Assembly (NCBI RefSeq): GCF_019973735.1
Contig: NZ_AP024463.1
Location: 2,666,001-2,730,000 of the forward strand
Direction of reading: 5' to 3'
Source: Arachnia rubra
Lineage (GTDB): Bacteria > Actinomycetota > Actinomycetes > Propionibacteriales > Propionibacteriaceae
Length of the DNA: 64,000 nt
The notes beneath the pieces are model-generated. The model saw nothing but the letters and a program-made list of their open reading frames with translations. It searched no databases and had not been told where the DNA came from. This document shows positions 1 to 64,000 of this stretch, piece by piece; within the stretch, counting starts at the first letter, position 1, and every line of letters starts with the position of its first letter. The position numbers and the translations under genes are program-made.

Positions 1-73
1 GCTGATCATCTTGAACATGGTCGAGAGCGTGGTGCTGCCCCGCACCCTCCGGAAGCCCGGGACCGCAGGGTAG
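1..73 (+). CDS. C-terminal end of an unidentified protein (partial)
   Basis: An open frame enters from the left edge and stops with TAG at 71-73. The 23 visible residues end in RTLRKPGTAG. Almost every codon ends in G or C, as in real genes here, and the first half is hydrophobic followed by a basic tail, like the last segment of a membrane protein. It converges on the ArsR-like gene. Too short to identify. Confidence 0.4.
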   Translation, partial: LIILNMVESVVLPRTLRKPGTAG

Positions 74-760
74 GCGCAGGCTGATCCCGGCCCCGGCCAG
101 GCCTACAACACCGCCTGGGGTGAGACGGACGGCGCGGGTGTCGGCGATGCGTTCAACCCAGCCCTGCGCGAAGAACGCCTGGCAGATGCTGACGCCAAGC
201 GGTCCTGCGAGGTGGAAGCGACGCTCGGTGGCGTCCAGGCAGGCGGCGCCCCGGGTGGTCTCCGGGATTCCCCAGCTGGCGAGAAGATCCAGTCCGCCGG
301 AGGTGGGCTGGAAGTCGTCATCCATCAGGCCGCAGTGCTGAAGCTGCGCGGCGAGACCGACGCCGAGACGTCCGGCAAGGTGCCGGTAGCAGGTGCGACC
401 GGCACGCAGGCGATCCCCCGCGCGGTGGGCACCGAGGCTGGGCGGGGTCGCGACGGTGGTGCCAGAGACGACGGCGAGGTCCTCGATGATGCGCGCGATG
501 CATTCCCCCGCTAGGCGCAGGTAGCGGTGACGTCCCTGGCGGATCTCCTCGGCGAAGCCACGGGCGACGAGCAGGTTGGCGTGTTCGCTCGCTGTGGAGC
601 GGGCCAGGCCGCAGTACCTCCCCAGTTCACCGGCCGTCCAGGCTCGCCCATCCATCAGCGCGGCGCACATGGCCGCCCGCGACGAGTCGGCCAGCACCGC
701 CGCGGCCGTGGAGATGTCGGGTACCGGTTCAGGGAATGTGCGGGCTCTCATCTTCTCCAT
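1..760 (-). CDS. ArsR-like winged-helix transcriptional regulator (3' end uncertain)
   Basis: Translation from ATG at 760 begins MEKMRARTFPEPVPDISTAA. Residues about 15-95 form an ArsR-type winged helix: an alanine-rich first helix, then a recognition region with YCGLARSTASEHANLLVARG and a basic wing (EEIRQGRHRYLRLAG). The rest resembles the long ArsR-like regulators that end in an RLTP-type segment, here RAVRLTPGG near position 115. It is divergent from a DHA2 efflux gene, so it probably represses that pump and itself. The frame stays open to the window edge, but codon use weakens after about position 110 and the last 24 codons overlap a better plus-strand frame. A one-base shift near 113-116 would end the protein at a TAG at 103. 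The regulator call is firm; the 3' end is not. Confidence 0.7.
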   Translation of the reverse strand, partial: MEKMRARTFPEPVPDISTAAAVLADSSRAAMCAALMDGRAWTAGELGRYCGLARSTASEHANLLVARGFAEEIRQGRHRYLRLAGECIARIIEDLAVVSGTTVATPPSLGAHRAGDRLRAGRTCYRHLAGRLGVGLAAQLQHCGLMDDDFQPTSGGLDLLASWGIPETTRGAACLDATERRFHLAGPLGVSICQAFFAQGWVERIADTRAVRLTPGGVVGLAGAGISLRLPCGPGLPEGAGQHHALDHVQDDQ

Positions 761-775
761 TCTGGCTCCGGCTTC

Positions 776-793
776 GTTCGGCCTGCACCGAAC
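776..793. promoter_or_regulatory. Inverted repeat GTTCGG-N6-CCGAAC, candidate ArsR operator
   Basis: A perfect 6-bp inverted repeat with a 6-bp spacer lies in the 88-bp divergent gap between the regulator (start 760) and the efflux pump (start 849). Position and symmetry suit binding by the dimeric regulator. No clear -35/-10 pair was identified. Confidence 0.45.
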
Positions 794-848
794 ATTCCAC
801 GTGCGAGCATCGAGGCGACACCTGGCAGCCGAGGAAAGGGATGCCCGC

Positions 849-2195
849 ATGGACACAAGACCAGCCCGGGGAGCTCTGGCAGCGGTGCTGCTGGGGTATT
901 TCGTCGTCATGCTGGACACGACGATCGTCAATGTCGCGCTGCCGCGGATCGGAGCCGATCTTGGCGCCCAGGTGGCGGAGCTGCAGTGGGTAGCCGACGC
1001 CTATACGATCGTATTTGCAGCTTTGCTGCTGGGCGCGGGCTCGGCATGCGATCGTATGGGAGCGCGCAGGGTCTACGTCGCTGGGTTGCTGCTGTTCGCG
1101 GTCTTGTCGGCCGGATGCGCGCTGGCTCCCTCAATCGGGGTGCTCATCGCCGCGCGAGCGGTGCAGGGCGTCGGCGCCGCGGCGATCGTGCCTGGGTCGC
1201 TGGCGCTCATCACCGAGACCCATTCCGGCCCCGGTGAAAGATCCAGGACCATCGGACTCTGGGGCGGCGCCGGTGGGATTGCGGCGGCCGTCGGTCCGGT
1301 GCTGGGCGGGATGCTGGTGGAGACAGCGGGCTGGCGAGCGGTGTTCTGGGTGAACCTGCCGGTGATTGCCGTCACCTGTCATCTTGCTCTTAGTAGGCTC
1401 CCTGCCGCCTCGACAACTCTCCCCCGCGGCCCGGTGGATCACGCTGGGCAGATATTAGCGATAGCAGGGTTGGGGACGCTGGCTGCCGGGATCATCACCG
1501 CCGGTGAGGAAGGCCTGCGACCCGCTCAGGCGCTGCTGCTCGTCGCCGGGGTGCTGCTCCTGGCCGGTTTTGCGCTCGTCGAGAAACACCACCCGGCCCC
1601 GATGCTGCCGTTGAGCCTGTTCACCACCGCTGGCTTCGGGCTGCCTGTGCTGGCCGGGTTCGCGCTGAACCTGGGGTTCTTCGGGCAGCTCTTCGTGCTC
1701 TCGCTGTTCTTCCAGCAGCACCTCGGCTACCCACCCTGGCTGGCGGGACTGGCCCTGGCGCCGCAGGCATGCAGCGCGGTGGTCGCGGCGCCCCTTGGCG
1801 GAAGGGCCGCGGCTAGGATCGGTCCGTCCATCGCTATGCTCCTGGGCCTGGCAGCGGGGGCGGCCGGGTTCGCGTCCCTGGCCTTGGTGGATGAGCGGAC
1901 ACCCTATCCGGCAGTCGCTGTCCTGACGTTCATTGCCGGATGCGGGGTGGCTTTCGCAGTGCCCGCGGCGACCTCCGCAGCCATCACCGGGGCCCCGGCC
2001 GCCTTCGCAGGTCTGGCCGGAGGGGCATCCAACGCCGCCAGGCAAACCGGCAGCGTCCTAGGGGTTGCTCTCCTGGGTGCGCTGGTGGCTGGGCGCGATT
2101 TTCTGTCCGGGTTCCATCTGGCTGCCCTGGTCGCGGCCGGGGTCTTGGCCACCGCCGGCGCATTCACATCGGTGCTCATACTTCACAAGAGCTGA
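849..2195 (+). CDS. MFS drug-efflux transporter, DHA2 (EmrB/QacA) family
   Basis: The 448-residue protein begins MDTRPARGALAAVLLGYFVV. ATG 849 was chosen over upstream in-frame codons because GAGGAAAGGG lies about 8 bases before it and homology to transporters starts here. It shows the 14-helix DHA2 pattern: the first helix contains LDTTIVNVALPRIGADL, the MFS loop motif appears as GSACDRMGARRVYVAG, and the motif C region as VGPVLGGMLVE near residue 150. Such pumps export drugs or dyes by proton antiport at the cytoplasmic membrane. Divergent from the ArsR-like gene, which probably controls it. Substrate unknown. Confidence 0.85.
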   Translation: MDTRPARGALAAVLLGYFVVMLDTTIVNVALPRIGADLGAQVAELQWVADAYTIVFAALLLGAGSACDRMGARRVYVAGLLLFAVLSAGCALAPSIGVLIAARAVQGVGAAAIVPGSLALITETHSGPGERSRTIGLWGGAGGIAAAVGPVLGGMLVETAGWRAVFWVNLPVIAVTCHLALSRLPAASTTLPRGPVDHAGQILAIAGLGTLAAGIITAGEEGLRPAQALLLVAGVLLLAGFALVEKHHPAPMLPLSLFTTAGFGLPVLAGFALNLGFFGQLFVLSLFFQQHLGYPPWLAGLALAPQACSAVVAAPLGGRAAARIGPSIAMLLGLAAGAAGFASLALVDERTPYPAVAVLTFIAGCGVAFAVPAATSAAITGAPAAFAGLAGGASNAARQTGSVLGVALLGALVAGRDFLSGFHLAALVAAGVLATAGAFTSVLILHKS

Positions 2196-2507
2196 CAGAC
2201 CCCACCGGCAGATATGCTGCCACCGCCTGCCCTCCATACGGACGGCCAGCCTGGGAGGGCCCGGAGGGGTTGCGTTGACCCCATCGTGGGGTACGTTGAG
2301 GATGTACCTGAAGGTGAGGTACTTGCCCGATAACCGCCGGCTTGGGGCCGGTCGTGGGTTGAGCTCTTGTTGTACCGACTGCGTTTGAGGCAGTTCGACA
2401 ATCACATTCATCGCGACGAGTGTTTGTTCGTCGTCCCTGCGCCTTGCGCGGTCACTCCCCCGCGATTAATCGGCCTAGCCAATTAAAACGAATAGGAGTC
2501 ATTGCAC
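2196..2507. other. Intergenic region without a convincing gene
   Basis: Both strands have only short frames lacking coding character. The stretch holds an inverted repeat at 2304-2322 and, close to the next gene, a more AT-rich segment (AATTAAAACGAATAGGAG) with its ribosome binding site. Confidence 0.6.
2304..2322. promoter_or_regulatory. Inverted repeat GTACCT-N7-AGGTAC
   Basis: A 19-bp dyad with TTGAGG just to its left (2296-2301) resembles the geometry of MerR-family operators, where the dyad sits inside a long promoter spacer. No MerR gene is nearby, and the -10 side (TTGCCCGATAAC) is weak. It could equally be a small hairpin. Confidence 0.3.
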
Positions 2508-3323
2508 GTGACAGTCAACCAGAATGCACAGCCCTCCGAGGCTACCGGCACTGTGGATGTCCAGGTGATGGGCTTTGACGGGGTAGCCAGCGAAACCCAG
2601 ATTGCACCGACAGCCCAAGGCGTGACCGTCGATGAGCTGCTGGCGCGGAAGAACGGCTTCATGATCGCCCACCGAGGCGGCTCAGCCGACTGGCCGGAGA
2701 TGAGCCTGCTGGCCTATAACGAGTCAGCCAACCGGGGCATACCCGCGCTGGAGTTCAGCTTCTCCCTGACCTCCGACGGCGTACCCGTGGGTGTGCACAA
2801 CGAAAACCTGAAGGGTGTCGACCCGTCGGCCCCCGACACTCCCGTCACCCAGATGACCTGGGAGCAGGTGCGCCAGTACAAGACGAAGGGCCAGCCGTTC
2901 ATCCGGCTGCAGGACCTGATCGCCGCCTATGGCTCAGATCACGTGCTGTTCGTCGACCCGAAGCGTAGCGCCCAAGCCTCCGACACCTATCTGCCCTGGC
3001 TCGATCCCCAGCACACCATCCTGAAGTACTCCGCTGATGCCACATGGCTGGCAGATATCTGGCGCGCAGCCGGCTTCAAGACCTGGGGTTTCTTCTACGC
3101 AGAAAGCGATGCCCTCAAAAGCGAGGCCAAGGAACAGGCCACGCACTGGGACCTGATCGGGGTGACGTGGGAGGCCCAGGAATCCACGTGGGAGACCGCC
3201 AAAGGCTATGGGCGTCCCATCATCGGGCACATCTGCCCTAGCCAGGACGCGATCAACAAATGCATGTCATTGGGTGCCGTGGGGGTCATGTGCTCCAAGA
3301 TCGACGGAATGACCCTGCCGTGA
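2508..3323 (+). CDS. Glycerophosphodiester phosphodiesterase-like protein with altered metal site
   Basis: The 271-residue protein has the GDPD signature MIAHRGG followed by WPEMSLLAYNESANRGIPAL, then EFSFSLTSDGVPVGVHNENL. Classical GDPD enzymes have E-L-D-V at the first metal site and H-D after the second histidine; here these read E-F-S-F and H-N, so one metal aspartate is missing while both histidines remain. There is no signal peptide. GTG 2508 is preferred because AGGAG at 2494-2498 lies 9 bases upstream; an in-frame TTG at 2502 is too close to it. A Tat-exported protein follows 47 bases later. Relatives cleave glycerophosphodiesters or related lipid headgroups; this copy may have another substrate or none. 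Confidence 0.7.
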   Translation: MTVNQNAQPSEATGTVDVQVMGFDGVASETQIAPTAQGVTVDELLARKNGFMIAHRGGSADWPEMSLLAYNESANRGIPALEFSFSLTSDGVPVGVHNENLKGVDPSAPDTPVTQMTWEQVRQYKTKGQPFIRLQDLIAAYGSDHVLFVDPKRSAQASDTYLPWLDPQHTILKYSADATWLADIWRAAGFKTWGFFYAESDALKSEAKEQATHWDLIGVTWEAQESTWETAKGYGRPIIGHICPSQDAINKCMSLGAVGVMCSKIDGMTLP

Positions 3324-3370
3324 CGGCGCAACCAAACTCTGAAACCCACATCGAACAGGAGACCAGGACC

Positions 3371-3853
3371 ATGCTGAACAGGCGTTCTTTCATCACGATC
3401 TCGGTAGCGGGAGCGGGCGTGGCGGCGGCGGGTGTCATCACGCCGGCCCTGACAGCTGCCGCCGACGAGTCAACCTCCACTGGGAACACCCAGATCCAGA
3501 TCGGCCCCGTGGCGGTGCTGGCGGGTACGACGATCCTGCAGGTTGCCGCCAAGAAGGCCGACTTCGATTTCTTCACGTCGAGCGGAGCCTTCTCCAAGAG
3601 CAGCAATGGCCTGCTCGTCCCGTCGGGCATCCGGCTGCTGTCGCAGGAACGGGGCGTGGCACTGACCCCCATATCCGAGCAGCCGGAGGTGAAGCCGAAG
3701 GCGGAAACAGCCTTCTGCTGTGCCTATGCCGTGTTCGACGGCCTGGAGGGGACCAACCCGGTCGAGGTACGCATCCCCGGCTACACCCTCGTTACCGGCG
3801 TCCCGGTCGTATCCCTCGACAATGCGCCATTCGTCGTCAACAACAACACATAG
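3371..3853 (+). CDS. Tat-exported protein of unknown function
   Basis: The 160-residue protein starts MLNRRSFITISVAGAGVAAA. The twin arginine in NRRSFI, the hydrophobic stretch and a TAAADES cleavage region point to Tat export of a folded protein. The mature part has three cysteines or fewer (CC in AFCCAYAVFD), a beta-rich pattern and no recognised motif. ATG 3371 has CAGGAGA at about 8-14 bases upstream. It lies just after the GDPD-like gene and before a strong hairpin, so the two genes are probably one transcript. I do not recognise the family. Confidence 0.65.
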   Translation: MLNRRSFITISVAGAGVAAAGVITPALTAAADESTSTGNTQIQIGPVAVLAGTTILQVAAKKADFDFFTSSGAFSKSSNGLLVPSGIRLLSQERGVALTPISEQPEVKPKAETAFCCAYAVFDGLEGTNPVEVRIPGYTLVTGVPVVSLDNAPFVVNNNT

Positions 3854-3864
3854 TTCATGACCTG

Positions 3865-3898
3865 CTGGGGCCGGGAGGAGAAGCTCTCCCGGCCCCAG
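3865..3898 (+). terminator. Strong GC hairpin, probable terminator
   Basis: A perfect 13-bp stem (CTGGGGCCGGGAG paired with its complement at 3886-3898) with an 8-base loop begins 12 bases after the stop codon of the Tat-exported protein. No U-tract follows, which is common for high-GC actinobacterial terminators. Confidence 0.75.
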
Positions 3899-3944
3899 CG
3901 GCATCACCTCACCCCCAGACCGGGGGATAATCCGCACAGGTGGA

Positions 3945-4526
3945 ATGTGGGATCCTGATCTCATGTCCCCTGATGACAGAATCGTGATCATGCGTGGACA
4001 CGACGACCTGACCGCCACCGACCTGGCGAGTCTCGCTGCCCTTTTCGACACTGAATATCGCGCATCCTTCGGCCCCTGGACCCCGGAGCGTCCCTACGGC
4101 TATGCCGGGCACGACGTGCACATCCTGGCTCGCCGGGGCAGTCGAATCGTCGGACATGCCGGTTTCCAGCGGCGACGGATCGCCATCGGGGCTGGGAAAC
4201 TGACGATCGCAGGTGTTGGGGGCGTGCTCGTCGCCCCTGAGGTCCGTGGCACCGGGCTCGGGACCCAGCTGGTGGACGCAGCCGCCGCGGCGATGCGGAG
4301 CCGGACAGGCATTGACGCCGGCTACCTGGGGTGCCGGGAGGATGTCGTCCCCTTCTACGAGTCCTGCGGCTGGCGGCGCATCGCCGCACCCGAGCGTCAC
4401 ATCGACCGGCTGAGTGGGGAGGTTGTCGAGAAGCCACCGGGACCGCCGCTGCTGATCCTCCCCATCACACTGGCCCTTGAGGACTGGCCCAGCGGGATGA
4501 TCGACCTGCGCGGCCGCCCCTGGTAG
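3945..4526 (+). CDS. GNAT N-acetyltransferase, AAC(2')-like
   Basis: The 193-residue protein has the GNAT acetyl-CoA site GVLVAPEVRGTGLGTQLVDA (Q/R-x-x-G-x-G/A form, near residues 90-110) and the later segment YLGCREDVVPFYESCGWRRI. The C-terminus, MIDLRGRPW, resembles the CDWRDGDVW ending of aminoglycoside 2'-N-acetyltransferases, and overall length matches that family. Such enzymes acetylate an amino group of an aminoglycoside or, in the chromosomal mycobacterial form, possibly cell-wall substrates. ATG 3945 and ATG 3963 are both possible; neither has a strong ribosome site. It converges on the histidine kinase gene. Resistance activity is not shown by the sequence. Confidence 0.7.
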   Translation: MWDPDLMSPDDRIVIMRGHDDLTATDLASLAALFDTEYRASFGPWTPERPYGYAGHDVHILARRGSRIVGHAGFQRRRIAIGAGKLTIAGVGGVLVAPEVRGTGLGTQLVDAAAAAMRSRTGIDAGYLGCREDVVPFYESCGWRRIAAPERHIDRLSGEVVEKPPGPPLLILPITLALEDWPSGMIDLRGRPW

Positions 4527-4632
4527 TTTCCCGCGCACCATCACACCCGAACAGCTCATCGGAAAGCCGGTTCTTGACATCCCTGAGCAGCATCATCCGC
4601 CCCATAGTCATAGCCACAAGTGTAGCCATGCG

Positions 4633-5637
4633 CTATCCACTTGCCGTCCTCGGCAGTTCGATGGTCACGACACAACCGGGTGGCCTGTTCCGGATCTCGG
4701 CGGTCCCGGCGTGAGCGGCGACGATGGTGCGGACGATGGGCAGGCCGAGTCCGCTACCGGAGATCCCGTCAGGGGTGCGGGCTTGGTCACCACGCCAGCC
4801 TGCCTCGAAGACTTTCGTAAGCTCCTCGTCGCTGAGCCCGCCACAGCCGTCACCGACCTCCACCCGCACGGTGTCCGCATCGGCTGAGACGGTGACAGTC
4901 ACGTCGGTGCCCGGCCGCGTGTAGGCGATGGCGTTGCCGACGACGTTCTGCAGCGCCCTGGACAGCAGTCCGGGGTCGCCGACGACGTCACTCGGCCCGC
5001 ACTCGGCCGTCCCGGTCAGGTTCACACTGCGCTGCGCAGCCAGTGGGGCGAGGCTCCCGACGAGGTCGGAGACCAGGTCGCTGATGGCGATGGTCTCGGA
5101 GCCGAGTTCCAGGGACCCGCTCTGGAGCCCGGCGAGTGCCAGCACGTCATCGACCATGCCTGCGATGCGTCTCGTCTCGGCGATGATGCTGCGGTGGTAG
5201 GCGGCCGGATCCGGTGCGATCCCGTCCTCCAAGGCCTCCGCCATGGCGCGGATACCGGCCAGCGGGGTGCGCAGGTCGTGCGACATCCAGGTGATCAGCT
5301 CCCGTCTGCCTTGCTCCACCTCGCGCTGACGGCGTTCCTGCTCCAGGGCAGTTGATGCACGGGCGATCATCCGCTGGCTGCGCAGCGACACAAACACGCC
5401 AGTCAGCAACGCGGCCGGGGCGGTGGCTGCCAGCAACAGCAGCGGAACCCCCACGGACTCGATCAACATGAGCCGCACCCCGACCAGTAGGCCGGTCCCG
5501 ATGGTCACCACCACCGCGAGAGGGCTCAGCAGCGACGCCCAGCGCACGGAACGTCTTGCAACCGTGGAGGTCAGCGCCGCACACACCAGCCCCACCGCCA
5601 GAGTCACTAGAGCGACTATCAGCAAATGCTCAGCCAT
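4633..5637 (-). CDS. Sensor histidine kinase
   Basis: The 334-residue membrane kinase has four hydrophobic segments in the first 85 residues with only short outside loops, then a linker, the dimerisation/phosphoacceptor motif [20 protein letters not shown] (His about 120), the N box [13 protein letters not shown], the G1 box [15 protein letters not shown] and the G2 region [13 protein letters not shown]. The absence of a large extracellular domain suggests sensing at or within the membrane. Its start overlaps the response regulator stop by 8 bases, so the pair is translated together. It is the last gene of the redox operon 8511 to 4633, which suggests it senses redox or cell-envelope stress; that is inference from context. 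Confidence 0.9.
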
Positions 5638-6367
5638 GGGGCTCCCAGCGGTAGCCGCGTCCCCAGACGGTGACCAGCCGACTGGGATGGTGTGGGTCGG
5701 TTTCCACCTTGCCGCGCAGCCTGCGCACGTGCACCGTCACCGTCGACGCGTCGCCGGCATCCCAGCCCCACACCGCGCGCATCAGTTCATCGCGTGAGAA
5801 GACCTGGTCGGGATGCGTGACGAGGTGTGCCAAGAGGTCGAACTCCCGGATCGTCAGCGCCAGCGACACCCCGGCGAGGGAGGCCTTCTGGGCGGTGAGG
5901 TCGAGCGTCAGGTCGCCGTCGGTGACGACGTCACGCTCAGGTGCGCTGGGCTGCCGGCGTCGCAATACGGCCGTAACGCGCAGCACTAGCTCCCGAGGGC
6001 TGAACGGCTTGGCCAGGTAGTCGTCGGCACCCAGTTCCAGTCCCAGGATCCGATCGGCCTCCGCGCCCTTGGCGGTCAGCATGATCACCGGCGCCTGAAC
6101 GCCACGGCTCCGCAGGCGCCGGAAAACCTCAAGCCCGTCGATGCCGGGCAGCATCAGGTCGAGGATGATGAGATCCTTGTCATCGCCGTGTCCCAGAGCC
6201 GCCAGCCCGTCGGCGACTTCGGAGACGTCGTGCCCAGCGGCACGCAGGTAGTCGCTAACCACACCGCGTACCGTCGGGTCGTCATCGACGATCAGGATCC
6301 TGGGCACCCGATCAGGATAGGAGATGCTGTCTGGCACGGCGGGGTCCCTGACGTCAGGGTCCCCCAT
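5630..6367 (-). CDS. OmpR/PhoB-family response regulator
   Basis: The 245-residue regulator has an N-terminal receiver domain ([18 protein letters not shown], phosphoacceptor Asp in [13 protein letters not shown], Lys in SPRE-preceding [11 protein letters not shown]) and a C-terminal winged helix ([20 protein letters not shown], then [15 protein letters not shown]). ATG 6367 is chosen because it follows the dipZ stop codon at 6371-6369 in the arrangement TGA-G-ATG, typical of translational coupling. An upstream ATG at 6388 would overlap dipZ, and a GTG at 6306 would start at the domain boundary. It partners the overlapping kinase and probably controls this operon. Confidence 0.92.
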
Positions 6368-6368
6368 C

Positions 6369-8030
6369 TCATCCGAAGGTGAAGGCATTGGCTCTCACAC
6401 CTGCATCGAAGGTCAGGGTGACAGTGGCTCCCTCGGTGGCCTGGGGCAACCGGACAAGCCGGTACAGCCGAGCGCCGGAGAGGGTCACCGTCTCCCCCTG
6501 CACATCTGCCCCGCCCGGCGAGTCCATCCCCTCCACATGGACGCGCACCTTCGCCCCGGCTGGCCCATCCATCACCAGGTAAACTTCGCTTCCGGCGAAC
6601 CGATAGCGCAGCTGGGCGCCGTCCTGCAGCGCGGTGACCGACTCCTCATCGGCCGACCAGCGCCCAGACAGCGTCCACCGGTTGGTGTCCTGGGGGCCCT
6701 CGGGCTGGCCGTAGTCATGTTCACCCCCGACCAGCTCCATCTGGTTCCCGGATGCACGCCGCATCCCGAGATAGGTCTCAGGGGACTGCCCAGGCGTGGG
6801 GTGCAGGACGTCGCCGGAGACTTCCGCTTTGTCGCCGCCCTCACCCAGGAGTTCCCGGATCTGCGCCTCGGCCTGGTCGTAGCCGCCCTCGCCGAAGTGC
6901 GTCCAGCGGACCGTCCCGTCCTTGTCGATCAGGTATTTGGCAGGCCAATACTGGTTTTTGAAGGCCTTCCAGGTAGCGAAGTCGTTGTCCAGTGCCACCG
7001 GGTATCTGATGCCGGCTTCCCGGACTGCACGTTCCACATTCTCCGGAACCTTCTCGAAGGCGAACTCGGGTGCGTGCACGCCGATGATCTCCAAGCCCGC
7101 CGCGTGGTAGCGGTCGTACCAGGCGTTCAGGTACGGCTGGGTGCGCATGCAGTTGATGCAGCTGTAGGTCCAGAAATCCACCAGCACGACCTTTCCCCGC
7201 TGGGCCTGCAACGTGGTCGGCTCGCTGTTGACCCAGTGCGTGATCCCGGACAACTCCGGTGCGCTGCCGAGAGCACGGGACTGGCTGTCGCCTGCCACCC
7301 CAGGCACCGCGTCCGAGGAGGGGATCAACCCCTGCTCGAACGCCGACAGCGACGGGAATTTGTCGGCGGCCCACGTCTGGAGCTGCTTGTCCACCCCGGT
7401 CGCAACCAGGAGCCCGACGACGATGAACAGCACCGCGACCGCCCGTTGGAACCTGCCACGCGGATTGCCCGCCCATCCCAGGCGGTTGATGAGCTTGCGC
7501 CCAGCCAGCGAGATCGCCAGCAGCGCCCCCGCCACGCCGACGCAGTAGATGCCGAGATAGATCATCCCCGCGACCGGGCTGGCCGGAAGCACCGTCGCAA
7601 TCACCCAGGCGTAGGTCGGGGAACAGCTGCTGAACACCGGGCCGAGGGCCGCACCAGTCAGCAACGCTCCCGTGGTCTCGCTGCGCTGGGCGCGTGCCTT
7701 GTCCAGCAGGCCATGGGAGCTGTCGAGCCGGGTCCATTGCGCAACCCGCGACCACACCCTGGGAAACAGCATCGCCAGGCCGAGCAGGACCACCAGGGTC
7801 CCAGAGCCAATGGCCCAGATCCTGGGGTCGATGCTGAGGAAGGCGGTGCTGGCCTTCAGCAGCAGCGTGAAGACGAGCAGCGACGCCACCAGGCTGCCTG
7901 CGATGAGGTAGGGACGGCGACGAGACCCATGCCCCAGGCTGCCGCCAACGATCACCGGAAGGAACGGCAACACGCATGGGGCCAGCACCGTCAAAACACC
8001 GGCGACGAGCGAAAGGAACGCGATGAACAT
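6369..8030 (-). CDS. dipZ: DipZ-like protein: CcdA membrane domain fused to thioredoxin-like domain
   Basis: The 553-residue protein is built like mycobacterial DipZ. Residues 1 to about 240 are a CcdA/DsbD-type membrane domain with conserved cysteines in LAPCVLPFLP and SSCSPTYAWV, which carry electrons across the membrane. A thioredoxin-like domain follows, with active site CINC in FWTYSCINCMRTQPYLNAWY, and a C-terminal beta-rich domain completes it. It would take electrons from cytoplasmic thioredoxin and reduce exported protein thiols. The upstream lipoprotein (stop 8035, 4 bases from this start) is a likely redox partner. The response regulator begins within the stop region downstream. 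Confidence 0.9.
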   Translation of the reverse strand: MFIAFLSLVAGVLTVLAPCVLPFLPVIVGGSLGHGSRRRPYLIAGSLVASLLVFTLLLKASTAFLSIDPRIWAIGSGTLVVLLGLAMLFPRVWSRVAQWTRLDSSHGLLDKARAQRSETTGALLTGAALGPVFSSCSPTYAWVIATVLPASPVAGMIYLGIYCVGVAGALLAISLAGRKLINRLGWAGNPRGRFQRAVAVLFIVVGLLVATGVDKQLQTWAADKFPSLSAFEQGLIPSSDAVPGVAGDSQSRALGSAPELSGITHWVNSEPTTLQAQRGKVVLVDFWTYSCINCMRTQPYLNAWYDRYHAAGLEIIGVHAPEFAFEKVPENVERAVREAGIRYPVALDNDFATWKAFKNQYWPAKYLIDKDGTVRWTHFGEGGYDQAEAQIRELLGEGGDKAEVSGDVLHPTPGQSPETYLGMRRASGNQMELVGGEHDYGQPEGPQDTNRWTLSGRWSADEESVTALQDGAQLRYRFAGSEVYLVMDGPAGAKVRVHVEGMDSPGGADVQGETVTLSGARLYRLVRLPQATEGATVTLTFDAGVRANAFTFG

Positions 8031-8034
8031 CTTT

Positions 8035-8511
8035 CTAACCCTGTAGTTCCTTCAGCAGGGCGTTCGGTGAAGTGCTGACCCATGTGCGGGTTGCCATACC
8101 CTGGGCATCGACCTGGACGAAGGTGTGCTGCATCGTCACCCCGTAGCGCTGACGCAGGTCGGTGTGGCTGTCGTAGTCGACGCTGACGACGGTGGTCTTG
8201 GCTGGTATCTTTCCGGGATCGTCGGTGAGCGCCTTGGTGATGGCCTGACAGTCCGGGCACCACGTGGCATTGAAGAACAGCACCACTTTCACGCTGGAGT
8301 ACTTGTCCATGGCGGCGGAGTACTCTTCGTAGCTCACGTACCCCGACGGAGTCATCATCGCGTCACCGGGCGAGGTGCTCATTCCGGCCGAGGGCGACAT
8401 GGCCCCGGACGGGCTCATCGCGGGCGACATCGCATCCGACGATGCGTTCTGGGAGCATCCGGCGAGAACGATGACACCGGCGACGGCCAAGGGAGCAAGG
8501 ATTCTTTTCAT
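8035..8511 (-). CDS. Thioredoxin-like lipoprotein
   Basis: The 158-residue precursor has a lipoprotein signal MKRILAPLAVAGVIVLAGC (lipobox LAGC) followed by a methionine/serine/proline-rich linker with repeated MSPS-type units (residues about 27-55). The C-terminal thioredoxin fold has LFFNATWCPDCQAITKAL with active site CPDC and a cis-proline region near GVTMQHTF. It should sit outside the membrane and exchange disulfides with DipZ, encoded 4 bases downstream. The Met-rich linker might also bind copper or be oxidised, but that is speculation. First gene of a four-gene operon. Confidence 0.88.
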   Translation of the reverse strand: MKRILAPLAVAGVIVLAGCSQNASSDAMSPAMSPSGAMSPSAGMSTSPGDAMMTPSGYVSYEEYSAAMDKYSSVKVVLFFNATWCPDCQAITKALTDDPGKIPAKTTVVSVDYDSHTDLRQRYGVTMQHTFVQVDAQGMATRTWVSTSPNALLKELQG

Positions 8512-8749
8512 GCCTGAGAGTCTTCCGCCGCGGCGATGACAGGAACCAGGGGAGTTTTCTTACGGAAGTGTGACGCCCCAGCATCGATGACTCTGTGTCA
8601 GCCTTTTGGCCATCCGGCCAGTGACTGCGAGATGCGCACTGCCGGGGCATAGCCATTGGTTGAGGGGTTGGCTAGGCTGAGCGCGCGGACGGTTGGAGGG
8701 CAGGTTCCGCGACCAGATATGTTCCGGGAGCCAACCGTGAGGAGTCAGC

Positions 8750-10150
8750 ATGAGCTTCCGTCTAGTCCGATTCAGTGCGTTGTCCGTTGCGGCCGTCCTC
8801 GCAGTATCGGGGGTGAGTACCGCGGCCGCAAACGGGGAGACCCCCACGCCGGCACCGTCGCCGTCCGCCACGGCACCGGCTGCACCCAGCGACCCGTTGT
8901 CCAGCCAATATCCAGCCGATTTCAAGCTCACGCCGCTGTCAGCCGACCCGATCAGCGACACCGCCGCACCTAACTACGGCGCCTACCAGAGTGATCCTGC
9001 TTATGGAACCCATGTTTACCGCGCCACCAAAGCCGATGAGAGCGGTCGCATGCGACATGAGTATTCCCGGCGCCAGGCGTTCAACGCCGACCAGTCCCGC
9101 TACCTGGCTCAGGACACCAGCGGCCACTGGCACCTGTACGACGGCGTGAAGCTCACCGAGATCTCCCAGCTCGACGCACTCGGCGGCGACTGCGAACCCC
9201 TGTGGCATCCCACCGACCCCAACAAGCTGTACTTCACGGCCCGCGACGGCGGCCTCCAGTGGTGGGTCTACGACATCGCCTCGGGTAACAAGGAGGTCGT
9301 CTTCGACTTCACCGGCCAGACCCCTTGGCCCGATGCGAAGTCCTTCTGGACCAAGGGCGAGGGCACGATGAGCGCCGACGGACGTTACCTGTCGCTGATG
9401 GCCACCAGCTACGACGAGTCCACCCAGGCGAAAGCCATCCACGGACTGGTGACCCTGGATCTACAGGAGAGGAAGATCGTCGGGACCCTCGACGCGAAGG
9501 ACTTCCCCGTCCCAGGTGCCTACCCGGATCACATCAGCACCTCGGCCAGCGGCAAGTACGCGGTCCCGTCGTGGCTGGACGGGCAGGGCGGCACCCGCGC
9601 TTACACGCTGGACTTCAAGGAGTCGCGGCAGCTGACCCCGGCCTCGGAGCACTCGGATCTGGCTTTCGGCCCGAACCGTGAGGACTATCTGGTCTACGCC
9701 GACTACGCCCGCGGCTTCATCTCAGCCATCAACCTGGACAATGGTGAGGCAACCGACCTGCACAAGCTCTATCCGGCCTCAGGTGAGGGTTATGCCCTGC
9801 ACATCAGCGGCCAGGCCTTCGATCGTCCGGGCTGGGCGGTTGTCTCTACCTACGAAGACTTCGCTGACTACGGGAACACCCGCCCTGCGCCTGAGATCCG
9901 TCCGGAGTACCGGAAGGTGTGGCTGATGGAGCTCAAGCCGGGTGGCCGCACGGTGAACGTCGCGCATGTGAGGAGCAACTGGTCAGGCGTGGAGGGTGAC
10001 AGCAGATACTTCCTGGAGCCCCAGGCCAGCGCCTCCCGCGACCTCAGCCGGATCATCTTCGCCAGCAACCACGGCGGAGCGACGGAGAGCTATATCGTCC
10101 CGCTGCCCACCAAGGCCATCGACGAGGCACCAGCCTCCAGCGGCGAGTGA
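8750..10150 (+). CDS. Secreted beta-propeller-like protein of unknown function
   Basis: The 466-residue precursor has a Sec signal peptide (MSFRLVRFSALSVAAVLAVSG, cleavage near STAAANG), a Pro/Thr/Ser linker, then about 400 residues with repeated beta-propeller traits: MSADGRYLSLMAT, STSASGKYAVPSW, FGPNREDYLVYADYARG and SRDLSRIIFASN. No catalytic motif was recognised. ATG 8750 follows GTGAGGAG by 6 bases. It is divergent from the redox operon and ends in a strong hairpin, so it is monocistronic. It resembles secreted WD40/TolB-like proteins that bind ligands or the cell wall. Confidence 0.75.
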   Translation: MSFRLVRFSALSVAAVLAVSGVSTAAANGETPTPAPSPSATAPAAPSDPLSSQYPADFKLTPLSADPISDTAAPNYGAYQSDPAYGTHVYRATKADESGRMRHEYSRRQAFNADQSRYLAQDTSGHWHLYDGVKLTEISQLDALGGDCEPLWHPTDPNKLYFTARDGGLQWWVYDIASGNKEVVFDFTGQTPWPDAKSFWTKGEGTMSADGRYLSLMATSYDESTQAKAIHGLVTLDLQERKIVGTLDAKDFPVPGAYPDHISTSASGKYAVPSWLDGQGGTRAYTLDFKESRQLTPASEHSDLAFGPNREDYLVYADYARGFISAINLDNGEATDLHKLYPASGEGYALHISGQAFDRPGWAVVSTYEDFADYGNTRPAPEIRPEYRKVWLMELKPGGRTVNVAHVRSNWSGVEGDSRYFLEPQASASRDLSRIIFASNHGGATESYIVPLPTKAIDEAPASSGE

Positions 10151-10163
10151 CCTGAACCCAACA

Positions 10164-10195
10164 GTTGAGGGGTGCCCATCCGGGCACCCCTCAAC
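10164..10195 (+). terminator. Strong hairpin terminator
   Basis: A perfect 14-bp stem (GTTGAGGGGTGCCC with its complement at 10182-10195) and a 4-base loop lie 13 bases after the stop of the secreted propeller protein. Confidence 0.85.
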
Positions 10196-10352
10196 ACTGT
10201 CTGGACAGCGGCCGACCTGCCAGCCTCACTCCGGTCCGCCGGCTGGCCTAGTGAACGTCCCTGCTGGAATGGTCACCAGAGCATAGAAGCTGTGTGCCGC
10301 CCCGGGGGAATTCCAGAGCGCCTGAACACTCACTGTGTCGCTGTCGGTGGAT

Positions 10353-10952
10353 CTATTTGTCGTTGCGCTGGAACTTCGCTTTGAGGTTCTCGATCCGCTC
10401 GTCCCATTTCTCGCGAAGCTCCTGCTTCTTGTGCTCGCGCACCGCTTCGCGGGCTGCCCGGGCCGCGGCCTCGGCCGCCGCCTGCTGGGCCTCGATCTCG
10501 GCGACCACCTCTTCCACAGGACGCCGCACCACAGTCGCGCTGACGCTGTCGGCGAAGGCGTTGAGGGCAGCGGGCGCGTCCTCCACGACCTGGGCCAGGA
10601 TCGCGTTGCCGCCGGGCGGCACGACCTTGGCGAAGTCGGAGATGACATCGTCGCCCAGATCCAGGCGGTCGGCGTCGATGAGAGAACCAGTCAGGGCGCC
10701 GGCGCCAAGGCCGAGCAGCATGCCGAGAGGGCCGCCCAGGATGCCGACGAGCATGCCGATCAGTGAGCCGCCCGTGGTGGCAGCCCCGGCCTGATAGTCG
10801 CGGCCTTCGGCCAGGTGGGCTATGCCGTCGGCGTCGCGCTCGATGATGACGGCGGCGTTGAGGTCGAAACCGGCAGCGCTCTTCAGTTTGCTGAAAGCCT
10901 CGTAGGTGCCGCTGTGTGTGGGGAGGGTCATGACGACGATGTTTTCGGCCAT
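10353..10952 (-). CDS. DUF1269 family protein
   Basis: The 199-residue protein begins MAENIVVMTLPTHSGTYEAF and has the DUF1269 order: a ferredoxin-like N-terminal half with IIERDADGIAHLAEGRDY, a glycine-rich membrane-compatible segment (residues about 62-90, GGSLIGMLVGILGGPLGMLL) and a soluble region with VVPPGGNAILAQVVED. The C-terminal third is a charged, alanine-rich helix likely to form a coiled coil. The start has GAAAGG upstream. Function unknown; the glycine zipper suggests a membrane-associated stress protein. Single gene. Confidence 0.8.
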   Translation of the reverse strand: MAENIVVMTLPTHSGTYEAFSKLKSAAGFDLNAAVIIERDADGIAHLAEGRDYQAGAATTGGSLIGMLVGILGGPLGMLLGLGAGALTGSLIDADRLDLGDDVISDFAKVVPPGGNAILAQVVEDAPAALNAFADSVSATVVRRPVEEVVAEIEAQQAAAEAAARAAREAVREHKKQELREKWDERIENLKAKFQRNDK

Positions 10953-11391
10953 GCACTTTCCTTTCGTTGCCCGGCCCCATTGTGATTGGACATGAGGGAC
11001 AGCCCGGCTGAAGAGTGCCGCCGAACCACCCCAGGAAGAGGCCGGTTCACCTCAACCTAACCCAGCAATCCCCCTCCCCCGGTTCCGACACACCTCCGCC
11101 GGACCGCGGTCTTCTCACCTCGGAAACCCAACAGCAGCATGTGTTGACTACGTGTTTTACCCAGATGGACGACAAGAGTCGAGACATAGCTTTGCCTTTA
11201 TGTCAACTTTTCAGCCGACCGGCCAGGCGCGAAACCGCAGCCTCAGGAGAGCACCGCACCGTAGAACTGCCGACCGCAAGAAGGTCAATGCCAGACCTAG
11301 TGATCCACAACTTCCCGGCCCAGGAGCTCGCCCAATTCCACCGCCGTAAATCGAACCTTCTACCGGCCCTGCCCTTCAGTACGCTCGTCGC
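10953..11391. other. Intergenic region without a recognisable gene
   Basis: Frames here have poor codon bias and no ribosome sites. The segment 11130-11220 is more AT-rich than the surroundings and probably contains promoters for the flanking genes, but no clear -35/-10 pair stands out. Confidence 0.5.
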
Positions 11392-12564
11392 ATGGACCGC
11401 GAGGAAGCTATCAGGATCTTCTCCCTTCATCCCGGCGTCGAGATCGTGCATCGACCGCCGCAGGAGCTGGCGGACCCCGGGATGGTGGTTGTGCGGTTCG
11501 AGGACGGCGAGATGCATGGGTTCAACCCAGACGCGTTACCCCAGGCCGATCCCGGTGAGAGCGAGAAGGAGTTCATCGCGAGGGTCCACCGCCACATCGA
11601 CTCCCAGCACGTTCCTGGCAGGCTCGACAACCACACCCCCGAGACGGCCGTCCCCGCTCCCCGCAGCGCCCGCTACTACATGCCAGGACGGCTCCAGGCC
11701 GGCGTGGTGGGATGGTTGAGCGACTTCATCGGCTTCGGCCTCGCCATCGCCGAGCCGGACACGCTGCGCATGGTCATGGAGTCCGAGCTGCCCACCGACC
11801 GGAGCGAGTTGGACAATTTCCAGTTCCAGAGCCGGGCCCTGATGAACCTGCACGAGATGACCGAGGGCATGCCCGTGAGCCAGATGGGCCTGGGCCCGGA
11901 CGTGCTGCGGGTCACAGCCCCCTACGGGCATGAGATTGCCTGGTTCGCAGACCCCGGTTATATGCAAGAGGTGTTGCTCCGCTTTGCGCTCCGGACCCAC
12001 TCGGAGTGGGCGGCCATCCCCGCGCGCTGCAATGACCTGCTGCTCGTCAACACGGAAACCGACCAGTGGGAGGCGTTGCTCGGCGAACTAGAGACCATGG
12101 CCAAGGACCGCAAGAGCATCCATCCCGTCCCGTACGTGGTGCGGGATGGTCGCTGGGTGGAGCACATTCCGCGGCTACCCCAGCCACTGCACCGCCGGTT
12201 CCAGGAGATCAAATGGCGCGTGGAAAGCGAGATCCATTCCTTCCACCGGCAGCAACTGCAGGAAACCAACGACGGCGAGGTGGATCTCATCGCCACATTC
12301 GAGGGCGAGATCATAGACGGCACCGACGATCTCGTTTCCTTCGCCGTCGTCCCTACGGCCTTGGAACGCACCAGCATTCCGAAGGTCGACCGGGTCTACT
12401 TCGTGGTCTCCGGCATCGAACAATACTGGACACGCTTCGACGACCTGCGCCAGGACCTCCCCCACCTGGTCAGCCCGCACCCCGGCACCCATCCACCTCG
12501 CCACATCATCAGCCGGCCCAACGCCCAGGACTACGCACGCCTGCACCACTGGAAACCGAGCTGA
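11392..12564 (+). CDS. Uncharacterised 390-residue protein
   Basis: The frame has strong actinobacterial codon bias and begins MDREEAIRIFSLHPGVEIVH. No signal peptide or membrane helix is present. The central part (residues about 125-260) has alternating strands and helices, with RVTAPYGHEIAWFADPGY and AIPARCNDLLLVNTETDQWE. The C-terminal third has a histidine-rich charged stretch and ends in ARLHHWKPS. I do not recognise the family. It is followed on the same strand by a possible 29-residue ORF and then, convergently, by the large helicase. Confidence 0.65.
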   Translation: MDREEAIRIFSLHPGVEIVHRPPQELADPGMVVVRFEDGEMHGFNPDALPQADPGESEKEFIARVHRHIDSQHVPGRLDNHTPETAVPAPRSARYYMPGRLQAGVVGWLSDFIGFGLAIAEPDTLRMVMESELPTDRSELDNFQFQSRALMNLHEMTEGMPVSQMGLGPDVLRVTAPYGHEIAWFADPGYMQEVLLRFALRTHSEWAAIPARCNDLLLVNTETDQWEALLGELETMAKDRKSIHPVPYVVRDGRWVEHIPRLPQPLHRRFQEIKWRVESEIHSFHRQQLQETNDGEVDLIATFEGEIIDGTDDLVSFAVVPTALERTSIPKVDRVYFVVSGIEQYWTRFDDLRQDLPHLVSPHPGTHPPRHIISRPNAQDYARLHHWKPS

Positions 12565-12714
12565 ACACAGCCGGTTGGAGACGGCCAAGTGGCCGGTGGT
12601 TCTCTGGACCGCCGCTTAAGGAGTGAAAAATTTCGTGACATTCCCGCCCCGGGACCCGTCTCAGTGGTGAAGCCATCACTCGATGGACGAACAGACGACC
12701 ACCAGGGAGACAAC

Positions 12715-12804
12715 ATGGCCAACCACAACAACGTTCCGGGTGCGGGCTGGCAGAGCTGGGTCTTCGACGTGAGCATCCGGGTTACAGTCGCCCACGTTGA
12801 ATAG
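12715..12804 (+). CDS. Possible 29-residue small protein
   Basis: ATG 12715 is preceded by AGGGAGA with a 5-6 base gap, a good ribosome binding site, and the frame ends at TAG 12802-12804. The peptide is MANHNNVPGAGWQ followed by a beta-prone stretch SWVFDVSIRVTVAHVE. It is too short for coding statistics, and no modifying enzyme or exporter is adjacent. Confidence 0.35.
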   Translation: MANHNNVPGAGWQSWVFDVSIRVTVAHVE

Positions 12805-12822
12805 GAGTGAATGCGCCCTGGA

Positions 12823-15800
12823 TTAACTCAGTTCTCTGGAGAGCTGCCGGAAATAGTTGTACTCCGACCATGTCTTGCGGTCGCCGATGACGAACAGCCG
12901 GCGTTGTGCCCGGCTGGCTGCGACGTTCACGAGGTTGACGGTCGCTGACGCCCAATCTTTTGCACCCGGCTTGTCCGGATCACCGCCCAGCACCAGGAAG
13001 ACCACCGGGGCCTCTCTCCCCTGGGCTGTGTGAATGGTGCCAGCGCGAAGCCCGGGGTATCGCCTCGTCAACGACTCCAGCTTGTTGGCGACATCACGGA
13101 ACGGCGAGATGGCTATCACCTGCGACGCGGGCACGCCTTTCTGCTCCAGATATTTGATGGCCTTCTCCAGGCGCGCTATCTGGTTGACCTGCAGGTGGGT
13201 TCCGGGCGTCGGCGCGGGTTCGTCGACCCAGCTGCTCGGAGTGACCAGGGGGCCGTCCGGGGTTTCGTCGAATGGTCCCGGCTCGCTGGTGCTGCTTTTC
13301 CGGGGCGGCACCCCATTGACCATGATGTCGTTGTAGGCGATCTTGTTGCACAGGGTGAACATCGGGTCGTCGCAGCGGCGGTGAACCCTCAGCGGGGCGC
13401 TGACCCAGACCTCCTCCTCGCTCTGCGGCAGAGTCGTCCCGAAGCAGGAGACGCGGTCCGCGAGGGTCTGGACGGAGGCCAGCGGCGGAATCCACACCGG
13501 CGAAACCCCGTAGGCGCTGGCGATGTCCCGCCTCGCTTTCGGTGGGATCGTGACCACAGGCTCAAGCTGCAGCGGGTCACCGACCGCAACCACCCGTTGC
13601 GCACGCCAGATCGCGCCAACGGCGTACTGCGGCGATGCCTGTCCCGCCTCGTCGATGAGCAGCCAGCCGATCGCCTCCCGGCCCAGGCCAGCGAACATGC
13701 GGCCGACGGACGCGAAGGTCGTGGAGATCAGGGGCACGACCAGGAAGAACAGCTGCCAGGCGGCGCGCAGCTTCTCCGGTTCCAGGTCGCGGGGATAGCT
13801 TCCCGCGACGACATCACAGGCAGCGCGGAGTCCGTGTTCCATCTCGCCTGCCGCATTAGCCAGGAAGTCCTGGTGGAGTTGAAGCGCGGCGAGGAACAGC
13901 TCCGAGCGGGCAGCGTCGATCTCGGCGTCAAGCCAGGGCGCGTGGAGTTCACGCTGGTCGCCGGTCCAGGTCTCGTCCGGGTAGCCGGGCGCATAACGCT
14001 CACGGTCCCTGGCGCACTGGGCACGTAGCTCAGCCAGTTCCGCGCGGACCTGTGCCAGGTGGGTGTTGGCCGCGGTCAGGTCGGCGCGAAGCTGCATCAT
14101 GCGGTCGCGGAGCTGGCCGGCTTGCCGCGCGACCTCGTTCCTGGCCTGCTCCGCGGCACTAAGGTCGGCGGCTATCGGGGCGAGGTCGGCGCGCCAGGCC
14201 CGTATAGCGCGGCCCAGCGTGAAGACGACCTCAAGGAAGCCCGGTTTGACGTCCCGGTGGCGGTCGTAGCGGGTAGTGGCCTCGGTCACGAGCGCCTCGG
14301 CCTGCCCCAGCATCGGCGTGTACCTGCTTAGCTCGACCTCCGCGTTCTGCAGGATGACGCCCAGGCGCCTGATCGTCGACCGCAGGTCCTCCTCAGCACG
14401 GACCAGCTCCGGGAGACGCTGCATGCGCTGCTGTGCCTGGCGTCGCTGCTCGACCAGGGCGTCAACACGCTGCTCGGCCTGTTTGAAGTCGCGGCGAGCC
14501 TGCTCCCAGGTCTTGTGTGGGACGTCACCTTTGCGCCACTGCTGCAGACGGGTCTGCATCCGGATGCCGTCGTCATGGGTGGCTCCCTTGGTGCGGGGGT
14601 CTTTCTTGTCGAACCAGAATGCGGAGCGGAAGGCACCGCGGTTGCGTTTGTTGCCGAGCCGGGCGGCCACCAGTCCCCAGGCCAGCTGCGCCGGGATCGT
14701 TTTGCCGTCGTCGTCGGTCACGTTCGCCAGCACGGCGGAGGCGATCTCGGCGAAATAGTCGGCCTTGTCTCGCCACCGCTGGTCGATGGCCGTTCGCGCG
14801 GGGATCTCGGCGGTCACGTTCTCGACGGCGGAGTTGTTCGCGGACGCGACGACCATCTCGAATCCGGTCAGCTCCAGCCGGAGCTGGCGCACGCTGCGGT
14901 TGTGGCCGCCGTGCCCTGTCCACCTGTGGGTCGTGGTGGTGAACGCGTCCCCGGGACGCTGGAGTGAGGCCAGGCGGCGAGCCCGCTCGACGACGTTGCC
15001 GGCCAGGATGTCGCGCAGCATCGTCGTCTTCCCCGTGCCGGGCGGGCCGTTGACTCCCATCAGGCCACGCGTGGGCGCCAAGTCGTTGAGCGCCTGGTTG
15101 ACCGCGAACTGCTGGCTCAGCGCCAGGCCGTGGCTGGGATTCGACGGCCAGCGTCCCTTGGGAAGCCTATCGATCGCCACGCCGGCGTCCACGGCCTGCG
15201 GCTGCTTCACAATATCCACGCGGTCGCGAACGTTGAGGCGGTCGTCGCTGGTCAGATAGGCCGCAAGGGCATCACCGGCGCCAGCTGAGCCGCCGATATT
15301 CCTGCGCACCGTGGCGAGGTCGTCCAGGTAGAAGCTGTTGAGGAAGTCGATGTCGGTGGGCGGTTCGGAGCTGTTGACCACGACAGCCCGCGACTGGATG
15401 ACGAAACCCCTGACCGTCAGGTCCGGGGCTCTCGCGATCCCAGAGACCTCGCGAGCGATGTCCAGGAGTGTGTGAAGGGAGTCGGCATCGTGTGGGAGCG
15501 CTGTGTCGATGCCGGCGGAATCGTGTCTTTCGCTCTCACATTCGTCGACGGCCTTCATGAAGGCCTGCGCTGCCTCGGGAAACCCGTCGGCCCAACCTGG
15601 GTGACGCGGACCGGGGTTCTCAATGCGGGCGACGGCCCACAGCGCCGAGGACAGCACCGCCGACTCGGGGACGATGCTGCCGGTCTGGTCGATGAGCAGT
15701 CCGGCGCAGGCACTTCGCCCGCTCGGACGCTCGTCGTATGCCTCACGGTCCTCGCCGAATGCCCGGTGCAGCCACTGGTAGGTCGCCTCCAGGTCGTACA

Positions 15801-16032
15801 GCCCCAGGTAGAGCGTGTGTTGCCAGACCCGTTTCCTATTGCCAAGCGGCGGCGGGGGTGGCAGCATCTCCCACGGCAGCGGTTTGGGGCTCTCCCACTC
15901 GACGACCCGCTGGTCGGCAGGACGCTGCGCCCCGTGCGTGGGTTTCGGGACCTTCTGCGGACTGAACAGCTCCAGCATCCACCAGAACCGCAGGACATCT
16001 TGCTGGTCACTACCGGTCCGAGAGGTTCCCAT
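12823..16032 (-). CDS. Superfamily 1 (Upf1/DNA2-like) helicase with coiled-coil insertion
   Basis: The 1069-residue protein has Walker A GPPGTGKTT (328-336), Walker B/motif II LLIDEAGQASP (about 791-801), motif III GDPLQLEPV (about 818-826), motif V HTAQGREAPVVF (1001-1012) and motif VI NVAASRAQRRL (about 1035-1045), the order of Upf1-like helicases. Residues about 505-690, between Walker A and B, form long charged helices consistent with a coiled-coil insertion. The N-terminal 300 residues start with FWWMLELFSPQ and have no motif I know. Related large SF1 helicases are often found in defence or repair loci; nothing adjacent proves either role. A possible small gene overlaps its start by 23 bases. 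Confidence 0.85.
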   Translation of the reverse strand: MGTSRTGSDQQDVLRFWWMLELFSPQKVPKPTHGAQRPADQRVVEWESPKPLPWEMLPPPPPLGNRKRVWQHTLYLGLYDLEATYQWLHRAFGEDREAYDERPSGRSACAGLLIDQTGSIVPESAVLSSALWAVARIENPGPRHPGWADGFPEAAQAFMKAVDECESERHDSAGIDTALPHDADSLHTLLDIAREVSGIARAPDLTVRGFVIQSRAVVVNSSEPPTDIDFLNSFYLDDLATVRRNIGGSAGAGDALAAYLTSDDRLNVRDRVDIVKQPQAVDAGVAIDRLPKGRWPSNPSHGLALSQQFAVNQALNDLAPTRGLMGVNGPPGTGKTTMLRDILAGNVVERARRLASLQRPGDAFTTTTHRWTGHGGHNRSVRQLRLELTGFEMVVASANNSAVENVTAEIPARTAIDQRWRDKADYFAEIASAVLANVTDDDGKTIPAQLAWGLVAARLGNKRNRGAFRSAFWFDKKDPRTKGATHDDGIRMQTRLQQWRKGDVPHKTWEQARRDFKQAEQRVDALVEQRRQAQQRMQRLPELVRAEEDLRSTIRRLGVILQNAEVELSRYTPMLGQAEALVTEATTRYDRHRDVKPGFLEVVFTLGRAIRAWRADLAPIAADLSAAEQARNEVARQAGQLRDRMMQLRADLTAANTHLAQVRAELAELRAQCARDRERYAPGYPDETWTGDQRELHAPWLDAEIDAARSELFLAALQLHQDFLANAAGEMEHGLRAACDVVAGSYPRDLEPEKLRAAWQLFFLVVPLISTTFASVGRMFAGLGREAIGWLLIDEAGQASPQYAVGAIWRAQRVVAVGDPLQLEPVVTIPPKARRDIASAYGVSPVWIPPLASVQTLADRVSCFGTTLPQSEEEVWVSAPLRVHRRCDDPMFTLCNKIAYNDIMVNGVPPRKSSTSEPGPFDETPDGPLVTPSSWVDEPAPTPGTHLQVNQIARLEKAIKYLEQKGVPASQVIAISPFRDVANKLESLTRRYPGLRAGTIHTAQGREAPVVFLVLGGDPDKPGAKDWASATVNLVNVAASRAQRRLFVIGDRKTWSEYNYFRQLSRELS

Positions 16033-16234
16033 GCCTCCATCCTGCCCCAGCCATGATCTCCGCAGGGGGAACTGCGCAACTCGCAGACGTCCCAGTGGAG
16101 ATCTCAGCCCATTGCCCGGTTTCTTCCAGCGTGCCGAACAGCCACCCCGGCTGAAAGTAGGTCGTAGTCACCGAACAGGTGATCCCTTCAAAGCCCAGCG
16201 CCTTCCCGCCAAAGAAGATGACATAAATAGCCAT
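16010..16234 (-). CDS. Possible 74-residue small protein upstream of the helicase
   Basis: ATG 16234 has AAGGA 4 bases upstream. The frame reads MAIYVIFFGGKALGFEGITC and stops at 16010, inside the helicase start (16032), the overlap expected of a translationally coupled pair. No domain was recognised and the second half has weak coding bias, so it may be chance. Confidence 0.35.
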   Translation of the reverse strand: MAIYVIFFGGKALGFEGITCSVTTTYFQPGWLFGTLEETGQWAEISTGTSASCAVPPAEIMAGAGWRHGNLSDR

Positions 16235-16379
16235 CGTTCCTTGAAGATCTATTCAGACCTACGAGAAGCCAGGTTTGACAACGAGCTTGCCGTCCCGCGG
16301 ACTATTTGTTGACATGCTTCAGCGTCACGGATATTTATTGTCTTTCCGCCTTGTCGCGGCTGGATTCTGAAGAGAAAGT

Positions 16380-17333
16380 TCAGTCTTCACCATCGACTGC
16401 CACCCACAGCTGGGCGCGGAGTTTCACCCGGATCTCGTCGCTCAGGTAGTAGTCGCCGAGGGCGTCGGACAGATCGACCAGCAGGGCCCGGTCGAGTTCC
16501 CGGGGGATGGTGGGACGCCCTTCCCGGAGTTCCTTCCGCTGCTCGGATGTGGCGGTCGCCGACCAGGCACGGTACGCCTTCCCGACGACGTCGATGATGG
16601 CCTGCTCAACCTCGGCTGAGTCATGCTGGTACGTGGGCGCTATGTAGGGCTGGACCCCGCCGCCTCCGCTGTAGGCGGTGATCGATGCTGTCTCTTGCAT
16701 CGGCGCTGCGCGCCGCGCGAGGTCGAGGGGGCTCGGCGGGCGTGCGGCCCGGGCCGCCAGCCCATCAGCCAGTAGTCGTGGCTGGGCGACGGCCTTGGTC
16801 ACCGTGGTCTCCAGGATGCTGCCCTCCAGGACCTCGACGCCATCGGCGGCCTTGGTGAGATAGCCACTGACGCCGTGCGGCTCCCCGGACTCCGTGGGAA
16901 CGGCCAGGACGAAGACCTGGACCCCCTGAGCCTGAGCCTCCTCGACCGCCTCCGTCAGGTCACCGTCACCAGACAGCAGGTAGATCACGTCGACCGCATG
17001 ATTGCGGGAGTGCCCGACCATGTCCAGGCCGATCCGCAGGTCGACGCCCTTCTGCTCGCCCACGACACCGACGTGCCCCAGCCGCAGCTTCACCTTCGGC
17101 AGCACAGCGACCTTCTCATGCTCCGGTTCTGCCGCGCCGTTCTTGCCGGCGTCATACCAGTAGACCCGCAGCACCGGCAGCCCAGCGCGCTCCTCGACCA
17201 GCGCGATCAGCTCAGAGACCAGGCCCGCGTAGTCGACTTTGATACCGCGCCGTAACGACGACCCGGTGACGCGGGTCGCTGCGGCCGCCATGAGATAACC
17301 GGCATCGACAAAAATCGCTGACTGAGAACGCAT
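16380..17333 (-). CDS. NYN-domain (LabA/PIN-like) protein
   Basis: The 317-residue protein begins MRSQSAIFVDAGYLMAAAA at ATG 17333, chosen because GGGAG precedes it and it starts right at the domain; an upstream in-frame codon at 17432 would add 33 unlike residues. The acidic residues of NYN nucleases are visible: FVDAG near residue 9, YWYDAG near 65, KGVDLRIGLD near 104 and LLSGDGDLTEAV near 125. The C-terminal 110 residues hold an alanine-rich linker and a small domain ending VAVDGED. NYN proteins are predicted RNases. It lies upstream of the helicase on the same strand with a 145-base gap. Confidence 0.82.
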   Translation of the reverse strand: MRSQSAIFVDAGYLMAAAATRVTGSSLRRGIKVDYAGLVSELIALVEERAGLPVLRVYWYDAGKNGAAEPEHEKVAVLPKVKLRLGHVGVVGEQKGVDLRIGLDMVGHSRNHAVDVIYLLSGDGDLTEAVEEAQAQGVQVFVLAVPTESGEPHGVSGYLTKAADGVEVLEGSILETTVTKAVAQPRLLADGLAARAARPPSPLDLARRAAPMQETASITAYSGGGGVQPYIAPTYQHDSAEVEQAIIDVVGKAYRAWSATATSEQRKELREGRPTIPRELDRALLVDLSDALGDYYLSDEIRVKLRAQLWVAVDGED

Positions 17334-17544
17334 GATCTCCCTACTAGCATCCTGCGTGCGTGGAAAAGAAGGCCCAATGAAGCCGAGTGGGCCAAATCCT
17401 GATCTTCTCGTGTGAGAGCACCCGGTGCTCATAACCTAAGGACAGAGCAATACGACCAACCCCGCCCATCGGGCTCAAGACTACCATCGGCCTCCTGTCG
17501 GTCGCGGTCCGCCACGGCGTTCAGATGCAATCCCGGCACAAAGC

Positions 17545-18156
17545 TCAGGCGGAGGCCAGGACACGCCTCTCCTCACCGATGGTGGTGTCCTGCCCATGAC
17601 CCGGTTTCACCACGGTGCCAGGAGGCAGCGTGAGCAGCCGGTTCCGGATCGACGCCAGGATGGTGTCGCGGTCGGAGAAGCTGCGGCCGGTCGCGCCAGG
17701 ACCGCCGCGGAACAGGGTGTCGCCGGTGAACACCACCCCGAGCTGCTCAGAGTAGAGGCAGCACGACCCGGGGGAATGCCCGGGCGTATGCAGCACCGTC
17801 AGCTCCACGTCCCCCACCAGCAGCCGCTGCCCGTCCCTCAGCTCCCCACCGGGCGGAAGACTGTGCACCTGATGCCACAACACCAGGTCGTCCGGATGCA
17901 GCAATACGATCGTATCCACGACGTCGGCCAGCTCCCGCGCGACCCTCACGTGGTCGTCGTGGGCGTGGGTGCAGACGATCGCCAGGACCCGGCGACCGCC
18001 GATGACCTCGCGGATCGCCTTGACGTCGTGCGGGGCGTCGAGGACGATGCACTGGTCATCGTCGCCGATCACCCATACGTTGTTGTCGACGTCGAAGGTC
18101 TCGCCATCCAGCGAGAAGGTGCCGGCGGTCACGCCATGGTCAATCCGCACGCTCAT
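17545..18156 (-). CDS. Metallo-beta-lactamase-fold hydrolase, partner of mycothiol-dependent dehydrogenase
   Basis: The 203-residue enzyme has the metal motif CTHAHDDHV (residues about 60-68), then [20 protein letters not shown] and KPGHGQDT, the glyoxalase II-like pattern. Its start overlaps the end of the dehydrogenase gene by 4 bases (ATGA). The same pair, dehydrogenase followed by such a hydrolase, occurs in mycobacteria (Rv2259-Rv2260). It probably hydrolyses the S-formylmycothiol made by the dehydrogenase, releasing formate and mycothiol in the cytoplasm; the exact substrate is inferred from this context. Confidence 0.88.
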
Positions 18157-19277
18157 GCCGCGATCTCCTCAGGCTCGTCGGGTTCGCCGGAAGCTCCCAG
18201 AATGACCACCGAGCGCAGCACCTCGCCGCGTCCCATCGCGTCGAATGCGGCCTCGACGTCCTCAAGACCGATCTCCTCGCTGACGAAGGCATCGAGTGGA
18301 AGACGACCGTCCTGGTACAGATCGACCAGCATCGGGAAGTCGCGGTCGGGAAGGCAATCGCCATACCACGAGGACTTCAGCGACCCACCACGGCTGAACA
18401 CATCCGCCAGGGGCACCTCCAGCCTCGCCTCCGGATCCGGCACCCCAACCAGGACCACGCGCCCCGCGAGGTCACGGCCATGGAAGGCCTGCAGCCAGGT
18501 CTCGGGCCTGCCGACCGCGTCGATGACGACATCGGGGCCGAAACCGTCAGTGAGCCTGCGCATCTGCTCGATGGGATCCTCACGCCGCGAGTTGATGCGC
18601 TCGGTTGCGCCCAGTCGCGCGGCGAGATCCAGCTTGCGGTCATCCACGTCGACGGCAATGATCTTGGCGGCCCCGGCCAGGCGGGCCCCGGCGATCGCAG
18701 CTGCGCCGACTCCCCCGCATCCAATCACCGCGACGGCCTCTCCGCGGCTGACCTCGCCAGTGTTGATCGCGGCGCCGATACCAGCCATGATCCCGCAGCC
18801 GAGCAGAGCCACCGCCGCTGGCCGCGCAGCGGGATCGACTTTGGTGCACTGTCCCGCGTGCACGAGGGTCTTCTCGGCGAAGGCCCCGATCCCGAGGGCC
18901 GGGGTCAGCTCGGTGCCGTCCTGGAGCGTCATCTTCTGGGTGGCGTTGTGGGTGGCGAAGCAGTACCAGGGTTTCCCACGACGACAGGCCCGGCACTGCC
19001 CGCACACAGCCCGCCAGTTCAGGATGACGAAGTCACCGGGCGCGACACTGGTGACACCATCACCCACACTCTCCACAATGCCGGCTGCCTCGTGCCCCAG
19101 CAGGTAGGGGAATTCGTCACCGACATGGCCGTCCCGGTAGTGCAGGTCGGTATGGCACACCCCGCAGGCCAGGACCCTAACGACGACCTCATCGCGTCCC
19201 GGATCGGGCAGATTGATGTCGGCGAGCTCGGCCTCCGCGCCTTTGTCGCGGGCGATCACTCCCTTGATGAGCTGCAC
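18153..19277 (-). CDS. mscR: S-(hydroxymethyl)mycothiol dehydrogenase (NAD/mycothiol-dependent formaldehyde dehydrogenase)
   Basis: The 374-residue zinc alcohol dehydrogenase has the catalytic zinc ligands in [13 protein letters not shown] and [11 protein letters not shown], the four-cysteine structural zinc site [15 protein letters not shown], and the Rossmann motif [20 protein letters not shown] followed by VDVDDRK, where the aspartate selects NAD. Length and motifs match class III-like enzymes that use mycothiol in actinobacteria. It oxidises the formaldehyde-mycothiol adduct to S-formylmycothiol and also acts on S-nitrosomycothiol in known members. The metallo-beta-lactamase gene overlaps its 3' end. 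Confidence 0.88.
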
Positions 19278-19472
19278 GGTTCTCCCCTTCGCGTCAAACG
19301 GCTACGCCTCCATCTTGAGTCAAGACAGCGAACCTGTGTGGTATCAGTGCCCACCCCGCGAGTCGCCTGTGTGGATGCTGGCGCTGGCGGCCTTTATGGC
19401 CGGGCGCCTGTAGGGCGGTACGATCACCGGAAGCCAGGCCCTCACAGCACCAGTCCCAGGAGAGGAGGGTCC

Positions 19473-20396
19473 ATGACTCCTAGACGAGTGGTCATCTCGG
19501 GAGCATCGGGGCTCATCGGGTCCGCACTGGAGTGTTCGCTGCGCGCCGACGGCATCGCGATCACCAAACTGGTGCGCACCCAGCCGCGGAACGCCGACGA
19601 GATCCCCTGGGACCCCGCCCGTGGTGTCCTCGATCCTGACGCGCTGGCGGGCGCTGAGGCGGTCGTGAACCTGAATGGAGCGAGCATCGGGAAACTGCCA
19701 TGGACCGCCGCATACCGACGGACTCTCCATGAATCTCGCATCCAGCCGACCCGCACCATCGCCGCGGCCATCACCTGGCTGGGGCGTCACGCACCCATGC
19801 TGGTCTCTGCCTCCGCCGTCGGCTTCTATGGTCATCGCCCGTCGGAGAGACTCCGGGAGGACTCCGGGGCCGGGGACACCTTCCTCGCCAACCTCTGCGC
19901 TGCCTGGGAGGCAGAGGCGCTGAAAGCCTGCCCGTACACCGATGTCGCGCTGATCCGTACGGCGGCGCTGCTGCATCCGCAGGCGGTCCTGAAACCCATG
20001 ATGTCGCTGACGCGGTGGTTCCTCGGCGGACCGCTGGACAGCGGCAGACAGCAGTGGCCCTGGCTGTCGCTGGAGGACGAGGTCCGGGCGATTCGTCACG
20101 TCATCGACCACCGCCTGAGGGGACCGGTAAATCTCAGCGGCCCCACCCCGGCCAGCGGCGCGAATATCGGCAGAGCACTCGCAAAACGCCTCAATCGTCC
20201 CTATGTGTTGCCCACCCCCGCACCGGCGCTGCGCCTACTACTAGGCCGTGACGCCGCCGACTCCCTACTGCTCGCCGACGCTCACGTCGAACCCGCGGTA
20301 CTCCTCGAATCAGGTTTCACCTTCACACATCCGACCGCGGAAGCGGCAATCGAGGCGGCGCTGCCCAGTTCATCGAGACCGACATCGCCTTCGTAA
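19473..20396 (+). CDS. TIGR01777-family NAD-dependent epimerase (SDR39U1-like)
   Basis: The 307-residue protein begins MTPRRVVISGASGLIGSALE, with the extended SDR nucleotide site GASGLIG, then VVNLNGASIGKLPW, VSASAVGFYGHRP (catalytic Tyr) and LIRTAALLHPQAVL. Those are the hallmarks of the TIGR01777 sugar-nucleotide-epimerase-like family; YfcH and SDR39U1 are members of unknown substrate. ATG 19473 has AGGAGAGGAGG 3-13 bases upstream. The open frame extends far upstream, but that part is antisense to the dehydrogenase and not coding. Single gene. Confidence 0.88.
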   Translation: MTPRRVVISGASGLIGSALECSLRADGIAITKLVRTQPRNADEIPWDPARGVLDPDALAGAEAVVNLNGASIGKLPWTAAYRRTLHESRIQPTRTIAAAITWLGRHAPMLVSASAVGFYGHRPSERLREDSGAGDTFLANLCAAWEAEALKACPYTDVALIRTAALLHPQAVLKPMMSLTRWFLGGPLDSGRQQWPWLSLEDEVRAIRHVIDHRLRGPVNLSGPTPASGANIGRALAKRLNRPYVLPTPAPALRLLLGRDAADSLLLADAHVEPAVLLESGFTFTHPTAEAAIEAALPSSSRPTSPS

Positions 20397-20401
20397 GGAT
20401 T

Positions 20402-20429
20402 GGATAGTATCAGTTTGTCACTAAATAGG
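20402..20429. promoter_or_regulatory. Operator-like site 1 upstream of the methyltransferase
   Basis: GATAGTATCA, a 3-base gap, TGTCA, then C-TAA and T-GG are repeated in reverse orientation at 22026-22052. The two sites bracket the methyltransferase-TetR pair and each precedes a gene, so they are probable binding sites for the TetR regulator encoded between them. Confidence 0.55.
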
Positions 20430-20465
20430 GTCTCACAGCAGTGAGCGTGCGGAGGTCACACCGTC

Positions 20466-21227
20466 TTGAAATCTCGTTCACCAGAACCAATCGCAGAAAT
20501 CATCAGCTTGTGGGAAAGACAGCAGGATGCCTACGTCGCCCACCGCGCGCAGCGTTTCAACATCATGTTGGACGCCATCAGCTATACCCACCCAGAGGTC
20601 AGGCTGGTTCTCGACATCGGCGGTGGCCTTGGTTCTTTCTCCAAACTCATCCTGCAACACTTCCCCAACGCGACGGTTCTCACTCTTGATTACGACCCCG
20701 CCCTGCTGAAGCTGGCCCGCCACAACCTGCACGACTACACGCGACGTTCTAAGATTGTGGAGGCAAACCTGGTCGATCCCACATGGCCGGAATCACTCGG
20801 CCGGGCTGAGCCAGAGGTGATCGTCTCAAGCACCGCTCTCCACTGGCTCTCGTCTGCAGAACTAGTCGCCCTGTATGAACAGCTTGCCGGGATCCTTCCT
20901 GCAGGTGGCCTGTTCTTCAACGCCGATCATCTCTCCCACACCACTGCCGGAGCCTTCTTCCATACGGTCAGCGCCGCCGACGACGCACGCCAGCAGAGCG
21001 TCTTCGACTCCGGGGTTCCCGACTGGGCTGACTGGTGGGACGAGCTACGCGAAATCGACGGCTTCGAGCACCTGATCGCGGAACGCGACCGCCGGTTCGC
21101 AGGCGGGACCGACAATCAGGATGCCACCGCCGCCCTACACATCGAGGCCCTCCGTGTCGCCGGCTTCACCGAGTCGGGCACGCTCTGGCAGTATTTTGAT
21201 GATTATGTCGTCTACGGGGTCCGCTGA
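20466..21227 (+). CDS. Class I SAM-dependent methyltransferase
   Basis: The 253-residue protein has motif I VLDIGGGLGSFSKL (residues about 41-54), the acidic motif II TLDYDPALLKLA, and the later VIVSSTALHWLSS typical of small-molecule methyltransferases. TTG 20466 is the start: GGAGGT at 20451-20456 lies 9 bases before it, and no ATG near the domain has a site. The following TetR gene is 149 bases downstream. Operator-like sites suggest it is co-regulated with the truncated peptide/nickel-type importer at 22167; a metallophore or peptide-modification role is possible but unproven. Confidence 0.82.
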   Translation: MKSRSPEPIAEIISLWERQQDAYVAHRAQRFNIMLDAISYTHPEVRLVLDIGGGLGSFSKLILQHFPNATVLTLDYDPALLKLARHNLHDYTRRSKIVEANLVDPTWPESLGRAEPEVIVSSTALHWLSSAELVALYEQLAGILPAGGLFFNADHLSHTTAGAFFHTVSAADDARQQSVFDSGVPDWADWWDELREIDGFEHLIAERDRRFAGGTDNQDATAALHIEALRVAGFTESGTLWQYFDDYVVYGVR

Positions 21228-21376
21228 CTCACCTGCTGTCCTGGCGGCCTCAGGCCCCGGCACTCGGTGCCACCACTTCCAGCACAACCCGCGCAAGCGT
21301 CCAGTTATCACGGCCATCAACCGGAACGCTGACACCTCCTTTGGAAAATGAACATGCACGATGAGAGTGAGGGACA

Positions 21377-21967
21377 ATGGCGGACACCGGGAGAAAACAG
21401 CGAATTGGAAGGCCCCCCACAGTCTCACGCGAAGAAATAATCAAGGCAGCCCTCGGAGAGGGAATATCCAAGTTTTCCATGCTGTCCGTGGCCAAGCGGC
21501 TAAATATCACTCATGGAGCCCTATACCGCTACTTCCCGTCTCGCGACGAACTGGCCATCGCGGCAGTCGACACGGTCATCGAGAGAGCCTGCTGGGACGA
21601 TACCGCGACACAGTGGCGCGAGCTCCTAACCGGATATGCACGATCATTGTGGTTGTTGTGCCAGGCGGCCCCCGGCCTGGCCGAGTGCGCACTGAATCTG
21701 CCGCGCGACTCACAGGCCATGAGCCGGATAGTGGATAAATACGTCCGGCGTCTGAGCCAGTGCGGCGTCAGACGTGAGGACGCGACGGTGGCGGTTGGTC
21801 TGATCACCGAGGGCGCGCTCCTCAGCTCTCTACTGCCACGACGAGGGGATGCTCATAGGACCACCGCTGCCAAGGACGCGACCTTGGAGGAGACCAGCGA
21901 GCTTGGCGGACTTGCTCAGAAGCTGGCACTCATCCTGGATGGTGTCGCACATCGCCTGACCTGCTGA
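21377..21967 (+). CDS. TetR-family transcriptional regulator
   Basis: The 196-residue protein begins MADTGRKQRIGRPPTVSREE and has the TetR helix-turn-helix MLSVAKRLNITHGALYRYFP (residues about 35-54), then DELAIAAVDTVIE. The C-terminal ligand domain is typical in length. It sits between a methyltransferase gene and a peptide-importer gene, and near-identical operator-like sequences occur upstream of each. It probably represses both transcripts; its ligand is unknown. Confidence 0.88.
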   Translation: MADTGRKQRIGRPPTVSREEIIKAALGEGISKFSMLSVAKRLNITHGALYRYFPSRDELAIAAVDTVIERACWDDTATQWRELLTGYARSLWLLCQAAPGLAECALNLPRDSQAMSRIVDKYVRRLSQCGVRREDATVAVGLITEGALLSSLLPRRGDAHRTTAAKDATLEETSELGGLAQKLALILDGVAHRLTC

Positions 21968-22025
21968 TCCAACACCTGCTGGCCTGCCCACAACACCCGT
22001 CAAAAGCCTTGTGAAGTCTTATACA

Positions 22026-22052
22026 CCACTTAATGACAGTGTGATACTATCG
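22026..22052. promoter_or_regulatory. Operator-like site 2 upstream of the importer gene
   Basis: Reverse complement of site 1, with matching GATAGTATCA, TGTCA and TAA-GTGG blocks. It lies 115 bases before the TTG start of the substrate-binding-protein gene and 59 bases after the TetR stop. Its orientation puts the same half toward the outside of the cluster as site 1. Confidence 0.55.
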
Positions 22053-22166
22053 CGACCCCAGGACAGGGTTGCCTGCCTAAGCAGCACGTGATGAGGCGTC
22101 GCGCACCCCGACCTGGACCAGACGAACTTCCTCGGAATATGTACTCAGAGCTAGTAGGAGCCGATC

Positions 22167-23567
22167 TTGAAGAAGCGACTCGCAGCCCTCACAGCAGCGG
22201 TGCTGACGACGGTCATGATGCTGACTGGTTGCCAGCAGGGTGGGGCCAGCACAGACGGACAGTCACCTACGATCCAGAGAACACACGGCAGCGATGAGGC
22301 CGTGATGTACCTCGGCCCCCCTGGCCGAACCCGAAATGGGCTTTGACCCCACGCTGGGATGGGCGAATGTGGACGGGGTGAGCATCTTCCACTCGAACCT
22401 GGTCCACCTGGACCAGGATATGAAGATCCAACCCGACTTAGCGACAAGCTGGGAACTGGCATCTGACGGCATCACCTATTCCTTCACCTTGCATCCCGAG
22501 GCGCGCTTCTCGGATGGGTCACCCATCACTGGCAACGACGTCAAGTTCACCTATGAAAAGGCGATCGAACGTGGATACGTGGGTGGGATCGACACCATCG
22601 AATCAATAGAAGCACCCGATGACCATACGGTCGTCATGCGACTCAAAGACCCTAACTCCCTCTTCATCTACGCTGTCGCCAGACTGGGAATCATCCCGGA
22701 GAGCGGTTACTCCAATGACTACGGGAGTAAGCCGGTCGGTTCTGGACCTTATCGGCTCATTCAGTGGGATAAGGGACAGCAGCTGATAGCTGAGGTCAAC
22801 GAGCACTATTTCGGCCAGCCCCCCCCTCGCTGAAGAAACTGACAGTGCTGTTTCTCAGCGAGGAGACGGCACTTGAGTTCGCCAAATCGGGCAAGCTAGA
22901 CCTCTACAGCACCCCGATCATCTTCTCTGGTGAGCAGGTGCCCAATATGCGAACCCTTGAGCTGTCCAGTGCTGACCGTCTTCACATCTCGCTGCCCAAT
23001 ACGGCTCCAGGTGAGACCACCAGAGAGGACGGCCTGCCCGTGGGCAACGCAGTCACCTCCGACCCGGCCATCCGGAAAGCCCTGAATGTTGGGATCAACC
23101 GGCAGGAGATCGTCCAGGGTGTCCTGGGCAATCATGGCAGGCCTGCGTTCGAGCTTGTCTCTGAGGACATGCTCTGGTGGAATCCGGAGACCGCCTTCAC
23201 CGACAGCGATACCGAGAAGGCACAGCAGATTCTCGCGGAAGCCGGCTGGCAGGACACCAACGGCGACGGAATCGTTGAGAAGGACAGCGTGCCCGCCGAA
23301 TTCGACCTGCTCGCCGCCGCCGACAACAAGACCTACCAGGCCTTGGCCATGGTGGTGGCGCAACAGGCGAAGAAATTTGGCATCAACATCAACGTCTCTG
23401 CCAAAAGCTGGGATGAGATCGACAAACTGATGTACGCCAATCCCTTCGTGCTGCTATGGGGGTCGAGAGACCCGATCAACGTCGAGTTCCTATACCACAG
23501 CACGAAAGCAGGAATGGGCTATCACAATACAAGTTACTATTCGAATGAGACAGTCGACCAACACATT
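22167..23567 (+). pseudogene. Peptide/nickel-type ABC substrate-binding lipoprotein, frameshifted and truncated by an IS
   Basis: TTG 22167 (TAGGAG 6 bases upstream) starts a lipoprotein signal with lipobox LTGC (22227 region). The SBP_bac_5 domain follows in pieces: from 22322 in the next frame (EMGFDPTLGWANVDGVSIFH, PDLATSWELASDGITYSFTL), then from 22827 back in the first frame (LSEETALEFAKSGKLD to NETVDQHIEAY). The shifts fall in C-runs at 22316-22321 (six C) and 22819-22826 (eight C), so phase variation or sequencing error is possible. The last part of the protein and any permease genes are missing because IS5-like copy 1 begins at 23568. The family imports oligopeptides, nickel chelates or similar. 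Confidence 0.85.
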
Positions 23568-24468
23568 GAGGCTTATTCATAGGGTGTAGGCGAAGATGAG
23601 TCCCGTGACGGCTTGTATTGTGGTTTCGAAGGTGTTGTAGGGGCGACGGTAATCGGTGTGCAGGACACGCCATGTTTTGAGGTTCGCGATGACACGTTCG
23701 ATGAGGTAGCGGACGCGGTTGATGGTTGTGTTGTTTCTCCTGTCGGTGTTGGTGAGTTCGCCATGGGCGGGTTTCTTCGCGGGGGTGATCATTCCCAATC
23801 CGATGTAGCCCTTGTCTCCAATATGCGTCGTGGTATCAAGTGTCTCGAGGAAGCCGGATTCCTTGATTGCCTTTGCGTCATGCACGCTACCCGGCAGGGG
23901 TGGGGAGATCCAGGCGAGGTGTCCTGCTAGGGTGCAGGCCACTTGCAGGTTCACCCCTGTGGTGTGGTGTTTGCCTGAGTACAGCTCGGGACGCTCGTGC
24001 CACGACCAGCAGGACACCAGAGTACCGTCGATGATGTACTGGCGGTTCGGGTCGAGGTCCCCCACGCCGGGCACCCAGGCTTGGAGGGCCTCGGCGATCA
24101 AGGGAGTGTAGACCGCCACCACTCGTGAGATGGTGGCTTGGGAGACCGTGTGGATGTTGGCCAGCAACTCCTGGGTGAGGTTGTGTCTGAGTGTTAACAA
24201 AGTGACTTGGATACAGCGGAACAAGCCTAGGACACGGGATCCTGCTGCGGGAAGGTTTCCGGAACGGGATGTGTGGATCAGTTCGCACAGGTTGAGGATC
24301 TGGTCGCGGTCAAGGCTTGTGGTAGTATTCACGGCAGCGGCTTGTCTTTCATCTGAGGGTTTTCTTTCTACACCTTGAATTATCCCAGATCGGGCAAGCC
24401 GCCCTCACATCCCCCTCAGGACAAAGCACTAGCTGGGGAAAGTCAAAACACCCCTATGAATAAGCCTC
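23568..24468 (-). mobile_element. IS5-family-like element, copy 1 (901 bp)
   Basis: Terminal inverted repeats begin GAGGCTTATTCATAGGG at the left and end with the complement at the right. It is nearly identical to copy 2 at 26969-27870. The flanks differ (ATT at left, CAA at right), so no target duplication is present, unlike the other elements here. The left flank is the peptide-binding-protein gene and the right flank the ABC-3C ATPase gene, so it is probably the product of recombination between two copies. Confidence 0.88.
23577..24332 (-). CDS. IS5-family-like transposase, copy 1
   Basis: The 251-residue DDE transposase has an N-terminal helix-turn-helix region (LTQELLANIHTVSQATISRV), the first catalytic Asp in YIIDGTLVSCWSW, the second in HIGDKGYIGLGM and the Glu in RYLIERVIANLKTWR, as in DDE_Tnp_4 members. 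It starts with GTG 24332 and ends AVTGLIFAYTL close to the left end of the element. All catalytic residues are present, so it could be active. Confidence 0.88.
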   Translation of the reverse strand: MNTTTSLDRDQILNLCELIHTSRSGNLPAAGSRVLGLFRCIQVTLLTLRHNLTQELLANIHTVSQATISRVVAVYTPLIAEALQAWVPGVGDLDPNRQYIIDGTLVSCWSWHERPELYSGKHHTTGVNLQVACTLAGHLAWISPPLPGSVHDAKAIKESGFLETLDTTTHIGDKGYIGLGMITPAKKPAHGELTNTDRRNNTTINRVRYLIERVIANLKTWRVLHTDYRRPYNTFETTIQAVTGLIFAYTL

Positions 24469-25798
24469 CAAGTTGCTGAAACAAGACGATGGCTGATTCC
24501 AGAGGAAGCTCACGGTCTGCGATCTCAGTTCGGACGTTGGCTTCTGCCTCGGACATCATTGCGCGCAAGCGAAGACCTGTGTCGCTGACAGACTGCACAA
24601 ACTCCAGTTTCCGCTCCAAATCAGCAACAAGAGCGTCTAGCTCAGTGACTTCGCGTTCTGCCTCGCGGAACGTTTCTAATGCCATCGAGTTATTCAACAG
24701 GTTCATCACGGCCGCGCGTCGTTGATCAAGAGCTTGGCGCTCCGAGTGAGCCTCATCCAGACGCTGATTAACGGCCAGCAGTTCTGTCTGAAGGTACATT
24801 TGCCGGTTTCTCACCACGGAGGCTTGAAACTCGGCGACTTCGCTGAAACGGCGGGTCACGGTGCCCGGCAGGACGATACCGATTTCCGCGTACATGCTTT
24901 CAAGCTGCTTGGCGAGTTCTCCTCCTGCAACTGCGGGGCGCTCTTCCATCATTGCTAGCTCAAGGTCACGCTTCCGTTGTTCGAGCGAGAGGCTCTCGTC
25001 ATTGAGATTTCTGATTTCATGAGTCAGACGGTCTGCCTCCGCCTGATGGTCGGCATACTGCTCATCGACCCTAAACCCCGACAGATTGGACTCCATTCGA
25101 GACCGCTTCTCACGAGTTTGAGCCAAACGGGCCCGCAACTCCGGCTCGCTGAGTGCGATAGCCCCGAGCGTGCCGTCAGAAATAGCTTTATTAAGCGCTT
25201 TCCGATTCTTCTCCAAAGCTGTTATTTCGCCAGCTTTAGAGGCTTAGTCAGAATCGGTGGCTGCAATAGTTAATTGACGTGTTGTGCGTGTCGGTATGCG
25301 CGAGGAAGGCTCAACTTCCTGAATAATTGATAGTACCAACACAGTCAATCGAAAGTTGAGCCTTCCCATGTACTCTAGCACAGGTCTTAGCAGCGAACAG
25401 ATCACCGACCTTGTCGCACGCATCCATGACCTCCGCGAGGCACCAGCCTCCCGAGCAGGACGGAAACCCACACTAGGACTGTACAAGTGTGTTGTTGTGG
25501 CCTTGATCTATCTGCGATCCAACCGCACACAAGCATCGATTGCCGACCAGTTCCACGTCTCCCAGAAAACGATCTCTCGAACCATCGCATCCTGGATGCC
25601 CATCCTGGGACAGGCCCTGCAGGACTGCACCCCCACGGTCGACGACCTCGATGTCAGCGAACCACTCATCGTCGATGGCACCCTACTGCCGACCTGGTCA
25701 TGGCGCACCATGCCAGAACTGTACTCCGGCAAACACAAAACCACCGGCGTCAACTGGAGTGCTATGGGTTTTGTGGACACTACTGAAAAATGGGATTT

Positions 25799-26635
25799 CT
25801 AGGCTGCTTTCTGGTGTTGGCTCCATTCTTGGTGGACGTGGTTGGGGGTTCGGTACCCTAACGCCGAGTGAAGTCGTTTCTGATTGTAACGTAACTCGAT
25901 CCAGGCTGTCACATCCTTTATAGCATGTTTCCGTGTTGGGTAGATCTTCCGGTTCACTACCTCCTTCTTGCAGGTGGCATTAAATGATTCCGCTGCGGCA
26001 TTGTCGTAACACGACCCAGTTCTACCTACCGAGGCACGGATACCATATGTGTTCATGATTTCCGCGTAATCAGCTGAGGTGTATTGCGAACCACGATCCG
26101 AATGGAAGACGGTTTCACCTCGGGTTACTGGGCAATTTCTGACTGCCATGTGTAAAGCCTCGGCAACAAGCCGGGTGCGCATATTCCCGGCGATCGCATA
26201 ACCGATGATCTTTTTCGAGTAGCAATCCATGACGGTTGCTAGATAAGTGAATCCTTCCCAGGTGGGGATGTAGGTGATATCGCCTACCCATTTCTGCCCT
26301 GGTTTGTTGGCGGTAAAATTCCTTTTCACCAGATCCGGGCGGTGGTGAAGATCCTGGGCCGGGATGGTGGTACGGACCCGTTTCCGGGGCTGACAGGCCA
26401 CCAAGCCAGCCCGGTGCATGAGCTGACGCACCAGCTCTGGGCTCGCGTGGATTCCCCGTTCAACCAGAGCTGCGTGGATACGTCGATACCCGTAGGTTTG
26501 CTCAGACTCGTGGAAGAAATGCGTAATTAAAATAGTGAGTTCTTCCCGGCGTTTCTGCGTCTCGGATAAACCCTGATTCCGCCATCTGTAGTAGCCGGAA
26601 CGAGACACTCTGGCCCAGCGGCACATCAGATACAC
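25799..26635 (-). CDS. IS3-family transposase, OrfB (DDE integrase)
   Basis: The frame from 26635 encodes the rve-type catalytic domain: KWVGDITYIPTWEGFTYLAT (Asp), VFHSDRGSQYTSADYAEIMN (Asp) and NAAAESFNATCKKEVV (Glu), after a DUF4158-like helix-turn-helix segment SEQTYGYRRIHAALVERGIH. The coding frame is open further upstream (KYVYIHREEGSYPVYLM) and is in the -1 frame relative to OrfA, so the active product is made by -1 frameshifting at a six-A run followed by G (complement of 26712-26719). Confidence 0.9.
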   Translation of the reverse strand: MYLMCRWARVSRSGYYRWRNQGLSETQKRREELTILITHFFHESEQTYGYRRIHAALVERGIHASPELVRQLMHRAGLVACQPRKRVRTTIPAQDLHHRPDLVKRNFTANKPGQKWVGDITYIPTWEGFTYLATVMDCYSKKIIGYAIAGNMRTRLVAEALHMAVRNCPVTRGETVFHSDRGSQYTSADYAEIMNTYGIRASVGRTGSCYDNAAAESFNATCKKEVVNRKIYPTRKHAIKDVTAWIELRYNQKRLHSALGYRTPNHVHQEWSQHQKAA

Positions 26636-26679
26636 AGGATAGCTGCCTTCCTCGCGGTGAATATAAACATATTTCGCTG

Positions 26680-26967
26680 CTACCGGGATTCCTGCGCGAA
26701 GAAGGCCGCCGCTTTTTTCAAAAACTCGATCTCCATCTTCGCTTCACGCAACTCAGCCTGCAAGCGCTTGTTCTCCGCCACCTGATCCGACGAGGCTTCT
26801 ACCATACCTGGGTCGGGATGCTGCTTCCGCCATATTCTCACCCAGTTACCCACAGTTTGCGGAACCAGATTGTAGGACTTCGCCACTTCCGCTATCGGCC
26901 GAGACCCCTCAAGAACCTCCGCGATGATTTGTTCTTTAAACTCTTTACTAAATTTCGAAGCCGGCAT
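26680..26967 (-). CDS. IS3-family OrfA (helix-turn-helix)
   Basis: The 95-residue protein begins MPASKFSKEFKEQIIAEVLE and has the HTH segment IAEVAKSYNLVPQTVGNWVR and a C-terminal leucine-zipper-like helix ending EFLKKAAAFFAQESR. The A6-G slippery run sits in the KKAAA codons. Copy 2 of the IS5-like element is inserted 1 base upstream of its ATG and has separated it from its promoter end. Confidence 0.88.
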   Translation of the reverse strand: MPASKFSKEFKEQIIAEVLEGSRPIAEVAKSYNLVPQTVGNWVRIWRKQHPDPGMVEASSDQVAENKRLQAELREAKMEIEFLKKAAAFFAQESR

Positions 26968-27734
26968 AGAGGCTTATTCATAGGGTGTAGGCGAAGATGA
27001 GTCCCTGTGACGGCTTGTATTGTGGTTTCGAAGGTGTTGTAGGGGCGGCGGTAATCGGTGTGCAGGACACGCCATGTTTTGAGGTTCGCGATGACACGTT
27101 CGATGAGGTAGCGGACGCGGTTGATGGTTGTGTTGTTTCTCCTGTCGGTGTTGGTGAGTTCGCCATGGGCGGGTTTCTTCGCGGGGGTGATCATTCCCAA
27201 TCCGATGTAGCCTTTGTCTCCAATATGACTTTGACTGTCGAGGGCTGCGAGGAAGCCGGATTCCTTGATGGCCTTTGCGTCATGCACGCTACCCGGCAGG
27301 GGTGGGGAGATCCAGGCGAGGTGTCCTGCTAGGGTGCAGGCCACTTGCAGGTTCACCCCTGTGGTGTGGTGTTTGCCTGAGTACAGCTCGGGACGCTCGT
27401 GCCACGACCAGCAGGACACCAGAGTACCGTCGATGATGTACTGGCGGTTCGGGTCGAGGTCCCCCACGCCGGGCACCCAGGCTTGGAGGGCCTCGGCGAT
27501 CAAGGGAGTGTAGACCGCCACCACTCGTGAGATGGTGGCTTGGGAGACCGTGTGGATGTTGGCCAGCAACTCCTGGGTGAGGTTGTGTCTGAGTGTTAAC
27601 AAAGTGACTTGGATACAGCGGAACAAGCCTAGGACACGGGATCCTGCTGCGGGAAGGTTTCCGGAACGGGATGTGTGGATCAGTTCGCACAGGTTGAGGA
27701 TCTGGTCGCGGTCAAGGCTTGTGGTAGTATTCAC
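26892..27734 (-). CDS. IS5-like transposase, copy 2 (C-terminus altered)
   Basis: Nearly identical to copy 1 through AIQAVTG, with all DDE residues, but an extra T near 27006 shifts the frame. The last residues become THLRLHPMNKPLCRLRNLV and run out of the element to 26892, into IS3 OrfA sequence. It also differs from copy 1 by a 20-base block (LAALDSQS in place of LETLDTTT). Activity of the altered form is uncertain. Confidence 0.8.
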   Translation of the reverse strand: MNTTTSLDRDQILNLCELIHTSRSGNLPAAGSRVLGLFRCIQVTLLTLRHNLTQELLANIHTVSQATISRVVAVYTPLIAEALQAWVPGVGDLDPNRQYIIDGTLVSCWSWHERPELYSGKHHTTGVNLQVACTLAGHLAWISPPLPGSVHDAKAIKESGFLAALDSQSHIGDKGYIGLGMITPAKKPAHGELTNTDRRNNTTINRVRYLIERVIANLKTWRVLHTDYRRPYNTFETTIQAVTGTHLRLHPMNKPLCRLRNLVKSLKNKSSRRFLRGLGR

Positions 27735-27870
27735 GGCAGCGGCTTGTCTTTCATCTGAGGGTTTTCTTTCTACACCTTGAATTATCCCAGATCGGGCAAG
27801 CCGCCCTCACATCCCCCTCAGGACAAAGCACTAGCTGGGGAAAGTCAAAACACCCCTATGAATAAGCCTC
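26969..27870 (-). mobile_element. IS5-family-like element, copy 2 (902 bp)
   Basis: Same ends as copy 1 (GAGGCTTATTCATAGGG and complement), flanked by ATA on both sides (26966-26968 and 27871-27873), a clean 3-bp target duplication. It is inserted in the IS3 element just before OrfA. It is one base longer than copy 1. Confidence 0.9.
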
Positions 27871-28837
27871 ATAGTACAGATTTTACCTCACATGTTCGAA
27901 TAAACTCAGGTTTTTCACCACTGTCCACGAAACGCCGGGCACTCCAAACGTCCAGGTTGCATGCGACCTGACAGGACGGCTCGCCTTCATCTCCGACCCG
28001 ATGCCCGGCCGCACCCATGACGCACACGCACTCAAAGAAACCGGCCTACTCGACCACATCACCACCGGGCAACTCATCGGCGACAAAGGATACATCGGAC
28101 TCGGCATGATCACCCCCATCCGAACCCAACCGAAACAACAACACACAGAAGAAGAAAAAAGGTTCAACAAGTCAGTAAACGCGATACGCTACATGATCGA
28201 ACGAGTCATCGCCAACCTCAAAACCTGGAGAATTCTCCACACCGACTACCGCAGACCCTTCACAACATTCCCAGAAACAATCACCACAGTAGCCGCACTC
28301 GAATTCTACAGAAACACATTCTGACTAAGCCTCTTAGTAAGGATCTCAGGCGAGAATCCAAGAAGGAAGCCAATCCGAGTTCCCGACTCCCAGTCAGACT
28401 CGACGCGATGAGTCTTGAGCGGGTCACCGAAGTAGTCACGGGCAAGCTGTCCAAATAAATGTCCTACTGTCGGCCTTTTGACGGATTTGGGAATCCCGAA
28501 GAGGCTAGAGAGTTCGCGCTTCCAGTCATCAATGCTAGTCGCAGATCCATCGATATATACCTTCGTTTGCGGCGATACTGGCCTTTGTACGCAGCTAGGC
28601 TTTGCGGCTCCGTCTAGTTCAAGTTCGGCTCAGAACGAATGCTTGGCTAACAGATCAGCTTTGAGACTGTCGTTGATACTCCCCCCGAGAACATAGCGCA
28701 GGATTCTGATGAAACTCGTCTTTCCCGCACCATTCCGACTGTCTCCCGACGTGGATTCAGTCGTCTTATCTGCGAGCAGGATGTTCATCCCGTCGTGAAA
28801 TTGCAATTGTTTGAAGCGTGCGTCGGATGAGCCAAGC

Positions 28838-29092
28838 TTATGCAGAAACATCAGACCTCACCAACTGCCCAGACTTATTCCAGGAAACTGCGTTAATCGC
28901 GAACAGCATGGACAAGGCAAATGCAAACCAATCGAAGGTAATCTTGGCGTCTCCGCTAGCCTCACCTGAGCTTTTCGAGAATCGTTCCCAGAGCCCCGAG
29001 ACGGTTGCCGGAGAGTCCAATAGTGAGATGATGTTCGCTCCAACAGTTAGCAAAGCTCGCTGAGGCTCGATGCCTTTAGTGGGAAGCAACAT
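28838..29092 (-). CDS. ABC-three-component system middle component
   Basis: The 84-residue protein begins MLLPTKGIEPQRALLTVGAN at ATG 29092 and includes TVSGLWERFSKSS and ITFDWFAFALSMLFAINAVS. A short protein of this type (opening PTKG-I-P-RALL, then an LW-x-x-F segment) between an effector gene and a DUF2326 ATPase gene is the hallmark of ABC-3C middle components. It overlaps the effector 3' end by 17 bases and the ATPase start by 14, a compact operon. It is the only part of the system without a visible lesion. Confidence 0.75.
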   Translation of the reverse strand: MLLPTKGIEPQRALLTVGANIISLLDSPATVSGLWERFSKSSGEASGDAKITFDWFAFALSMLFAINAVSWNKSGQLVRSDVSA

Positions 29093-30117
29093 CGTGCAGC
29101 TCATCCCTATCGTGCTCGACAGGCGGTTCTTCGAAAATATCACATGAATCAAAGAAGTATGCCGTGACGGCATATACGGCGTTAGCCCTTTTCGTGGACA
29201 GATCAAAGTCTTGGCCGCCAAGCGCCCCATAGATTCGACGAACAATCTCACGTACATCCTGCGTAGCCTGCCGGGCTTCTTGGTAGATGACGCGGAAGCG
29301 TTGAGCTTTCTCGTCGCGCAACTCAGGGTTCGCTTGTTCGGAAAACCATTTGTCAATGCGCGACGAGAGCAGTCTCCCTGCGTAGAACTCCGCTCTTGTA
29401 GTTTCGGGGAGGTTATTGAATTCTATCTTGGTTGAGGGAACTGGACGGATGGATTCGATGTGATCGGGGCCAGCCCCATCTATATCCTCCAGGGAGAGGA
29501 TCAAATGCACAAGATCGGCGAGCTCCACGTTCTGTGCGTGTGGGACGCCTGGAATGACTTCATCTAGCTGCGCTAGGGTCAGTTTATTAACAGCCTTCCA
29601 CCACAGATCATCGGCCTTCCAGGAGGCTTATTCACAGACAGCGTGGCGGCCAGTAAAATCCCTAGTCAGGACGCACTTGAGGAAGGCTGTGAATAAGCCT
29701 CCAGATCTCGATTAAGATGGGACGTTGACTGCCCGGCGCATGCTGCGCCCGCAGAGCCAGAACACTCTTAGTTGGCATCGGACCAAAGGGAGCGTTGGTT
29801 ACAAAACGCCAGGTTGAGAAGCTCTTCCAACTAGCGGTTCCTCTGGCGAAGTCAGACTCCAGCTGATCTTTGGTTTTCTGGTCAATGCCGGTTGTGGCGC
29901 GCTATCCATAACAGGCGTACAGGATCGACCCACTGTCAGCAAGCCCATCACAGCCGCCGTCGCCGTGCCTTCCCATCGGTGTTGGGTTCAGATAGTCGAC
30001 ATGGAGACGCTTCAAGACCGCCATAGCATAGTCCTCGAAAACGTCGCCGGAAGCGAGACACCGCTGGTCATGCATTGCTCGGTACCAGCTCTTCCATGCC
30101 GAGTCGATCATGGACAC
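29076..30117 (-). pseudogene. ABC-3C system effector with nuclease-like N-terminus, disrupted
   Basis: GTG 30117 (or ATG 30111; AGGGG upstream) starts MIDSAWKSWYRAMHDQRCLA. The segment FEDYAMAVLKRLHVDYLNPT followed by GRHGDGGCDGLADSGSILYA resembles a restriction-endonuclease-like fold, with a D-G-G-x-D-G metal-site pattern. An in-frame TAG (29902-29904) follows CYG, then the frame continues uninterrupted: TGIDQKTKDQLESDFARG, GPMPTKSVLALRAQHAPG, ILIEIW. There a 79-bp MITE is inserted; after it, KADDLWWKAVNKLTLAQLDE to the ABC-3C C-terminal domain (ELADLVHLILSLEDIDGAG, FYAGRLLSSRIDKWFSEQAN) ends at 29076. Removing the MITE restores the frame. CAG to TAG by one C-to-T change would explain the stop. 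Confidence 0.72.
29623..29701. mobile_element. 79-bp MITE with IS5-like ends
   Basis: Perfect 15-bp terminal inverted repeats (GAGGCTTATTCACAG and complement) and a 3-bp duplication CAG on both sides (29620-29622, 29702-29704). The outer 12 bases are identical to those of IS5-like copies 1 and 2, so those transposases could move it. It contains no ORF. Confidence 0.85.
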
Positions 30118-30437
30118 GATCCCCTCTCACAGATGATTCGCGTATGTGGCCAGAACAGTGTCGCGGTAACGGGGTTGCGCCACCCTGTCAGCCCAGTTTA
30201 GCTGTCCACCTCGACCTCAGTCCCACCCGCTCGGTTCCTGCTGCCGCTCGTCAACGGCCTCTTCAGGGAGTGTCGAACGCTTGGCAGTCGCACAGATCTC
30301 GGCTCAGAGTTCAAGCTGGCGGTCCACCCACTGTCAGGCTCCCTCCAGTCATTCTCGACACCAGTATGAGGCAGCTTCCGGAGAGCGATCGCGGCGCGGA
30401 CTCGGTCGAGCTTCTGCGCGGATGACCGAGTCTTCAG
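30118..30437. other. Intergenic region, probably decayed
   Basis: About 320 bases between the start of the ABC-3C effector and the ParE remnant. No frame has codon bias, a ribosome site or recognisable motifs. Confidence 0.5.
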
Positions 30438-30717
30438 TCATGAAGCCGGCGCTGCCAGTAGCGGGGCTGCGGCAGTGGTGCGGTAGTAGAGCACCCGGTA
30501 CGGGAATACGCGCACGCTGGCTCTTCGCACAACGGGCAGCTCCTCCCAGCCGGGGAACACGGGCGAGGCATCAGGCCAGTCGAGAATATGCTGTTCCGTG
30601 GTGCGGATCTCGGTGAGGAAATCAGCACCGAGCGATGCACGTTACTGTTTCGTACCGCTCGGCTGCTCCTAGGAGTTCAGCAGCTGCCTCGGGGGGAACA
30701 CGGAGCGCGAGTGTCAC
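30438..30717 (-). pseudogene. RelE/ParE-family toxin, frameshifted
   Basis: GTG 30717 overlaps the antitoxin stop as GTGA. The first frame gives VTLALRVPPEAAAELLGAAE and RYET, then is lost; after a 1-base shift near 30645-30650 the second frame reads RASLGADFLTEIRTTEQHIL, then ELPVVRRASVRVFPYRVLYY and ends at 30438. Joined, they make a typical ParE toxin of about 93 residues. An extra base in the GTAACG segment is the simplest cause. Confidence 0.72.
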
Positions 30718-30965
30718 TTGCGCATCGCGGCGAGCTTGGCACGGATCTGTGCATGAACCTCGCCCGCGTCGAGTAGTTCGACTTTGCCTGATTCGATGTC
30801 GTCGATACAACAGCGCAGTTCTGAGCGCCATGCCGCATCACTCTCGGCCTGATCCTCGACCATATGATCGTCTTCGTCGAGGCTGCAGATGCCACGGTGC
30901 AATGCCGCAACGCGGTCATGATGATCAAGCGAGCGCAAGGTCCCCTCGACCTCAGCCGCATTCAT
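30714..30965 (-). CDS. Addiction-module antitoxin (TIGR02574-like)
   Basis: About 83 residues from ATG 30965 (ATG 30971 also possible): MNAAEVEGTLRSLDHHDRVA, then the family pattern of an acidic middle followed by WRSELRCCIDDIESGKVELL and DAGEVHAQIRAKL. Antitoxins of this type are helical proteins encoded just before a ParE/RelE toxin, as here. It would neutralise a toxin that is now frameshifted, so its present role is unclear. No clear ribosome site was seen. Confidence 0.72.
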   Translation of the reverse strand: MNAAEVEGTLRSLDHHDRVAALHRGICSLDEDDHMVEDQAESDAAWRSELRCCIDDIESGKVELLDAGEVHAQIRAKLAAMRK

Positions 30966-31155
30966 AGACATGACCCAAGCGTACGCCGCAGCGCCGACAA
31001 TACGTAGGGACGTTTTCCGCAATCTCCGTGGGGCTCGGCAGTCTCATCCCCGACCCGGTAACGTATAACGGCGTCTGGCACGTACTCGGCAGGGATGAGA
31101 ACGTATCGTTGCTGATCGTGCTGTTTGTGCATGATGCGCTGATTCGCAGCTGCAG

Positions 31156-31228
31156 TGGAGCTAAGGGGATTCGAACCCCTGACCTTCTCATTGCGAACGA
31201 GACGCGCTACCAACTGCGCCATAGCCCC
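31156..31228 (-). tRNA. tRNA-Ala(CGC)
   Basis: Reverse strand folds as a full cloverleaf: acceptor GGGGCTA with TAGCTCC, D arm GGCGCAGTTGGTAGCGC, anticodon stem TCTCG/TGAGA with loop TTCGCAA giving anticodon CGC, and T arm GGGGTTCGAATCCCC. CCA is not encoded. The 3' end faces the decayed island at lower coordinates. Confidence 0.95.
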
Positions 31229-31275
31229 AGGTACCGGATGATGTTAGCACCGCTGTCAGGCCCAGTGCCAACCCG

Positions 31276-32058
31276 TCATTCGCCGACGGCCCTGGGCCTC
31301 TGGACGAGCTCCTCGGGGGGTTCCCAGTCGGCGGGGGCAGCGCGCCGCGGAGCCACTGGACGATCGGCAGGGGTGTCGGCGGTGGGGATGATGATGGTGT
31401 TGTTGACCGGTGCGGACAGATCGATGGTGCGCACGCTCCGGGGCACGAGAGGCTTGGAGACGTAGGTGGGCGTGATCACGGGGATCGGCTCCCACAGCGG
31501 ACCCGACTTCTCCGGCGCGGTCAGGTCGACGGAGAACTCGTGGGAGGTTTCCTCCTCCTCGATGGCCTTCATCATGGACGTCGACTCGCCGTCGACGTAG
31601 CCGGCTTTGACCTTTGCCGCGCGCTCGTCGAAGCGGCGGTGCATCTTCTTGACCCCGACCCGCGCGGAAATCAGGAACGCACCCAGGGCGACGATGGGGA
31701 TCGCCACCGACCAGCCGGGCACGATGTCGAACAGGCAGAGCACGAGGCATAGGAGGGTCATCACCCCGAGCGCCGTGACCACACGCCGCCGCCGCATAGC
31801 GGCCTCCCGCGCCATCAGGCGTAGCTCGGTGAGCTCCGCTCTGCGGGTCAGCGGCGTGGAGACCTCGACTGGCGAGTCCTCCTCGTCGTCGTACTCGTTG
31901 ACGTTCCCGCGCAGGATCCGCATGGAGCCGGAGAAACGCTCGACGGGGTCTCCGTCGAGGACATCAACGTCGTCTTTATGAACCGACAACCAGGGCAGGC
32001 CGAAGGCCAGGACGGCCAAGACCAACACACTGATGACAATTCCCGCGAGCACGATCAC
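31276..32058 (-). CDS. GlpR/SepX-like divisome membrane protein
   Basis: The 260-residue protein has an N-terminal membrane segment (MIVLAGIVISVLVLAVLAFG), a cytoplasmic stretch with an acidic patch (VNEYDDEEDSPVEVS) and a basic one (MAREAAMRRRRVV), two adjacent membrane helices (residues about 95-140) and a long disordered tail ending in proline-rich and acidic residues. This architecture and its place 70 bases from a MoeA/gephyrin-like gene match actinobacterial GlpR (Rv0996-like) or SepX, which link the gephyrin-like protein Glp and FtsZ to cell division. Assignment rests on topology and gene order. Confidence 0.72.
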   Translation of the reverse strand: MIVLAGIVISVLVLAVLAFGLPWLSVHKDDVDVLDGDPVERFSGSMRILRGNVNEYDDEEDSPVEVSTPLTRRAELTELRLMAREAAMRRRRVVTALGVMTLLCLVLCLFDIVPGWSVAIPIVALGAFLISARVGVKKMHRRFDERAAKVKAGYVDGESTSMMKAIEEEETSHEFSVDLTAPEKSGPLWEPIPVITPTYVSKPLVPRSVRTIDLSAPVNNTIIIPTADTPADRPVAPRRAAPADWEPPEELVQRPRAVGE

Positions 32059-32127
32059 ACGTTAAACAACAGCGGCGTAATTTTCTTCTGCGGCGCGCCG
32101 TAATTTTCCCGGGAACCTGAAAAAACC

Positions 32128-33414
32128 TCAGGATTCGTCCAGGAGCCAGCACTGGACCGCCTCCCCCGGACGCACCAGCTCGGTGTCCTCGTCCAGGACG
32201 ATCAGGGCGTTCGCGCGCCCCAGCTCGGCCATGGCGAAAGGGTCGCTGACCCGGCTGGCGGTGCGGAGCCGCCCGTCATCGATCACCTCAGCGCGCAGCA
32301 GGTGTCGCTGACCCCAGATCGAGCGCATCGTCGTCCTGGCTATTGCCCTGACTGTCTTTCGGTGCACGTCCGCTCCTGTGAGGCGCTTCAGCAGGGGCCA
32401 CACGAACACCTGGAAGGACACGTAGGCGGACACGGGATTGCCCGGCAGCATGACCATCGGGACACGTTCATCGCCGATCAGCCCGAAGGTCTGGGTGCGT
32501 CCCGGTGACATCGCCACCTCGACGGCGTCAACCAGCCCCATCTCCGACATGGCCTCGGCCACGGCCTCGTATTCCTCGCGGCGTCCGCCGGTGGTGGAGA
32601 TGACAAGGTCGGCGCGGATCAGCTGGTCGGTGATCGCCTGTTTGAGCTCGTGTTTGTCACTGGAGTGCACGGCGACCCGGAACACCGTCGCCCCGGCGGC
32701 CCGCGCGGCGGCTGAGATCAGGAATGAGTTGGCGTCCGTGGCCTCGCCGTAGCCGACGTCCTCCCCCGGCTCCACCAGGTCGGCTCCGGAGCTGACCACA
32801 ACCACGCGGGGCTTCGGTCGCACCAGGACCTTGTCGATACCGGCTGCCGCCAGCATCCCAACGCTGCGGTCAGTGAGCACATCACCCTCGGAGAGCAGCC
32901 GGTCGCCGACCGCGAGATGCTCGCCCGCGGCCCTCAGATATTCACCCTCTGAGACCTCTTTGACGAGCTCGATGCGATCGCCGTCGACGTTCGCGAAGGG
33001 GTAGGGCAGGACAGCCGTCGTGCCGCGGGGAACCACCTCGCCGACGTCGACGGGAACAGCCTGGCCGACCCCGAGATGCTCGGTGCCGACAGCCAGCTGG
33101 AGCGACCCCACCGGCTGGCCTTCCTCCCACAGGTCGGAGGCGCGCACCGCGTAGCCCGCCACTTTGCTCGTCGAGTTCTGCGGCACATTGATCATGGAGT
33201 CGATGTCCTCACAGATCACCTGCCCCCAGGCCTCCAGCACCGACATGCCGAAGGGTTTGAGGGGCTCGACGAGCTCCAGCAGATAGTCGACGTGATCCTG
33301 GACACGGCGCAGGCCGTTAGAGTCCGGCTCAGGCGGTGGCGGCAGGGACGGGGCAGGGGCCTCCTCGATCGAGGGTTCCTCTTCCACTTGCCTTCTGCGA
33401 CCGAAAAGCGCCAT
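32128..33414 (-). CDS. MoeA/gephyrin-like protein with degenerate active site (Glp-like)
   Basis: From ATG 33414 (MALFGRRRQVEEEPSIEEAP) the protein has 428 residues: a proline-rich N-terminal extension absent from most MoeA, then the MoeA fold. The molybdenum-cofactor site is altered. Where MoeA reads P-G-F-D-N-S-A-M-D-G-Y-A, this reads PQNSTSKVAGYA, lacking both aspartates; where MoeA has GGVSVGEADY this has TTGGRREEYEA. LPGNPVSAYV is kept. In corynebacteria a gephyrin-like Glp paired with membrane receptor GlpR acts in division; the adjacent GlpR-like gene supports that role here rather than cofactor synthesis. The start is 18 bases from the divergent cyclo-ligase start. Confidence 0.78.
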   Translation of the reverse strand: MALFGRRRQVEEEPSIEEAPAPSLPPPPEPDSNGLRRVQDHVDYLLELVEPLKPFGMSVLEAWGQVICEDIDSMINVPQNSTSKVAGYAVRASDLWEEGQPVGSLQLAVGTEHLGVGQAVPVDVGEVVPRGTTAVLPYPFANVDGDRIELVKEVSEGEYLRAAGEHLAVGDRLLSEGDVLTDRSVGMLAAAGIDKVLVRPKPRVVVVSSGADLVEPGEDVGYGEATDANSFLISAAARAAGATVFRVAVHSSDKHELKQAITDQLIRADLVISTTGGRREEYEAVAEAMSEMGLVDAVEVAMSPGRTQTFGLIGDERVPMVMLPGNPVSAYVSFQVFVWPLLKRLTGADVHRKTVRAIARTTMRSIWGQRHLLRAEVIDDGRLRTASRVSDPFAMAELGRANALIVLDEDTELVRPGEAVQCWLLDES

Positions 33415-33419
33415 GTTTC

Positions 33420-33426
33420 TACGATA
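33420..33426. promoter_or_regulatory. Symmetrical -10 element for two divergent leaderless genes
   Basis: TACGATA reads TACGAT on the plus strand and TATCGT on the minus strand, each exactly 6 bases before an ATG (33432 plus, 33414 minus). That spacing fits leaderless transcripts starting at the ATG in both directions. No ribosome site precedes either ATG. Not experimentally shown. Confidence 0.5.
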
Positions 33427-33431
33427 GGCCA

Positions 33432-34007
33432 ATGGAATTCACACATGAGAAGGGCGCGCTGCGGGAAACCATCACAGCGCGCCGCAGGGCCCTGGAAGAA
33501 CCCGACTGGCAGAAAAACGACGAAACCCGTTGCGAGACGCTGTTGGGGCAGCTTGGAACCCCAGGGGTGATCGCTCTATACGCCTCCAGAAAACAGGAGC
33601 CCGGCACCCTTATCGCCATTCGGCGACTCCTGGAGCTGGGCTGGCAGGTCCTGCTGCCCAAGCTCTCCAAGGAGCCGGACTGGGCCTGGGCCACCGGCGA
33701 GCTGCGTCCTGGCTGGGCGGGTATTCCCGAACCCACCGACCAGGGGCTGGGAATCGGCTCCCTGGCCCTGGCCGACGTGATAGTGGTGCCCTGCCTGGCG
33801 GTCTCCCGCGACGGCACGCGGCTGGGCATGGGAGGTGGCTGGTACGACCGGGCCCTCCACCACCGCCGGCCCGGAACCCCGGTGTGGGCGCTGGCGAACT
33901 CCGATGAGGTGCTTCCGCGCCTACCCCATGAACCGCATGATCTTCCCGTGGATGCGGTGATCACCGAGGATGGATTCACCCGTCTTGGGGCAGGGAGCGT
34001 ATCCTGA
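33432..34007 (+). CDS. 5-formyltetrahydrofolate cyclo-ligase
   Basis: The 191-residue enzyme begins MEFTHEKGALRETITARRRA and has ATP- and folate-site segments: IALYASRKQEPGTLIAIRRL, then the family signature VVPCLAVSRDGTRLGMGGGWYDR (within 33780-33850). It converts 5-formyl-THF to methenyl-THF using ATP. ATG 33432 is chosen because homology begins here; it is divergent from the MoeA-like gene and followed 31 bases later by the zinc-ribbon gene. Confidence 0.9.
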   Translation: MEFTHEKGALRETITARRRALEEPDWQKNDETRCETLLGQLGTPGVIALYASRKQEPGTLIAIRRLLELGWQVLLPKLSKEPDWAWATGELRPGWAGIPEPTDQGLGIGSLALADVIVVPCLAVSRDGTRLGMGGGWYDRALHHRRPGTPVWALANSDEVLPRLPHEPHDLPVDAVITEDGFTRLGAGSVS

Positions 34008-34038
34008 TTCGCGTTTGTCCATCGAAGCGGGAGCGTGA

Positions 34039-34347
34039 ATGCCCACCTATCAGTACCGTTGCACGGCATGCGGCGAGGAGCTTGAGGCCGTCCAGAAGTT
34101 CTCCGACCCTGCTCTGACCACCTGCACGGCGTGCGGTGGCGACCTACGGAAGGTCTACAGCGCGGTCGGCGTGGTGTTCAAGGGCTCCGGTTTCTATGCG
34201 ACAGATTCCCGCAAGTCGAAGTCCGCCCCAGCGTCGGATTCCTCCAAAGAGTCCTCCTCCAAGACGGATTCAAAGTCCACGACAGGTTCGGCTTCCACCC
34301 CCGCCAAGTCCAACAAGTCCAAGGAGGCCTCCAAGGCAGCGTCCTGA
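34039..34347 (+). CDS. FmdB-family zinc-ribbon protein
   Basis: The 102-residue protein starts MPTYQYRCTACGEELEAVQK and has two CxxC pairs (CTAC, then CTACGGDLRKVYS) forming a zinc ribbon, followed by a serine/lysine-rich disordered tail. The small FmdB-like family is widespread in actinobacteria and usually encoded near the cyclo-ligase; its function is unknown, possibly regulatory or ribosome-linked. Confidence 0.85.
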   Translation: MPTYQYRCTACGEELEAVQKFSDPALTTCTACGGDLRKVYSAVGVVFKGSGFYATDSRKSKSAPASDSSKESSSKTDSKSTTGSASTPAKSNKSKEASKAAS

Positions 34348-34411
34348 GGGAACACCACAGCCGCTCTGTGGAAAAGTGCCCACGGGGGCTGGCATTGCCC
34401 ATAAAGAGGGC

Positions 34412-35026
34412 GTGGAGAGTTTCTTTCAGCGCCTGAGGCGCTTCGTGAGCTGGCACCGCCGGGCCATCGCCGCTCTGTTGGCGGGCCTGGGTGCCTTCGC
34501 ATTGGTGACGCACCTGTCCCCGAGAGGTCAGGACCAGGTGCCCGTGGTGGCTCTGGCCCGGTCCGTGGCTGCTGGGGGTGTCCTCAGGAGCGATGACCTG
34601 AAGGTCACGCACCTGCCTTCCGGCACGCTTCCCGAGCACAGCTTCAAGGATCCCGGGGAGCTGGTCGGCCAAACCCTCGGGTTCGGCCTGGAGACAGGTA
34701 CCGTGCTGCAGCCAGGGATGCTGGCCGCCACACCGTCGCTGGCTGAGGGCCGCGCGCTGGTCCCGATCCTCATCCGCGACAATTCGCTGAGGACGCTGCT
34801 GTCCCCCGGCACCCCCGTCACGCTGGTGCTCGCCGACTCCGGTGAGGTGGTCGCCACCGATGCCCGGGTCTCATCCATGCCCAGCGCTTCAGAGGGCACC
34901 CTGTTGAATCCAGGCGGAGGGGCAAAGCCCCTCATCCTGGTGGATGTGCCAGCCGGAATTGGGCCCGAGGTCTCAGCGCTGGGACAGCAGGGAAAACTGA
35001 CAGTGATCCTCGGGAACGGGTCTTGA
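34412..35026 (+). CDS. Membrane-anchored SAF-domain protein
   Basis: The frame gives a cytoplasmic basic start (FQRLRRFVSWHRR), one membrane helix (AIAALLAGLGAFALVTHL) and an external SAF domain: VPVVALARSVAAGGVLRSDD, then TVLQPGMLA, PVTLVLADSGEVVATDARVS. SAF domains occur in CpaB/RcpC pilus proteins and FlgA, but no pilus or flagellar genes are here. GTG 34412 (204 residues) has AGAGGG directly before it, unusually close; GTG 34445, with GAGG 6-7 bases upstream, is an alternative. Part of the conserved block with the zinc ribbon and MscL genes. Confidence 0.78.
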   Translation: MESFFQRLRRFVSWHRRAIAALLAGLGAFALVTHLSPRGQDQVPVVALARSVAAGGVLRSDDLKVTHLPSGTLPEHSFKDPGELVGQTLGFGLETGTVLQPGMLAATPSLAEGRALVPILIRDNSLRTLLSPGTPVTLVLADSGEVVATDARVSSMPSASEGTLLNPGGGAKPLILVDVPAGIGPEVSALGQQGKLTVILGNGS

Positions 35027-35251
35027 TGTGTTTAGGGATCTCGCGCACATCCACATTTGGCATCTTTCACGTCATCCGATTGGCCAGAATTTACTCCAAT
35101 GAGCCATTTGGAGACCGAGAAGCTGGCCTCTCCCGCCACGATATGCATAGAGTGACTCCGGTCCCTGAAACAGGGCTACCCGGACCTGAATCCCCAGGTT
35201 CCGGGCCGCTCCCCGGCCCGTCGAGTGGCCGGAGCACAGAAGGAATGCAGG

Positions 35252-35617
35252 ATGAAGGGCTTCAAAGAATTCATAATGCGCGGCAATCTCGTCGAGCTTG
35301 CCGTCGCAGTCATCATCGGTACCGTGTTCTCTGCGGTGGTCAAAGAGTTCACCGCCATTCTCATGGGCTTCATCGGTAAGATCGGCGGCCAGCCGGACTT
35401 CTCTGCAGTGACCCTGTTCGACGTCAATGTCGGTCTGTTCATCAATGCGGTGATCACCTTGCTGATCACCTCCGCGGTCGTCTACTTCTGCGTTGTGAAG
35501 CCGTACAACATGCTGCGTGACCGCTACTTCCCGAAGAAGGACGAGGAGCCCGCAGGCCCCAGCTCCGAGGAGCTCCTCACCGAGATCCGCGATCTCCTGA
35601 GGACCCGCAACTACTGA
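35252..35617 (+). CDS. mscL: Large-conductance mechanosensitive channel MscL
   Basis: The 121-residue protein has the MscL pattern: short N-terminal helix MKGFKEFIMRGNLVELAVAV, pore helix VIIGTVFSAVVKEFTA, external loop, second membrane helix INAVITLLITSAVVYFCVV and a charged C-terminal helix ending EELLTEIRDLLRT. It opens under membrane tension to release solutes. ATG 35252 was preferred to the upstream 35225 codon because homology begins here and GGAATGCAGG precedes it. Confidence 0.94.
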   Translation: MKGFKEFIMRGNLVELAVAVIIGTVFSAVVKEFTAILMGFIGKIGGQPDFSAVTLFDVNVGLFINAVITLLITSAVVYFCVVKPYNMLRDRYFPKKDEEPAGPSSEELLTEIRDLLRTRNY

Positions 35618-35679
35618 TCAGGAGACAGACAACTCCACGACGAGCCGCTCCGCTGGGCCAACGAGCTTCGGCGAGCCCA

Positions 35680-36024
35680 TCACCCCCAGTGGGGCGGCCT
35701 GTCCGCCAGCAGCCGGCGCTCGTCGGCGTTGAGCGGACGCACCAGGGCCTGGCCCCGGGACGAAGTCCCGGCCAGGCCCGTTTGCTTTCTCACCTCAGCC
35801 AGTAAGGCATCGAAACGCGCGAACCCGAGCTCTCGCCGGGCTTCGAGGTCGACGGGGAACGGCCACGGCAGCCGCTTGTTCATCTGCTCCTGTCTGAGGG
35901 CCGCCAGCCGCTCCGCGCCCCACCCGAGACGAGCCAGCTCGGCTGGCAGCCCAGCAGCGTCACCGCTCACCGGAAGCGTCCGCCCCGTCAGCGCCCGGGC
36001 AAGCTCGACCGCCTCATCGGCCAA
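35680..36024 (-). CDS. Small protein encoded after UGPase, unknown
   Basis: The 114-residue protein starts with TTG 36024, two bases after the UGPase stop, implying coupled translation. It is helical and has RRELGFARFDALLAEVRKQT and NADERRLLADRPPHWG. No domain was recognised; codon bias is good. Confidence 0.6.
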   Translation of the reverse strand: MADEAVELARALTGRTLPVSGDAAGLPAELARLGWGAERLAALRQEQMNKRLPWPFPVDLEARRELGFARFDALLAEVRKQTGLAGTSSRGQALVRPLNADERRLLADRPPHWG

Positions 36025-36026
36025 GG

Positions 36027-37403
36027 TCAGGCGCCTAGCACGGTTCCGGCGGGAATGACCTGAGGCGTTCCTTTGTCGGGGAGGTCGACGGCGCCGCGCA
36101 CTTTCACATGCGGCTCAAAGACCCAGTCCCCCTTGATCCGCAGGGCCGTCGCACCGCGCAGCGATGGGGCCTGCGGGATACGGGCCTCGAAATCCTGGAC
36201 GGTCTTGTAGTGGCGGGAGTCGAGGCTGATCTCAGGCGTGGCCGAACGCGCGACGAGGTGCCCGTCCTCGTCGAGGTCGTAGACGTCAGAGCGCAGCAGC
36301 AGCAGCTCGTTGGTGGTCTTCACCGGTTGGAACCGGTCGCGGCCGACGCAGATCGCGGTGGCTCCTGGGAAGACCTCGATGGCAGCCCCCATCGCCGTCT
36401 CCACCTGCACCACCTTCGGGGAGCTAGGATCGGCCGGATCCACAGTCTTCTCGTTGCGAATCATCGGCAGCCCGAGCACCGAGTTGCGCTCACGCAGTGT
36501 GTCAGCCAGGCGCTGCAGATCGAACCACAGGTTGTTGGTGTGGAAGAACGGATGCCGGTGCTCGTCAGTGAAGTAGCCCATCTCCTCGGGCGCCGTCTGG
36601 GCGGTGTCACGGAGGATGAGCTGCCCGTCACGTTTGCGGACGGCCAGGTGACCACCCTTGCGATCGTTGATGGTGCGGCGGCACAGCTCAGCGGCGTAGG
36701 GGGCACCGGAGGCGGCAAACCAGCCGGCCAGCCTCGCATTCGGAGCGGCGCCCAGGTTGTCCCCGTTGGCGGTGCAGGCGTACCGGAACCCCTTGTCGAT
36801 CAGCTGCTGCAGCAGGTTGGAGCTCCACAGGGAGGTGTAGATGTCCCCGTGCCCGGGCGGGCACCACTCAAGCCCCGGATCCGCAGGCCACTCGACGGGG
36901 GTCAGGTCGTCGGCGCGAAGCTTGGGCTCCTGGTTCTGCAGGAAGCTGAGCGGCAGGCCGTCGACGGGAAGGTCGGGGTAGCGGGACAGGTGGGCGAGGG
37001 TGTCGGCCTCAGTGCGGAAGGAGTTCATGAAGAGCAGCGGCAGCGGGGCGTCCCAGTCGCGCCGGGCGGCCTGCACCTGCTGCACGATCAGGTCGAGGAA
37101 ATTGAGGCCATCGCGCACCTCTAGGAGATTCTTGGCCTTGTCAAGTCCCATCGATGTGCCTAGCCCACCGTTCAGTTTGATGATCACGGTGGCGCCGATG
37201 GCCTCGCGCGCCTCGTTGTCGCTGACCTCGACGTCGTCCAGCATCGGCGGGTTGGTGAGGGGCTCGATGTCCTCCTCCCGGATTAGTCCGGTCTCTCCCG
37301 ACTCAACCAGCCGGTAGTAGTGGGAGAACACGTCGACTGCAGGGGTAGCCACCCCGGCGTCAAGCATCTTCTGACGGGCGGCTTCCAGGCCAAGCTGCGA
37401 CAC
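36027..37403 (-). CDS. UTP-glucose-1-phosphate uridylyltransferase, UDPGP (eukaryote-like) type
   Basis: The 458-residue enzyme is of the UDPGP fold rather than the usual bacterial GalU: the nucleotide-binding motif LNGGLGTSMGLDKAKNLLEV (residues about 70-90), then ARRDWDAPLPLLFMNSFRTE, FLQNQEPKL, WCPPGHGDIYTSL and ACTANGDNLGAAPNARLAG. A C-terminal left-handed beta-helix-like section has LRGATALRIKGDWVFEPHVK. It makes UDP-glucose for cell-wall sugars and glycogen-type polymers. A small gene is coupled downstream. Confidence 0.9.
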   Translation of the reverse strand: MSQLGLEAARQKMLDAGVATPAVDVFSHYYRLVESGETGLIREEDIEPLTNPPMLDDVEVSDNEAREAIGATVIIKLNGGLGTSMGLDKAKNLLEVRDGLNFLDLIVQQVQAARRDWDAPLPLLFMNSFRTEADTLAHLSRYPDLPVDGLPLSFLQNQEPKLRADDLTPVEWPADPGLEWCPPGHGDIYTSLWSSNLLQQLIDKGFRYACTANGDNLGAAPNARLAGWFAASGAPYAAELCRRTINDRKGGHLAVRKRDGQLILRDTAQTAPEEMGYFTDEHRHPFFHTNNLWFDLQRLADTLRERNSVLGLPMIRNEKTVDPADPSSPKVVQVETAMGAAIEVFPGATAICVGRDRFQPVKTTNELLLLRSDVYDLDEDGHLVARSATPEISLDSRHYKTVQDFEARIPQAPSLRGATALRIKGDWVFEPHVKVRGAVDLPDKGTPQVIPAGTVLGA

Positions 37404-37525
37404 TGCTGATTTCCCTTCCTCGGTTCCGGCCTCATCCTAATGGCCTGCGACGGTTTGCCGCTGCTCAATGAGAGTTTTCGTGGCGCGGTTCTCACAGTGG
37501 CACAGTTCTTCCAACTGTTTTCCTC

Positions 37526-37603
37526 GTGCACGAAACGCCGCGTCTGCCCGTAACCATCACCACGAGAAGGGGTTATAACCGCTCGCGACGGCGTTTCGTG
37601 CAC
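37526..37603. repeat. 15-bp perfect inverted repeat GTGCACGAAACGCCG
   Basis: Arms at 37526-37540 and 37589-37603, 48 bases apart, in the divergent gap between the UGPase gene and the ROK/oxidoreductase gene. It could be a regulatory site pair or a DNA hairpin; each arm contains the palindrome GTGCAC. Confidence 0.6.
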
Positions 37604-37677
37604 ACCGGAATGTGATGCGGTTATTGCTTTCTTGACTAAATCCGGCCCCAGGCCTACTCTCTGATCGTTCATTTAGG

Positions 37678-37691
37678 TACTTACGTAAGTA
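37678..37691. promoter_or_regulatory. 14-bp perfect palindrome TACTTACGTAAGTA
   Basis: It lies 22 bases before ATG 37714 of the ROK-type repressor fusion. ROK repressors bind such palindromes near their own operon, so this is a good candidate operator for the sugar import operon. Confidence 0.6.
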
Positions 37692-37713
37692 TTCTGAGAA
37701 ATTGAGGTCGCTG

Positions 37714-39999
37714 ATGCCCCCGAGCACGCACGGAAGCAGGCCAAGCCGCATGGCCAGCGTCTATGAGACGCTCGTCACGCATCCGAACTCGACCGTCAGC
37801 TCGCTGATGAGGCAGACCCGGCTCTCGCGACCCACCATCACCACTCTGCTCGACTCCCTCACCGAGATGGGCCTGGTCGCCCCCCAGGGGGCGGAGGGTA
37901 GTGTCGGGCGGCCCGCTGAAACCTGGGCGCCGCGCAAGGACGCCGGGGTGGTCATCGGCGTCGATCTGCTCCAGCACAGCGTCCTGCTGGCCGTGGCCCA
38001 GCTCGACGGCGAGATCATCGAGACGGACCACCGCTCCGGCCTGAGCGTGGACAGCTCGGTCCGGTTCAGGAATGTGCTGGACCTGATCAGCAAACACGTC
38101 ACCGAGGGCACCGCCGGCCCGCCGCGCGCCATCGTCATCTCCACCACCGGGACCGTGGACCTGGATGGCCGCCTGATGCGCAGCGACGCCGTGCCGCAGT
38201 GGGAGGGTTTCGACCTGGGCAAGGAGCTGTCGCAGCGCCTCAGGCTCCCGGTGCGCATCGAGAATGACGTGAATGCCGCGGCTTTCGGGGAGTTCGCGCT
38301 GCGCTGCGGCGATGGCTCCCTCAGCCCCGGCGACGACCTCCTGCTGATCGCCCTGTCCCGGGCGATTGTCACGGGCCTGGTCATGAACGGCAAGCTGCAC
38401 CGGGGGCACCGGCAGAACGCCGGGGAGGTCGGGCTCCGGATCGTCGACGGAGTGGGGCTCTCGCCTGGAAGCCTGGCGCGTGCCGCCGAGAGCATCGGCA
38501 CCGTCTCCGCTGTCCTGGACCCGGCCAGCATCGTCCTGACCCTGCCGAACCGGGAATCCCCCGGGATCCTCGCCGAGATCATCGAACACCTGCGCACCGC
38601 CCGCGAATCCAGTGCCGCGGAACTCAACCTCGAGGTCTCCCGCCTCGGGCAGGGATCCGCCATCGTCGGCGCTCTCTCCCTGGCCCTCCAGGAGGCCCGG
38701 ACCAGTCTCTTCGGCGAGTCCACCGCGCTCATACCGATCCCGAAGGGCCTCAACCACATCACGAGAATCACAGCGAGAGGAATCCACTACCCCATGTCCA
38801 CGGTAAAGCCGGCCGCCTCTGACCGGGCGACGCTGCGCATCGGCGTAGTCGGGGTGGGAGCCCGCTCCGACATCGCCAAGCACTTCGAGCTCCCCGGGCT
38901 GAACTGCCGCATCACCGCTGCCGCGGAGCCCCACCCCGACGGCGAGGCCCGCATCCTGAACCGCATCGGCCGCAGCGACATCAAGCTGACGAGCAGCGTC
39001 ACCGAGCTGATCGCCGAGGGCATCGACGCGGCCCTGGTGACCTCTCCCGACGACACCCACGCGCAGGTGGCCTGTGAGCTGTTGCGGGCTGGCGTGCCCG
39101 TTTACGTCGAGAAACCACTCGCGACCCGCATGGACGACGCGATCGCCATCCTGCAGACCGCGTACGAAACCGGCACGAAGCTGTACGTCGGGCACAACAT
39201 GCGTCACATGCACGTGGTGCGCTCGATGCGGGACCTGATCCGCCGCGGCACCATCGGCGAGGTGAAGGCCATCTGGTGCCGTCATTTCGTCGGCAATGGC
39301 GGTGACTACTACTTCAAGGACTGGCATGCCACCCGTGAGCACGGCACCGGGCTGCTGCTGCAGAAGGCCGCCCACGACCTGGATGTGATGCACTGGCTGG
39401 CTGGCTCCCACACCGAGCAGGTGACCGCGATGGGCGGCCTGACCCTCTACGGCCAGATCACCGACCGCCAGGACCGCTCCGACCAGCTGCTGGGCGACTG
39501 GTTCAGCATGGACAACTGGCCTCCGCTGTCGCAACGGGGCCTCAACCCAGTGGTGGACGTCGAGGACCTGTCGATGATGCTGATGCGGATGGAGTCGGGG
39601 CTGTTCGCCTCCTACCAGCAGTGCCACTACACCCCCGACTACTGGCGCAACTACACCGTGATCGGCACCGAGGGTCGCATCGAGAACTTCGGCGACTACG
39701 AGGGCGGGCACATCAAGCTGTGGAACCGCCGTCACCTCTACGACCCAGAGGGCGATGCCCAGTTCCCGATCAAGGGCGACGACAAGGGACACGGCGACGC
39801 CGACGTCCTGACGGTCAGCGAGTTCGTCTCCTTCATCACCGAGGGCACCCCGACGGACACCTCCCCGCTCGGCGCGTGGTACGCCGTCGCCGCGGCCATC
39901 GCCGCAACAGATTCCATCCGTAACGGCTCTTCCCCCCGGGACATCCCGAAGCTGGCTCCGGAAGTCATCGACTATTTCAACAACAACCAGGTCAAATGA
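37714..39999 (+). CDS. ROK-type repressor fused to Gfo/Idh/MocA oxidoreductase
   Basis: One uninterrupted 761-residue ORF. Residues about 10-60 form a winged helix (NSTVSSLMRQTRLSRPTITT), followed by a ROK domain to about 345 (GVVIGVDLLQHSVLLAVAQL, STTGTVDLDGRLM, RIENDVNAAAFGEFALRCGD). The ATP/zinc parts are weak: LIALSRAIVTGLVMNGKLHR replaces the glycine-rich phosphate loop and no CxCGxxGC cluster is seen. From about 368 a Gfo/Idh/MocA enzyme follows: IGVVGVGARSDIAKHF, VEKPLATRMDD (typical EKP), LLLQKAAHDLDVMHWL. ATG 37714 has TTGAGGT upstream. A separate start for the enzyme at ATG 38794 (GAGAGGA 12 bases upstream) is possible. It heads a sugar ABC importer operon and likely senses its sugar. 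Confidence 0.85.
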   Translation: MPPSTHGSRPSRMASVYETLVTHPNSTVSSLMRQTRLSRPTITTLLDSLTEMGLVAPQGAEGSVGRPAETWAPRKDAGVVIGVDLLQHSVLLAVAQLDGEIIETDHRSGLSVDSSVRFRNVLDLISKHVTEGTAGPPRAIVISTTGTVDLDGRLMRSDAVPQWEGFDLGKELSQRLRLPVRIENDVNAAAFGEFALRCGDGSLSPGDDLLLIALSRAIVTGLVMNGKLHRGHRQNAGEVGLRIVDGVGLSPGSLARAAESIGTVSAVLDPASIVLTLPNRESPGILAEIIEHLRTARESSAAELNLEVSRLGQGSAIVGALSLALQEARTSLFGESTALIPIPKGLNHITRITARGIHYPMSTVKPAASDRATLRIGVVGVGARSDIAKHFELPGLNCRITAAAEPHPDGEARILNRIGRSDIKLTSSVTELIAEGIDAALVTSPDDTHAQVACELLRAGVPVYVEKPLATRMDDAIAILQTAYETGTKLYVGHNMRHMHVVRSMRDLIRRGTIGEVKAIWCRHFVGNGGDYYFKDWHATREHGTGLLLQKAAHDLDVMHWLAGSHTEQVTAMGGLTLYGQITDRQDRSDQLLGDWFSMDNWPPLSQRGLNPVVDVEDLSMMLMRMESGLFASYQQCHYTPDYWRNYTVIGTEGRIENFGDYEGGHIKLWNRRHLYDPEGDAQFPIKGDDKGHGDADVLTVSEFVSFITEGTPTDTSPLGAWYAVAAAIAATDSIRNGSSPRDIPKLAPEVIDYFNNNQVK

Positions 40000-40022
40000 C
40001 CGACACAAAGAAGGAGAACCCG

Positions 40023-41285
40023 ATGAAGCGTCGCACGTTCCTGGCGGCCGCCTCAGTACTTGGAATCGCACCTGCCCTGTCCGCCTGCTCCAGCCAGACC
40101 AGCCAGGGCTCCGCGGAGTCGCTGAGCAAAGACACCGAGGCCGAGCTGACTCTGTTCTACTGGGACAAGGCTCAGAAGCCCACCATCGAGGCCAACATCG
40201 CCGCCTTCAACAAGGAGTACCCGAAGATCAAGGTGACTCCGTCGGTCGCGGTCTACAAGGACTACTGGACCAAACTGCGCACCCAAGCCGAGGGCGACCA
40301 GCTGCCCGACGTGTTCTGGATGAACGGCCCCAATTTCCAGCTCTATGCCGGCAACGGGATGCTCGCCGAACTCGACGACCTCCAGGACGTCGCCTGGGAC
40401 AAGTACCCCAAGGCCCTGGTCGACCTCTACACCGCCGAGGGCAAAAAGTACGGGGTACCGAAGGACTTTGACACCATCGCCTGCTTCATCAGCAAGGAGA
40501 TCTTCACCAAGGCCGGCGTCGCGGTCCCCACGAGCGGCTGGACCTGGGAGGAACACCACGCCGCCGCCAAGGCCATCGCCGACGCCAAGGCGGGCTACGG
40601 CGTGGTCGTCGGGCTGACGGACCACCAGTCCAGCTACTACAACACGATCTACCAGGCAGGCGGCTACGTCATCAAGGACCGCAAGTCCGGATATGACGAC
40701 CCCAACACCATCAAGGGCATCCAGTACTGGGTTGACATGATCAAGGACGGCTCCATGCCTGAGCCGAAGGTCATCGCCGACACCGAGGCAGATCATCTCT
40801 TCATGGATGGCCAGGCGGGCATCCTGTGGGGTGGTTCCTGGCTGGTCAAGACGCTGCGTGAGAAGTTCACGGGCGACGAGGTGGTGGTGGTGCCGCTGCC
40901 CAAGGGTGAGAAGGAGGCCACCATCATCCACGGCCTGTCCTACGCTGCCTCGGCGAAGTCGAAGAACCTGCCCGCTGCGAAGGCACTGATCAAGGCGTTC
41001 ACCAGCCAGGCCGGCGAGGAGACGGAGGCCACCAACGGGACCGCGATCCCGGCGTTCAACGGCACCCAGGCCAAGTGGCTGGAACAGGCACCCAGCTGGA
41101 ATCTCGACGTGTTCACTAAGGCCGCCGACAGCTACGCCGTTCCCTACCCGGTGTCGAAGAACACCGCGGTCTGGGAGGAGAAGCAGAACACCATCCTCAG
41201 TGACGTGTTCACCGGCCAGCTGGCCGCCGAGGAAGGCTGCAAGAAGCTGGCTGCCGAGATGAACACGGCCCTCGGACAGGAGTAA
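40023..41285 (+). CDS. Sugar ABC transporter substrate-binding lipoprotein
   Basis: The 420-residue precursor begins MKRRTFLAAASVLGIAPALS and has a lipobox around SAC (residue about 22), with twin arginines possibly allowing Tat export. The body is an SBP_bac_1 sugar-binding fold: LFYWDKAQKPTIEANIAAFN, LRTQAEGDQLPDVFWMNGPN, GWTWEEHHAAAKAIADAKAG, GILWGGSWLVKTLREKF. ATG 40023 has AAGGAGAA upstream. It precedes two permease genes; a shared ATPase elsewhere (MsiK type) would power the importer, since none is encoded here. Confidence 0.92.
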   Translation: MKRRTFLAAASVLGIAPALSACSSQTSQGSAESLSKDTEAELTLFYWDKAQKPTIEANIAAFNKEYPKIKVTPSVAVYKDYWTKLRTQAEGDQLPDVFWMNGPNFQLYAGNGMLAELDDLQDVAWDKYPKALVDLYTAEGKKYGVPKDFDTIACFISKEIFTKAGVAVPTSGWTWEEHHAAAKAIADAKAGYGVVVGLTDHQSSYYNTIYQAGGYVIKDRKSGYDDPNTIKGIQYWVDMIKDGSMPEPKVIADTEADHLFMDGQAGILWGGSWLVKTLREKFTGDEVVVVPLPKGEKEATIIHGLSYAASAKSKNLPAAKALIKAFTSQAGEETEATNGTAIPAFNGTQAKWLEQAPSWNLDVFTKAADSYAVPYPVSKNTAVWEEKQNTILSDVFTGQLAAEEGCKKLAAEMNTALGQE

Positions 41286-41290
41286 GTGAG

Positions 41291-42229
41291 ATGACCGTCG
41301 ACAGGAGCGGCGGGGCCAAGGTGTCGCCCTCCCGCCGGCGTCGCGTCAACCCGATGTCAGTGGGGGCCTGGCCCCTGCTGTTCATCGGGCCCCTGATGCT
41401 CGGCGTCCTGATCTTCTACTATTTCCCGATCATCGGGAACCTGTACGCGTCCTTCACGAAGACGAATGCCTTCGGCGGCAATCAGAAATTCGTCGGGCTC
41501 GACAACTACACGGATCTGCTGGCCCGCCCGGACCTCCCCTCGGCGACGGTCAACACCCTCTTCTACACGGCCGTGGTGCTGCTGGCGGTGCCGTTCTCAG
41601 TGGTGATCGCCTCGCTACTGGAGTTGCCGGGCCTGAAGGGCCGCTCCCTCTACCGGGTCCTGTTCTTCATGCCCTACCTGGCGATGCCGGTCGCGATCGT
41701 CCTGGTGTGGCGGCTGTTCTTCAACGGCAACTTCGGGCTGCTGAACCAGACGGTCAAGGCGCTCGGCGTGGCTGACCCGCCCTACTGGCTGTCCACCCCA
41801 GGGCTCGTCATCCTCGCCGTCGCGTTCTTCGGGATCTGGGCATCGATCGGTTTCAACGTGATCATCCTGTCGGCTGGCCTGAAATCGATCCCCAAAGAGC
41901 TCTACGAGGCCGCGCAGCTGGACGGAGCGGGTGCCTGGCACCAGTTCAAGAACATCACGGTCCCGCTGCTGACACCGTCGATCTTCTTCCTGACGATCAT
42001 GCAGGCCATCGGAGGCTTCCAGCTCTTCGACGCACTGTTCGGGATGCTCGGGCTGAACAATCCTGCGGCGGGCGCCTCCCGGTCGCTGGTCTCGCTGTTC
42101 TACCAGGAGGCATTCGTCAATAACAACCGGGGTGCCGGGGCTGCGATCTCCATCATGATTCTCCTGCTGGTGGGCGCGGTCACCGCGGTCCAGTTCTGGG
42201 CACAGAAGAAGTGGGTGCACTATGTCTGA
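41291..42229 (+). CDS. Sugar ABC transporter permease 1 (MalF type)
   Basis: The 312-residue membrane protein has six hydrophobic segments and the cytoplasmic EAA motif YEAAQLDGAGAWHQFKNIT (residues about 208-226) that contacts the ATPase. It starts 5 bases after the binding-protein stop and overlaps the next permease by 8 bases. MalF-type members form half of the sugar channel. Confidence 0.92.
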   Translation: MTVDRSGGAKVSPSRRRRVNPMSVGAWPLLFIGPLMLGVLIFYYFPIIGNLYASFTKTNAFGGNQKFVGLDNYTDLLARPDLPSATVNTLFYTAVVLLAVPFSVVIASLLELPGLKGRSLYRVLFFMPYLAMPVAIVLVWRLFFNGNFGLLNQTVKALGVADPPYWLSTPGLVILAVAFFGIWASIGFNVIILSAGLKSIPKELYEAAQLDGAGAWHQFKNITVPLLTPSIFFLTIMQAIGGFQLFDALFGMLGLNNPAAGASRSLVSLFYQEAFVNNNRGAGAAISIMILLLVGAVTAVQFWAQKKWVHYV

Positions 42230-43067
42230 GCGTTCACACAACACCTGGAGGCAGCAGGTACGGCTTCTGCCCGCTCACATCATCCTGCTCCTCGGCGGCC
42301 TGACGATGGTCTTCCCGTTCGTGTGGCAGGTGATGATGTCCCTGTCGACGAACCCCGAGATCCAGTCCGTGCCGCCGCAGTTCCTCCCTGCCACACCGCA
42401 GTGGAACAACTACGTGGACGTGTTCGCCCGGATGCCTTTCCTCTCGCAGTTCTGGACGTCGCTGCTGATCACGGTGATACGGACGGGAGCCCAGCTGCTC
42501 CTGTGCTCGATGGCGGGCTATGCCTTCGCCCGGATGCAGTTCCGGGGACGGAATGTGCTGTTCGGCCTGCTGCTGGCGATCCTCATGATCCCAAGCCAGG
42601 CGTTCCTGATCACCCAGTACCAGATCGTCAAGGGCATGGGCCTGCTGGAGACCCCCTGGGGAATCGTGCTGCCCGGGCTGTTCTCCGCCTTCGGAACGTT
42701 CCTGATGCGGCAGGCCTTCATGTCACTGCCCAAAGAGCTGGAGGAGGCTGCCCGCCTCGACGGCTGCAACCCGTGGCAAGTGTTCTGGAAGGTGATGCTG
42801 CCGCTGACCAAGCCCAGCCTGTTCGCCGTCGCCATCACGACGGTGCTGTGGAGCTGGAACGACCTGCTGTGGCCGCTGATCGTCACCACCCGCGAGACGA
42901 ACATGCCGCTCAGCGTCGGCATCGCGACCTTCGCCGGACAGCACCAGGCTGACTGGAACCTCATGATGGCGGCCTCCGTGATGGCGATGGCGCCGATCTT
43001 CGCGCTGTTCTTCGCCATGCAGCGCAAGGTCATCGAGGGCCTGGCGACCTCCGGCCTGAAGGGCTGA
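42222..43067 (+). CDS. Sugar ABC transporter permease 2 (MalG type)
   Basis: The 281-residue protein has six helices and the EAA motif EEAARLDGCNPWQVFWKVML. It overlaps the MalF-type gene by 8 bases, so the two are translated together. With the binding protein it imports a sugar or oligosaccharide whose identity is not visible; the oxidoreductase fused to the regulator suggests a modified sugar. Confidence 0.92.
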   Translation: MSERSHNTWRQQVRLLPAHIILLLGGLTMVFPFVWQVMMSLSTNPEIQSVPPQFLPATPQWNNYVDVFARMPFLSQFWTSLLITVIRTGAQLLLCSMAGYAFARMQFRGRNVLFGLLLAILMIPSQAFLITQYQIVKGMGLLETPWGIVLPGLFSAFGTFLMRQAFMSLPKELEEAARLDGCNPWQVFWKVMLPLTKPSLFAVAITTVLWSWNDLLWPLIVTTRETNMPLSVGIATFAGQHQADWNLMMAASVMAMAPIFALFFAMQRKVIEGLATSGLKG

Positions 43068-43077
43068 CAGCACCGCC

Positions 43078-43111
43078 GCCGCTCCGGGGAGTCATGCCTG
43101 CCCGGAGCGGC
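43078..43111 (+). terminator. Terminator of the sugar import operon
   Basis: Perfect 11-bp stem (GCCGCTCCGGG and complement at 43101-43111) with a 12-base loop, 11 bases after the MalG-type stop. Confidence 0.8.
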
Positions 43112-43153
43112 GAGCGGGCCGGGCGGCCCCGTCCAGCGCGCCTCCCAGATCCC

Positions 43154-43516
43154 CTACTCGAAGGCGATCTCCAGCTCCTCCGCCATTGACTTAAGACGCT
43201 TGTCCCGGGTCCACAGTCGCGCCCCTGGCACCACGAGGACCGCGCCGAGCAGGTTGACGTCCACCAGGCTGAGGCCGCGGCCCCACAGGCGCCTGGACTC
43301 CACGAGGTGCAACATTTCGTCGTCCTGCAGGCTGGGAAACCGGTGCAGGTTCTCCAGGTAGGACATCCGCACCGAGCGAGCGGGCATGGAACTGAGCGCC
43401 AGCTCGCCGATCACCATGGCGTGACAGCCCGCCTCGTCGCCACGCAGCAGACGGACCAAACGCAGGTCGCTGCGGCGAAAGTGGTCGATCCAGACGGAGG
43501 TGTCGACGAGGATCAC
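43154..43516 (-). CDS. vapC: VapC-type PIN-domain toxin
   Basis: The 120-residue protein begins MILVDTSVWIDHFRRSDLRL, with the first catalytic Asp (VDTS), a conserved GEL in MVIGELALSS, the Asp in LSLVDVNLLGAV, and WTRDKRLKSMAEEL, so all the acidic residues of PIN RNases are present. Its start overlaps the antitoxin stop by 4 bases. VapC toxins cut initiator tRNA or rRNA when freed from VapB. Confidence 0.88.
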   Translation of the reverse strand: MILVDTSVWIDHFRRSDLRLVRLLRGDEAGCHAMVIGELALSSMPARSVRMSYLENLHRFPSLQDDEMLHLVESRRLWGRGLSLVDVNLLGAVLVVPGARLWTRDKRLKSMAEELEIAFE

Positions 43517-43719
43517 TTGGCGAGGTCTCCAAGGTCCCGGTTGCGCGCCGACGCCTGCGCCTCGGGCTCAGCGCCACCCAGTGCCGCCAGCCGCCGGGCA
43601 CTCTCAACGCGGATCAGCGTCTCCAGGCCCTCGCGGAGCAGAACGGAACGCTCCTTGACCCCAGTGAGCTCCTGGGCGCGGCTCACCAGGTCATCGTCCA
43701 AGGTCACCGTGGTTCTCAT
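43513..43719 (-). CDS. vapB: VapB-type antitoxin
   Basis: The 68-residue protein from ATG 43719 (GAGAGGA upstream) starts MRTTVTLDDDLVSRAQELTG, a ribbon-helix-helix DNA-binding domain, and ends in a linker that wraps the toxin. An ORF extends to 43773, but that start lies before the ribosome site. It represses its own operon with VapC. Confidence 0.85.
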   Translation of the reverse strand: MRTTVTLDDDLVSRAQELTGVKERSVLLREGLETLIRVESARRLAALGGAEPEAQASARNRDLGDLAK

Positions 43720-43941
43720 GATCGTCCTCTCCGGCATCAAAACTAGCATCAGATGATGCTTTTCCAGCCTCATCCCTGCCTGTCCGACATGACAGATCGA
43801 ACCACATTCTCAGGCCATCGGTCCAAAATCTTGCTGACAATCAGACCGGCATGAGCTGCTGCCACAGCGCCCTCCGAAGCAGGAAGCCCCTACGTTCCGT
43901 CACGTCCAGGCGGCCTTCAAGGCCGAGAGGATCACCGTCTA

Positions 43942-45000
43942 TCAGGCCCACCGGCTGGGCAGCGCCGCGGCAGCCTCCAGGAGCATCCACGCCGAGGCCT
44001 GCACTGACAGGTCCCGCTCTGGGATCCGGCTCCTCCGGTCGGGAACCTGCGCGGGCTGGCTCCATTCATGCCCGAAGACCGGCAGCCCGTCCGCCCCCTC
44101 CGCCGCGTTGCGCCACGCGGCATCCGCGGAGACCCGCACCATGTGCGCGGCGAGCTCCCGGGTAGCGTCATCGCCCTCCAGCCGGTTGGCCACGAGCGCC
44201 AGGTAGCGGGCCAGGATGCCCGCGAACAGGCCGCCGTCGTCGCCATCACGCCCGATCATCACCCCCTCATAGGTGAGGTGACGCGAAGTGGCTGCCACCA
44301 GGTCGGCGATCCGGCGCGGCGACTGCGACCCCATCACCTCTAGCTCAGCGCCGAGCACAACGCCCTGGCAGTAGGTGTAGATGGTGTCGTCGCGCCTGGG
44401 TCCCTCCGGGGTCTGGACGATCCCATCGGCCACCAGGCCGTTGCCGAGCATCAGGTTCCCGGCGATCCAGTCGGTGATCCGCACCGCCTCGTCGCGATAC
44501 CCGGCGCGAGCCAGCATGATGGCCACCGGGCCGTTCGCAGGAGCGTTGAGGAAATTGTCGCCGATCCGCCAGGGCACCACACCCTCGGCCCGGATCGCAC
44601 CGCGGCAGGCCCGGATGATGGAGGCCGCGCTGAACGACAGCTCGAAGACGTCCTGGGCACGCTGCAGGGCAAGTCCCCACCAGGCCATGTCGTCGTAGAA
44701 GCGGTTGGTGCGCCTGCCGCCGTTACGGATCAAGCTGGCGCGCGCCATCCGCCGGGCCAGCCGGGCCCGTTGCAGGCTGGGGGCACGCAGCTGGGCGTCA
44801 GTGATGCAGTCGAGCAGGTGTGCCTGCCACCAGTAGTGCCATGCCAGGAACAGCCGGTGGGACAGCCGCGACGGGTGGGAGATCACCCCGCCCCGGGTCC
44901 CGGGAAGAGCCCAGATCCGCCGGATGCTGCGCGTCAGGACAGCCTGCTCAGCCAGCGCGGCCCGCCCGGCCGGGGTGTCGGTCTGCATTCGCCCTCCCAT
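43942..45000 (-). CDS. GH76-family glycoside hydrolase-like protein
   Basis: The 352-residue (alpha/alpha)6-barrel protein has WHYWWQAHLLDCITDAQLRA at the start, the catalytic-pair motif FYDDMAWWGLALQRA near residue 104, RACRGAIRAEGVVPWRIGDN, then YTYCQGVVLGAELEV and LTYEGVMIGRDGDDGGLFAG. This matches GH76, alpha-1,6-mannanases; actinobacterial members without a signal peptide, as here, probably act on intracellular or envelope mannan intermediates. Start GTG/ATG near 45000 is uncertain. Confidence 0.75.
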   Translation of the reverse strand: MGGRMQTDTPAGRAALAEQAVLTRSIRRIWALPGTRGGVISHPSRLSHRLFLAWHYWWQAHLLDCITDAQLRAPSLQRARLARRMARASLIRNGGRRTNRFYDDMAWWGLALQRAQDVFELSFSAASIIRACRGAIRAEGVVPWRIGDNFLNAPANGPVAIMLARAGYRDEAVRITDWIAGNLMLGNGLVADGIVQTPEGPRRDDTIYTYCQGVVLGAELEVMGSQSPRRIADLVAATSRHLTYEGVMIGRDGDDGGLFAGILARYLALVANRLEGDDATRELAAHMVRVSADAAWRNAAEGADGLPVFGHEWSQPAQVPDRRSRIPERDLSVQASAWMLLEAAAALPSRWA

Positions 45001-45083
45001 CGATGTCTGGGCCCAGTTAATCAGATGGCTTCAGGACCACCGGCGAAGACATCAGGCGCGATCCAGCGCCTTGATCAGTACGC

Positions 45084-45428
45084 CTAGTCGTCGAAGTCGT
45101 GGCCCGCCGCGTCGGCCTCCTCGATGAGGGCTGCGAGCTTATCCTCCTCCATCAGGTAGGGAGTCAGGACGCTGATGAGCTCGTCAAGCTCCTGAGGAGT
45201 GCCCTGAGCGGAGTACATACCGGCCTCAGGGTCCGAGCTGACATCCGGTGCCTGCCCCTGGGCGATCAGCCACCGCACCACCCCGTCCCAGAAATACCCT
45301 CCTGGCTCGTGGCCGCTCTCCTCCGCGACCTCGAAGGTCGGCGGGGCGTCGAAGTCGAAGAAGATGGAGCGGGTGCCATCGTCGAGATCGATGTGCTTGA
45401 TGAAGTCAGGGGTGGTTTCAGGCATCAC
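45084..45428 (-). CDS. Imm51-like immunity protein
   Basis: The 114-residue acidic protein has GHEPGGYFWDGVVRWLIAQG and a C-terminal DELISVLTPYLMEEDKLAAL, resembling the Imm51 family of immunity proteins to polymorphic toxins. No toxin gene is adjacent, so it is either an orphan immunity protein or a domain of another role. Confidence 0.55.
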   Translation of the reverse strand: MMPETTPDFIKHIDLDDGTRSIFFDFDAPPTFEVAEESGHEPGGYFWDGVVRWLIAQGQAPDVSSDPEAGMYSAQGTPQELDELISVLTPYLMEEDKLAALIEEADAAGHDFDD

Positions 45429-45585
45429 AAACTCCTGGCTGAGACAAGACCTGGACTACAGGGCGTGACAGAGTCTGACAGACCTGTTTGCCGATGGCCA
45501 ACAGCAAAGTTCGCACACCGATCCAAACACCTCGTCCGACAATCGCCTTCAGAGGGGCATCAACGGTAGATTGATAGTCCAGCGC

Positions 45586-47322
45586 ATGGACAGCGCTGAG
45601 AAAGATGAGAGGCACAGCGGGATGCAGCAGGCGGGTTTCAAACTGGACACCAGTTCACGGGAGGCCATCCTGGAAATCACCTCCCGGGGCCGGCTGGTGA
45701 TCACCAATCCGGTGTCGAACCGGGGCACCGCCTTCACCCACCGGGAAAGGGAGCAGCTGAATCTGTCAGGCCTGCTGACGAACCGGGTCTCCAGCATCGA
45801 GGAGCAGCTTCAGCGCACCTACGGCCAGTTCAAGCGCTGCCCCTCGGCGCTGTCGAAGTTCATCTACCTGTCGCAGTTGCGAGACCGCAATGAGGTGCTC
45901 TACTACCGGCTGGTCAGCGAGCACCTGGAGGAGATGCTTCCCATCGTCTACACCCCGACCATCGGAGAGGCCATCGAACGCTTCAGCCACGAGTACGTCG
46001 GCACCCGGGGGGTGTTCCTGTCCATCGACCATCCCGAACGCATCGAGGAATCCCTGCGCAACTTCGAGCTGACACCCGAAAATGTCGACCTGGTGGTGGT
46101 CACCGACTCCGAGGGGATCCTCGGCATCGGTGACCAGGGGATCGGCGGTATCCAGATCGCCATCGGGAAGCTGGGACTGTACACGGCCGCCGCCGGCATC
46201 CACCCGCAGCGCGCCATCCCGGTCGTCCTGGATGTCGGCACCGACAACCTGGGGCTGCTGCACAGCGACAGCTACCTGGGTGAGCGTCATGCGCGGGTCC
46301 GTGGCGAGAAGTACGACGAGTTCATCGACCGCTTCGTGAGCGTAGCGACCGAGCTGTTCCCCAATGCGATGATCCACTGGGAGGACTTCGGCGTCTCCAA
46401 CGCGCACCGCATCCTGCAACGCTACGCGGACAAGATCTGCACCTTCAACGACGACATCCAGGGCACCGCAGCCGTCGTCCTGGCCGCGGTGATCGCAGCT
46501 GTCCGCCGCACCGGCATCCCGCTGCGCAAACACCGGTTCGTGATCTACGGGGCGGGCACCGCAGGCATCGGTATCGCCGACATGATCCAGGGCGCCCTCA
46601 ACGCGGCAGGCCGCGAACCGGGGCAGTTCTACGCCTTCAACCGCCATGGCCTGATCATCGAGGACAGCCCCGGGATGCGTGATTTCCAGCGGCCCTACGC
46701 GCGCGGCCGCTCTGAGATCGACGGCTGGGATGTGGCCGACCCGCAGCGGGTGAACCTGCTGGAGACCATCAAGAACGCGAAACCCACCATCCTGATCGGC
46801 ACCTCCGCGCGCGGTGGTGCGTTCTCGGAGGAGGTGGTGCGGGAGATGCACTCCTACTGCGACCGCCCGGTCATCATGCCCCTGTCGAATCCGACCGACC
46901 GCGCGGAGGCCCGCCCGGCGGACCTGCTGGACTGGACCAACGGCAAGGCCCTGATCGCGACGGGCAGCCCGTTCGACCCGGTGCGGCGCGGCGATGTGCA
47001 CCACACGATCGCCCAGGCCAACAACGCCCTGATCTTCCCGGGACTGGGACTGGGCGTGTCGGTGGTGAGGGCCAAGCTGGTCAGCGAGGAGATGATCTAC
47101 GCCGCGGCCCAGGCGCTGGCTAGCTTGGTCAATGAGCACCAGCCCGGGGCATCACTGCTGCCCACCATGCGGAATCTGCGGATGGTCGCGGCGACGGTGG
47201 CGAAGGCAGTCGCCGAAACAGCCGAGTCCCAGGGGCTGGCCCGGCGTCCCCTGACCAACCCAGTCCAGGACATCTACGAGCGCATGTGGAAACCGGAATA
47301 CCCACAACTACGCATCGTGTGA
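45586..47322 (+). CDS. NAD-type malic enzyme
   Basis: The protein (578 residues from ATG 45586; ATG 45622 with GAGAGG about 9 bases upstream is an alternative) has the malic enzyme N-terminal domain (SNRGTAFTHREREQLNLSGL, VYTPTIGEAIERFS, LGIGDQGIGGIQIAIGKLGL) and the NAD-binding domain (FNDDIQGTAAVVLAAVIAAV, VIYGAGTAGIGIADMIQGAL). It decarboxylates malate to pyruvate with NAD(P) and Mn/Mg. The large, eukaryote-like size distinguishes it from the short bacterial enzymes. Confidence 0.93.
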   Translation: MDSAEKDERHSGMQQAGFKLDTSSREAILEITSRGRLVITNPVSNRGTAFTHREREQLNLSGLLTNRVSSIEEQLQRTYGQFKRCPSALSKFIYLSQLRDRNEVLYYRLVSEHLEEMLPIVYTPTIGEAIERFSHEYVGTRGVFLSIDHPERIEESLRNFELTPENVDLVVVTDSEGILGIGDQGIGGIQIAIGKLGLYTAAAGIHPQRAIPVVLDVGTDNLGLLHSDSYLGERHARVRGEKYDEFIDRFVSVATELFPNAMIHWEDFGVSNAHRILQRYADKICTFNDDIQGTAAVVLAAVIAAVRRTGIPLRKHRFVIYGAGTAGIGIADMIQGALNAAGREPGQFYAFNRHGLIIEDSPGMRDFQRPYARGRSEIDGWDVADPQRVNLLETIKNAKPTILIGTSARGGAFSEEVVREMHSYCDRPVIMPLSNPTDRAEARPADLLDWTNGKALIATGSPFDPVRRGDVHHTIAQANNALIFPGLGLGVSVVRAKLVSEEMIYAAAQALASLVNEHQPGASLLPTMRNLRMVAATVAKAVAETAESQGLARRPLTNPVQDIYERMWKPEYPQLRIV

Positions 47323-47491
47323 AAACGTCCCGGCCATAAATCCACTGAATTCATCGCATTGGATCGCTTCGAGCATCAATGCCGGATCCCGACCCGGCTT
47401 TGAGACGCTCATGACAGGACCCGCCCTGTACCCCAGTAGGCTTTCGTGGCACTCTGGTCGTTGTCAGCATTCGCCCAAACAGGAGATATCC

Positions 47492-48152
47492 GTGCCCTTT
47501 TCTCGACGTATCGCTCCAGCGGCCACCGCCGCGTTGATGGCGGCTGCTCTCCTGGCAGGCTGCGGTACCAACAACCAGCAGGCCAGCCCCTCCTCCCCCG
47601 GCAACGACCAGTCGAATCCCGCGGCAGAGGGGATCAAGCTACCGACCACTCGCCCCTCAAAGGGAGAGGGAAGCAAGCCGAGCCCCTCTGCCAGCCCGAC
47701 CCCAACGCCTGTCAAGGTGCCAGGCGCCTACGCCGGGGCAGGCGGCCCCCGTCCCCAGAACGCCACCCCGATCACCTCGGTCCACCCGGCAACGGACACC
47801 AGCCCGGAGACGGCGGTGATCAAGACCCCGTCGAACAACATCGGCTGCGATCTGTCCGCTGACTTCGCCGGCTGCGGCATCGAGAATTACCAGCAGTCCA
47901 AGCCCTACGGCAGCGACCAGATCGGGGCGAAGTGGTGGGTGCCGCTCGACGGCTCAGGCAATGAGGTCGAGGCGAAGGGTGATGCTCCCACTTACATGGA
48001 CGCCACCGTCCCCCCCGCAGCTGGTGGAGTACGGCAAGGTCGTGTATTACAACGACTATGTCTGCGCCTCTGAGCAGAACGGCCTGACCTGCTGGAACAC
48101 CTCGACGGGTCACGGCGCCTTCATGAACCGCGACAGCACAACGCTCTTCTGA
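47492..48152 (+). pseudogene. Secreted lipoprotein, frameshifted near its C-terminus
   Basis: GTG 47492 (AGGAG 6 bases upstream) starts a lipoprotein signal (AALMAAALLAGC) and a Pro/Ser/Thr-rich linker. A C-terminal domain with NNIGCDLSADFAGCGIENYQ begins, then a run of seven C (48010-48016) shifts the frame; the next frame continues as QLVEYGKVVYYNDYVCASEQ and ends NTSTGHGAFMNRDSTTLF, rich in cysteines like the first half. With six C the protein is intact (about 220 residues). Unknown function. Confidence 0.75.
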
Positions 48153-48315
48153 CCGATCCCCCAACCCTCAGGCCGCGGTCACGCGGTGAGCCCGGAGAGG
48201 TGCGGCGACATTCATCGCGAGGGTTTCCAGCGGGCAGAGTCATGCCAAGATGTGGCGCAGCGGGATCCTATGAATCCTGGCAGCCACCATGAAGTACCGA
48301 TCGGAGGCATCCCCA

Positions 48316-48711
48316 CTAAGGCTGTTTGACGTCGCAGTCCCTCATTTCACTTTTGCTGAGCACTTTCGCCGCGGCGCGGTCACCCACCAGGAAGCAGTAA
48401 CCGACGATGGCGGCGGCCACCATCGTGATCGACACCAGGCCGGTGAGCGCGGTGGAGAAGGATACGGGCAGCAAGAGCCAGGCACCCGCCAGGATCGTCA
48501 CCACCCCCGCCACCTTGGCGGGACGGGAGGCCCGGATATGCGCCGCCGTCCATGCCTCCTCGCTAGCCAGGGTATTGGCCGTCCGGATACCCGCTAAATC
48601 CTTGCGGTCGAATAAATCTTCGGCGGCATACCTGCCAAGAATGATCAGGAGAACACCAGATAACCCCATACCCCCAGCCACGACGATCCGACCTATCCAT
48701 TCCGCAAGCAC
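48316..48711 (-). CDS. SdpI/YhfL-family membrane protein
   Basis: The 131-residue protein has three hydrophobic segments (IVVAGGMGLSGVLLIILG, VAGVVTILAGAWLLL and ITMVAAAIVGYCFLVG) and the family motif GIRTANTLASEEAWTAAHIR between the first two. SdpI protects Bacillus against the toxin SdpC; family members elsewhere have no known partner. No SdpC-like toxin is adjacent. Confidence 0.7.
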   Translation of the reverse strand: MLAEWIGRIVVAGGMGLSGVLLIILGRYAAEDLFDRKDLAGIRTANTLASEEAWTAAHIRASRPAKVAGVVTILAGAWLLLPVSFSTALTGLVSITMVAAAIVGYCFLVGDRAAAKVLSKSEMRDCDVKQP

Positions 48712-49064
48712 AAGCTTCTCCCTTCATGTCAGCATTCGACTTTTATTCATAGGTCACAGGCCGCCCAGGAGCTGCTGCCCCTCGGCCAGACCACGCTAAG
48801 GAACCTAAACTGACGATAGTTGATTGTTTTACCAGTCTGCTTCCCTGGCGAGAAACGTGCATTCACGAAGTGCAATTGCCAATGGCGGCACCACCGTCCG
48901 GAGTAACCGTTCAGACAACTGGGAGGAACTTTCGTTAAGTAACGAAAATCAACCCAGACACTTCCTATGCCTATTCCTCGCCGGAGAAACACCTGAAGAC
49001 GAATCACCAGCGTGCAGTCGATAGACTATCGGACCACAGGACTTTTGCTTTAGGGGGTCAAAAA
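48712..49064. other. Intergenic region with no gene seen
   Basis: AT-richer than the neighbours, with TTGATTGTTTT (48819) and AACTTTCGTTAAGTAACGAAAATC (around 48927-48950) including an ACTTTCGTTA-TAACGAAAA dyad. Probably promoters for the SdpI-like (minus) and the secreted (plus) genes. Confidence 0.5.
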
Positions 49065-49904
49065 ATGAATCTGAAGACACGCATGGGAATCGGGGTGCTC
49101 GCTCTCTCCGTCGGTTTCCTCGCCGCCGCGCAGCCGGCGGAGGCGACGAACCGCGGCACGCAGAATGGCGACGAGTCGAAGGAGTGCTCGGCGCTCTGGC
49201 GTGCCGAGACTGTCCTAGACGCTGATCTGACCAACGACGACGCCGAGTACCCGGACCTCATGGTGGATTTCGCGGGTGATCCTGTGCACTACACGAACGG
49301 CGGCTACATCCGCGAGGTCACTCCCGCCCTGAAGAACTCCGGGATGCTGGAGATCAACCACTTCTACGTCGGCTCGGGAGCCAACCTGGCACAGGTCTGG
49401 CGGATTCCCACCGCAACCAAGGACGCCATCAAGGATGCGAGGGTGACGGTGAAACTACCGCCAGCCGTGGTCACTGGCGGGTACAAGGTGACCTTTGACG
49501 CCGTCTCGGTCAACTCCCGGATCAGTGCCTGGGGTGACAACTACTCCGGTTTCGAATGGGCGGAGCGGGCCAAGGCCACCGACAATGGCGACGGCACCTG
49601 GACTGTGGACCTGGGCGACCTGCCGGCCGGAGCCGGCACCGTGTACCAGTTCACCGTCGCCGTCGGGTCCGCCGTCAGCATCAACGACCGCTTTGTCGCG
49701 AGCGCGTCCCTGACCGGCACCTACGAGCAGGGCGGCAACAATGGCAAGTGCGGTGCGCCTTCCCCAAACCCAACCGACTCACCCACCGCCTCTGCCGATC
49801 CCACACCGGCACCCACACCGTCGGTCTCGCCGACCCAGTCGCCCTCGGCCCAGTCCAGCCAGCTTCCGAGGCGCGCTGGCCTGCCCCGGACCGGCCTGGC
49901 ATAA
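49065..49904 (+). CDS. Secreted protein with LPRTG at its extreme C-terminus
   Basis: The 279-residue precursor has a Sec signal (MNLKTRMGIGVLALSVGFLA, cleavage near PAEA), a 170-residue beta-rich domain (YTNGGYIREVTPALKNSGML, GSGANLAQVWRIPTATKD, RISAWGDNYSGFEWAERA) and a Pro/Ser/Thr-rich wall-spanning tail. It ends LPRTGLA: an LPxTG-like sortase motif but no membrane helix or basic tail after it. No alternative frame supplies one. ATG 49065 follows TTAGGGGG. It is probably secreted or associated with the wall; anchoring by sortase is doubtful. Confidence 0.78.
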   Translation: MNLKTRMGIGVLALSVGFLAAAQPAEATNRGTQNGDESKECSALWRAETVLDADLTNDDAEYPDLMVDFAGDPVHYTNGGYIREVTPALKNSGMLEINHFYVGSGANLAQVWRIPTATKDAIKDARVTVKLPPAVVTGGYKVTFDAVSVNSRISAWGDNYSGFEWAERAKATDNGDGTWTVDLGDLPAGAGTVYQFTVAVGSAVSINDRFVASASLTGTYEQGGNNGKCGAPSPNPTDSPTASADPTPAPTPSVSPTQSPSAQSSQLPRRAGLPRTGLA

Positions 49905-49911
49905 CAAACGC

Positions 49912-49950
49912 CTGAGGCCCCGGCGGCCCTGATGGGTTGCCGGGCTTCAG
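49912..49950 (+). terminator. Hairpin with U-rich tail
   Basis: CTGAGGCCCCGGC pairs, with one bulge, with GCCGGGCTTCAG (49939-49950), followed by TCTTTCTT: a conventional Rho-independent terminator for the secreted protein gene. Confidence 0.75.
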
Positions 49951-49976
49951 TCTTTCTTCGCACCGGACAGAAAACG

Positions 49977-51470
49977 TCAGCCGATGTGGAAGTACCGCTC
50001 CACCAGGTCCTCCATCCGGACCCGGTCGGCGACGATGTCCGCGCGCAGGTTCTCATCCTCGAGCGCGATCAGCTGCCCGGCCCAAGCGTCGATCAGGCCG
50101 GGCGGGAAGACGCCGAGGGCCTCGTAGTCGCCGCGCTGGTCCAGCAGCCGGCGAGCCGCCTCGGCGCAGGAGGCTGGCAACTGATCGAGCCCTGAGAGCC
50201 CGGAGGCGTCGCCGTTGACGTAGCGCGCCATCGCGTAGTCGAGCATCGATGGGTCGGACAGGCCGATCCGGGCCGCGACGGTGATCCCCGCCAGCAGCAG
50301 ATGAACGTTGGCCGCGCCGTCGGGGGACCGGAGCTCGACGGTCTGGGAGTCGTTCGGCAGCGCCCCGATGGCCTCCTCCTGCGGGTTGGCGTCGCGGAAC
50401 ATGCGGTCGTCGAGATGCTGCCAGCCAAGCGGCACCCGCACCAGCGCGGAACGGTTGCGATCGCCCCAGCAGATGGCGGTGGGCGCCTCCTGGTGCGGCA
50501 CCAGCCGCAGGAAGGACGTGGGCACCGGGTTGCCGAAGGCCGTTAGGGATGCGGCGTGCGACAGGTACCCGCCCACAACACGGCGCGCCACATCGGTGAG
50601 CCCGGCTCCTTGGGAGAACTGGTTGACCCCGTCCCGCATGAGGCGGGTGTGGAAGTGCATGCCCGACCCGGCCTGCCCCACCACGATCTTCGGTGAGAAC
50701 GACACCTCGATGCCGTGGGCGTGCGCGACCTTCCGCACCACCCACTTCGCCAGGGTCATCTCGTCGGCAGCGCGGGTGACGTCGGTGGGCAGAAACTCGA
50801 TCTCCTGCTGCACCATCTGGAGGCCGTCCGCGACGAAGTTGCCCACCTCGGAGTGCGCATACTTGACGGAGCAGCCCATCCGCACCAGATGAGCCAGGGA
50901 CTCGATACGCACCTGCTCACATTTCGAGAACGGGCTGGCCTCGTGGTAGCCGCGCTGCGGCTCGACGGGAAACAGGTCCTCGGCGGGCGAGAACAGGTAG
51001 TACTCCAGCTCGCCGAGCGCCTCCAGCCGACAGCCGGTCTCGTCTTCAAGGGCCTGCTGAGCTTTGCGAAGGATCTGCTGGGGCGAGCTTGCCAGGGGAT
51101 TTCCCTCGACATCGTAGAAACCGCACACGATGTCGAGCGTGGGGAATTCCGCGAAAGGGTTGAGGAAGGCGGTGCGCAGTTGCGGCACCACGTAGAGGTC
51201 GGAGCTGGTGGCGTCGACGAAATTGAACAGCGACGACCCGTCGACCCGCTCCCCCATCGTGAGGATCCTGTTGAGGTGTGCGGAGGACTGGATGGCGAAG
51301 TTCAACACCTTCAACCGGCCGTCACCGCCCAGATATCGCAGGTTCAGCATGGGGATGTCCTGCTCCGCGACGAACCGGATGATGTCATGACGGGTGAATT
51401 CGTGCGGCTGCTTACCGAGCGCACGAACCAGCGGGTTGGGGTTCAAGGTAAGGGTGTCGATCTCCACCAC
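49977..51470 (-). CDS. Glutamine synthetase family protein
   Basis: The 497-residue protein has the glutamine synthetase N-terminal beta-grasp (RHDIIRFVAEQDIPMLNLRY) and catalytic domain: ALGELEYYLFSPAEDLF, PTDVTRAADEMTLAKWVVRK, SPKIVVGQAGSGMHFHTRLM, CWGDRNRSALVRVP and VELRSPDGAANVHLLLAG. Ligand glutamates and the ATP/glutamate loop are in place, so it should be a ligase, but overall it is diverged from canonical GlnA (about 470 residues). Such members include gamma-glutamylpolyamine and other GlnA-like ligases, so the substrate may not be ammonia. Single gene ending close to a terminator. Confidence 0.85.
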   Translation of the reverse strand: MVEIDTLTLNPNPLVRALGKQPHEFTRHDIIRFVAEQDIPMLNLRYLGGDGRLKVLNFAIQSSAHLNRILTMGERVDGSSLFNFVDATSSDLYVVPQLRTAFLNPFAEFPTLDIVCGFYDVEGNPLASSPQQILRKAQQALEDETGCRLEALGELEYYLFSPAEDLFPVEPQRGYHEASPFSKCEQVRIESLAHLVRMGCSVKYAHSEVGNFVADGLQMVQQEIEFLPTDVTRAADEMTLAKWVVRKVAHAHGIEVSFSPKIVVGQAGSGMHFHTRLMRDGVNQFSQGAGLTDVARRVVGGYLSHAASLTAFGNPVPTSFLRLVPHQEAPTAICWGDRNRSALVRVPLGWQHLDDRMFRDANPQEEAIGALPNDSQTVELRSPDGAANVHLLLAGITVAARIGLSDPSMLDYAMARYVNGDASGLSGLDQLPASCAEAARRLLDQRGDYEALGVFPPGLIDAWAGQLIALEDENLRADIVADRVRMEDLVERYFHIG

Positions 51471-51650
51471 GGCTCCTCCTCTTCGAGTTGCCCAGATTGT
51501 TTCAGAGATGTTACGAAACAGCCAGTCCAGAATAGTTCCCAGTTTCGTTCTCGGCTCCCCGCCACGGCCGTTCTCTACTCAACAACGAACGCGCTCCGCA
51601 GCCTGATCGGCAGCAGGACCTCACCAGGCTGCTTGATTTACCCTTCTCCC

Positions 51651-52355
51651 ATGAGGCTTGGCGCGGTGCTTGAAGCCTGGTCCGGCTTGGCCCAGGGACC
51701 TCCGCTGCCTGGCGGCAACCGGAACGAGGTGCTTGCTGGGAGCATCGCGGGACGGCAGGTTGTGATTCGCCATTCGAGCCGTGGCGAGGAATCCCTGCAT
51801 TGGGAATTCGATCTGCTTTCGCATCTGCGGTCCCGAGGCTGCCTAGTCCCTGAGCTGATCCCGGCCGATGATGGACGTCTTCACCTCAGCGGCTGGCATG
51901 TGCAGGAGTTGCTTCCTGGACGCCCCGCCACCTGTGAGGACGGATCAGCCGTGCGGAAGGCGCTCGCGAGGGTGCATGAATTAACTCGTTCTTGGGCGCA
52001 GCGCCCAGGAGCGGTGTCAGCGTCGAAGCTCCTGACTGCCTGGCACGGCGGAGACATCGACCTCAGCGCGATGCCTGACCCACTCGTTGCGGAAATCCGG
52101 CGGAGCTGGCAGGCCGTGAAGCCAGCGGAGAGCTGCGTGGTCCATGGCGACGCAGGTGGGATGAACGCCCTGGTCGCTCCCGACGGCAGCTGTGCCCTGA
52201 TCGACTGGGATGAAGCTCGCGTCGACGATCCGCTTTTCGACGTACCCGCGGACCCCGGAGAGGAGAGGGCTGCGCTGGCCTGGGAGGTCGCGACCTGCTG
52301 GATGCGGGAACCCGGCTATGCCAAGCGTCTAGCTGTCACCTTTATGGCCGGTTAG
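51651..52355 (+). CDS. Aminoglycoside phosphotransferase-family kinase-like protein
   Basis: The 234-residue protein from ATG 51651 (MRLGAVLEAWSGLAQGPPLP) has the APH fold: QVVIRHSSRGEESLHWEFDL at the nucleotide lobe, WHVQELLPGRPA, then the catalytic SCVVHGDAGGMNALV and metal-binding CALIDWDEARVDDPLFDVPA. Such kinases phosphorylate small molecules; drug specificity is not evident. No ribosome site precedes the ATG, and GATTTA lies about 11-16 bases upstream, consistent with a leaderless transcript. Confidence 0.78.
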   Translation: MRLGAVLEAWSGLAQGPPLPGGNRNEVLAGSIAGRQVVIRHSSRGEESLHWEFDLLSHLRSRGCLVPELIPADDGRLHLSGWHVQELLPGRPATCEDGSAVRKALARVHELTRSWAQRPGAVSASKLLTAWHGGDIDLSAMPDPLVAEIRRSWQAVKPAESCVVHGDAGGMNALVAPDGSCALIDWDEARVDDPLFDVPADPGEERAALAWEVATCWMREPGYAKRLAVTFMAG

Positions 52356-52560
52356 TGATCCTGGCGGCGCGACCGGCTGAAGCACAGCACCGGCCACCGC
52401 GCCGGACGCATTGTTCGTTGTCACCGCACGATCGCGGTTTGTCTTTCTCCCGAGTCACCTCACCCTGGGTGCTCTCGGGCCATCGTCTTGCCGGTAAGTT
52501 CCCCCAAAGGTATTTGGTCTTTGTAGTCCGAATGAAACAAAGTTGGTGCAATATGTTCCT

Positions 52561-55500
52561 GTGAGCAACGTGACCAACACATCATTGATCGACAAAGCTG
52601 TACGCACCGCACGACGGTGGGCGCAGCGTTCCCTTGCCTACCCGGAGCCCCGGGCGGCAAAGCTGTTGGCCAGTGCCTTGGACCACCCGGACGGGCTCCG
52701 CTTCACCCTTGAGTTCGTCGACGGCGTTCTGCGACCCGAGGATCCTGCCGTGGCAGCCAGGAACCTGGGCCGCCTGGCCCGGCAGCCCGTCCCATTCCTC
52801 CCGTCCTACCTACGCGCCGGCCTCGGCCTCGGCGTCGCCCCCGCACCCAGGGCAATGCTGCCCGCTGTGCGACGTGCTTTCTCCGTGCTGCTCGGCGACC
52901 TCGTCGTCGACATCGGCAGCGACCTCGGGCCGGCACTGGCCAGGCTACGGCGCAGCGGCGCGAGCCTGAATATCAATCTTCTCGGCGAGGCTGTCCTGGG
53001 TGACGAGCACGCCTCCTCGCGGCTCAACCGCACCATCGACCTGCTGAACCGCCCGGACGTCGACTACGTCTCCATCAAGGTGTCGTCGGTGATGGGCCCC
53101 CATTCCCCCTGGGCCCATGACGTGACGGTCAAGGAGGCCGTGGTCCGGCTCGGCCCGCTGATGGAGACAGCCGACCGGACGGGCAAGCTCGTGAACCTCG
53201 ACATGGAGGAGTATCGCGACCTCCACCTCACCCTCGAGGTGTTCGAACAGTTCGCCATGAAGCTGCCGAACCTTAGGATGGGGCTGGCCGTCCAGGCCTA
53301 CCTGCGCGAGTCGCCCCTGATGATCGAGCAGATCCAGGAACTCGCCCGCCGCCGCCACGAAGCCGGTGGCGTACCGCTGCGGGTGCGCCTGGTCAAGGGA
53401 GCCAACCTGGCGATGGAACGCACCCAGGCGGAGCTGCGGGGCTGGCCCAATCCGGTGCTGCCGTCGAAGGTGGAGACCGACGCCAGCTACCTCAGCGCCC
53501 TCGATCGTCTCCTGACGCCCGAGTCCATCAACACTCTGCATCTCGGAGCGGCCAGTCACAACATCTACAGTCTCGCGACCGCCGTCGAGCTGGCGAAGTC
53601 CCGCGGCATCACGTCGGGCTTCGGCATCGAGATGCTGGCTGGCATGGCGGTTCCGCTGCAGCGGGTGATCCTTGAGGACCTGGGGGCGCTGCGTCTCTAC
53701 GTGCCGGTGGTGCCACGCAGCGAGTTCGACTCCGCGATCACCTACCTCGTGCGGCGTCTTGAGGAGAACGCGGCCCCCGAGAACTTCATGTCCGGAGCTG
53801 CTTCCCTCGGCCGCAACGCCGCCTTCCTCGACAAGGAGGAAGGCCGGTTCCGCGATGCCGTGGAGCTGATCGGATCCCCCACCCCGGCCGCCTGGGCGCA
53901 GCAGGAACGCAGCGAACCGACACCGGTGTTCACCAACACCCCCGACACCGACCCCGCGCTGCTGAGCAACCAGCGGTGGGCGGATTCCATCCGCGAGGCG
54001 CTGGGCGGCTCCGATCTCGGCAACAACACCGTCGCGGAGGGCACGCTCGACTCCGCCGAGGCCCTCGACGAGGTGCTTGAGACCGCCGTCGCGGCAGGCA
54101 AACGCTGGGCCGCGACGCCCGCGAAGGAACGTGCCGCGGCTCTGCACCGCCTGGGCGCTGAGCTTGAGGCGATGCGCACCCAGCTGGTGACCGTCGCTGC
54201 CGACGAGGTCGGCAAGCTCATCGACCAGGCAGACATCGAGGTTTCCGAAGCCTGCGACTTCGCCCACTACTACGCGTCCCTGGCCGGGGAAGAGGTCGAC
54301 GGCGCCACCCACGTCCCGCCGCGCGTCACGGCCGTGGTCCCGCCGTGGAACTTCCCCATCGCGATCCCCCTGGGTGGGGTCGCGGCGTCACTGGCAGCCG
54401 GGTCTGCGGTGGTGCTGAAGCCTGCCTCGCCCTCACGGCGCTGCGCGGCGCTGCTGGCTGAGGCCTGCTGGCGGGCGGGCCTGCCGCACGACCTGGTGCA
54501 GTACGTCATCATGGGTGACCGTTCGCTCGGCAAACGCCTGGTCAGCGACGAGCGCGTCGAGCTGGTCGTGCTGACCGGGTCGGCGGAGACAGCCGAGATG
54601 TTCCGTTCCTGGCGTCCCAACCTGCCGCTGCTGGCCGAGACCTCAGGTAAGAACACCCTCATCGTGACCCCGTCGGCCGACCTGGACCTGGCGGCCGCCG
54701 ACCTGGTGGCCTCCGCTTTCGGGCACGCCGGGCAGAAGTGCTCGGCGGCATCACTCGGCATCCTGGTCGGGTCGGTGGCGCGGTCCCGGCGCTTCCTGGA
54801 CCAGCTGGTCGACGCCACCTCTTCCCTGGTGGTGGCGTGGCCCGAGGATCCCGCAGCCCAGATGGGCCCGCTGACGGAGGTGCCCGGGGAGAAGCTGAAG
54901 CGCGGCCTGACCGAGCTGGAGCATGGACAGAGTTGGCTCGTCAAACCGCAGCGCATTGACGACCGGCTGTGGCGGCCGGGCATCCGCGTCGGCGTGCGGC
55001 CAGGCAGCGCATTCCACCAGGTGGAGTACTTCGGCCCGGTGCTCGGCCTGATGGCGGCACGCGACCTCGAACAGGCCATCGACTGGCAGAACGGCACCGA
55101 ATACGGACTGACAGCCGGCATTCACTCGCTGGATGCCGAGGAGATCCAGCTTTGGCTGGACTATGTGAAGGCAGGGAACCTGTACGTGAACCGCGGGATC
55201 ACCGGGGCGATCGTGCGGCGTCAGCCCTTCGGCGGCTGGAAGCGTTCCGCCGTCGGCACCGGCGGCAAGGCGGGTGGGCCGAACTACCTGGTGGGTTTCG
55301 GTTCCTGGAAGCCGGAGGATCTCGACTCCTCCAGCGCCTTGACCGAGCCGCGCCTCGTGAGGCTCATCCAGGCTGCCGCGCCGATTCTCGACGAAGAACA
55401 GCTTGCGCGGCTCAACGTCGCAGCATCCTCGGACCAGGCGGCCTGGCGCACCCTGTTCGGCGTCGCGCACGACCCGTCGGCGCTGACTGCGGAGATCAAC

Positions 55501-55908
55501 GCGTTCCGCTACCGCCCGACGGCGGTGACAGTGCGGGTGGAGTCCGACGACCCAATCGCGGTGCTGCGGGAGGCCTCGGCTGCCGTGGTCACGGGGTCCC
55601 CGGCGATGTTCTCATTCCGCGAGGAGCCTGCGGAGGATTTGGCAGGTGTTCTCACCGAGCTCGGCTTGACCGTCAGGGTGGAGGACGACACCACCTTCGA
55701 CCGGGACATCCGAGGCCGGGTGCGGCATCTGGGTGACCGGGATCTGCTGACCGCGGTCGGCGGGTCGATCGACGTCAGCGTCCACTCGAGTCCAACCCTC
55801 TACCCGGGACGCCTGGCGCTGCTTCCCTACCTACACGAGCAGGCGGTGTCCGTGACGAACCATCGCTTCGGGCATCCGACACCACTGACCGACGACCTGC
55901 GAATTTAG
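52561..55908 (+). CDS. putA: Bifunctional proline dehydrogenase / L-glutamate gamma-semialdehyde dehydrogenase
   Basis: The 1115-residue protein has a PRODH barrel (residues about 60-440: INLLGEAVLGDEHASSRLNR, SIKVSSVMGPHSPWAHDVTV, LVNLDMEEYRDLHLTLEVFE, RVRLVKGANLAMERTQAELR) and an aldehyde dehydrogenase domain (about 500-930) with catalytic Glu in LAETSGKN (about 694) and Cys in GHAGQKCSAASLG (about 727). A C-terminal ALDH-like section (about 950-1115) follows. It lacks the ribbon-helix-helix of repressor-type PutA. Proline is oxidised to glutamate with electrons passed to FAD and NAD. GTG 52561 is the likely start (TTG 52543 and GTG 52546 are in frame upstream). Confidence 0.93.
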   Translation: MSNVTNTSLIDKAVRTARRWAQRSLAYPEPRAAKLLASALDHPDGLRFTLEFVDGVLRPEDPAVAARNLGRLARQPVPFLPSYLRAGLGLGVAPAPRAMLPAVRRAFSVLLGDLVVDIGSDLGPALARLRRSGASLNINLLGEAVLGDEHASSRLNRTIDLLNRPDVDYVSIKVSSVMGPHSPWAHDVTVKEAVVRLGPLMETADRTGKLVNLDMEEYRDLHLTLEVFEQFAMKLPNLRMGLAVQAYLRESPLMIEQIQELARRRHEAGGVPLRVRLVKGANLAMERTQAELRGWPNPVLPSKVETDASYLSALDRLLTPESINTLHLGAASHNIYSLATAVELAKSRGITSGFGIEMLAGMAVPLQRVILEDLGALRLYVPVVPRSEFDSAITYLVRRLEENAAPENFMSGAASLGRNAAFLDKEEGRFRDAVELIGSPTPAAWAQQERSEPTPVFTNTPDTDPALLSNQRWADSIREALGGSDLGNNTVAEGTLDSAEALDEVLETAVAAGKRWAATPAKERAAALHRLGAELEAMRTQLVTVAADEVGKLIDQADIEVSEACDFAHYYASLAGEEVDGATHVPPRVTAVVPPWNFPIAIPLGGVAASLAAGSAVVLKPASPSRRCAALLAEACWRAGLPHDLVQYVIMGDRSLGKRLVSDERVELVVLTGSAETAEMFRSWRPNLPLLAETSGKNTLIVTPSADLDLAAADLVASAFGHAGQKCSAASLGILVGSVARSRRFLDQLVDATSSLVVAWPEDPAAQMGPLTEVPGEKLKRGLTELEHGQSWLVKPQRIDDRLWRPGIRVGVRPGSAFHQVEYFGPVLGLMAARDLEQAIDWQNGTEYGLTAGIHSLDAEEIQLWLDYVKAGNLYVNRGITGAIVRRQPFGGWKRSAVGTGGKAGGPNYLVGFGSWKPEDLDSSSALTEPRLVRLIQAAAPILDEEQLARLNVAASSDQAAWRTLFGVAHDPSALTAEINAFRYRPTAVTVRVESDDPIAVLREASAAVVTGSPAMFSFREEPAEDLAGVLTELGLTVRVEDDTTFDRDIRGRVRHLGDRDLLTAVGGSIDVSVHSSPTLYPGRLALLPYLHEQAVSVTNHRFGHPTPLTDDLRI

Positions 55909-55986
55909 TGCCGCGTGTTGTGAGTTCGCCGGTGTTTTTCGGCCCCGGAACCGCCTCCCACTGACGAACTCCCACCACACGACACT
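55907..55986. repeat. Imperfect 22-bp inverted repeat at the putA 3' end
   Basis: Arms 55907-55928 (starts AGTGCCGCGTG) and 55965-55986 match at 18 of 22 positions; the left arm overlaps the putA stop codon. With the central ggccccggaaccg it could form a large hairpin, acting as terminator for putA or as a repeated intergenic element. Confidence 0.55.
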
Positions 55987-56072
55987 AATAACAATTCACC
56001 GGCCCAGCCACCGTGCGGTATCCCTGCCGCTGGCTGGGCCGGTTCGCGCCAGTAGGACGTAGGGTTGACGGC

Positions 56073-56393
56073 ATGATCCTGATTGTCGTGAAGTTCCCGG
56101 TCAAGCCCGAGCGCGCTGAGGAGTTCATCGCAGCGATGGGGCCGGTCACCACCGCCACCCGAGCTGAGCCAGGCAACAAATGGTACGAGTGGTCGCGCAG
56201 TGTGGAAGACCCGAGAGAGTTCGTCCTGGTCGAGGCGTTCAACGATGATGCGGCCGAGGCGCACGTCACGTCAGCGCATTTCAAGGAGGGCCTGGAGACC
56301 ATGCGTCCCTTCCTGACGGCCACCCCCAAGATCATCTCACGAGTGGTCGAGGGAGATGGCTGGGAGCCGATGGGTGAGCTCCAGATCGACTGA
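56073..56393 (+). CDS. Antibiotic-biosynthesis-monooxygenase (YgiN-like) family protein
   Basis: The 106-residue dimeric alpha/beta-barrel protein begins MILIVVKFPVKPERAEEFIA, has GNKWYEWSRSVEDPREFVLV and FNDDAAEAHVTSAHFKEGLE, the ABM pattern. Relatives oxidise quinols or act on small reactive molecules without cofactors. It leads an operon with a cupin and a CMD-family protein (9-base gap to the cupin). Confidence 0.85.
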   Translation: MILIVVKFPVKPERAEEFIAAMGPVTTATRAEPGNKWYEWSRSVEDPREFVLVEAFNDDAAEAHVTSAHFKEGLETMRPFLTATPKIISRVVEGDGWEPMGELQID

Positions 56394-56402
56394 CAAGGAG
56401 CG

Positions 56403-56831
56403 ATGATGGACATAGAGTCGAGAACAGGCAGCACCCAAGGCTCACCGGAATTTTTCACAGGAGACGTCTGGGTGAATTCAATCGCCGCCCCGAAGTTTCC
56501 GGGACAGCGGGCGATAGCTGCTCTCGTGAGGTTCGCACCATGCGCCCGCACCGCTTGGCATTCACATGCGCTCGGCCAGACCCTGCATGTGGTCTCAGGC
56601 GTCGCCCTGCTGGGGACCCGCGATGGCCAGGTGATCAGGGCATACCCCGGACAGACCATCTACACCCCGCCGGGCGAGGAGCACTGGCATGGAGCGACGC
56701 CGGAGGACTTCATGTCACACCTAGCGGTCCTGGACCAGGGCGATGATCCGGCAACCACCACTGTCTGGCTGGAGCACGTCGAGGATGCCGACTACCTGCG
56801 CTCCACCATTCCTGGAGAGGAGATTCCCTGA
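56403..56831 (+). CDS. Cupin-domain protein
   Basis: The 142-residue protein has the two cupin motifs: RTAWHSHALGQTLHVVSGVA (His-x-His) and PGQTIYTPPGEEHWHGATPE (motif 2, with G-x-x-H-x-H). It probably binds a metal. ATG 56403 or 56406; AAGGAG is 6-8 bases upstream. Its last base overlaps the CMD gene start (ATGA). Function likely small-molecule oxidation, from neighbours. Confidence 0.85.
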   Translation: MMDIESRTGSTQGSPEFFTGDVWVNSIAAPKFPGQRAIAALVRFAPCARTAWHSHALGQTLHVVSGVALLGTRDGQVIRAYPGQTIYTPPGEEHWHGATPEDFMSHLAVLDQGDDPATTTVWLEHVEDADYLRSTIPGEEIP

Positions 56832-57174
56832 TGGCAGAACAACAGCCCTCCGGTGCGCAACGCCAGTTCGGGCAGATCGCGCCATTCTTCGCGGAGATGA
56901 CCGATGACGTGCTGTTCGGACAGGTGTGGTCCCGCAGGGAGTTGTCTGCCCGGGACCGAAGCCTGGTGACCGTTGCCGCACTCGTCGCCGGCGGCAATAC
57001 CGAACAGCTGCGTTTCCACCTTCCGCACGCGGTCGAGAATGGCGTGACCCGCACCGAGCTGATAGAGGCGATAACATAACCCATCTGGCCTTCTATACCG
57101 GCTGGCCCAGGGCGGTGTCCGCGATCAGCATCGCCAAAGAGGTCCTCGATGACGCGGGAGACGCTGCTTCCTGA
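56831..57174 (+). pseudogene. Carboxymuconolactone decarboxylase-family protein, frameshifted
   Basis: ATG 56831 begins MAEQQPSGAQRQFGQIAPFF, continuing RELSARDRSLVTVAALVAGG and HLPHAVENGVTRTELIEAIT to an early stop at 57077-57079. The next frame carries the missing end, HLAFYTGWPRAVSAISIAKE. The cause is visible: ATAAC occurs twice in tandem (57071-57080), and removing one copy restores the full CMD domain of about 110 residues. CMD proteins are helical oxidoreductase-like subunits. Confidence 0.85.
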
Positions 57175-57244
57175 AGGCTGGGTGAATAGCCTGCCGGGTC
57201 CCACAGCGATGCTGACCGGTTGCGGGGACTCCGCTCGCAACCGG

Positions 57245-57553
57245 TCAGAGACCGGCGGGATCTGGCACCTCCCAGGAACCGAACCACATCTGCGCCTGCC
57301 TGCGTCTGGCCTGCTTCAACACGCTGAACTCGGGCAGCTGGATGCCGCGGGCGGCCGCGATGGCAACAAGGAAATCACGCACTCGCCAGACCTCGCGCGG
57401 ATCCACGGCGGGCCTCATGTCCAGGACAGCCGCCAGCTGGTCGGTGCCGTACCCAAGCCGGTGAGCCAGCTCCTCGTTAGTGGCAGGCAGTAGTTCCCGC
57501 AGCGCCGTGAGTTCCTCAGCGGTCTGGCGGCGTTCGGCATCGTTGATCGACAT
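57245..57553 (-). CDS. DUF2316 family protein
   Basis: The 102-residue protein from ATG 57553 begins MSINDAERRQTAEELTALRE and has AHRLGYGTDQLAAVLDMRPA, DPREVWRVRDFLVAIAAA and FSVLKQARRRQAQMWFGSWE, the DUF2316 pattern; a helix-turn-helix-like region suggests DNA binding. The longer upstream frame to 57673 lacks homology. Function unknown. Confidence 0.75.
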   Translation of the reverse strand: MSINDAERRQTAEELTALRELLPATNEELAHRLGYGTDQLAAVLDMRPAVDPREVWRVRDFLVAIAAARGIQLPEFSVLKQARRRQAQMWFGSWEVPDPAGL

Positions 57554-57633
57554 GATCCCAAGTGTGCCAGCCGGGGTTCGCCCACCACCTGCTGTGACTT
57601 GCGGCTCGACGCCCTCAGAACCGTCGACTACCT

Positions 57634-58206
57634 TCAGAGATCTCCCAGGGCACTGACCGATTCCTGTGCGCAATGGCGCAGGGCCGCCACGGACGGGAAG
57701 TCCTCATGGTCTGGCCAGGCCAGACAGCCCTCGACGCAGACGCTGATGATGGCGCGCGCCCGGGCGCGGACACCCAGGCCTTCACCTATCAGCATGCCTT
57801 CCAGCGCTGCGGTCCAGGCAGTTGTCTGCTGCCACAGCAGTTCTTGAAGCCTGGGAGTGTCGTGCACCAGACTGACCCTGCGGGCGAAGTCGTCGATCCA
57901 GTCGCCGGAGTTGTCCAAAACCAAGTCAATCAGGGCGATGATCTCCGCTGGTGTTCCCACTACTGGATCCGTCGTGGCCTCGTGGTACAGCATCTGTCCG
58001 ATACGCCCCGTCAACACGACATCGACGATGACGGCCTCCTTGGTGCCGAAATGCCGGTAGAAGGTCATGGGTGAGACGTCGGCGGCATCAGCGATTTGCT
58101 CGACGGTGACGTTGTCGAAACCATTCTCGGTGAACAGGTCCAGGGCGGCATGCCGGATGTTCCTGCGCGTGGTGAGTTTCTTGCGCGTCCGCCGGTCGCT
58201 GGTCAT
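57634..58206 (-). CDS. TetR-family regulator
   Basis: The 190-residue protein begins MTSDRRTRKKLTTRRNIRHA and has a TetR DNA-binding domain, TVEQIADAADVSPMTFYRHF (residues about 33-52). Its start overlaps the efflux gene stop by 4 bases (ATGA), so they are co-transcribed and this protein most likely represses the pump through the site at 59721-59737. Confidence 0.9.
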   Translation of the reverse strand: MTSDRRTRKKLTTRRNIRHAALDLFTENGFDNVTVEQIADAADVSPMTFYRHFGTKEAVIVDVVLTGRIGQMLYHEATTDPVVGTPAEIIALIDLVLDNSGDWIDDFARRVSLVHDTPRLQELLWQQTTAWTAALEGMLIGEGLGVRARARAIISVCVEGCLAWPDHEDFPSVAALRHCAQESVSALGDL

Positions 58207-59717
58207 GGTCGCGATTGTACGAAAACCCGTCGCCCAGCGGTCACGAGAAGCACCACGCTCACAGCCAGGGCGATCAGTGCGCAGGCACCGAAGACCAGCT
58301 GCATGGCCTCGACATAGGCGGTGGAGGCGACAGCCCGTACCGTCTCGCCCTGCGGGGATGGCAGTCTTCCAGCAGCCGCGAAAGCCGCCGTGATGGATTG
58401 GGTGATGGCGGCCCCGGCCTCGGGAAGGTCCTTAACCAAACCTGCGACCCCTACGGCGTAGCGATTGCCGATCAGCGACCCGAACAGTGCGACCCCCAGG
58501 ACTGCCCCCAACTGACGGATGCTGTTGAGCAGCGCCGCCCCAGCACCGCTGCGTTCTTCAGGGACGGCGCTCATACCCGCTTCGATGCCACGAGACTGAC
58601 CGATGCCAAGGCCGAGGCCGGCAACCAGCAGGCCCCAGAACATCGGTGTGTATCCGCTGGTGGTGGTGCTCATCGAGCACAACCACAAACCTGCCGCCAC
58701 CAGCACCAGCGCCCCCGGCAGGATGAACTCACGGATAGGTCCGAGCCGCGACAACCGGCCGGCAATGACCGCGCCGGCCACAGCCGTCAACGCTACCGGC
58801 ATGAGCATCATGCCTCCCGTGGTCGCATCATTGCCAAGCACAGTCTGAAGATAGCTGGGCGCGGCGAACAGGACCCCATAAAGCACGCAGCTGATGAGCA
58901 TGAGCACGAGCACCGGAAGCCGGAAACCGCGTCTCGCGAGCAGTCCAAGATCAGTGAGCTTGCCCTTGGCCCGGTTCTCAACCAGTACGAAGACCGCCAG
59001 GAGGACACCTCCCGCGACAAGCAGCCCCCACGTGGTCGGCGCCGTCCAGGTGCGTTCGGCATTGATCAGTCCCCAGGTGAGCAGGGAGAATCCGCCGGCT
59101 GAGATCACGATCTGCGGCAGGGGCAGGGGACGCCTGTCAGATGCCGGCCGGCCCCGGGGGACGAAGAGTAGGCAAAGCACCAGGGTGAGGATCGCGACGA
59201 CAATGTCCAGCCAGAAGACCGCGCGCCACCCCCAGCTGTCGATCATGGGACCTCCGATGAGCGGGCCGAACGGAGCACCCACTGCCCCGGAAGCCGTCCA
59301 GATCGCCGTCGCCATGGCTCGTCTTTCGGAGCCGAATAGCGCAGGGATGAGGGCTAGCGACATGGGGATGAAAACCGACGAGGCAAGGCCCATTAGCACA
59401 CGGGCTGCTATCAGCAGCCCAGGTGTCATCGACACCGCTGCCAGGACAGCTCCCGCGATGAACAGGCCAACACCACCCAGCAACAGACGACGATGTCCGA
59501 ACCGGTCCCCCAAAGCACCGCCCAGCAGCAGCACTGACAGCGAGGCGAGGTTATACGAGGAGACGATCCACTCCAGCTGGCCAGCGCTCGCCCCAAGCCC
59601 GGACGCCAAAGCGGGCAGCGCAACGTTGACCATTGTCGTGTTCATGAACAGCAGGACCATGCCCAGGCAGAGAGCCATCAGGCCGAGCCATCCCCGCTTA
59701 ATGTTAGTAGCTAGCAC
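58203..59717 (-). CDS. MFS drug-efflux transporter, DHA2 family
   Basis: The 504-residue protein starts with GTG 59717 (MLATNIKRGWLGLMALCLGM). Motifs of 14-helix DHA2 pumps: LFMNTTMVNVALPALASGLG, VLLLGGALGDRFGHRRLLLG, motif C GAVGAPFGPLIGGPMIDSWG. It is co-transcribed with the TetR gene after it. It is distinct from the first DHA2 pump (849-2195). Substrate unknown. Confidence 0.88.
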   Translation of the reverse strand: MLATNIKRGWLGLMALCLGMVLLFMNTTMVNVALPALASGLGASAGQLEWIVSSYNLASLSVLLLGGALGDRFGHRRLLLGGVGLFIAGAVLAAVSMTPGLLIAARVLMGLASSVFIPMSLALIPALFGSERRAMATAIWTASGAVGAPFGPLIGGPMIDSWGWRAVFWLDIVVAILTLVLCLLFVPRGRPASDRRPLPLPQIVISAGGFSLLTWGLINAERTWTAPTTWGLLVAGGVLLAVFVLVENRAKGKLTDLGLLARRGFRLPVLVLMLISCVLYGVLFAAPSYLQTVLGNDATTGGMMLMPVALTAVAGAVIAGRLSRLGPIREFILPGALVLVAAGLWLCSMSTTTSGYTPMFWGLLVAGLGLGIGQSRGIEAGMSAVPEERSGAGAALLNSIRQLGAVLGVALFGSLIGNRYAVGVAGLVKDLPEAGAAITQSITAAFAAAGRLPSPQGETVRAVASTAYVEAMQLVFGACALIALAVSVVLLVTAGRRVFVQSRP

Positions 59718-59720
59718 ATG

Positions 59721-59737
59721 TTAGAGTCTATCTCTAA
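59721..59737. promoter_or_regulatory. Candidate TetR operator TTAGAG-N5-CTCTAA
   Basis: Perfect 6-bp inverted repeat with 5-base spacer 4 bases upstream of the efflux start, preceded by direct repeats ATGTTAG (59701, 59718). It lies where a TetR autorepressor should bind. Confidence 0.5.
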
Positions 59738-59780
59738 GTCAAGTCCCCCAGAACGGCCAAGACCTCCGGAACAAACGGAG

Positions 59781-59831
59781 CCGCGGGGCGGCCCCTGAGG
59801 TCGATCAAGCCGACCCGGGACCGCCCCGCGG
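59781..59831 (-). terminator. Hairpin CCGCGGGGCGG, terminator of the CAP gene
   Basis: An 11-bp perfect stem (59781-59791 with 59821-59831) and a 29-base loop lie 15 bases beyond the stop of the CAP-domain gene, on its strand. Confidence 0.65.
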
Positions 59832-59845
59832 TTGTGAAGTGAGCT

Positions 59846-60412
59846 CTACGCAGACTCGACGAGACCTGCGCCACCGGGATTCTGGTAGCCACCGAAGTTC
59901 TGGGTGGCATACCAGGATTTGGTGGACGAGTTGTAGGCCATGCCAATACCCAGGGCGTTCGCATCGGGAGCGACCATGTTGGCGTAGTGGCCTGGCGAAT
60001 GCAGCCACTGCTCAAAGATCTGAGCACCGACATCACCGCTGAGAGCACTCCCCCCGCGCATGGCGACGTTCTCCGAGGCCGTGCTCCAGCCACTCGGGTA
60101 GCCATCCGAGAAGTGCGGACGATGTGTCATCGTGTTCTGCGAAGCCATGTGTTCGGCCCAGTCCTGAGCAATCGCGTCCAGCTGTACGTAGCGGGTCACG
60201 GGCTTCAGGCCCAGGCTGATGCGCAACTCGTTGACCTTGTGGAAGATGGTCTGAGAGTATGCAGCGCCGTCCTGGGTGACAGCCGCAGGGGCGACGACGG
60301 CCTGCGGAGCTGTCTGGGGCGCATCCGATCCGGTGGCAGCCTGAGCAGCCGGAGCCGCAACGAGCGGCACAGCAGCCAGCAGCGCACCCGCGAACAAACG
60401 CGTCATCTTCAT
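59846..60412 (-). CDS. Secreted CAP (SCP/PR1)-domain protein
   Basis: The 188-residue precursor from ATG 60412 (GAGAGGA upstream) has a Sec signal (MKMTRLFAGALLAAVPLVAA, cleavage near AQA) and a CAP domain: FHKVNELRISLGLKPVTRYV, AIAQDWAEHMASQNTMTHRP, ASENVAMRGG, FEQWLHSPGHYANMVAPDAN and YATQNFGGY. The domain's two conserved histidines and one Glu of the cavity are visible. The longer upstream start is not favoured. Secreted CAP proteins have unclear functions, often lipid binding. Confidence 0.85.
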   Translation of the reverse strand: MKMTRLFAGALLAAVPLVAAPAAQAATGSDAPQTAPQAVVAPAAVTQDGAAYSQTIFHKVNELRISLGLKPVTRYVQLDAIAQDWAEHMASQNTMTHRPHFSDGYPSGWSTASENVAMRGGSALSGDVGAQIFEQWLHSPGHYANMVAPDANALGIGMAYNSSTKSWYATQNFGGYQNPGGAGLVESA

Positions 60413-61041
60413 GAGCAGTCCTCTCTTGGTTAGGGAAAATGGACTGCGCACCACTCCAGCACACCCCAAAGATCACGACAAGGTAACGTTGCAGCTGCCA
60501 GCCACCCAACAGATGAGTTAACGATAGTTAATTGCACTTTGACTAGGGGGTTCACCGCCATCATGGAGATGATAAAACCGTTAATCATCGTCACGGCGCC
60601 CGGCGTGTCGGTATGGGCGACACCACAAGCAGCCTCTGTCACACAACCTCGCCCCATATACCAGCAAGATCACAGGCCACCCATCCCCACAAGCATGACT
60701 CCCCCAGAGGCTTTTAGATAAAATTTAACTATCTTTAGTCTCTATTGACCCTCGGTGAAACCCTCATTAATATCCTCGTGGGGGGAGTAAGAAATCCAAC
60801 TGTAAACCAAATTCGTTGGCACTTCGGAACAGCAACTCCCCCCACCCACATCTTCTTTAAATGGCCGACAAGACCAGTTGATTGCTCTGCCATCGCCTAG
60901 GGCCTTGACCATCGAAGATCACGAAATTCATCTCAGCGCCCGGAAACCACAACGTCGCTGATGACAACACGGTACGCTGAGGAACCTCCTTCACACGACG
61001 CGAGCATCAAACGTGCGGCGCATGATGCACTATGCAGATTT
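60413..61041. other. Long AT-rich intergenic region, no gene seen
   Basis: About 630 bases between the CAP gene and the HIT-like gene. It is clearly more AT-rich than coding DNA (for example AAAATTTAACTATCTTTAGT near 60721) and has no frame with codon bias. It presumably holds the CAP promoter (60490-60560 has TTGAC-like and TAGTTAAT motifs). Confidence 0.5.
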
Positions 61042-61545
61042 TTAGAGCCCCTCCAATAGACACCGGACCTCCTCGGTGAGCCGGAGGCGTAATGGATCAT
61101 GCTGATCTCCCAGCAAATGATCGGAATTTCGCCAGTGCCCAGGCGGATAGAGCCAGACGGGTTTGTCACGGATACCAGCGGGCTCCCAGTCGTAGCGTGG
61201 CCAGATGTGGGCGTGTAGGAACGGGTCGGTATTGCCCAGGATCTCGATATTCACCCGCCGGAACCCGGAGTACATGTCACGGCAGACGCTCTCAACCGCG
61301 AAGGCCAACAGGTCGGTGTCAGCGAGGAATCGCAAGCGCCGGGGACGCGGTAGGTCGGACAGCATGCCAGTTTCCGGGTCGCTGGTCAGCGCGACACAGT
61401 AGCCCGGCAGCCACTGGACGTCACCGATGACGGCGAAACTCTCGGTCATGCGGGCCAGCACAGTGGGGTTGTGGCCCTCGAGCGCAGAACGTACCCGGTC
61501 CTTGCGCCAGTTGAGGAATCCATTGCCAGCGACAATAGCGCTCAT
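61042..61545 (-). CDS. HIT-like nucleotide hydrolase
   Basis: From ATG 61545 the 167-residue protein reads MSAIVAGNGFLNWRKDRVRS, LEGHNPTVLARMTESFAVIG and QWLPGYCVALTSDPE, ending with VNIEILGNTDPFLHAHIWPR: H-A-H in place of the classical H-x-H-x-H-x-x. This resembles actinobacterial HIT/diadenosine-type hydrolases. Upstream in-frame starts (61587, GTG 61653) would overlap the sugar transporter stop. Follows that gene on the same strand. Confidence 0.65.
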   Translation of the reverse strand: MSAIVAGNGFLNWRKDRVRSALEGHNPTVLARMTESFAVIGDVQWLPGYCVALTSDPETGMLSDLPRPRRLRFLADTDLLAFAVESVCRDMYSGFRRVNIEILGNTDPFLHAHIWPRYDWEPAGIRDKPVWLYPPGHWRNSDHLLGDQHDPLRLRLTEEVRCLLEGL

Positions 61546-61642
61546 AGGACGTTCAGCGATGTGCGGTTTCAGGCCTGCGAAGCCCATCCCGGCGGTAGCT
61601 TCCTCAGGTTGTGCTGCGACGGCTACCTGATTGCAGGAGCAC

Positions 61643-63133
61643 TCACTCCCCACCCCCGGCAGGTTCGCTGGACCCGTCAGCTAGGGCCCTGAGCCGGGTG
61701 TTGGCCCGCTCCACGTCGAGGCGGGTGAGCAGGAAGAGGATGAGCGCATTGGCGGCCAGCGGCAGCCACACATACATGATGTAGAGCATCTGGATGGCCG
61801 AGTCCGGCTGTGTCTCCGCTCCCCCGATGTATCCGCTGGCGGCCAGCATCCATCCGGCCAAGGCCGTGCCGATGCCACCGCCCACCTTCACTCCCAAAGA
61901 CGTGCACGAGAACATCAGCCCGTCAATGCGCTTGCCGGTGCGCAGCCAGGTGTTCTCTGAGGTCTCGGCGATCATTGCGTTGAGCGTCCCCTGCAGCGGG
62001 CTCATCCCCAGGGAGGCCACCGCGGACAGCGCCAGCATGAGCGGCATGTTCCCCAGGTAGGCGGCCACCAGCACCCCCAGACGCCCGGCCACCGCGATCA
62101 CATATCCCCAGATGTTCACCCGGTACATCTCCTTGAAACGCCCCACCACCACGGGGGTCAGCAGCAGGCCCACGATCAGGGGAATGTTGATGGCCCAGGC
62201 GAAGGCTCCCAGCAGATTGGCATCACCCAGGATGTAGGTCATGAAATAGATGCCCATGTTGAGCATGGCTGTGAAGATCTGGGTCAGGAGGAAGACCACC
62301 AGGATGACGAGATAGTACTTGTTGGCCAACAGCATCCGGGCGGACTCACGTACCGTGAGTTTCTCCTCCGCTCCCTCACCCGACGACGCGTCATCCTGCT
62401 CTGCTGCCTCCTCCAGCTCCTCGGGCGGCAGCTCCTTGACGGAGAAGACAGACAGGGTGTTGACCGCCAGCCCGAGGAGCGCGTAGATGATGGCGATACC
62501 CCGCCACCCCTGCGCCCCGCCGCCCAGCATCTCCACGCCTTGGACGGTGACAGTCTGGATAAGCAGGCTCGTCCCGAAGGCGAACATGAAGCGGATGGAA
62601 CCCATCTGCACCCGCTCGGCGCTGTTCTTGGTGACCAGGGCGGTCAACGCCGAGTAGGCGATGTTGTTGGCGGTATAGAAGACCGCGTTGAGCAGCGTAT
62701 AGGCGATGAAGAACCAGGCGTACTTCGCCCACTCCTCCATGCCCGCCGGGATCGCGAAGATCGCGATGATCATGACCGCGCAGCCCACGAAACCCCACAG
62801 CATCCACGGCCGGGCCTTACCCATGCGCGTGTGGGTCCGGTCCAGCAGCGCCCCGAAGACGACGTCGGAGAACCCGTCGAAGAGCCGGGAGACCATCATG
62901 AGCGTCGCGACCACCCCCGGGTTGAGCCCGGCGGTGTCCGTCAGGTAGATCATGACGAAGGCGGACAGAAGCACATAGACGACGTTCCCGGCCACGTCGC
63001 CTGAGCCGTATCCCACCTTGTTGTACCACTTCAGGTACCTGCGCTCCTCGGCCTTGCCGCTCTGAGCGCCTGACGACTCTCCGGCGCTCCTGCCTGCTGC
63101 ACCGGTTGTCTTTTCTGCATCTTTACCACTCAT
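61643..63133 (-). CDS. GPH-family glycoside:cation symporter (MelB/LacS-like)
   Basis: The 496-residue protein has a polar N-terminus, then 12 hydrophobic segments: KWYNKVGYGSGDVAGNVVYV, FVMIYLTDTAGLNPGVVATL, RLFDGFSDVVFGALLDRTHT (the GPH cation-site motif region) and KARPWMLWGFVGCAVMII. It lies directly after the beta-galactosidase gene (overlap of 4 bases), so it likely imports lactose or a related galactoside with Na or H. The C-terminus lacks a phosphorylation domain. Confidence 0.88.
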   Translation of the reverse strand: MSGKDAEKTTGAAGRSAGESSGAQSGKAEERRYLKWYNKVGYGSGDVAGNVVYVLLSAFVMIYLTDTAGLNPGVVATLMMVSRLFDGFSDVVFGALLDRTHTRMGKARPWMLWGFVGCAVMIIAIFAIPAGMEEWAKYAWFFIAYTLLNAVFYTANNIAYSALTALVTKNSAERVQMGSIRFMFAFGTSLLIQTVTVQGVEMLGGGAQGWRGIAIIYALLGLAVNTLSVFSVKELPPEELEEAAEQDDASSGEGAEEKLTVRESARMLLANKYYLVILVVFLLTQIFTAMLNMGIYFMTYILGDANLLGAFAWAINIPLIVGLLLTPVVVGRFKEMYRVNIWGYVIAVAGRLGVLVAAYLGNMPLMLALSAVASLGMSPLQGTLNAMIAETSENTWLRTGKRIDGLMFSCTSLGVKVGGGIGTALAGWMLAASGYIGGAETQPDSAIQMLYIMYVWLPLAANALILFLLTRLDVERANTRLRALADGSSEPAGGGE

Positions 63134-64000
63134 GGCTTCACCTCGTTGTGTGTGCTGATGGTGCGGGGCTGGAAGTGGATTCCCAGCTCCAGATCACGGG
63201 CATCGACCTGGTAGCGACGGGCCAGGCTCGGACCGCAGCTGTTCGAGCCGATGCCGGCCATAGCCGCGTCCAGGCACAGAACCGTCGACCCGCAGGGCCG
63301 CAGCTCCGTGTTGTGGCGTCGGCTGGCCAACTCCTCCTGCGTGTATGGCGAGACATTGAAAGAGAAGGGCTGCTGTCCCACAGCGGTGAGGCTCAGGCCG
63401 CCGCCAGAGAGGGCCACGTAGTCGCAGTCGGCGCGGCTGCCGTTCTCCTGGGGCCGGATGTAGTCCTCATGAAAGGCCTCGGCATCGGCGGCGAACTCCC
63501 CATGCCAGCTGGCACGCCGCTTGTCCGCGTAGCTCTCCAGCGGGCCCAGCCCGTAGTAGGAGACGTGACGCATCGTCTCCGGCAGGAAGAGACGCAGGCC
63601 CAGCCGCGGTAAGGATGGGAACCCCTCGGCCCGGCTCACGGCGAGCTTCAGATCCATCTCGCCATCGCCCCAGATGGTCCAGGACATCTCCCCGCGCAGG
63701 ATGGGCTGGACGGTGGGCGCAACCATCGCGATCCTGGAACAGAGGACAACGCGCCCCTCCTCCTCTGTGATCTCCGTCCCATAGGCCCGCGCCACGGCCT
63801 GGTGGTAGTGGGCACGTTCCCACTCCAGGCGCACATGGCGGTCGTTGTCGGTGGGGGCGCGCCAGATATTGAGCTCAGCCGGGCGATCCAGGAGTTCCCG
63901 ACCGCCCGCTGCCATCCGGGAAGGCAGTCCAGTGCGTGTATCGAAGACGCAACGCAGATCGCCGGCGATGACACCGACCCGCGGTCCCTGCCGCGTCACC
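63130..64000 (-). CDS. Beta-galactosidase (GH2), C-terminal part, cut by window edge
   Basis: The visible 290 residues are the small-chain end of a LacZ-type enzyme: LNIWRAPTDNDRHVRLEWER (Bgal_small_N WRAPTDND motif), YYGLGPLESYADKRRASWHG, RPQENGSRADCDYVALSGGG. The 5' part is outside the window. Stop overlaps the transporter start by 4 bases, forming a lactose-use operon. Confidence 0.9.
   Translation of the reverse strand, partial: VTRQGPRVGVIAGDLRCVFDTRTGLPSRMAAGGRELLDRPAELNIWRAPTDNDRHVRLEWERAHYHQAVARAYGTEITEEEGRVVLCSRIAMVAPTVQPILRGEMSWTIWGDGEMDLKLAVSRAEGFPSLPRLGLRLFLPETMRHVSYYGLGPLESYADKRRASWHGEFAADAEAFHEDYIRPQENGSRADCDYVALSGGGLSLTAVGQQPFSFNVSPYTQEELASRRHNTELRPCGSTVLCLDAAMAGIGSNSCGPSLARRYQVDARDLELGIHFQPRTISTHNEVKP

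Follow-up and report, generated by a model that had tools for sequence, protein, structure and literature searches.

A single 761-aa reading frame (37714..39999, forward strand, open and without a stop) in the window analyzed here, a 64,000-nt stretch of the Arachnia rubra genome, joins a winged helix and a ROK domain to a complete Gfo/Idh/MocA oxidoreductase. What goes beyond the fusion itself is an internal start kept at the domain junction, from which the fused gene likely still makes the free enzyme. The best overall explanation, which we hold to be rather probable, is a conserved ROK-Gfo fusion that likely arose from a tandem gene pair, would repress its own operon and likely also yields the oxidoreductase alone. 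Such a gene would provide a testable case of a repressor joined physically to the enzyme it controls, with the free enzyme retained. Fused copies that retain the internal start, among them those of Acidipropionibacterium and of the skin genus Cutibacterium, would conceal a second protein should that start be used.

The fused reading frame and its domains

Pfam analysis of the 761-aa protein revealed a TrmB-type winged helix (residues 14-58), a ROK domain (81-241) and the two parts of a Gfo/Idh/MocA oxidoreductase (374-494 and 502-739). A TTG codon at 37702 adds four codons to the 5′ end of the frame. The junction (residues 301-420) is spanned by one chain in all 120 relatives listed, of 481 database matches. 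In 112 of these 120 the length is exactly 761 aa, and their identity amounts to 86-100% in 114 cases and 70-77% in the other six. The same full-length frame, without a stop, is present in 23 of 198 genomes of the family, representing three genus groups (count made from the scan table). A scan of 396 genomes of the phylum gave four matches at the set limit, and only two of these (the window's own genome and G469) were full length, which makes the fusion rare beyond its own clade. A plasmid search returned five records, all with short matches only. Database names for the fused protein are “oxidoreductase” in two rows and “ROK family protein” in one.

The uninterrupted frame of winged helix, ROK domain and oxidoreductase described by an earlier, sequence-only reading of this DNA is thereby confirmed. 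The protein database search that it proposed recovered the same fusion, as a single chain across the junction in every one of the 120 listed proteins, and the stop or frameshift near 38750-38794 that it named as counter-evidence is absent from all of them. Two normal genes whose separating stop had been lost by sequencing error would show the gene order seen here, which is the same as that of tandem rok-gfo pairs elsewhere. However, the recurrence of the open frame in the 120 listed relatives and in 23 of 198 family genomes from three genus groups rules out such an error, leaving this explanation a negligible probability.

The DNA-binding part (residues 9-73; 37738..37932, +) was delimited on the basis of Pfam TrmB, conservation of an SRPT motif and the structure model. 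The TrmB match scores 26.0 bits, just above the Pfam cut-off of 25.6, and the N-terminal model comprises helices (residues 9-51) followed by strands (55-73). The adjoining ROK fold (residues 79-333; 37948..38712, +), identified by Pfam, its closest folds and alignment, matches the first half of profile PF00480 with 74 bits (cut-off 22.9), and its best Foldseek matches are the ROK repressors 4ija and 5f7q. SRPT, N184 and AGE do not vary among 36 aligned ROK rows, of which 90% or more have D185. This half is thus predicted, with confidence in the model, to adopt a ROK-repressor fold with a winged helix. The possibility of a ROK kinase rather than a repressor is disfavoured by the presence of the winged helix and by closest folds that are mostly repressors.

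The classical ROK zinc motif consists of a His plus CxCGxxGC. Inspection of the alignment by eye found no such motif, whether in the window's protein, in the other fused rows or in the tandem ROK rows shown, and the stretch following AGEVG is approximately 30 residues shorter in the fused ROK than in a tandem homologue (L093). We therefore class the domain as a degenerate ROK-type domain and not as a classical ROK protein, and the term “degenerate ROK” used in the sequence-only reading was apt. Like ROK repressors of the Mlc, NagC and XylR type (4ija, 5f7q), the fused protein combines a winged helix with a ROK fold and likely has a palindromic operator ahead of a sugar operon. Unlike them, it is shortened, lacks the zinc motif and continues C-terminally into an entire oxidoreductase.

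The Gfo/Idh/MocA half (residues 374-757; 38833..39984, +) contains both expected domains, an N-terminal Rossmann domain and a C-terminal alpha/beta domain. Its EKP motif (E466, K467 and P468) is conserved in 120/120 listed proteins and invariant in an 18-row alignment. The lysine of this motif is catalytic in Gfo/Idh/MocA oxidoreductases, and from its retention we infer that this half is active. The nearest folds are the NAD-dependent sulfoquinovosidases 8qc3 and 8qc5 (GH188) and the 1,5-anhydrofructose reductase 2glx, with which the fused protein shares the fold over 320-345 residues, the NAD-binding half and EKP. It differs from all three in the attached N-terminal regulator, and identity is only about 20% (about 21% to the best fold match, GH188, to which the likeness is one of fold only). 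GH188 is a family of NAD-dependent glycosidases with sulfoquinovoside activity (PMC10755693). Neither the Gfo half nor the transporter had an NCBIfam match above the cut-off; all matches fell below it.

The Gfo half also shows a weak sequence match to the eukaryotic protein Gal80 of yeast (3btu, 3v2u). Gal80 is a Gfo/Idh/MocA-fold protein in transcription control and is not known to be fused to a DNA-binding domain. Among the papers listed by literature searches none described a ROK-Gfo/Idh/MocA fusion, which does not prove that there is none. The Cutibacterium acnes N-glycan loci described in PMC6160142 were not matched to the fused gene.

A candidate internal start at the junction

The earlier claim that the frame yields one chain stands in so far as the fusion is real and conserved, but the fused chain probably accounts for just half of what the gene makes. 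A Shine-Dalgarno (SD)-like AGAGGA (38776..38781, +), distinguished by its pairing energy and by a shuffle scan, lies 12 nt before an in-frame ATG (38794..38796, +) where the Gfo domain begins, a feature that the sequence-only reading had overlooked. This conserved codon, Met361, is the predicted start of a free oxidoreductase of 401 aa. It is directly followed by residues 362-371 (38797..38826, +), a predicted disordered linker that is the sole internal segment with a pLDDT under 50 in the full structure model. The conserved SD-like sequence and start codon together lead us to predict a free oxidoreductase besides the fused chain; the detection of two proteins would leave the fusion standing.

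The 16S rRNA tail CACCTCCTTTCT was found twice in this genome, and the matching SD sequence is therefore AGAAAGGAGG. The anti-SD pairing energy at the internal ATG (-9.9 kcal/mol) is as strong as at the operon's own likely starts, i.e. the ATG of the fused gene (-9.2), the ATG at 40023 of the following sugar-binding protein gene (-9.7) and the starts of the two permease genes (-9.2 and -9.0). The 12-nt gap between AGGA and ATG is longer than the usual SD spacing. At fixed spacing, the junction follows the codon pattern [AAA/AGA/AAG/GAA]-[mostly GGA]-NNN-CAY-NNN-NNN-[ATG/GTG/TTG].

Across 32 sequences the mean pairing energy at the junction was -9.31, against -6.72 (sd 0.32; best shuffle -7.50) for a null of 300 synonymous shuffles per gene that preserved the protein and its codon usage. 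These shuffles argue against a chance SD-like sequence. Compared singly with their own shuffles, 15/32 sequences fell at or below 0.05 and 9/32 above 0.2 (L009, which at 0.86 is worse than the null mean, L054, L045, L010, L041, L044, L084, L083 and L037). As many single sequences are weak by this measure, the signal resides in the set.

A scan of 753 codon columns was performed with 18 lineages, hand-picked from the 32 to thin near relatives and with an intact ROK (median ROK identity 40%); these still share ancestry, so the sequences are not independent. The junction column ranked first. Its excess pairing was -2.71 kcal/mol, against a mean of 0.08 and an sd of 0.56 over all columns, and its mean energy was -9.14; the three adjacent columns draw on the same stretch of DNA, and the best column apart from these reached -1.48. 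The junction energy was below its own null in 17/18 lineages, and the junction codon is ATG or TTG in 16/18. Codon choice at the junction is likewise skewed. Glycine is encoded by GGA in 12/18 lineages (14% overall), the highest value among 43 conserved Gly columns (next 7/18), lysine by AAA in 11/13 (26%) and arginine by AGA in 2/2 (2%). Part of the junction signal is at the protein level, since the KG dipeptide and His358 are themselves conserved.

Position 361 is Met in all 120 listed database relatives. Farther relatives have Val encoded by GTG (L014, L050) or Leu encoded by TTG (L007, L087), and in the 32 sequences the codon varies only among ATG, GTG and TTG, save two losses, in L010 (CTC) and L054 (GCA), both of which are still fused. 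The free enzyme is thus not indispensable everywhere. Genome G060 contains a pair of clade-A fusions, of which the first (L072, L037) has the internal start and the second (L073, L054) lacks it.

Six of the 23 genomes, including the window's own, possess a second, paralogous fused copy (clade B) that is 41-46% identical. The copy in the window's genome (G000:C1:672987-675272; L021:4479-6803) is 45% identical, has a longer linker and lacks an internal start. Across the eight clade-B loci, none of the in-frame starts around the junction pairs better than -6.2. An ABC sugar transporter is encoded near the copy at G000:C1:672987-675272, and at the related clade-B locus L024 a melibiase-type gene is placed between the fusion and the transporter.

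It is conceivable that only the 761-aa protein is made, that the junction element is a relic of the earlier gene start, and that the protein resembles a trigger enzyme in which DNA binding follows the state of the oxidoreductase. Versions restricted to the full-length product do exist, as clade B retains the fusion but offers no usable start within it, and L010 and L054 stayed fused after losing theirs; all 120 listed database proteins are, moreover, single chains. A relic should, however, decay at synonymous sites over a divergence corresponding to 40% median ROK identity, whereas the junction column is the strongest of 753 and its codon is confined to the three start codons apart from the two losses in 32 sequences. 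We regard this single-product interpretation as unlikely. The two-product interpretation is preferred: at the domain boundary stand a conserved SD-like sequence and a start codon, as in genes whose in-frame internal start gives a second product, and from this conservation of sequence we infer that the start is used.

Two described systems work in comparable ways, and neither is a relative of the fused gene. In Rhodobacter capsulatus a single gene gives the regulator AerR in a long and a short isoform by means of an in-frame start within the gene, which was studied via silent changes of this start and the ribosome-binding site (PMC6199135). AerR thus resembles the fused gene as one regulator gene with an internal in-frame start (here predicted) and two forms. 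It differs in that no more than about 40 residues are missing from its short form and no separate enzyme results; the passages concerned tell of no gene-fusion history. In phage endolysins of the CTP1L type, an SD sequence placed with a start codon in the linker between the domains yields a free C-terminal domain, which co-assembles with the full-length protein (PMC4777826). CTP1L as described there differs in being a lytic enzyme and no regulator, and its free part is a binding domain.

Tandem relatives and the probable origin of the fusion

The 80 named loci (the best 80 of 199) comprise 22 with ROK and Gfo fused in one frame, 15 with the two close together in different frames and 43 with no nearby ROK. 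The last group was defined by tblastn with the window's ROK at 1e-5, by which distant ROK genes may be missed, and includes L095, where the ROK match is 5.3 kb away. Fourteen of the 15 two-frame loci are separate tandem ROK-Gfo pairs, in keeping with the earlier remark that ROK repressors and such enzymes are usually separate neighbours; the remaining one (L086) is a split former fusion. The genes overlap by a few bases (ATGA, GTGA or ATGGTGA) in 10/14 tandem pairs, i.e. L089, L093, L094, L098, L114, L115, L119, L126, L133 (if GTG is the start) and L134. A sugar-binding protein gene follows gfo in 11/14 tandem and 19/22 fused loci, nearly always together with both permease genes.

A tree of 107 Gfo domains (a quick LG+G4 tree, midpoint-rooted, with 30 of 103 forks open) placed the main fusions in a 49-row group with 98% SH-aLRT support, in which the overlapping Bowdeniella pair L089 stands beside the other 48 rows. 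The fusions of Flexivirga and Microbacterium gorillae are located elsewhere in the tree, near a tandem pair. Solo Gfo genes are nested in the fused clade (L085, L012/L013, L088 and L091/L092/L103/L109), and the fused, tandem and solo states need 11 changes on this tree. At the join of the separate M. gorillae fusion (L099), GAGGAGG precedes an in-frame ATG by 8 nt. Of the other distant fusions, L147 has a weak element only (GGAG nine bases before ATG) and L090 none that is clear.

These relationships suggest that the fused gene likely descends from a tandem rok-gfo pair. Since the main fusions and those of Flexivirga and M. gorillae stand apart in the tree, fusion probably arose at least twice, by stop loss and a change of frame between overlapping genes. 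In the proposed scenario the stop between the two genes of the ancestor would have been lost and the enzyme's own start kept.

In Cutibacterium modestum (L086:6901-7190) the fused gene has come apart again into separate ROK and Gfo frames, which may reflect a sequencing error. The ROK frame stops at its long C-terminal helix, before the element is reached, while element and ATG are both retained by the Gfo frame. The ROK part contains a stop in G017 and a frame break in G049, and Gfo and the element are kept in each. In G008 ROK is broken and Gfo is also in three pieces, while L085, from a metagenome-assembled genome, has Gfo with the element, no ROK and a sugar-binding protein gene in three pieces; because of this fragmentation both are given little weight. 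Likely steps of this history are all represented in the family: tandem genes that overlap, fusions that kept the start, fusions that lost it (L010, L054 and clade B) and re-splitting (C. modestum).

Candidate operator, operon and proposed regulation

A promoter-like sequence, TTGACT-17-TACTCT (37632..37660, +), was read by eye upstream of the fused gene and is followed by the perfect palindrome TACTTACGTAAGTA (37678..37691, +), a likely operator. The palindrome is the sole site in the genome with up to two mismatches, compared with eight per strand for the control pattern read backward, and 5/5 relatives examined (68-87% identity) have it, at an unchanged distance, as TACTT[A/G]CGTAAGTA. The suggestion that it is a fitting operator therefore remains plausible, for a single site. 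Half-sites TT[ATG]CG[ATC]AA occur within 170 bases upstream of 19/31 fused or tandem loci, against 0.46 expected from single-base shuffles; several gene starts were hand-set and the pattern was picked after inspection of upstream sites, which makes this a description and not a blind test.

Downstream, the operon comprises genes of a sugar-binding protein (40023..41285, +; Pfam SBP_bac_1) and of the ABC transporter permeases A (41291..42229, +) and B (42222..43067, +), the latter two assigned by Pfam BPD_transp_1 and synteny. Besides the ATG at 40023 with its strong SD sequence, the sugar-binding protein gene has an ATG with a weak SD at 39996, overlapping the gfo stop.

The long frame might instead serve chiefly for translation-coupled production of the enzyme, with a ROK half devoid of regulation and the free oxidoreductase as the relevant product. 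The shortening of the ROK half and its missing zinc motif would fit, as would the four loci whose ROK is broken or split and whose Gfo element is kept, and the ROK-less L085. Against this stand the invariant SRPT, N184 and AGE and the nearly invariant D185 of the 36 ROK rows, the confident ROK-repressor fold with a winged helix in the model, and the genome-unique, conserved palindrome. In addition, two of the broken or ROK-less loci come from error-prone or decaying assemblies (G008, G010). We judge this alternative improbable.

In the favoured model, with both a repressor and a free enzyme, the 761-aa protein would bind the upstream palindrome through its winged helix and repress its own operon. 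The free 401-aa enzyme would be made from the same mRNA and convert the sugar that is imported; it could also form mixed assemblies with the oxidoreductase half of the repressor. A ligand in the ROK pocket, the substrate and NAD(H) status of the attached enzyme, or both, may bring about induction. A more speculative version, which we put forward tentatively and think rather doubtful, is that the free enzyme swaps into the oxidoreductase oligomer of the repressor, so that enzyme dose and substrate/NAD state would set repression directly; the protein would then be a tethered-enzyme sensor, with a dose governed by the internal start retained through the fusion.

Just downstream of the operon, Pfam identified genes of a VapB antitoxin and a PIN-domain toxin (43154-43773, -). 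A glycosyl hydrolase family 76 (GH76) gene (43942-45000, -) is located 0.9 kb beyond the permease genes, and GH76 homologues were found approximately 0.1 kb (L067) and 2.3 kb (L066) past the permeases of the same operon. Together with the melibiase gene beside the L024 fusion, the GH76 gene of the window gives a hint, and only that, of oligosaccharides as substrates. In Actinomyces and Leifsonia, more Gfo/Idh/MocA genes lie downstream of the same operon (L080:11424-12584, L084:11411-13506 and L114:12686-13741), suggesting a multi-step oxidoreductive sugar pathway.
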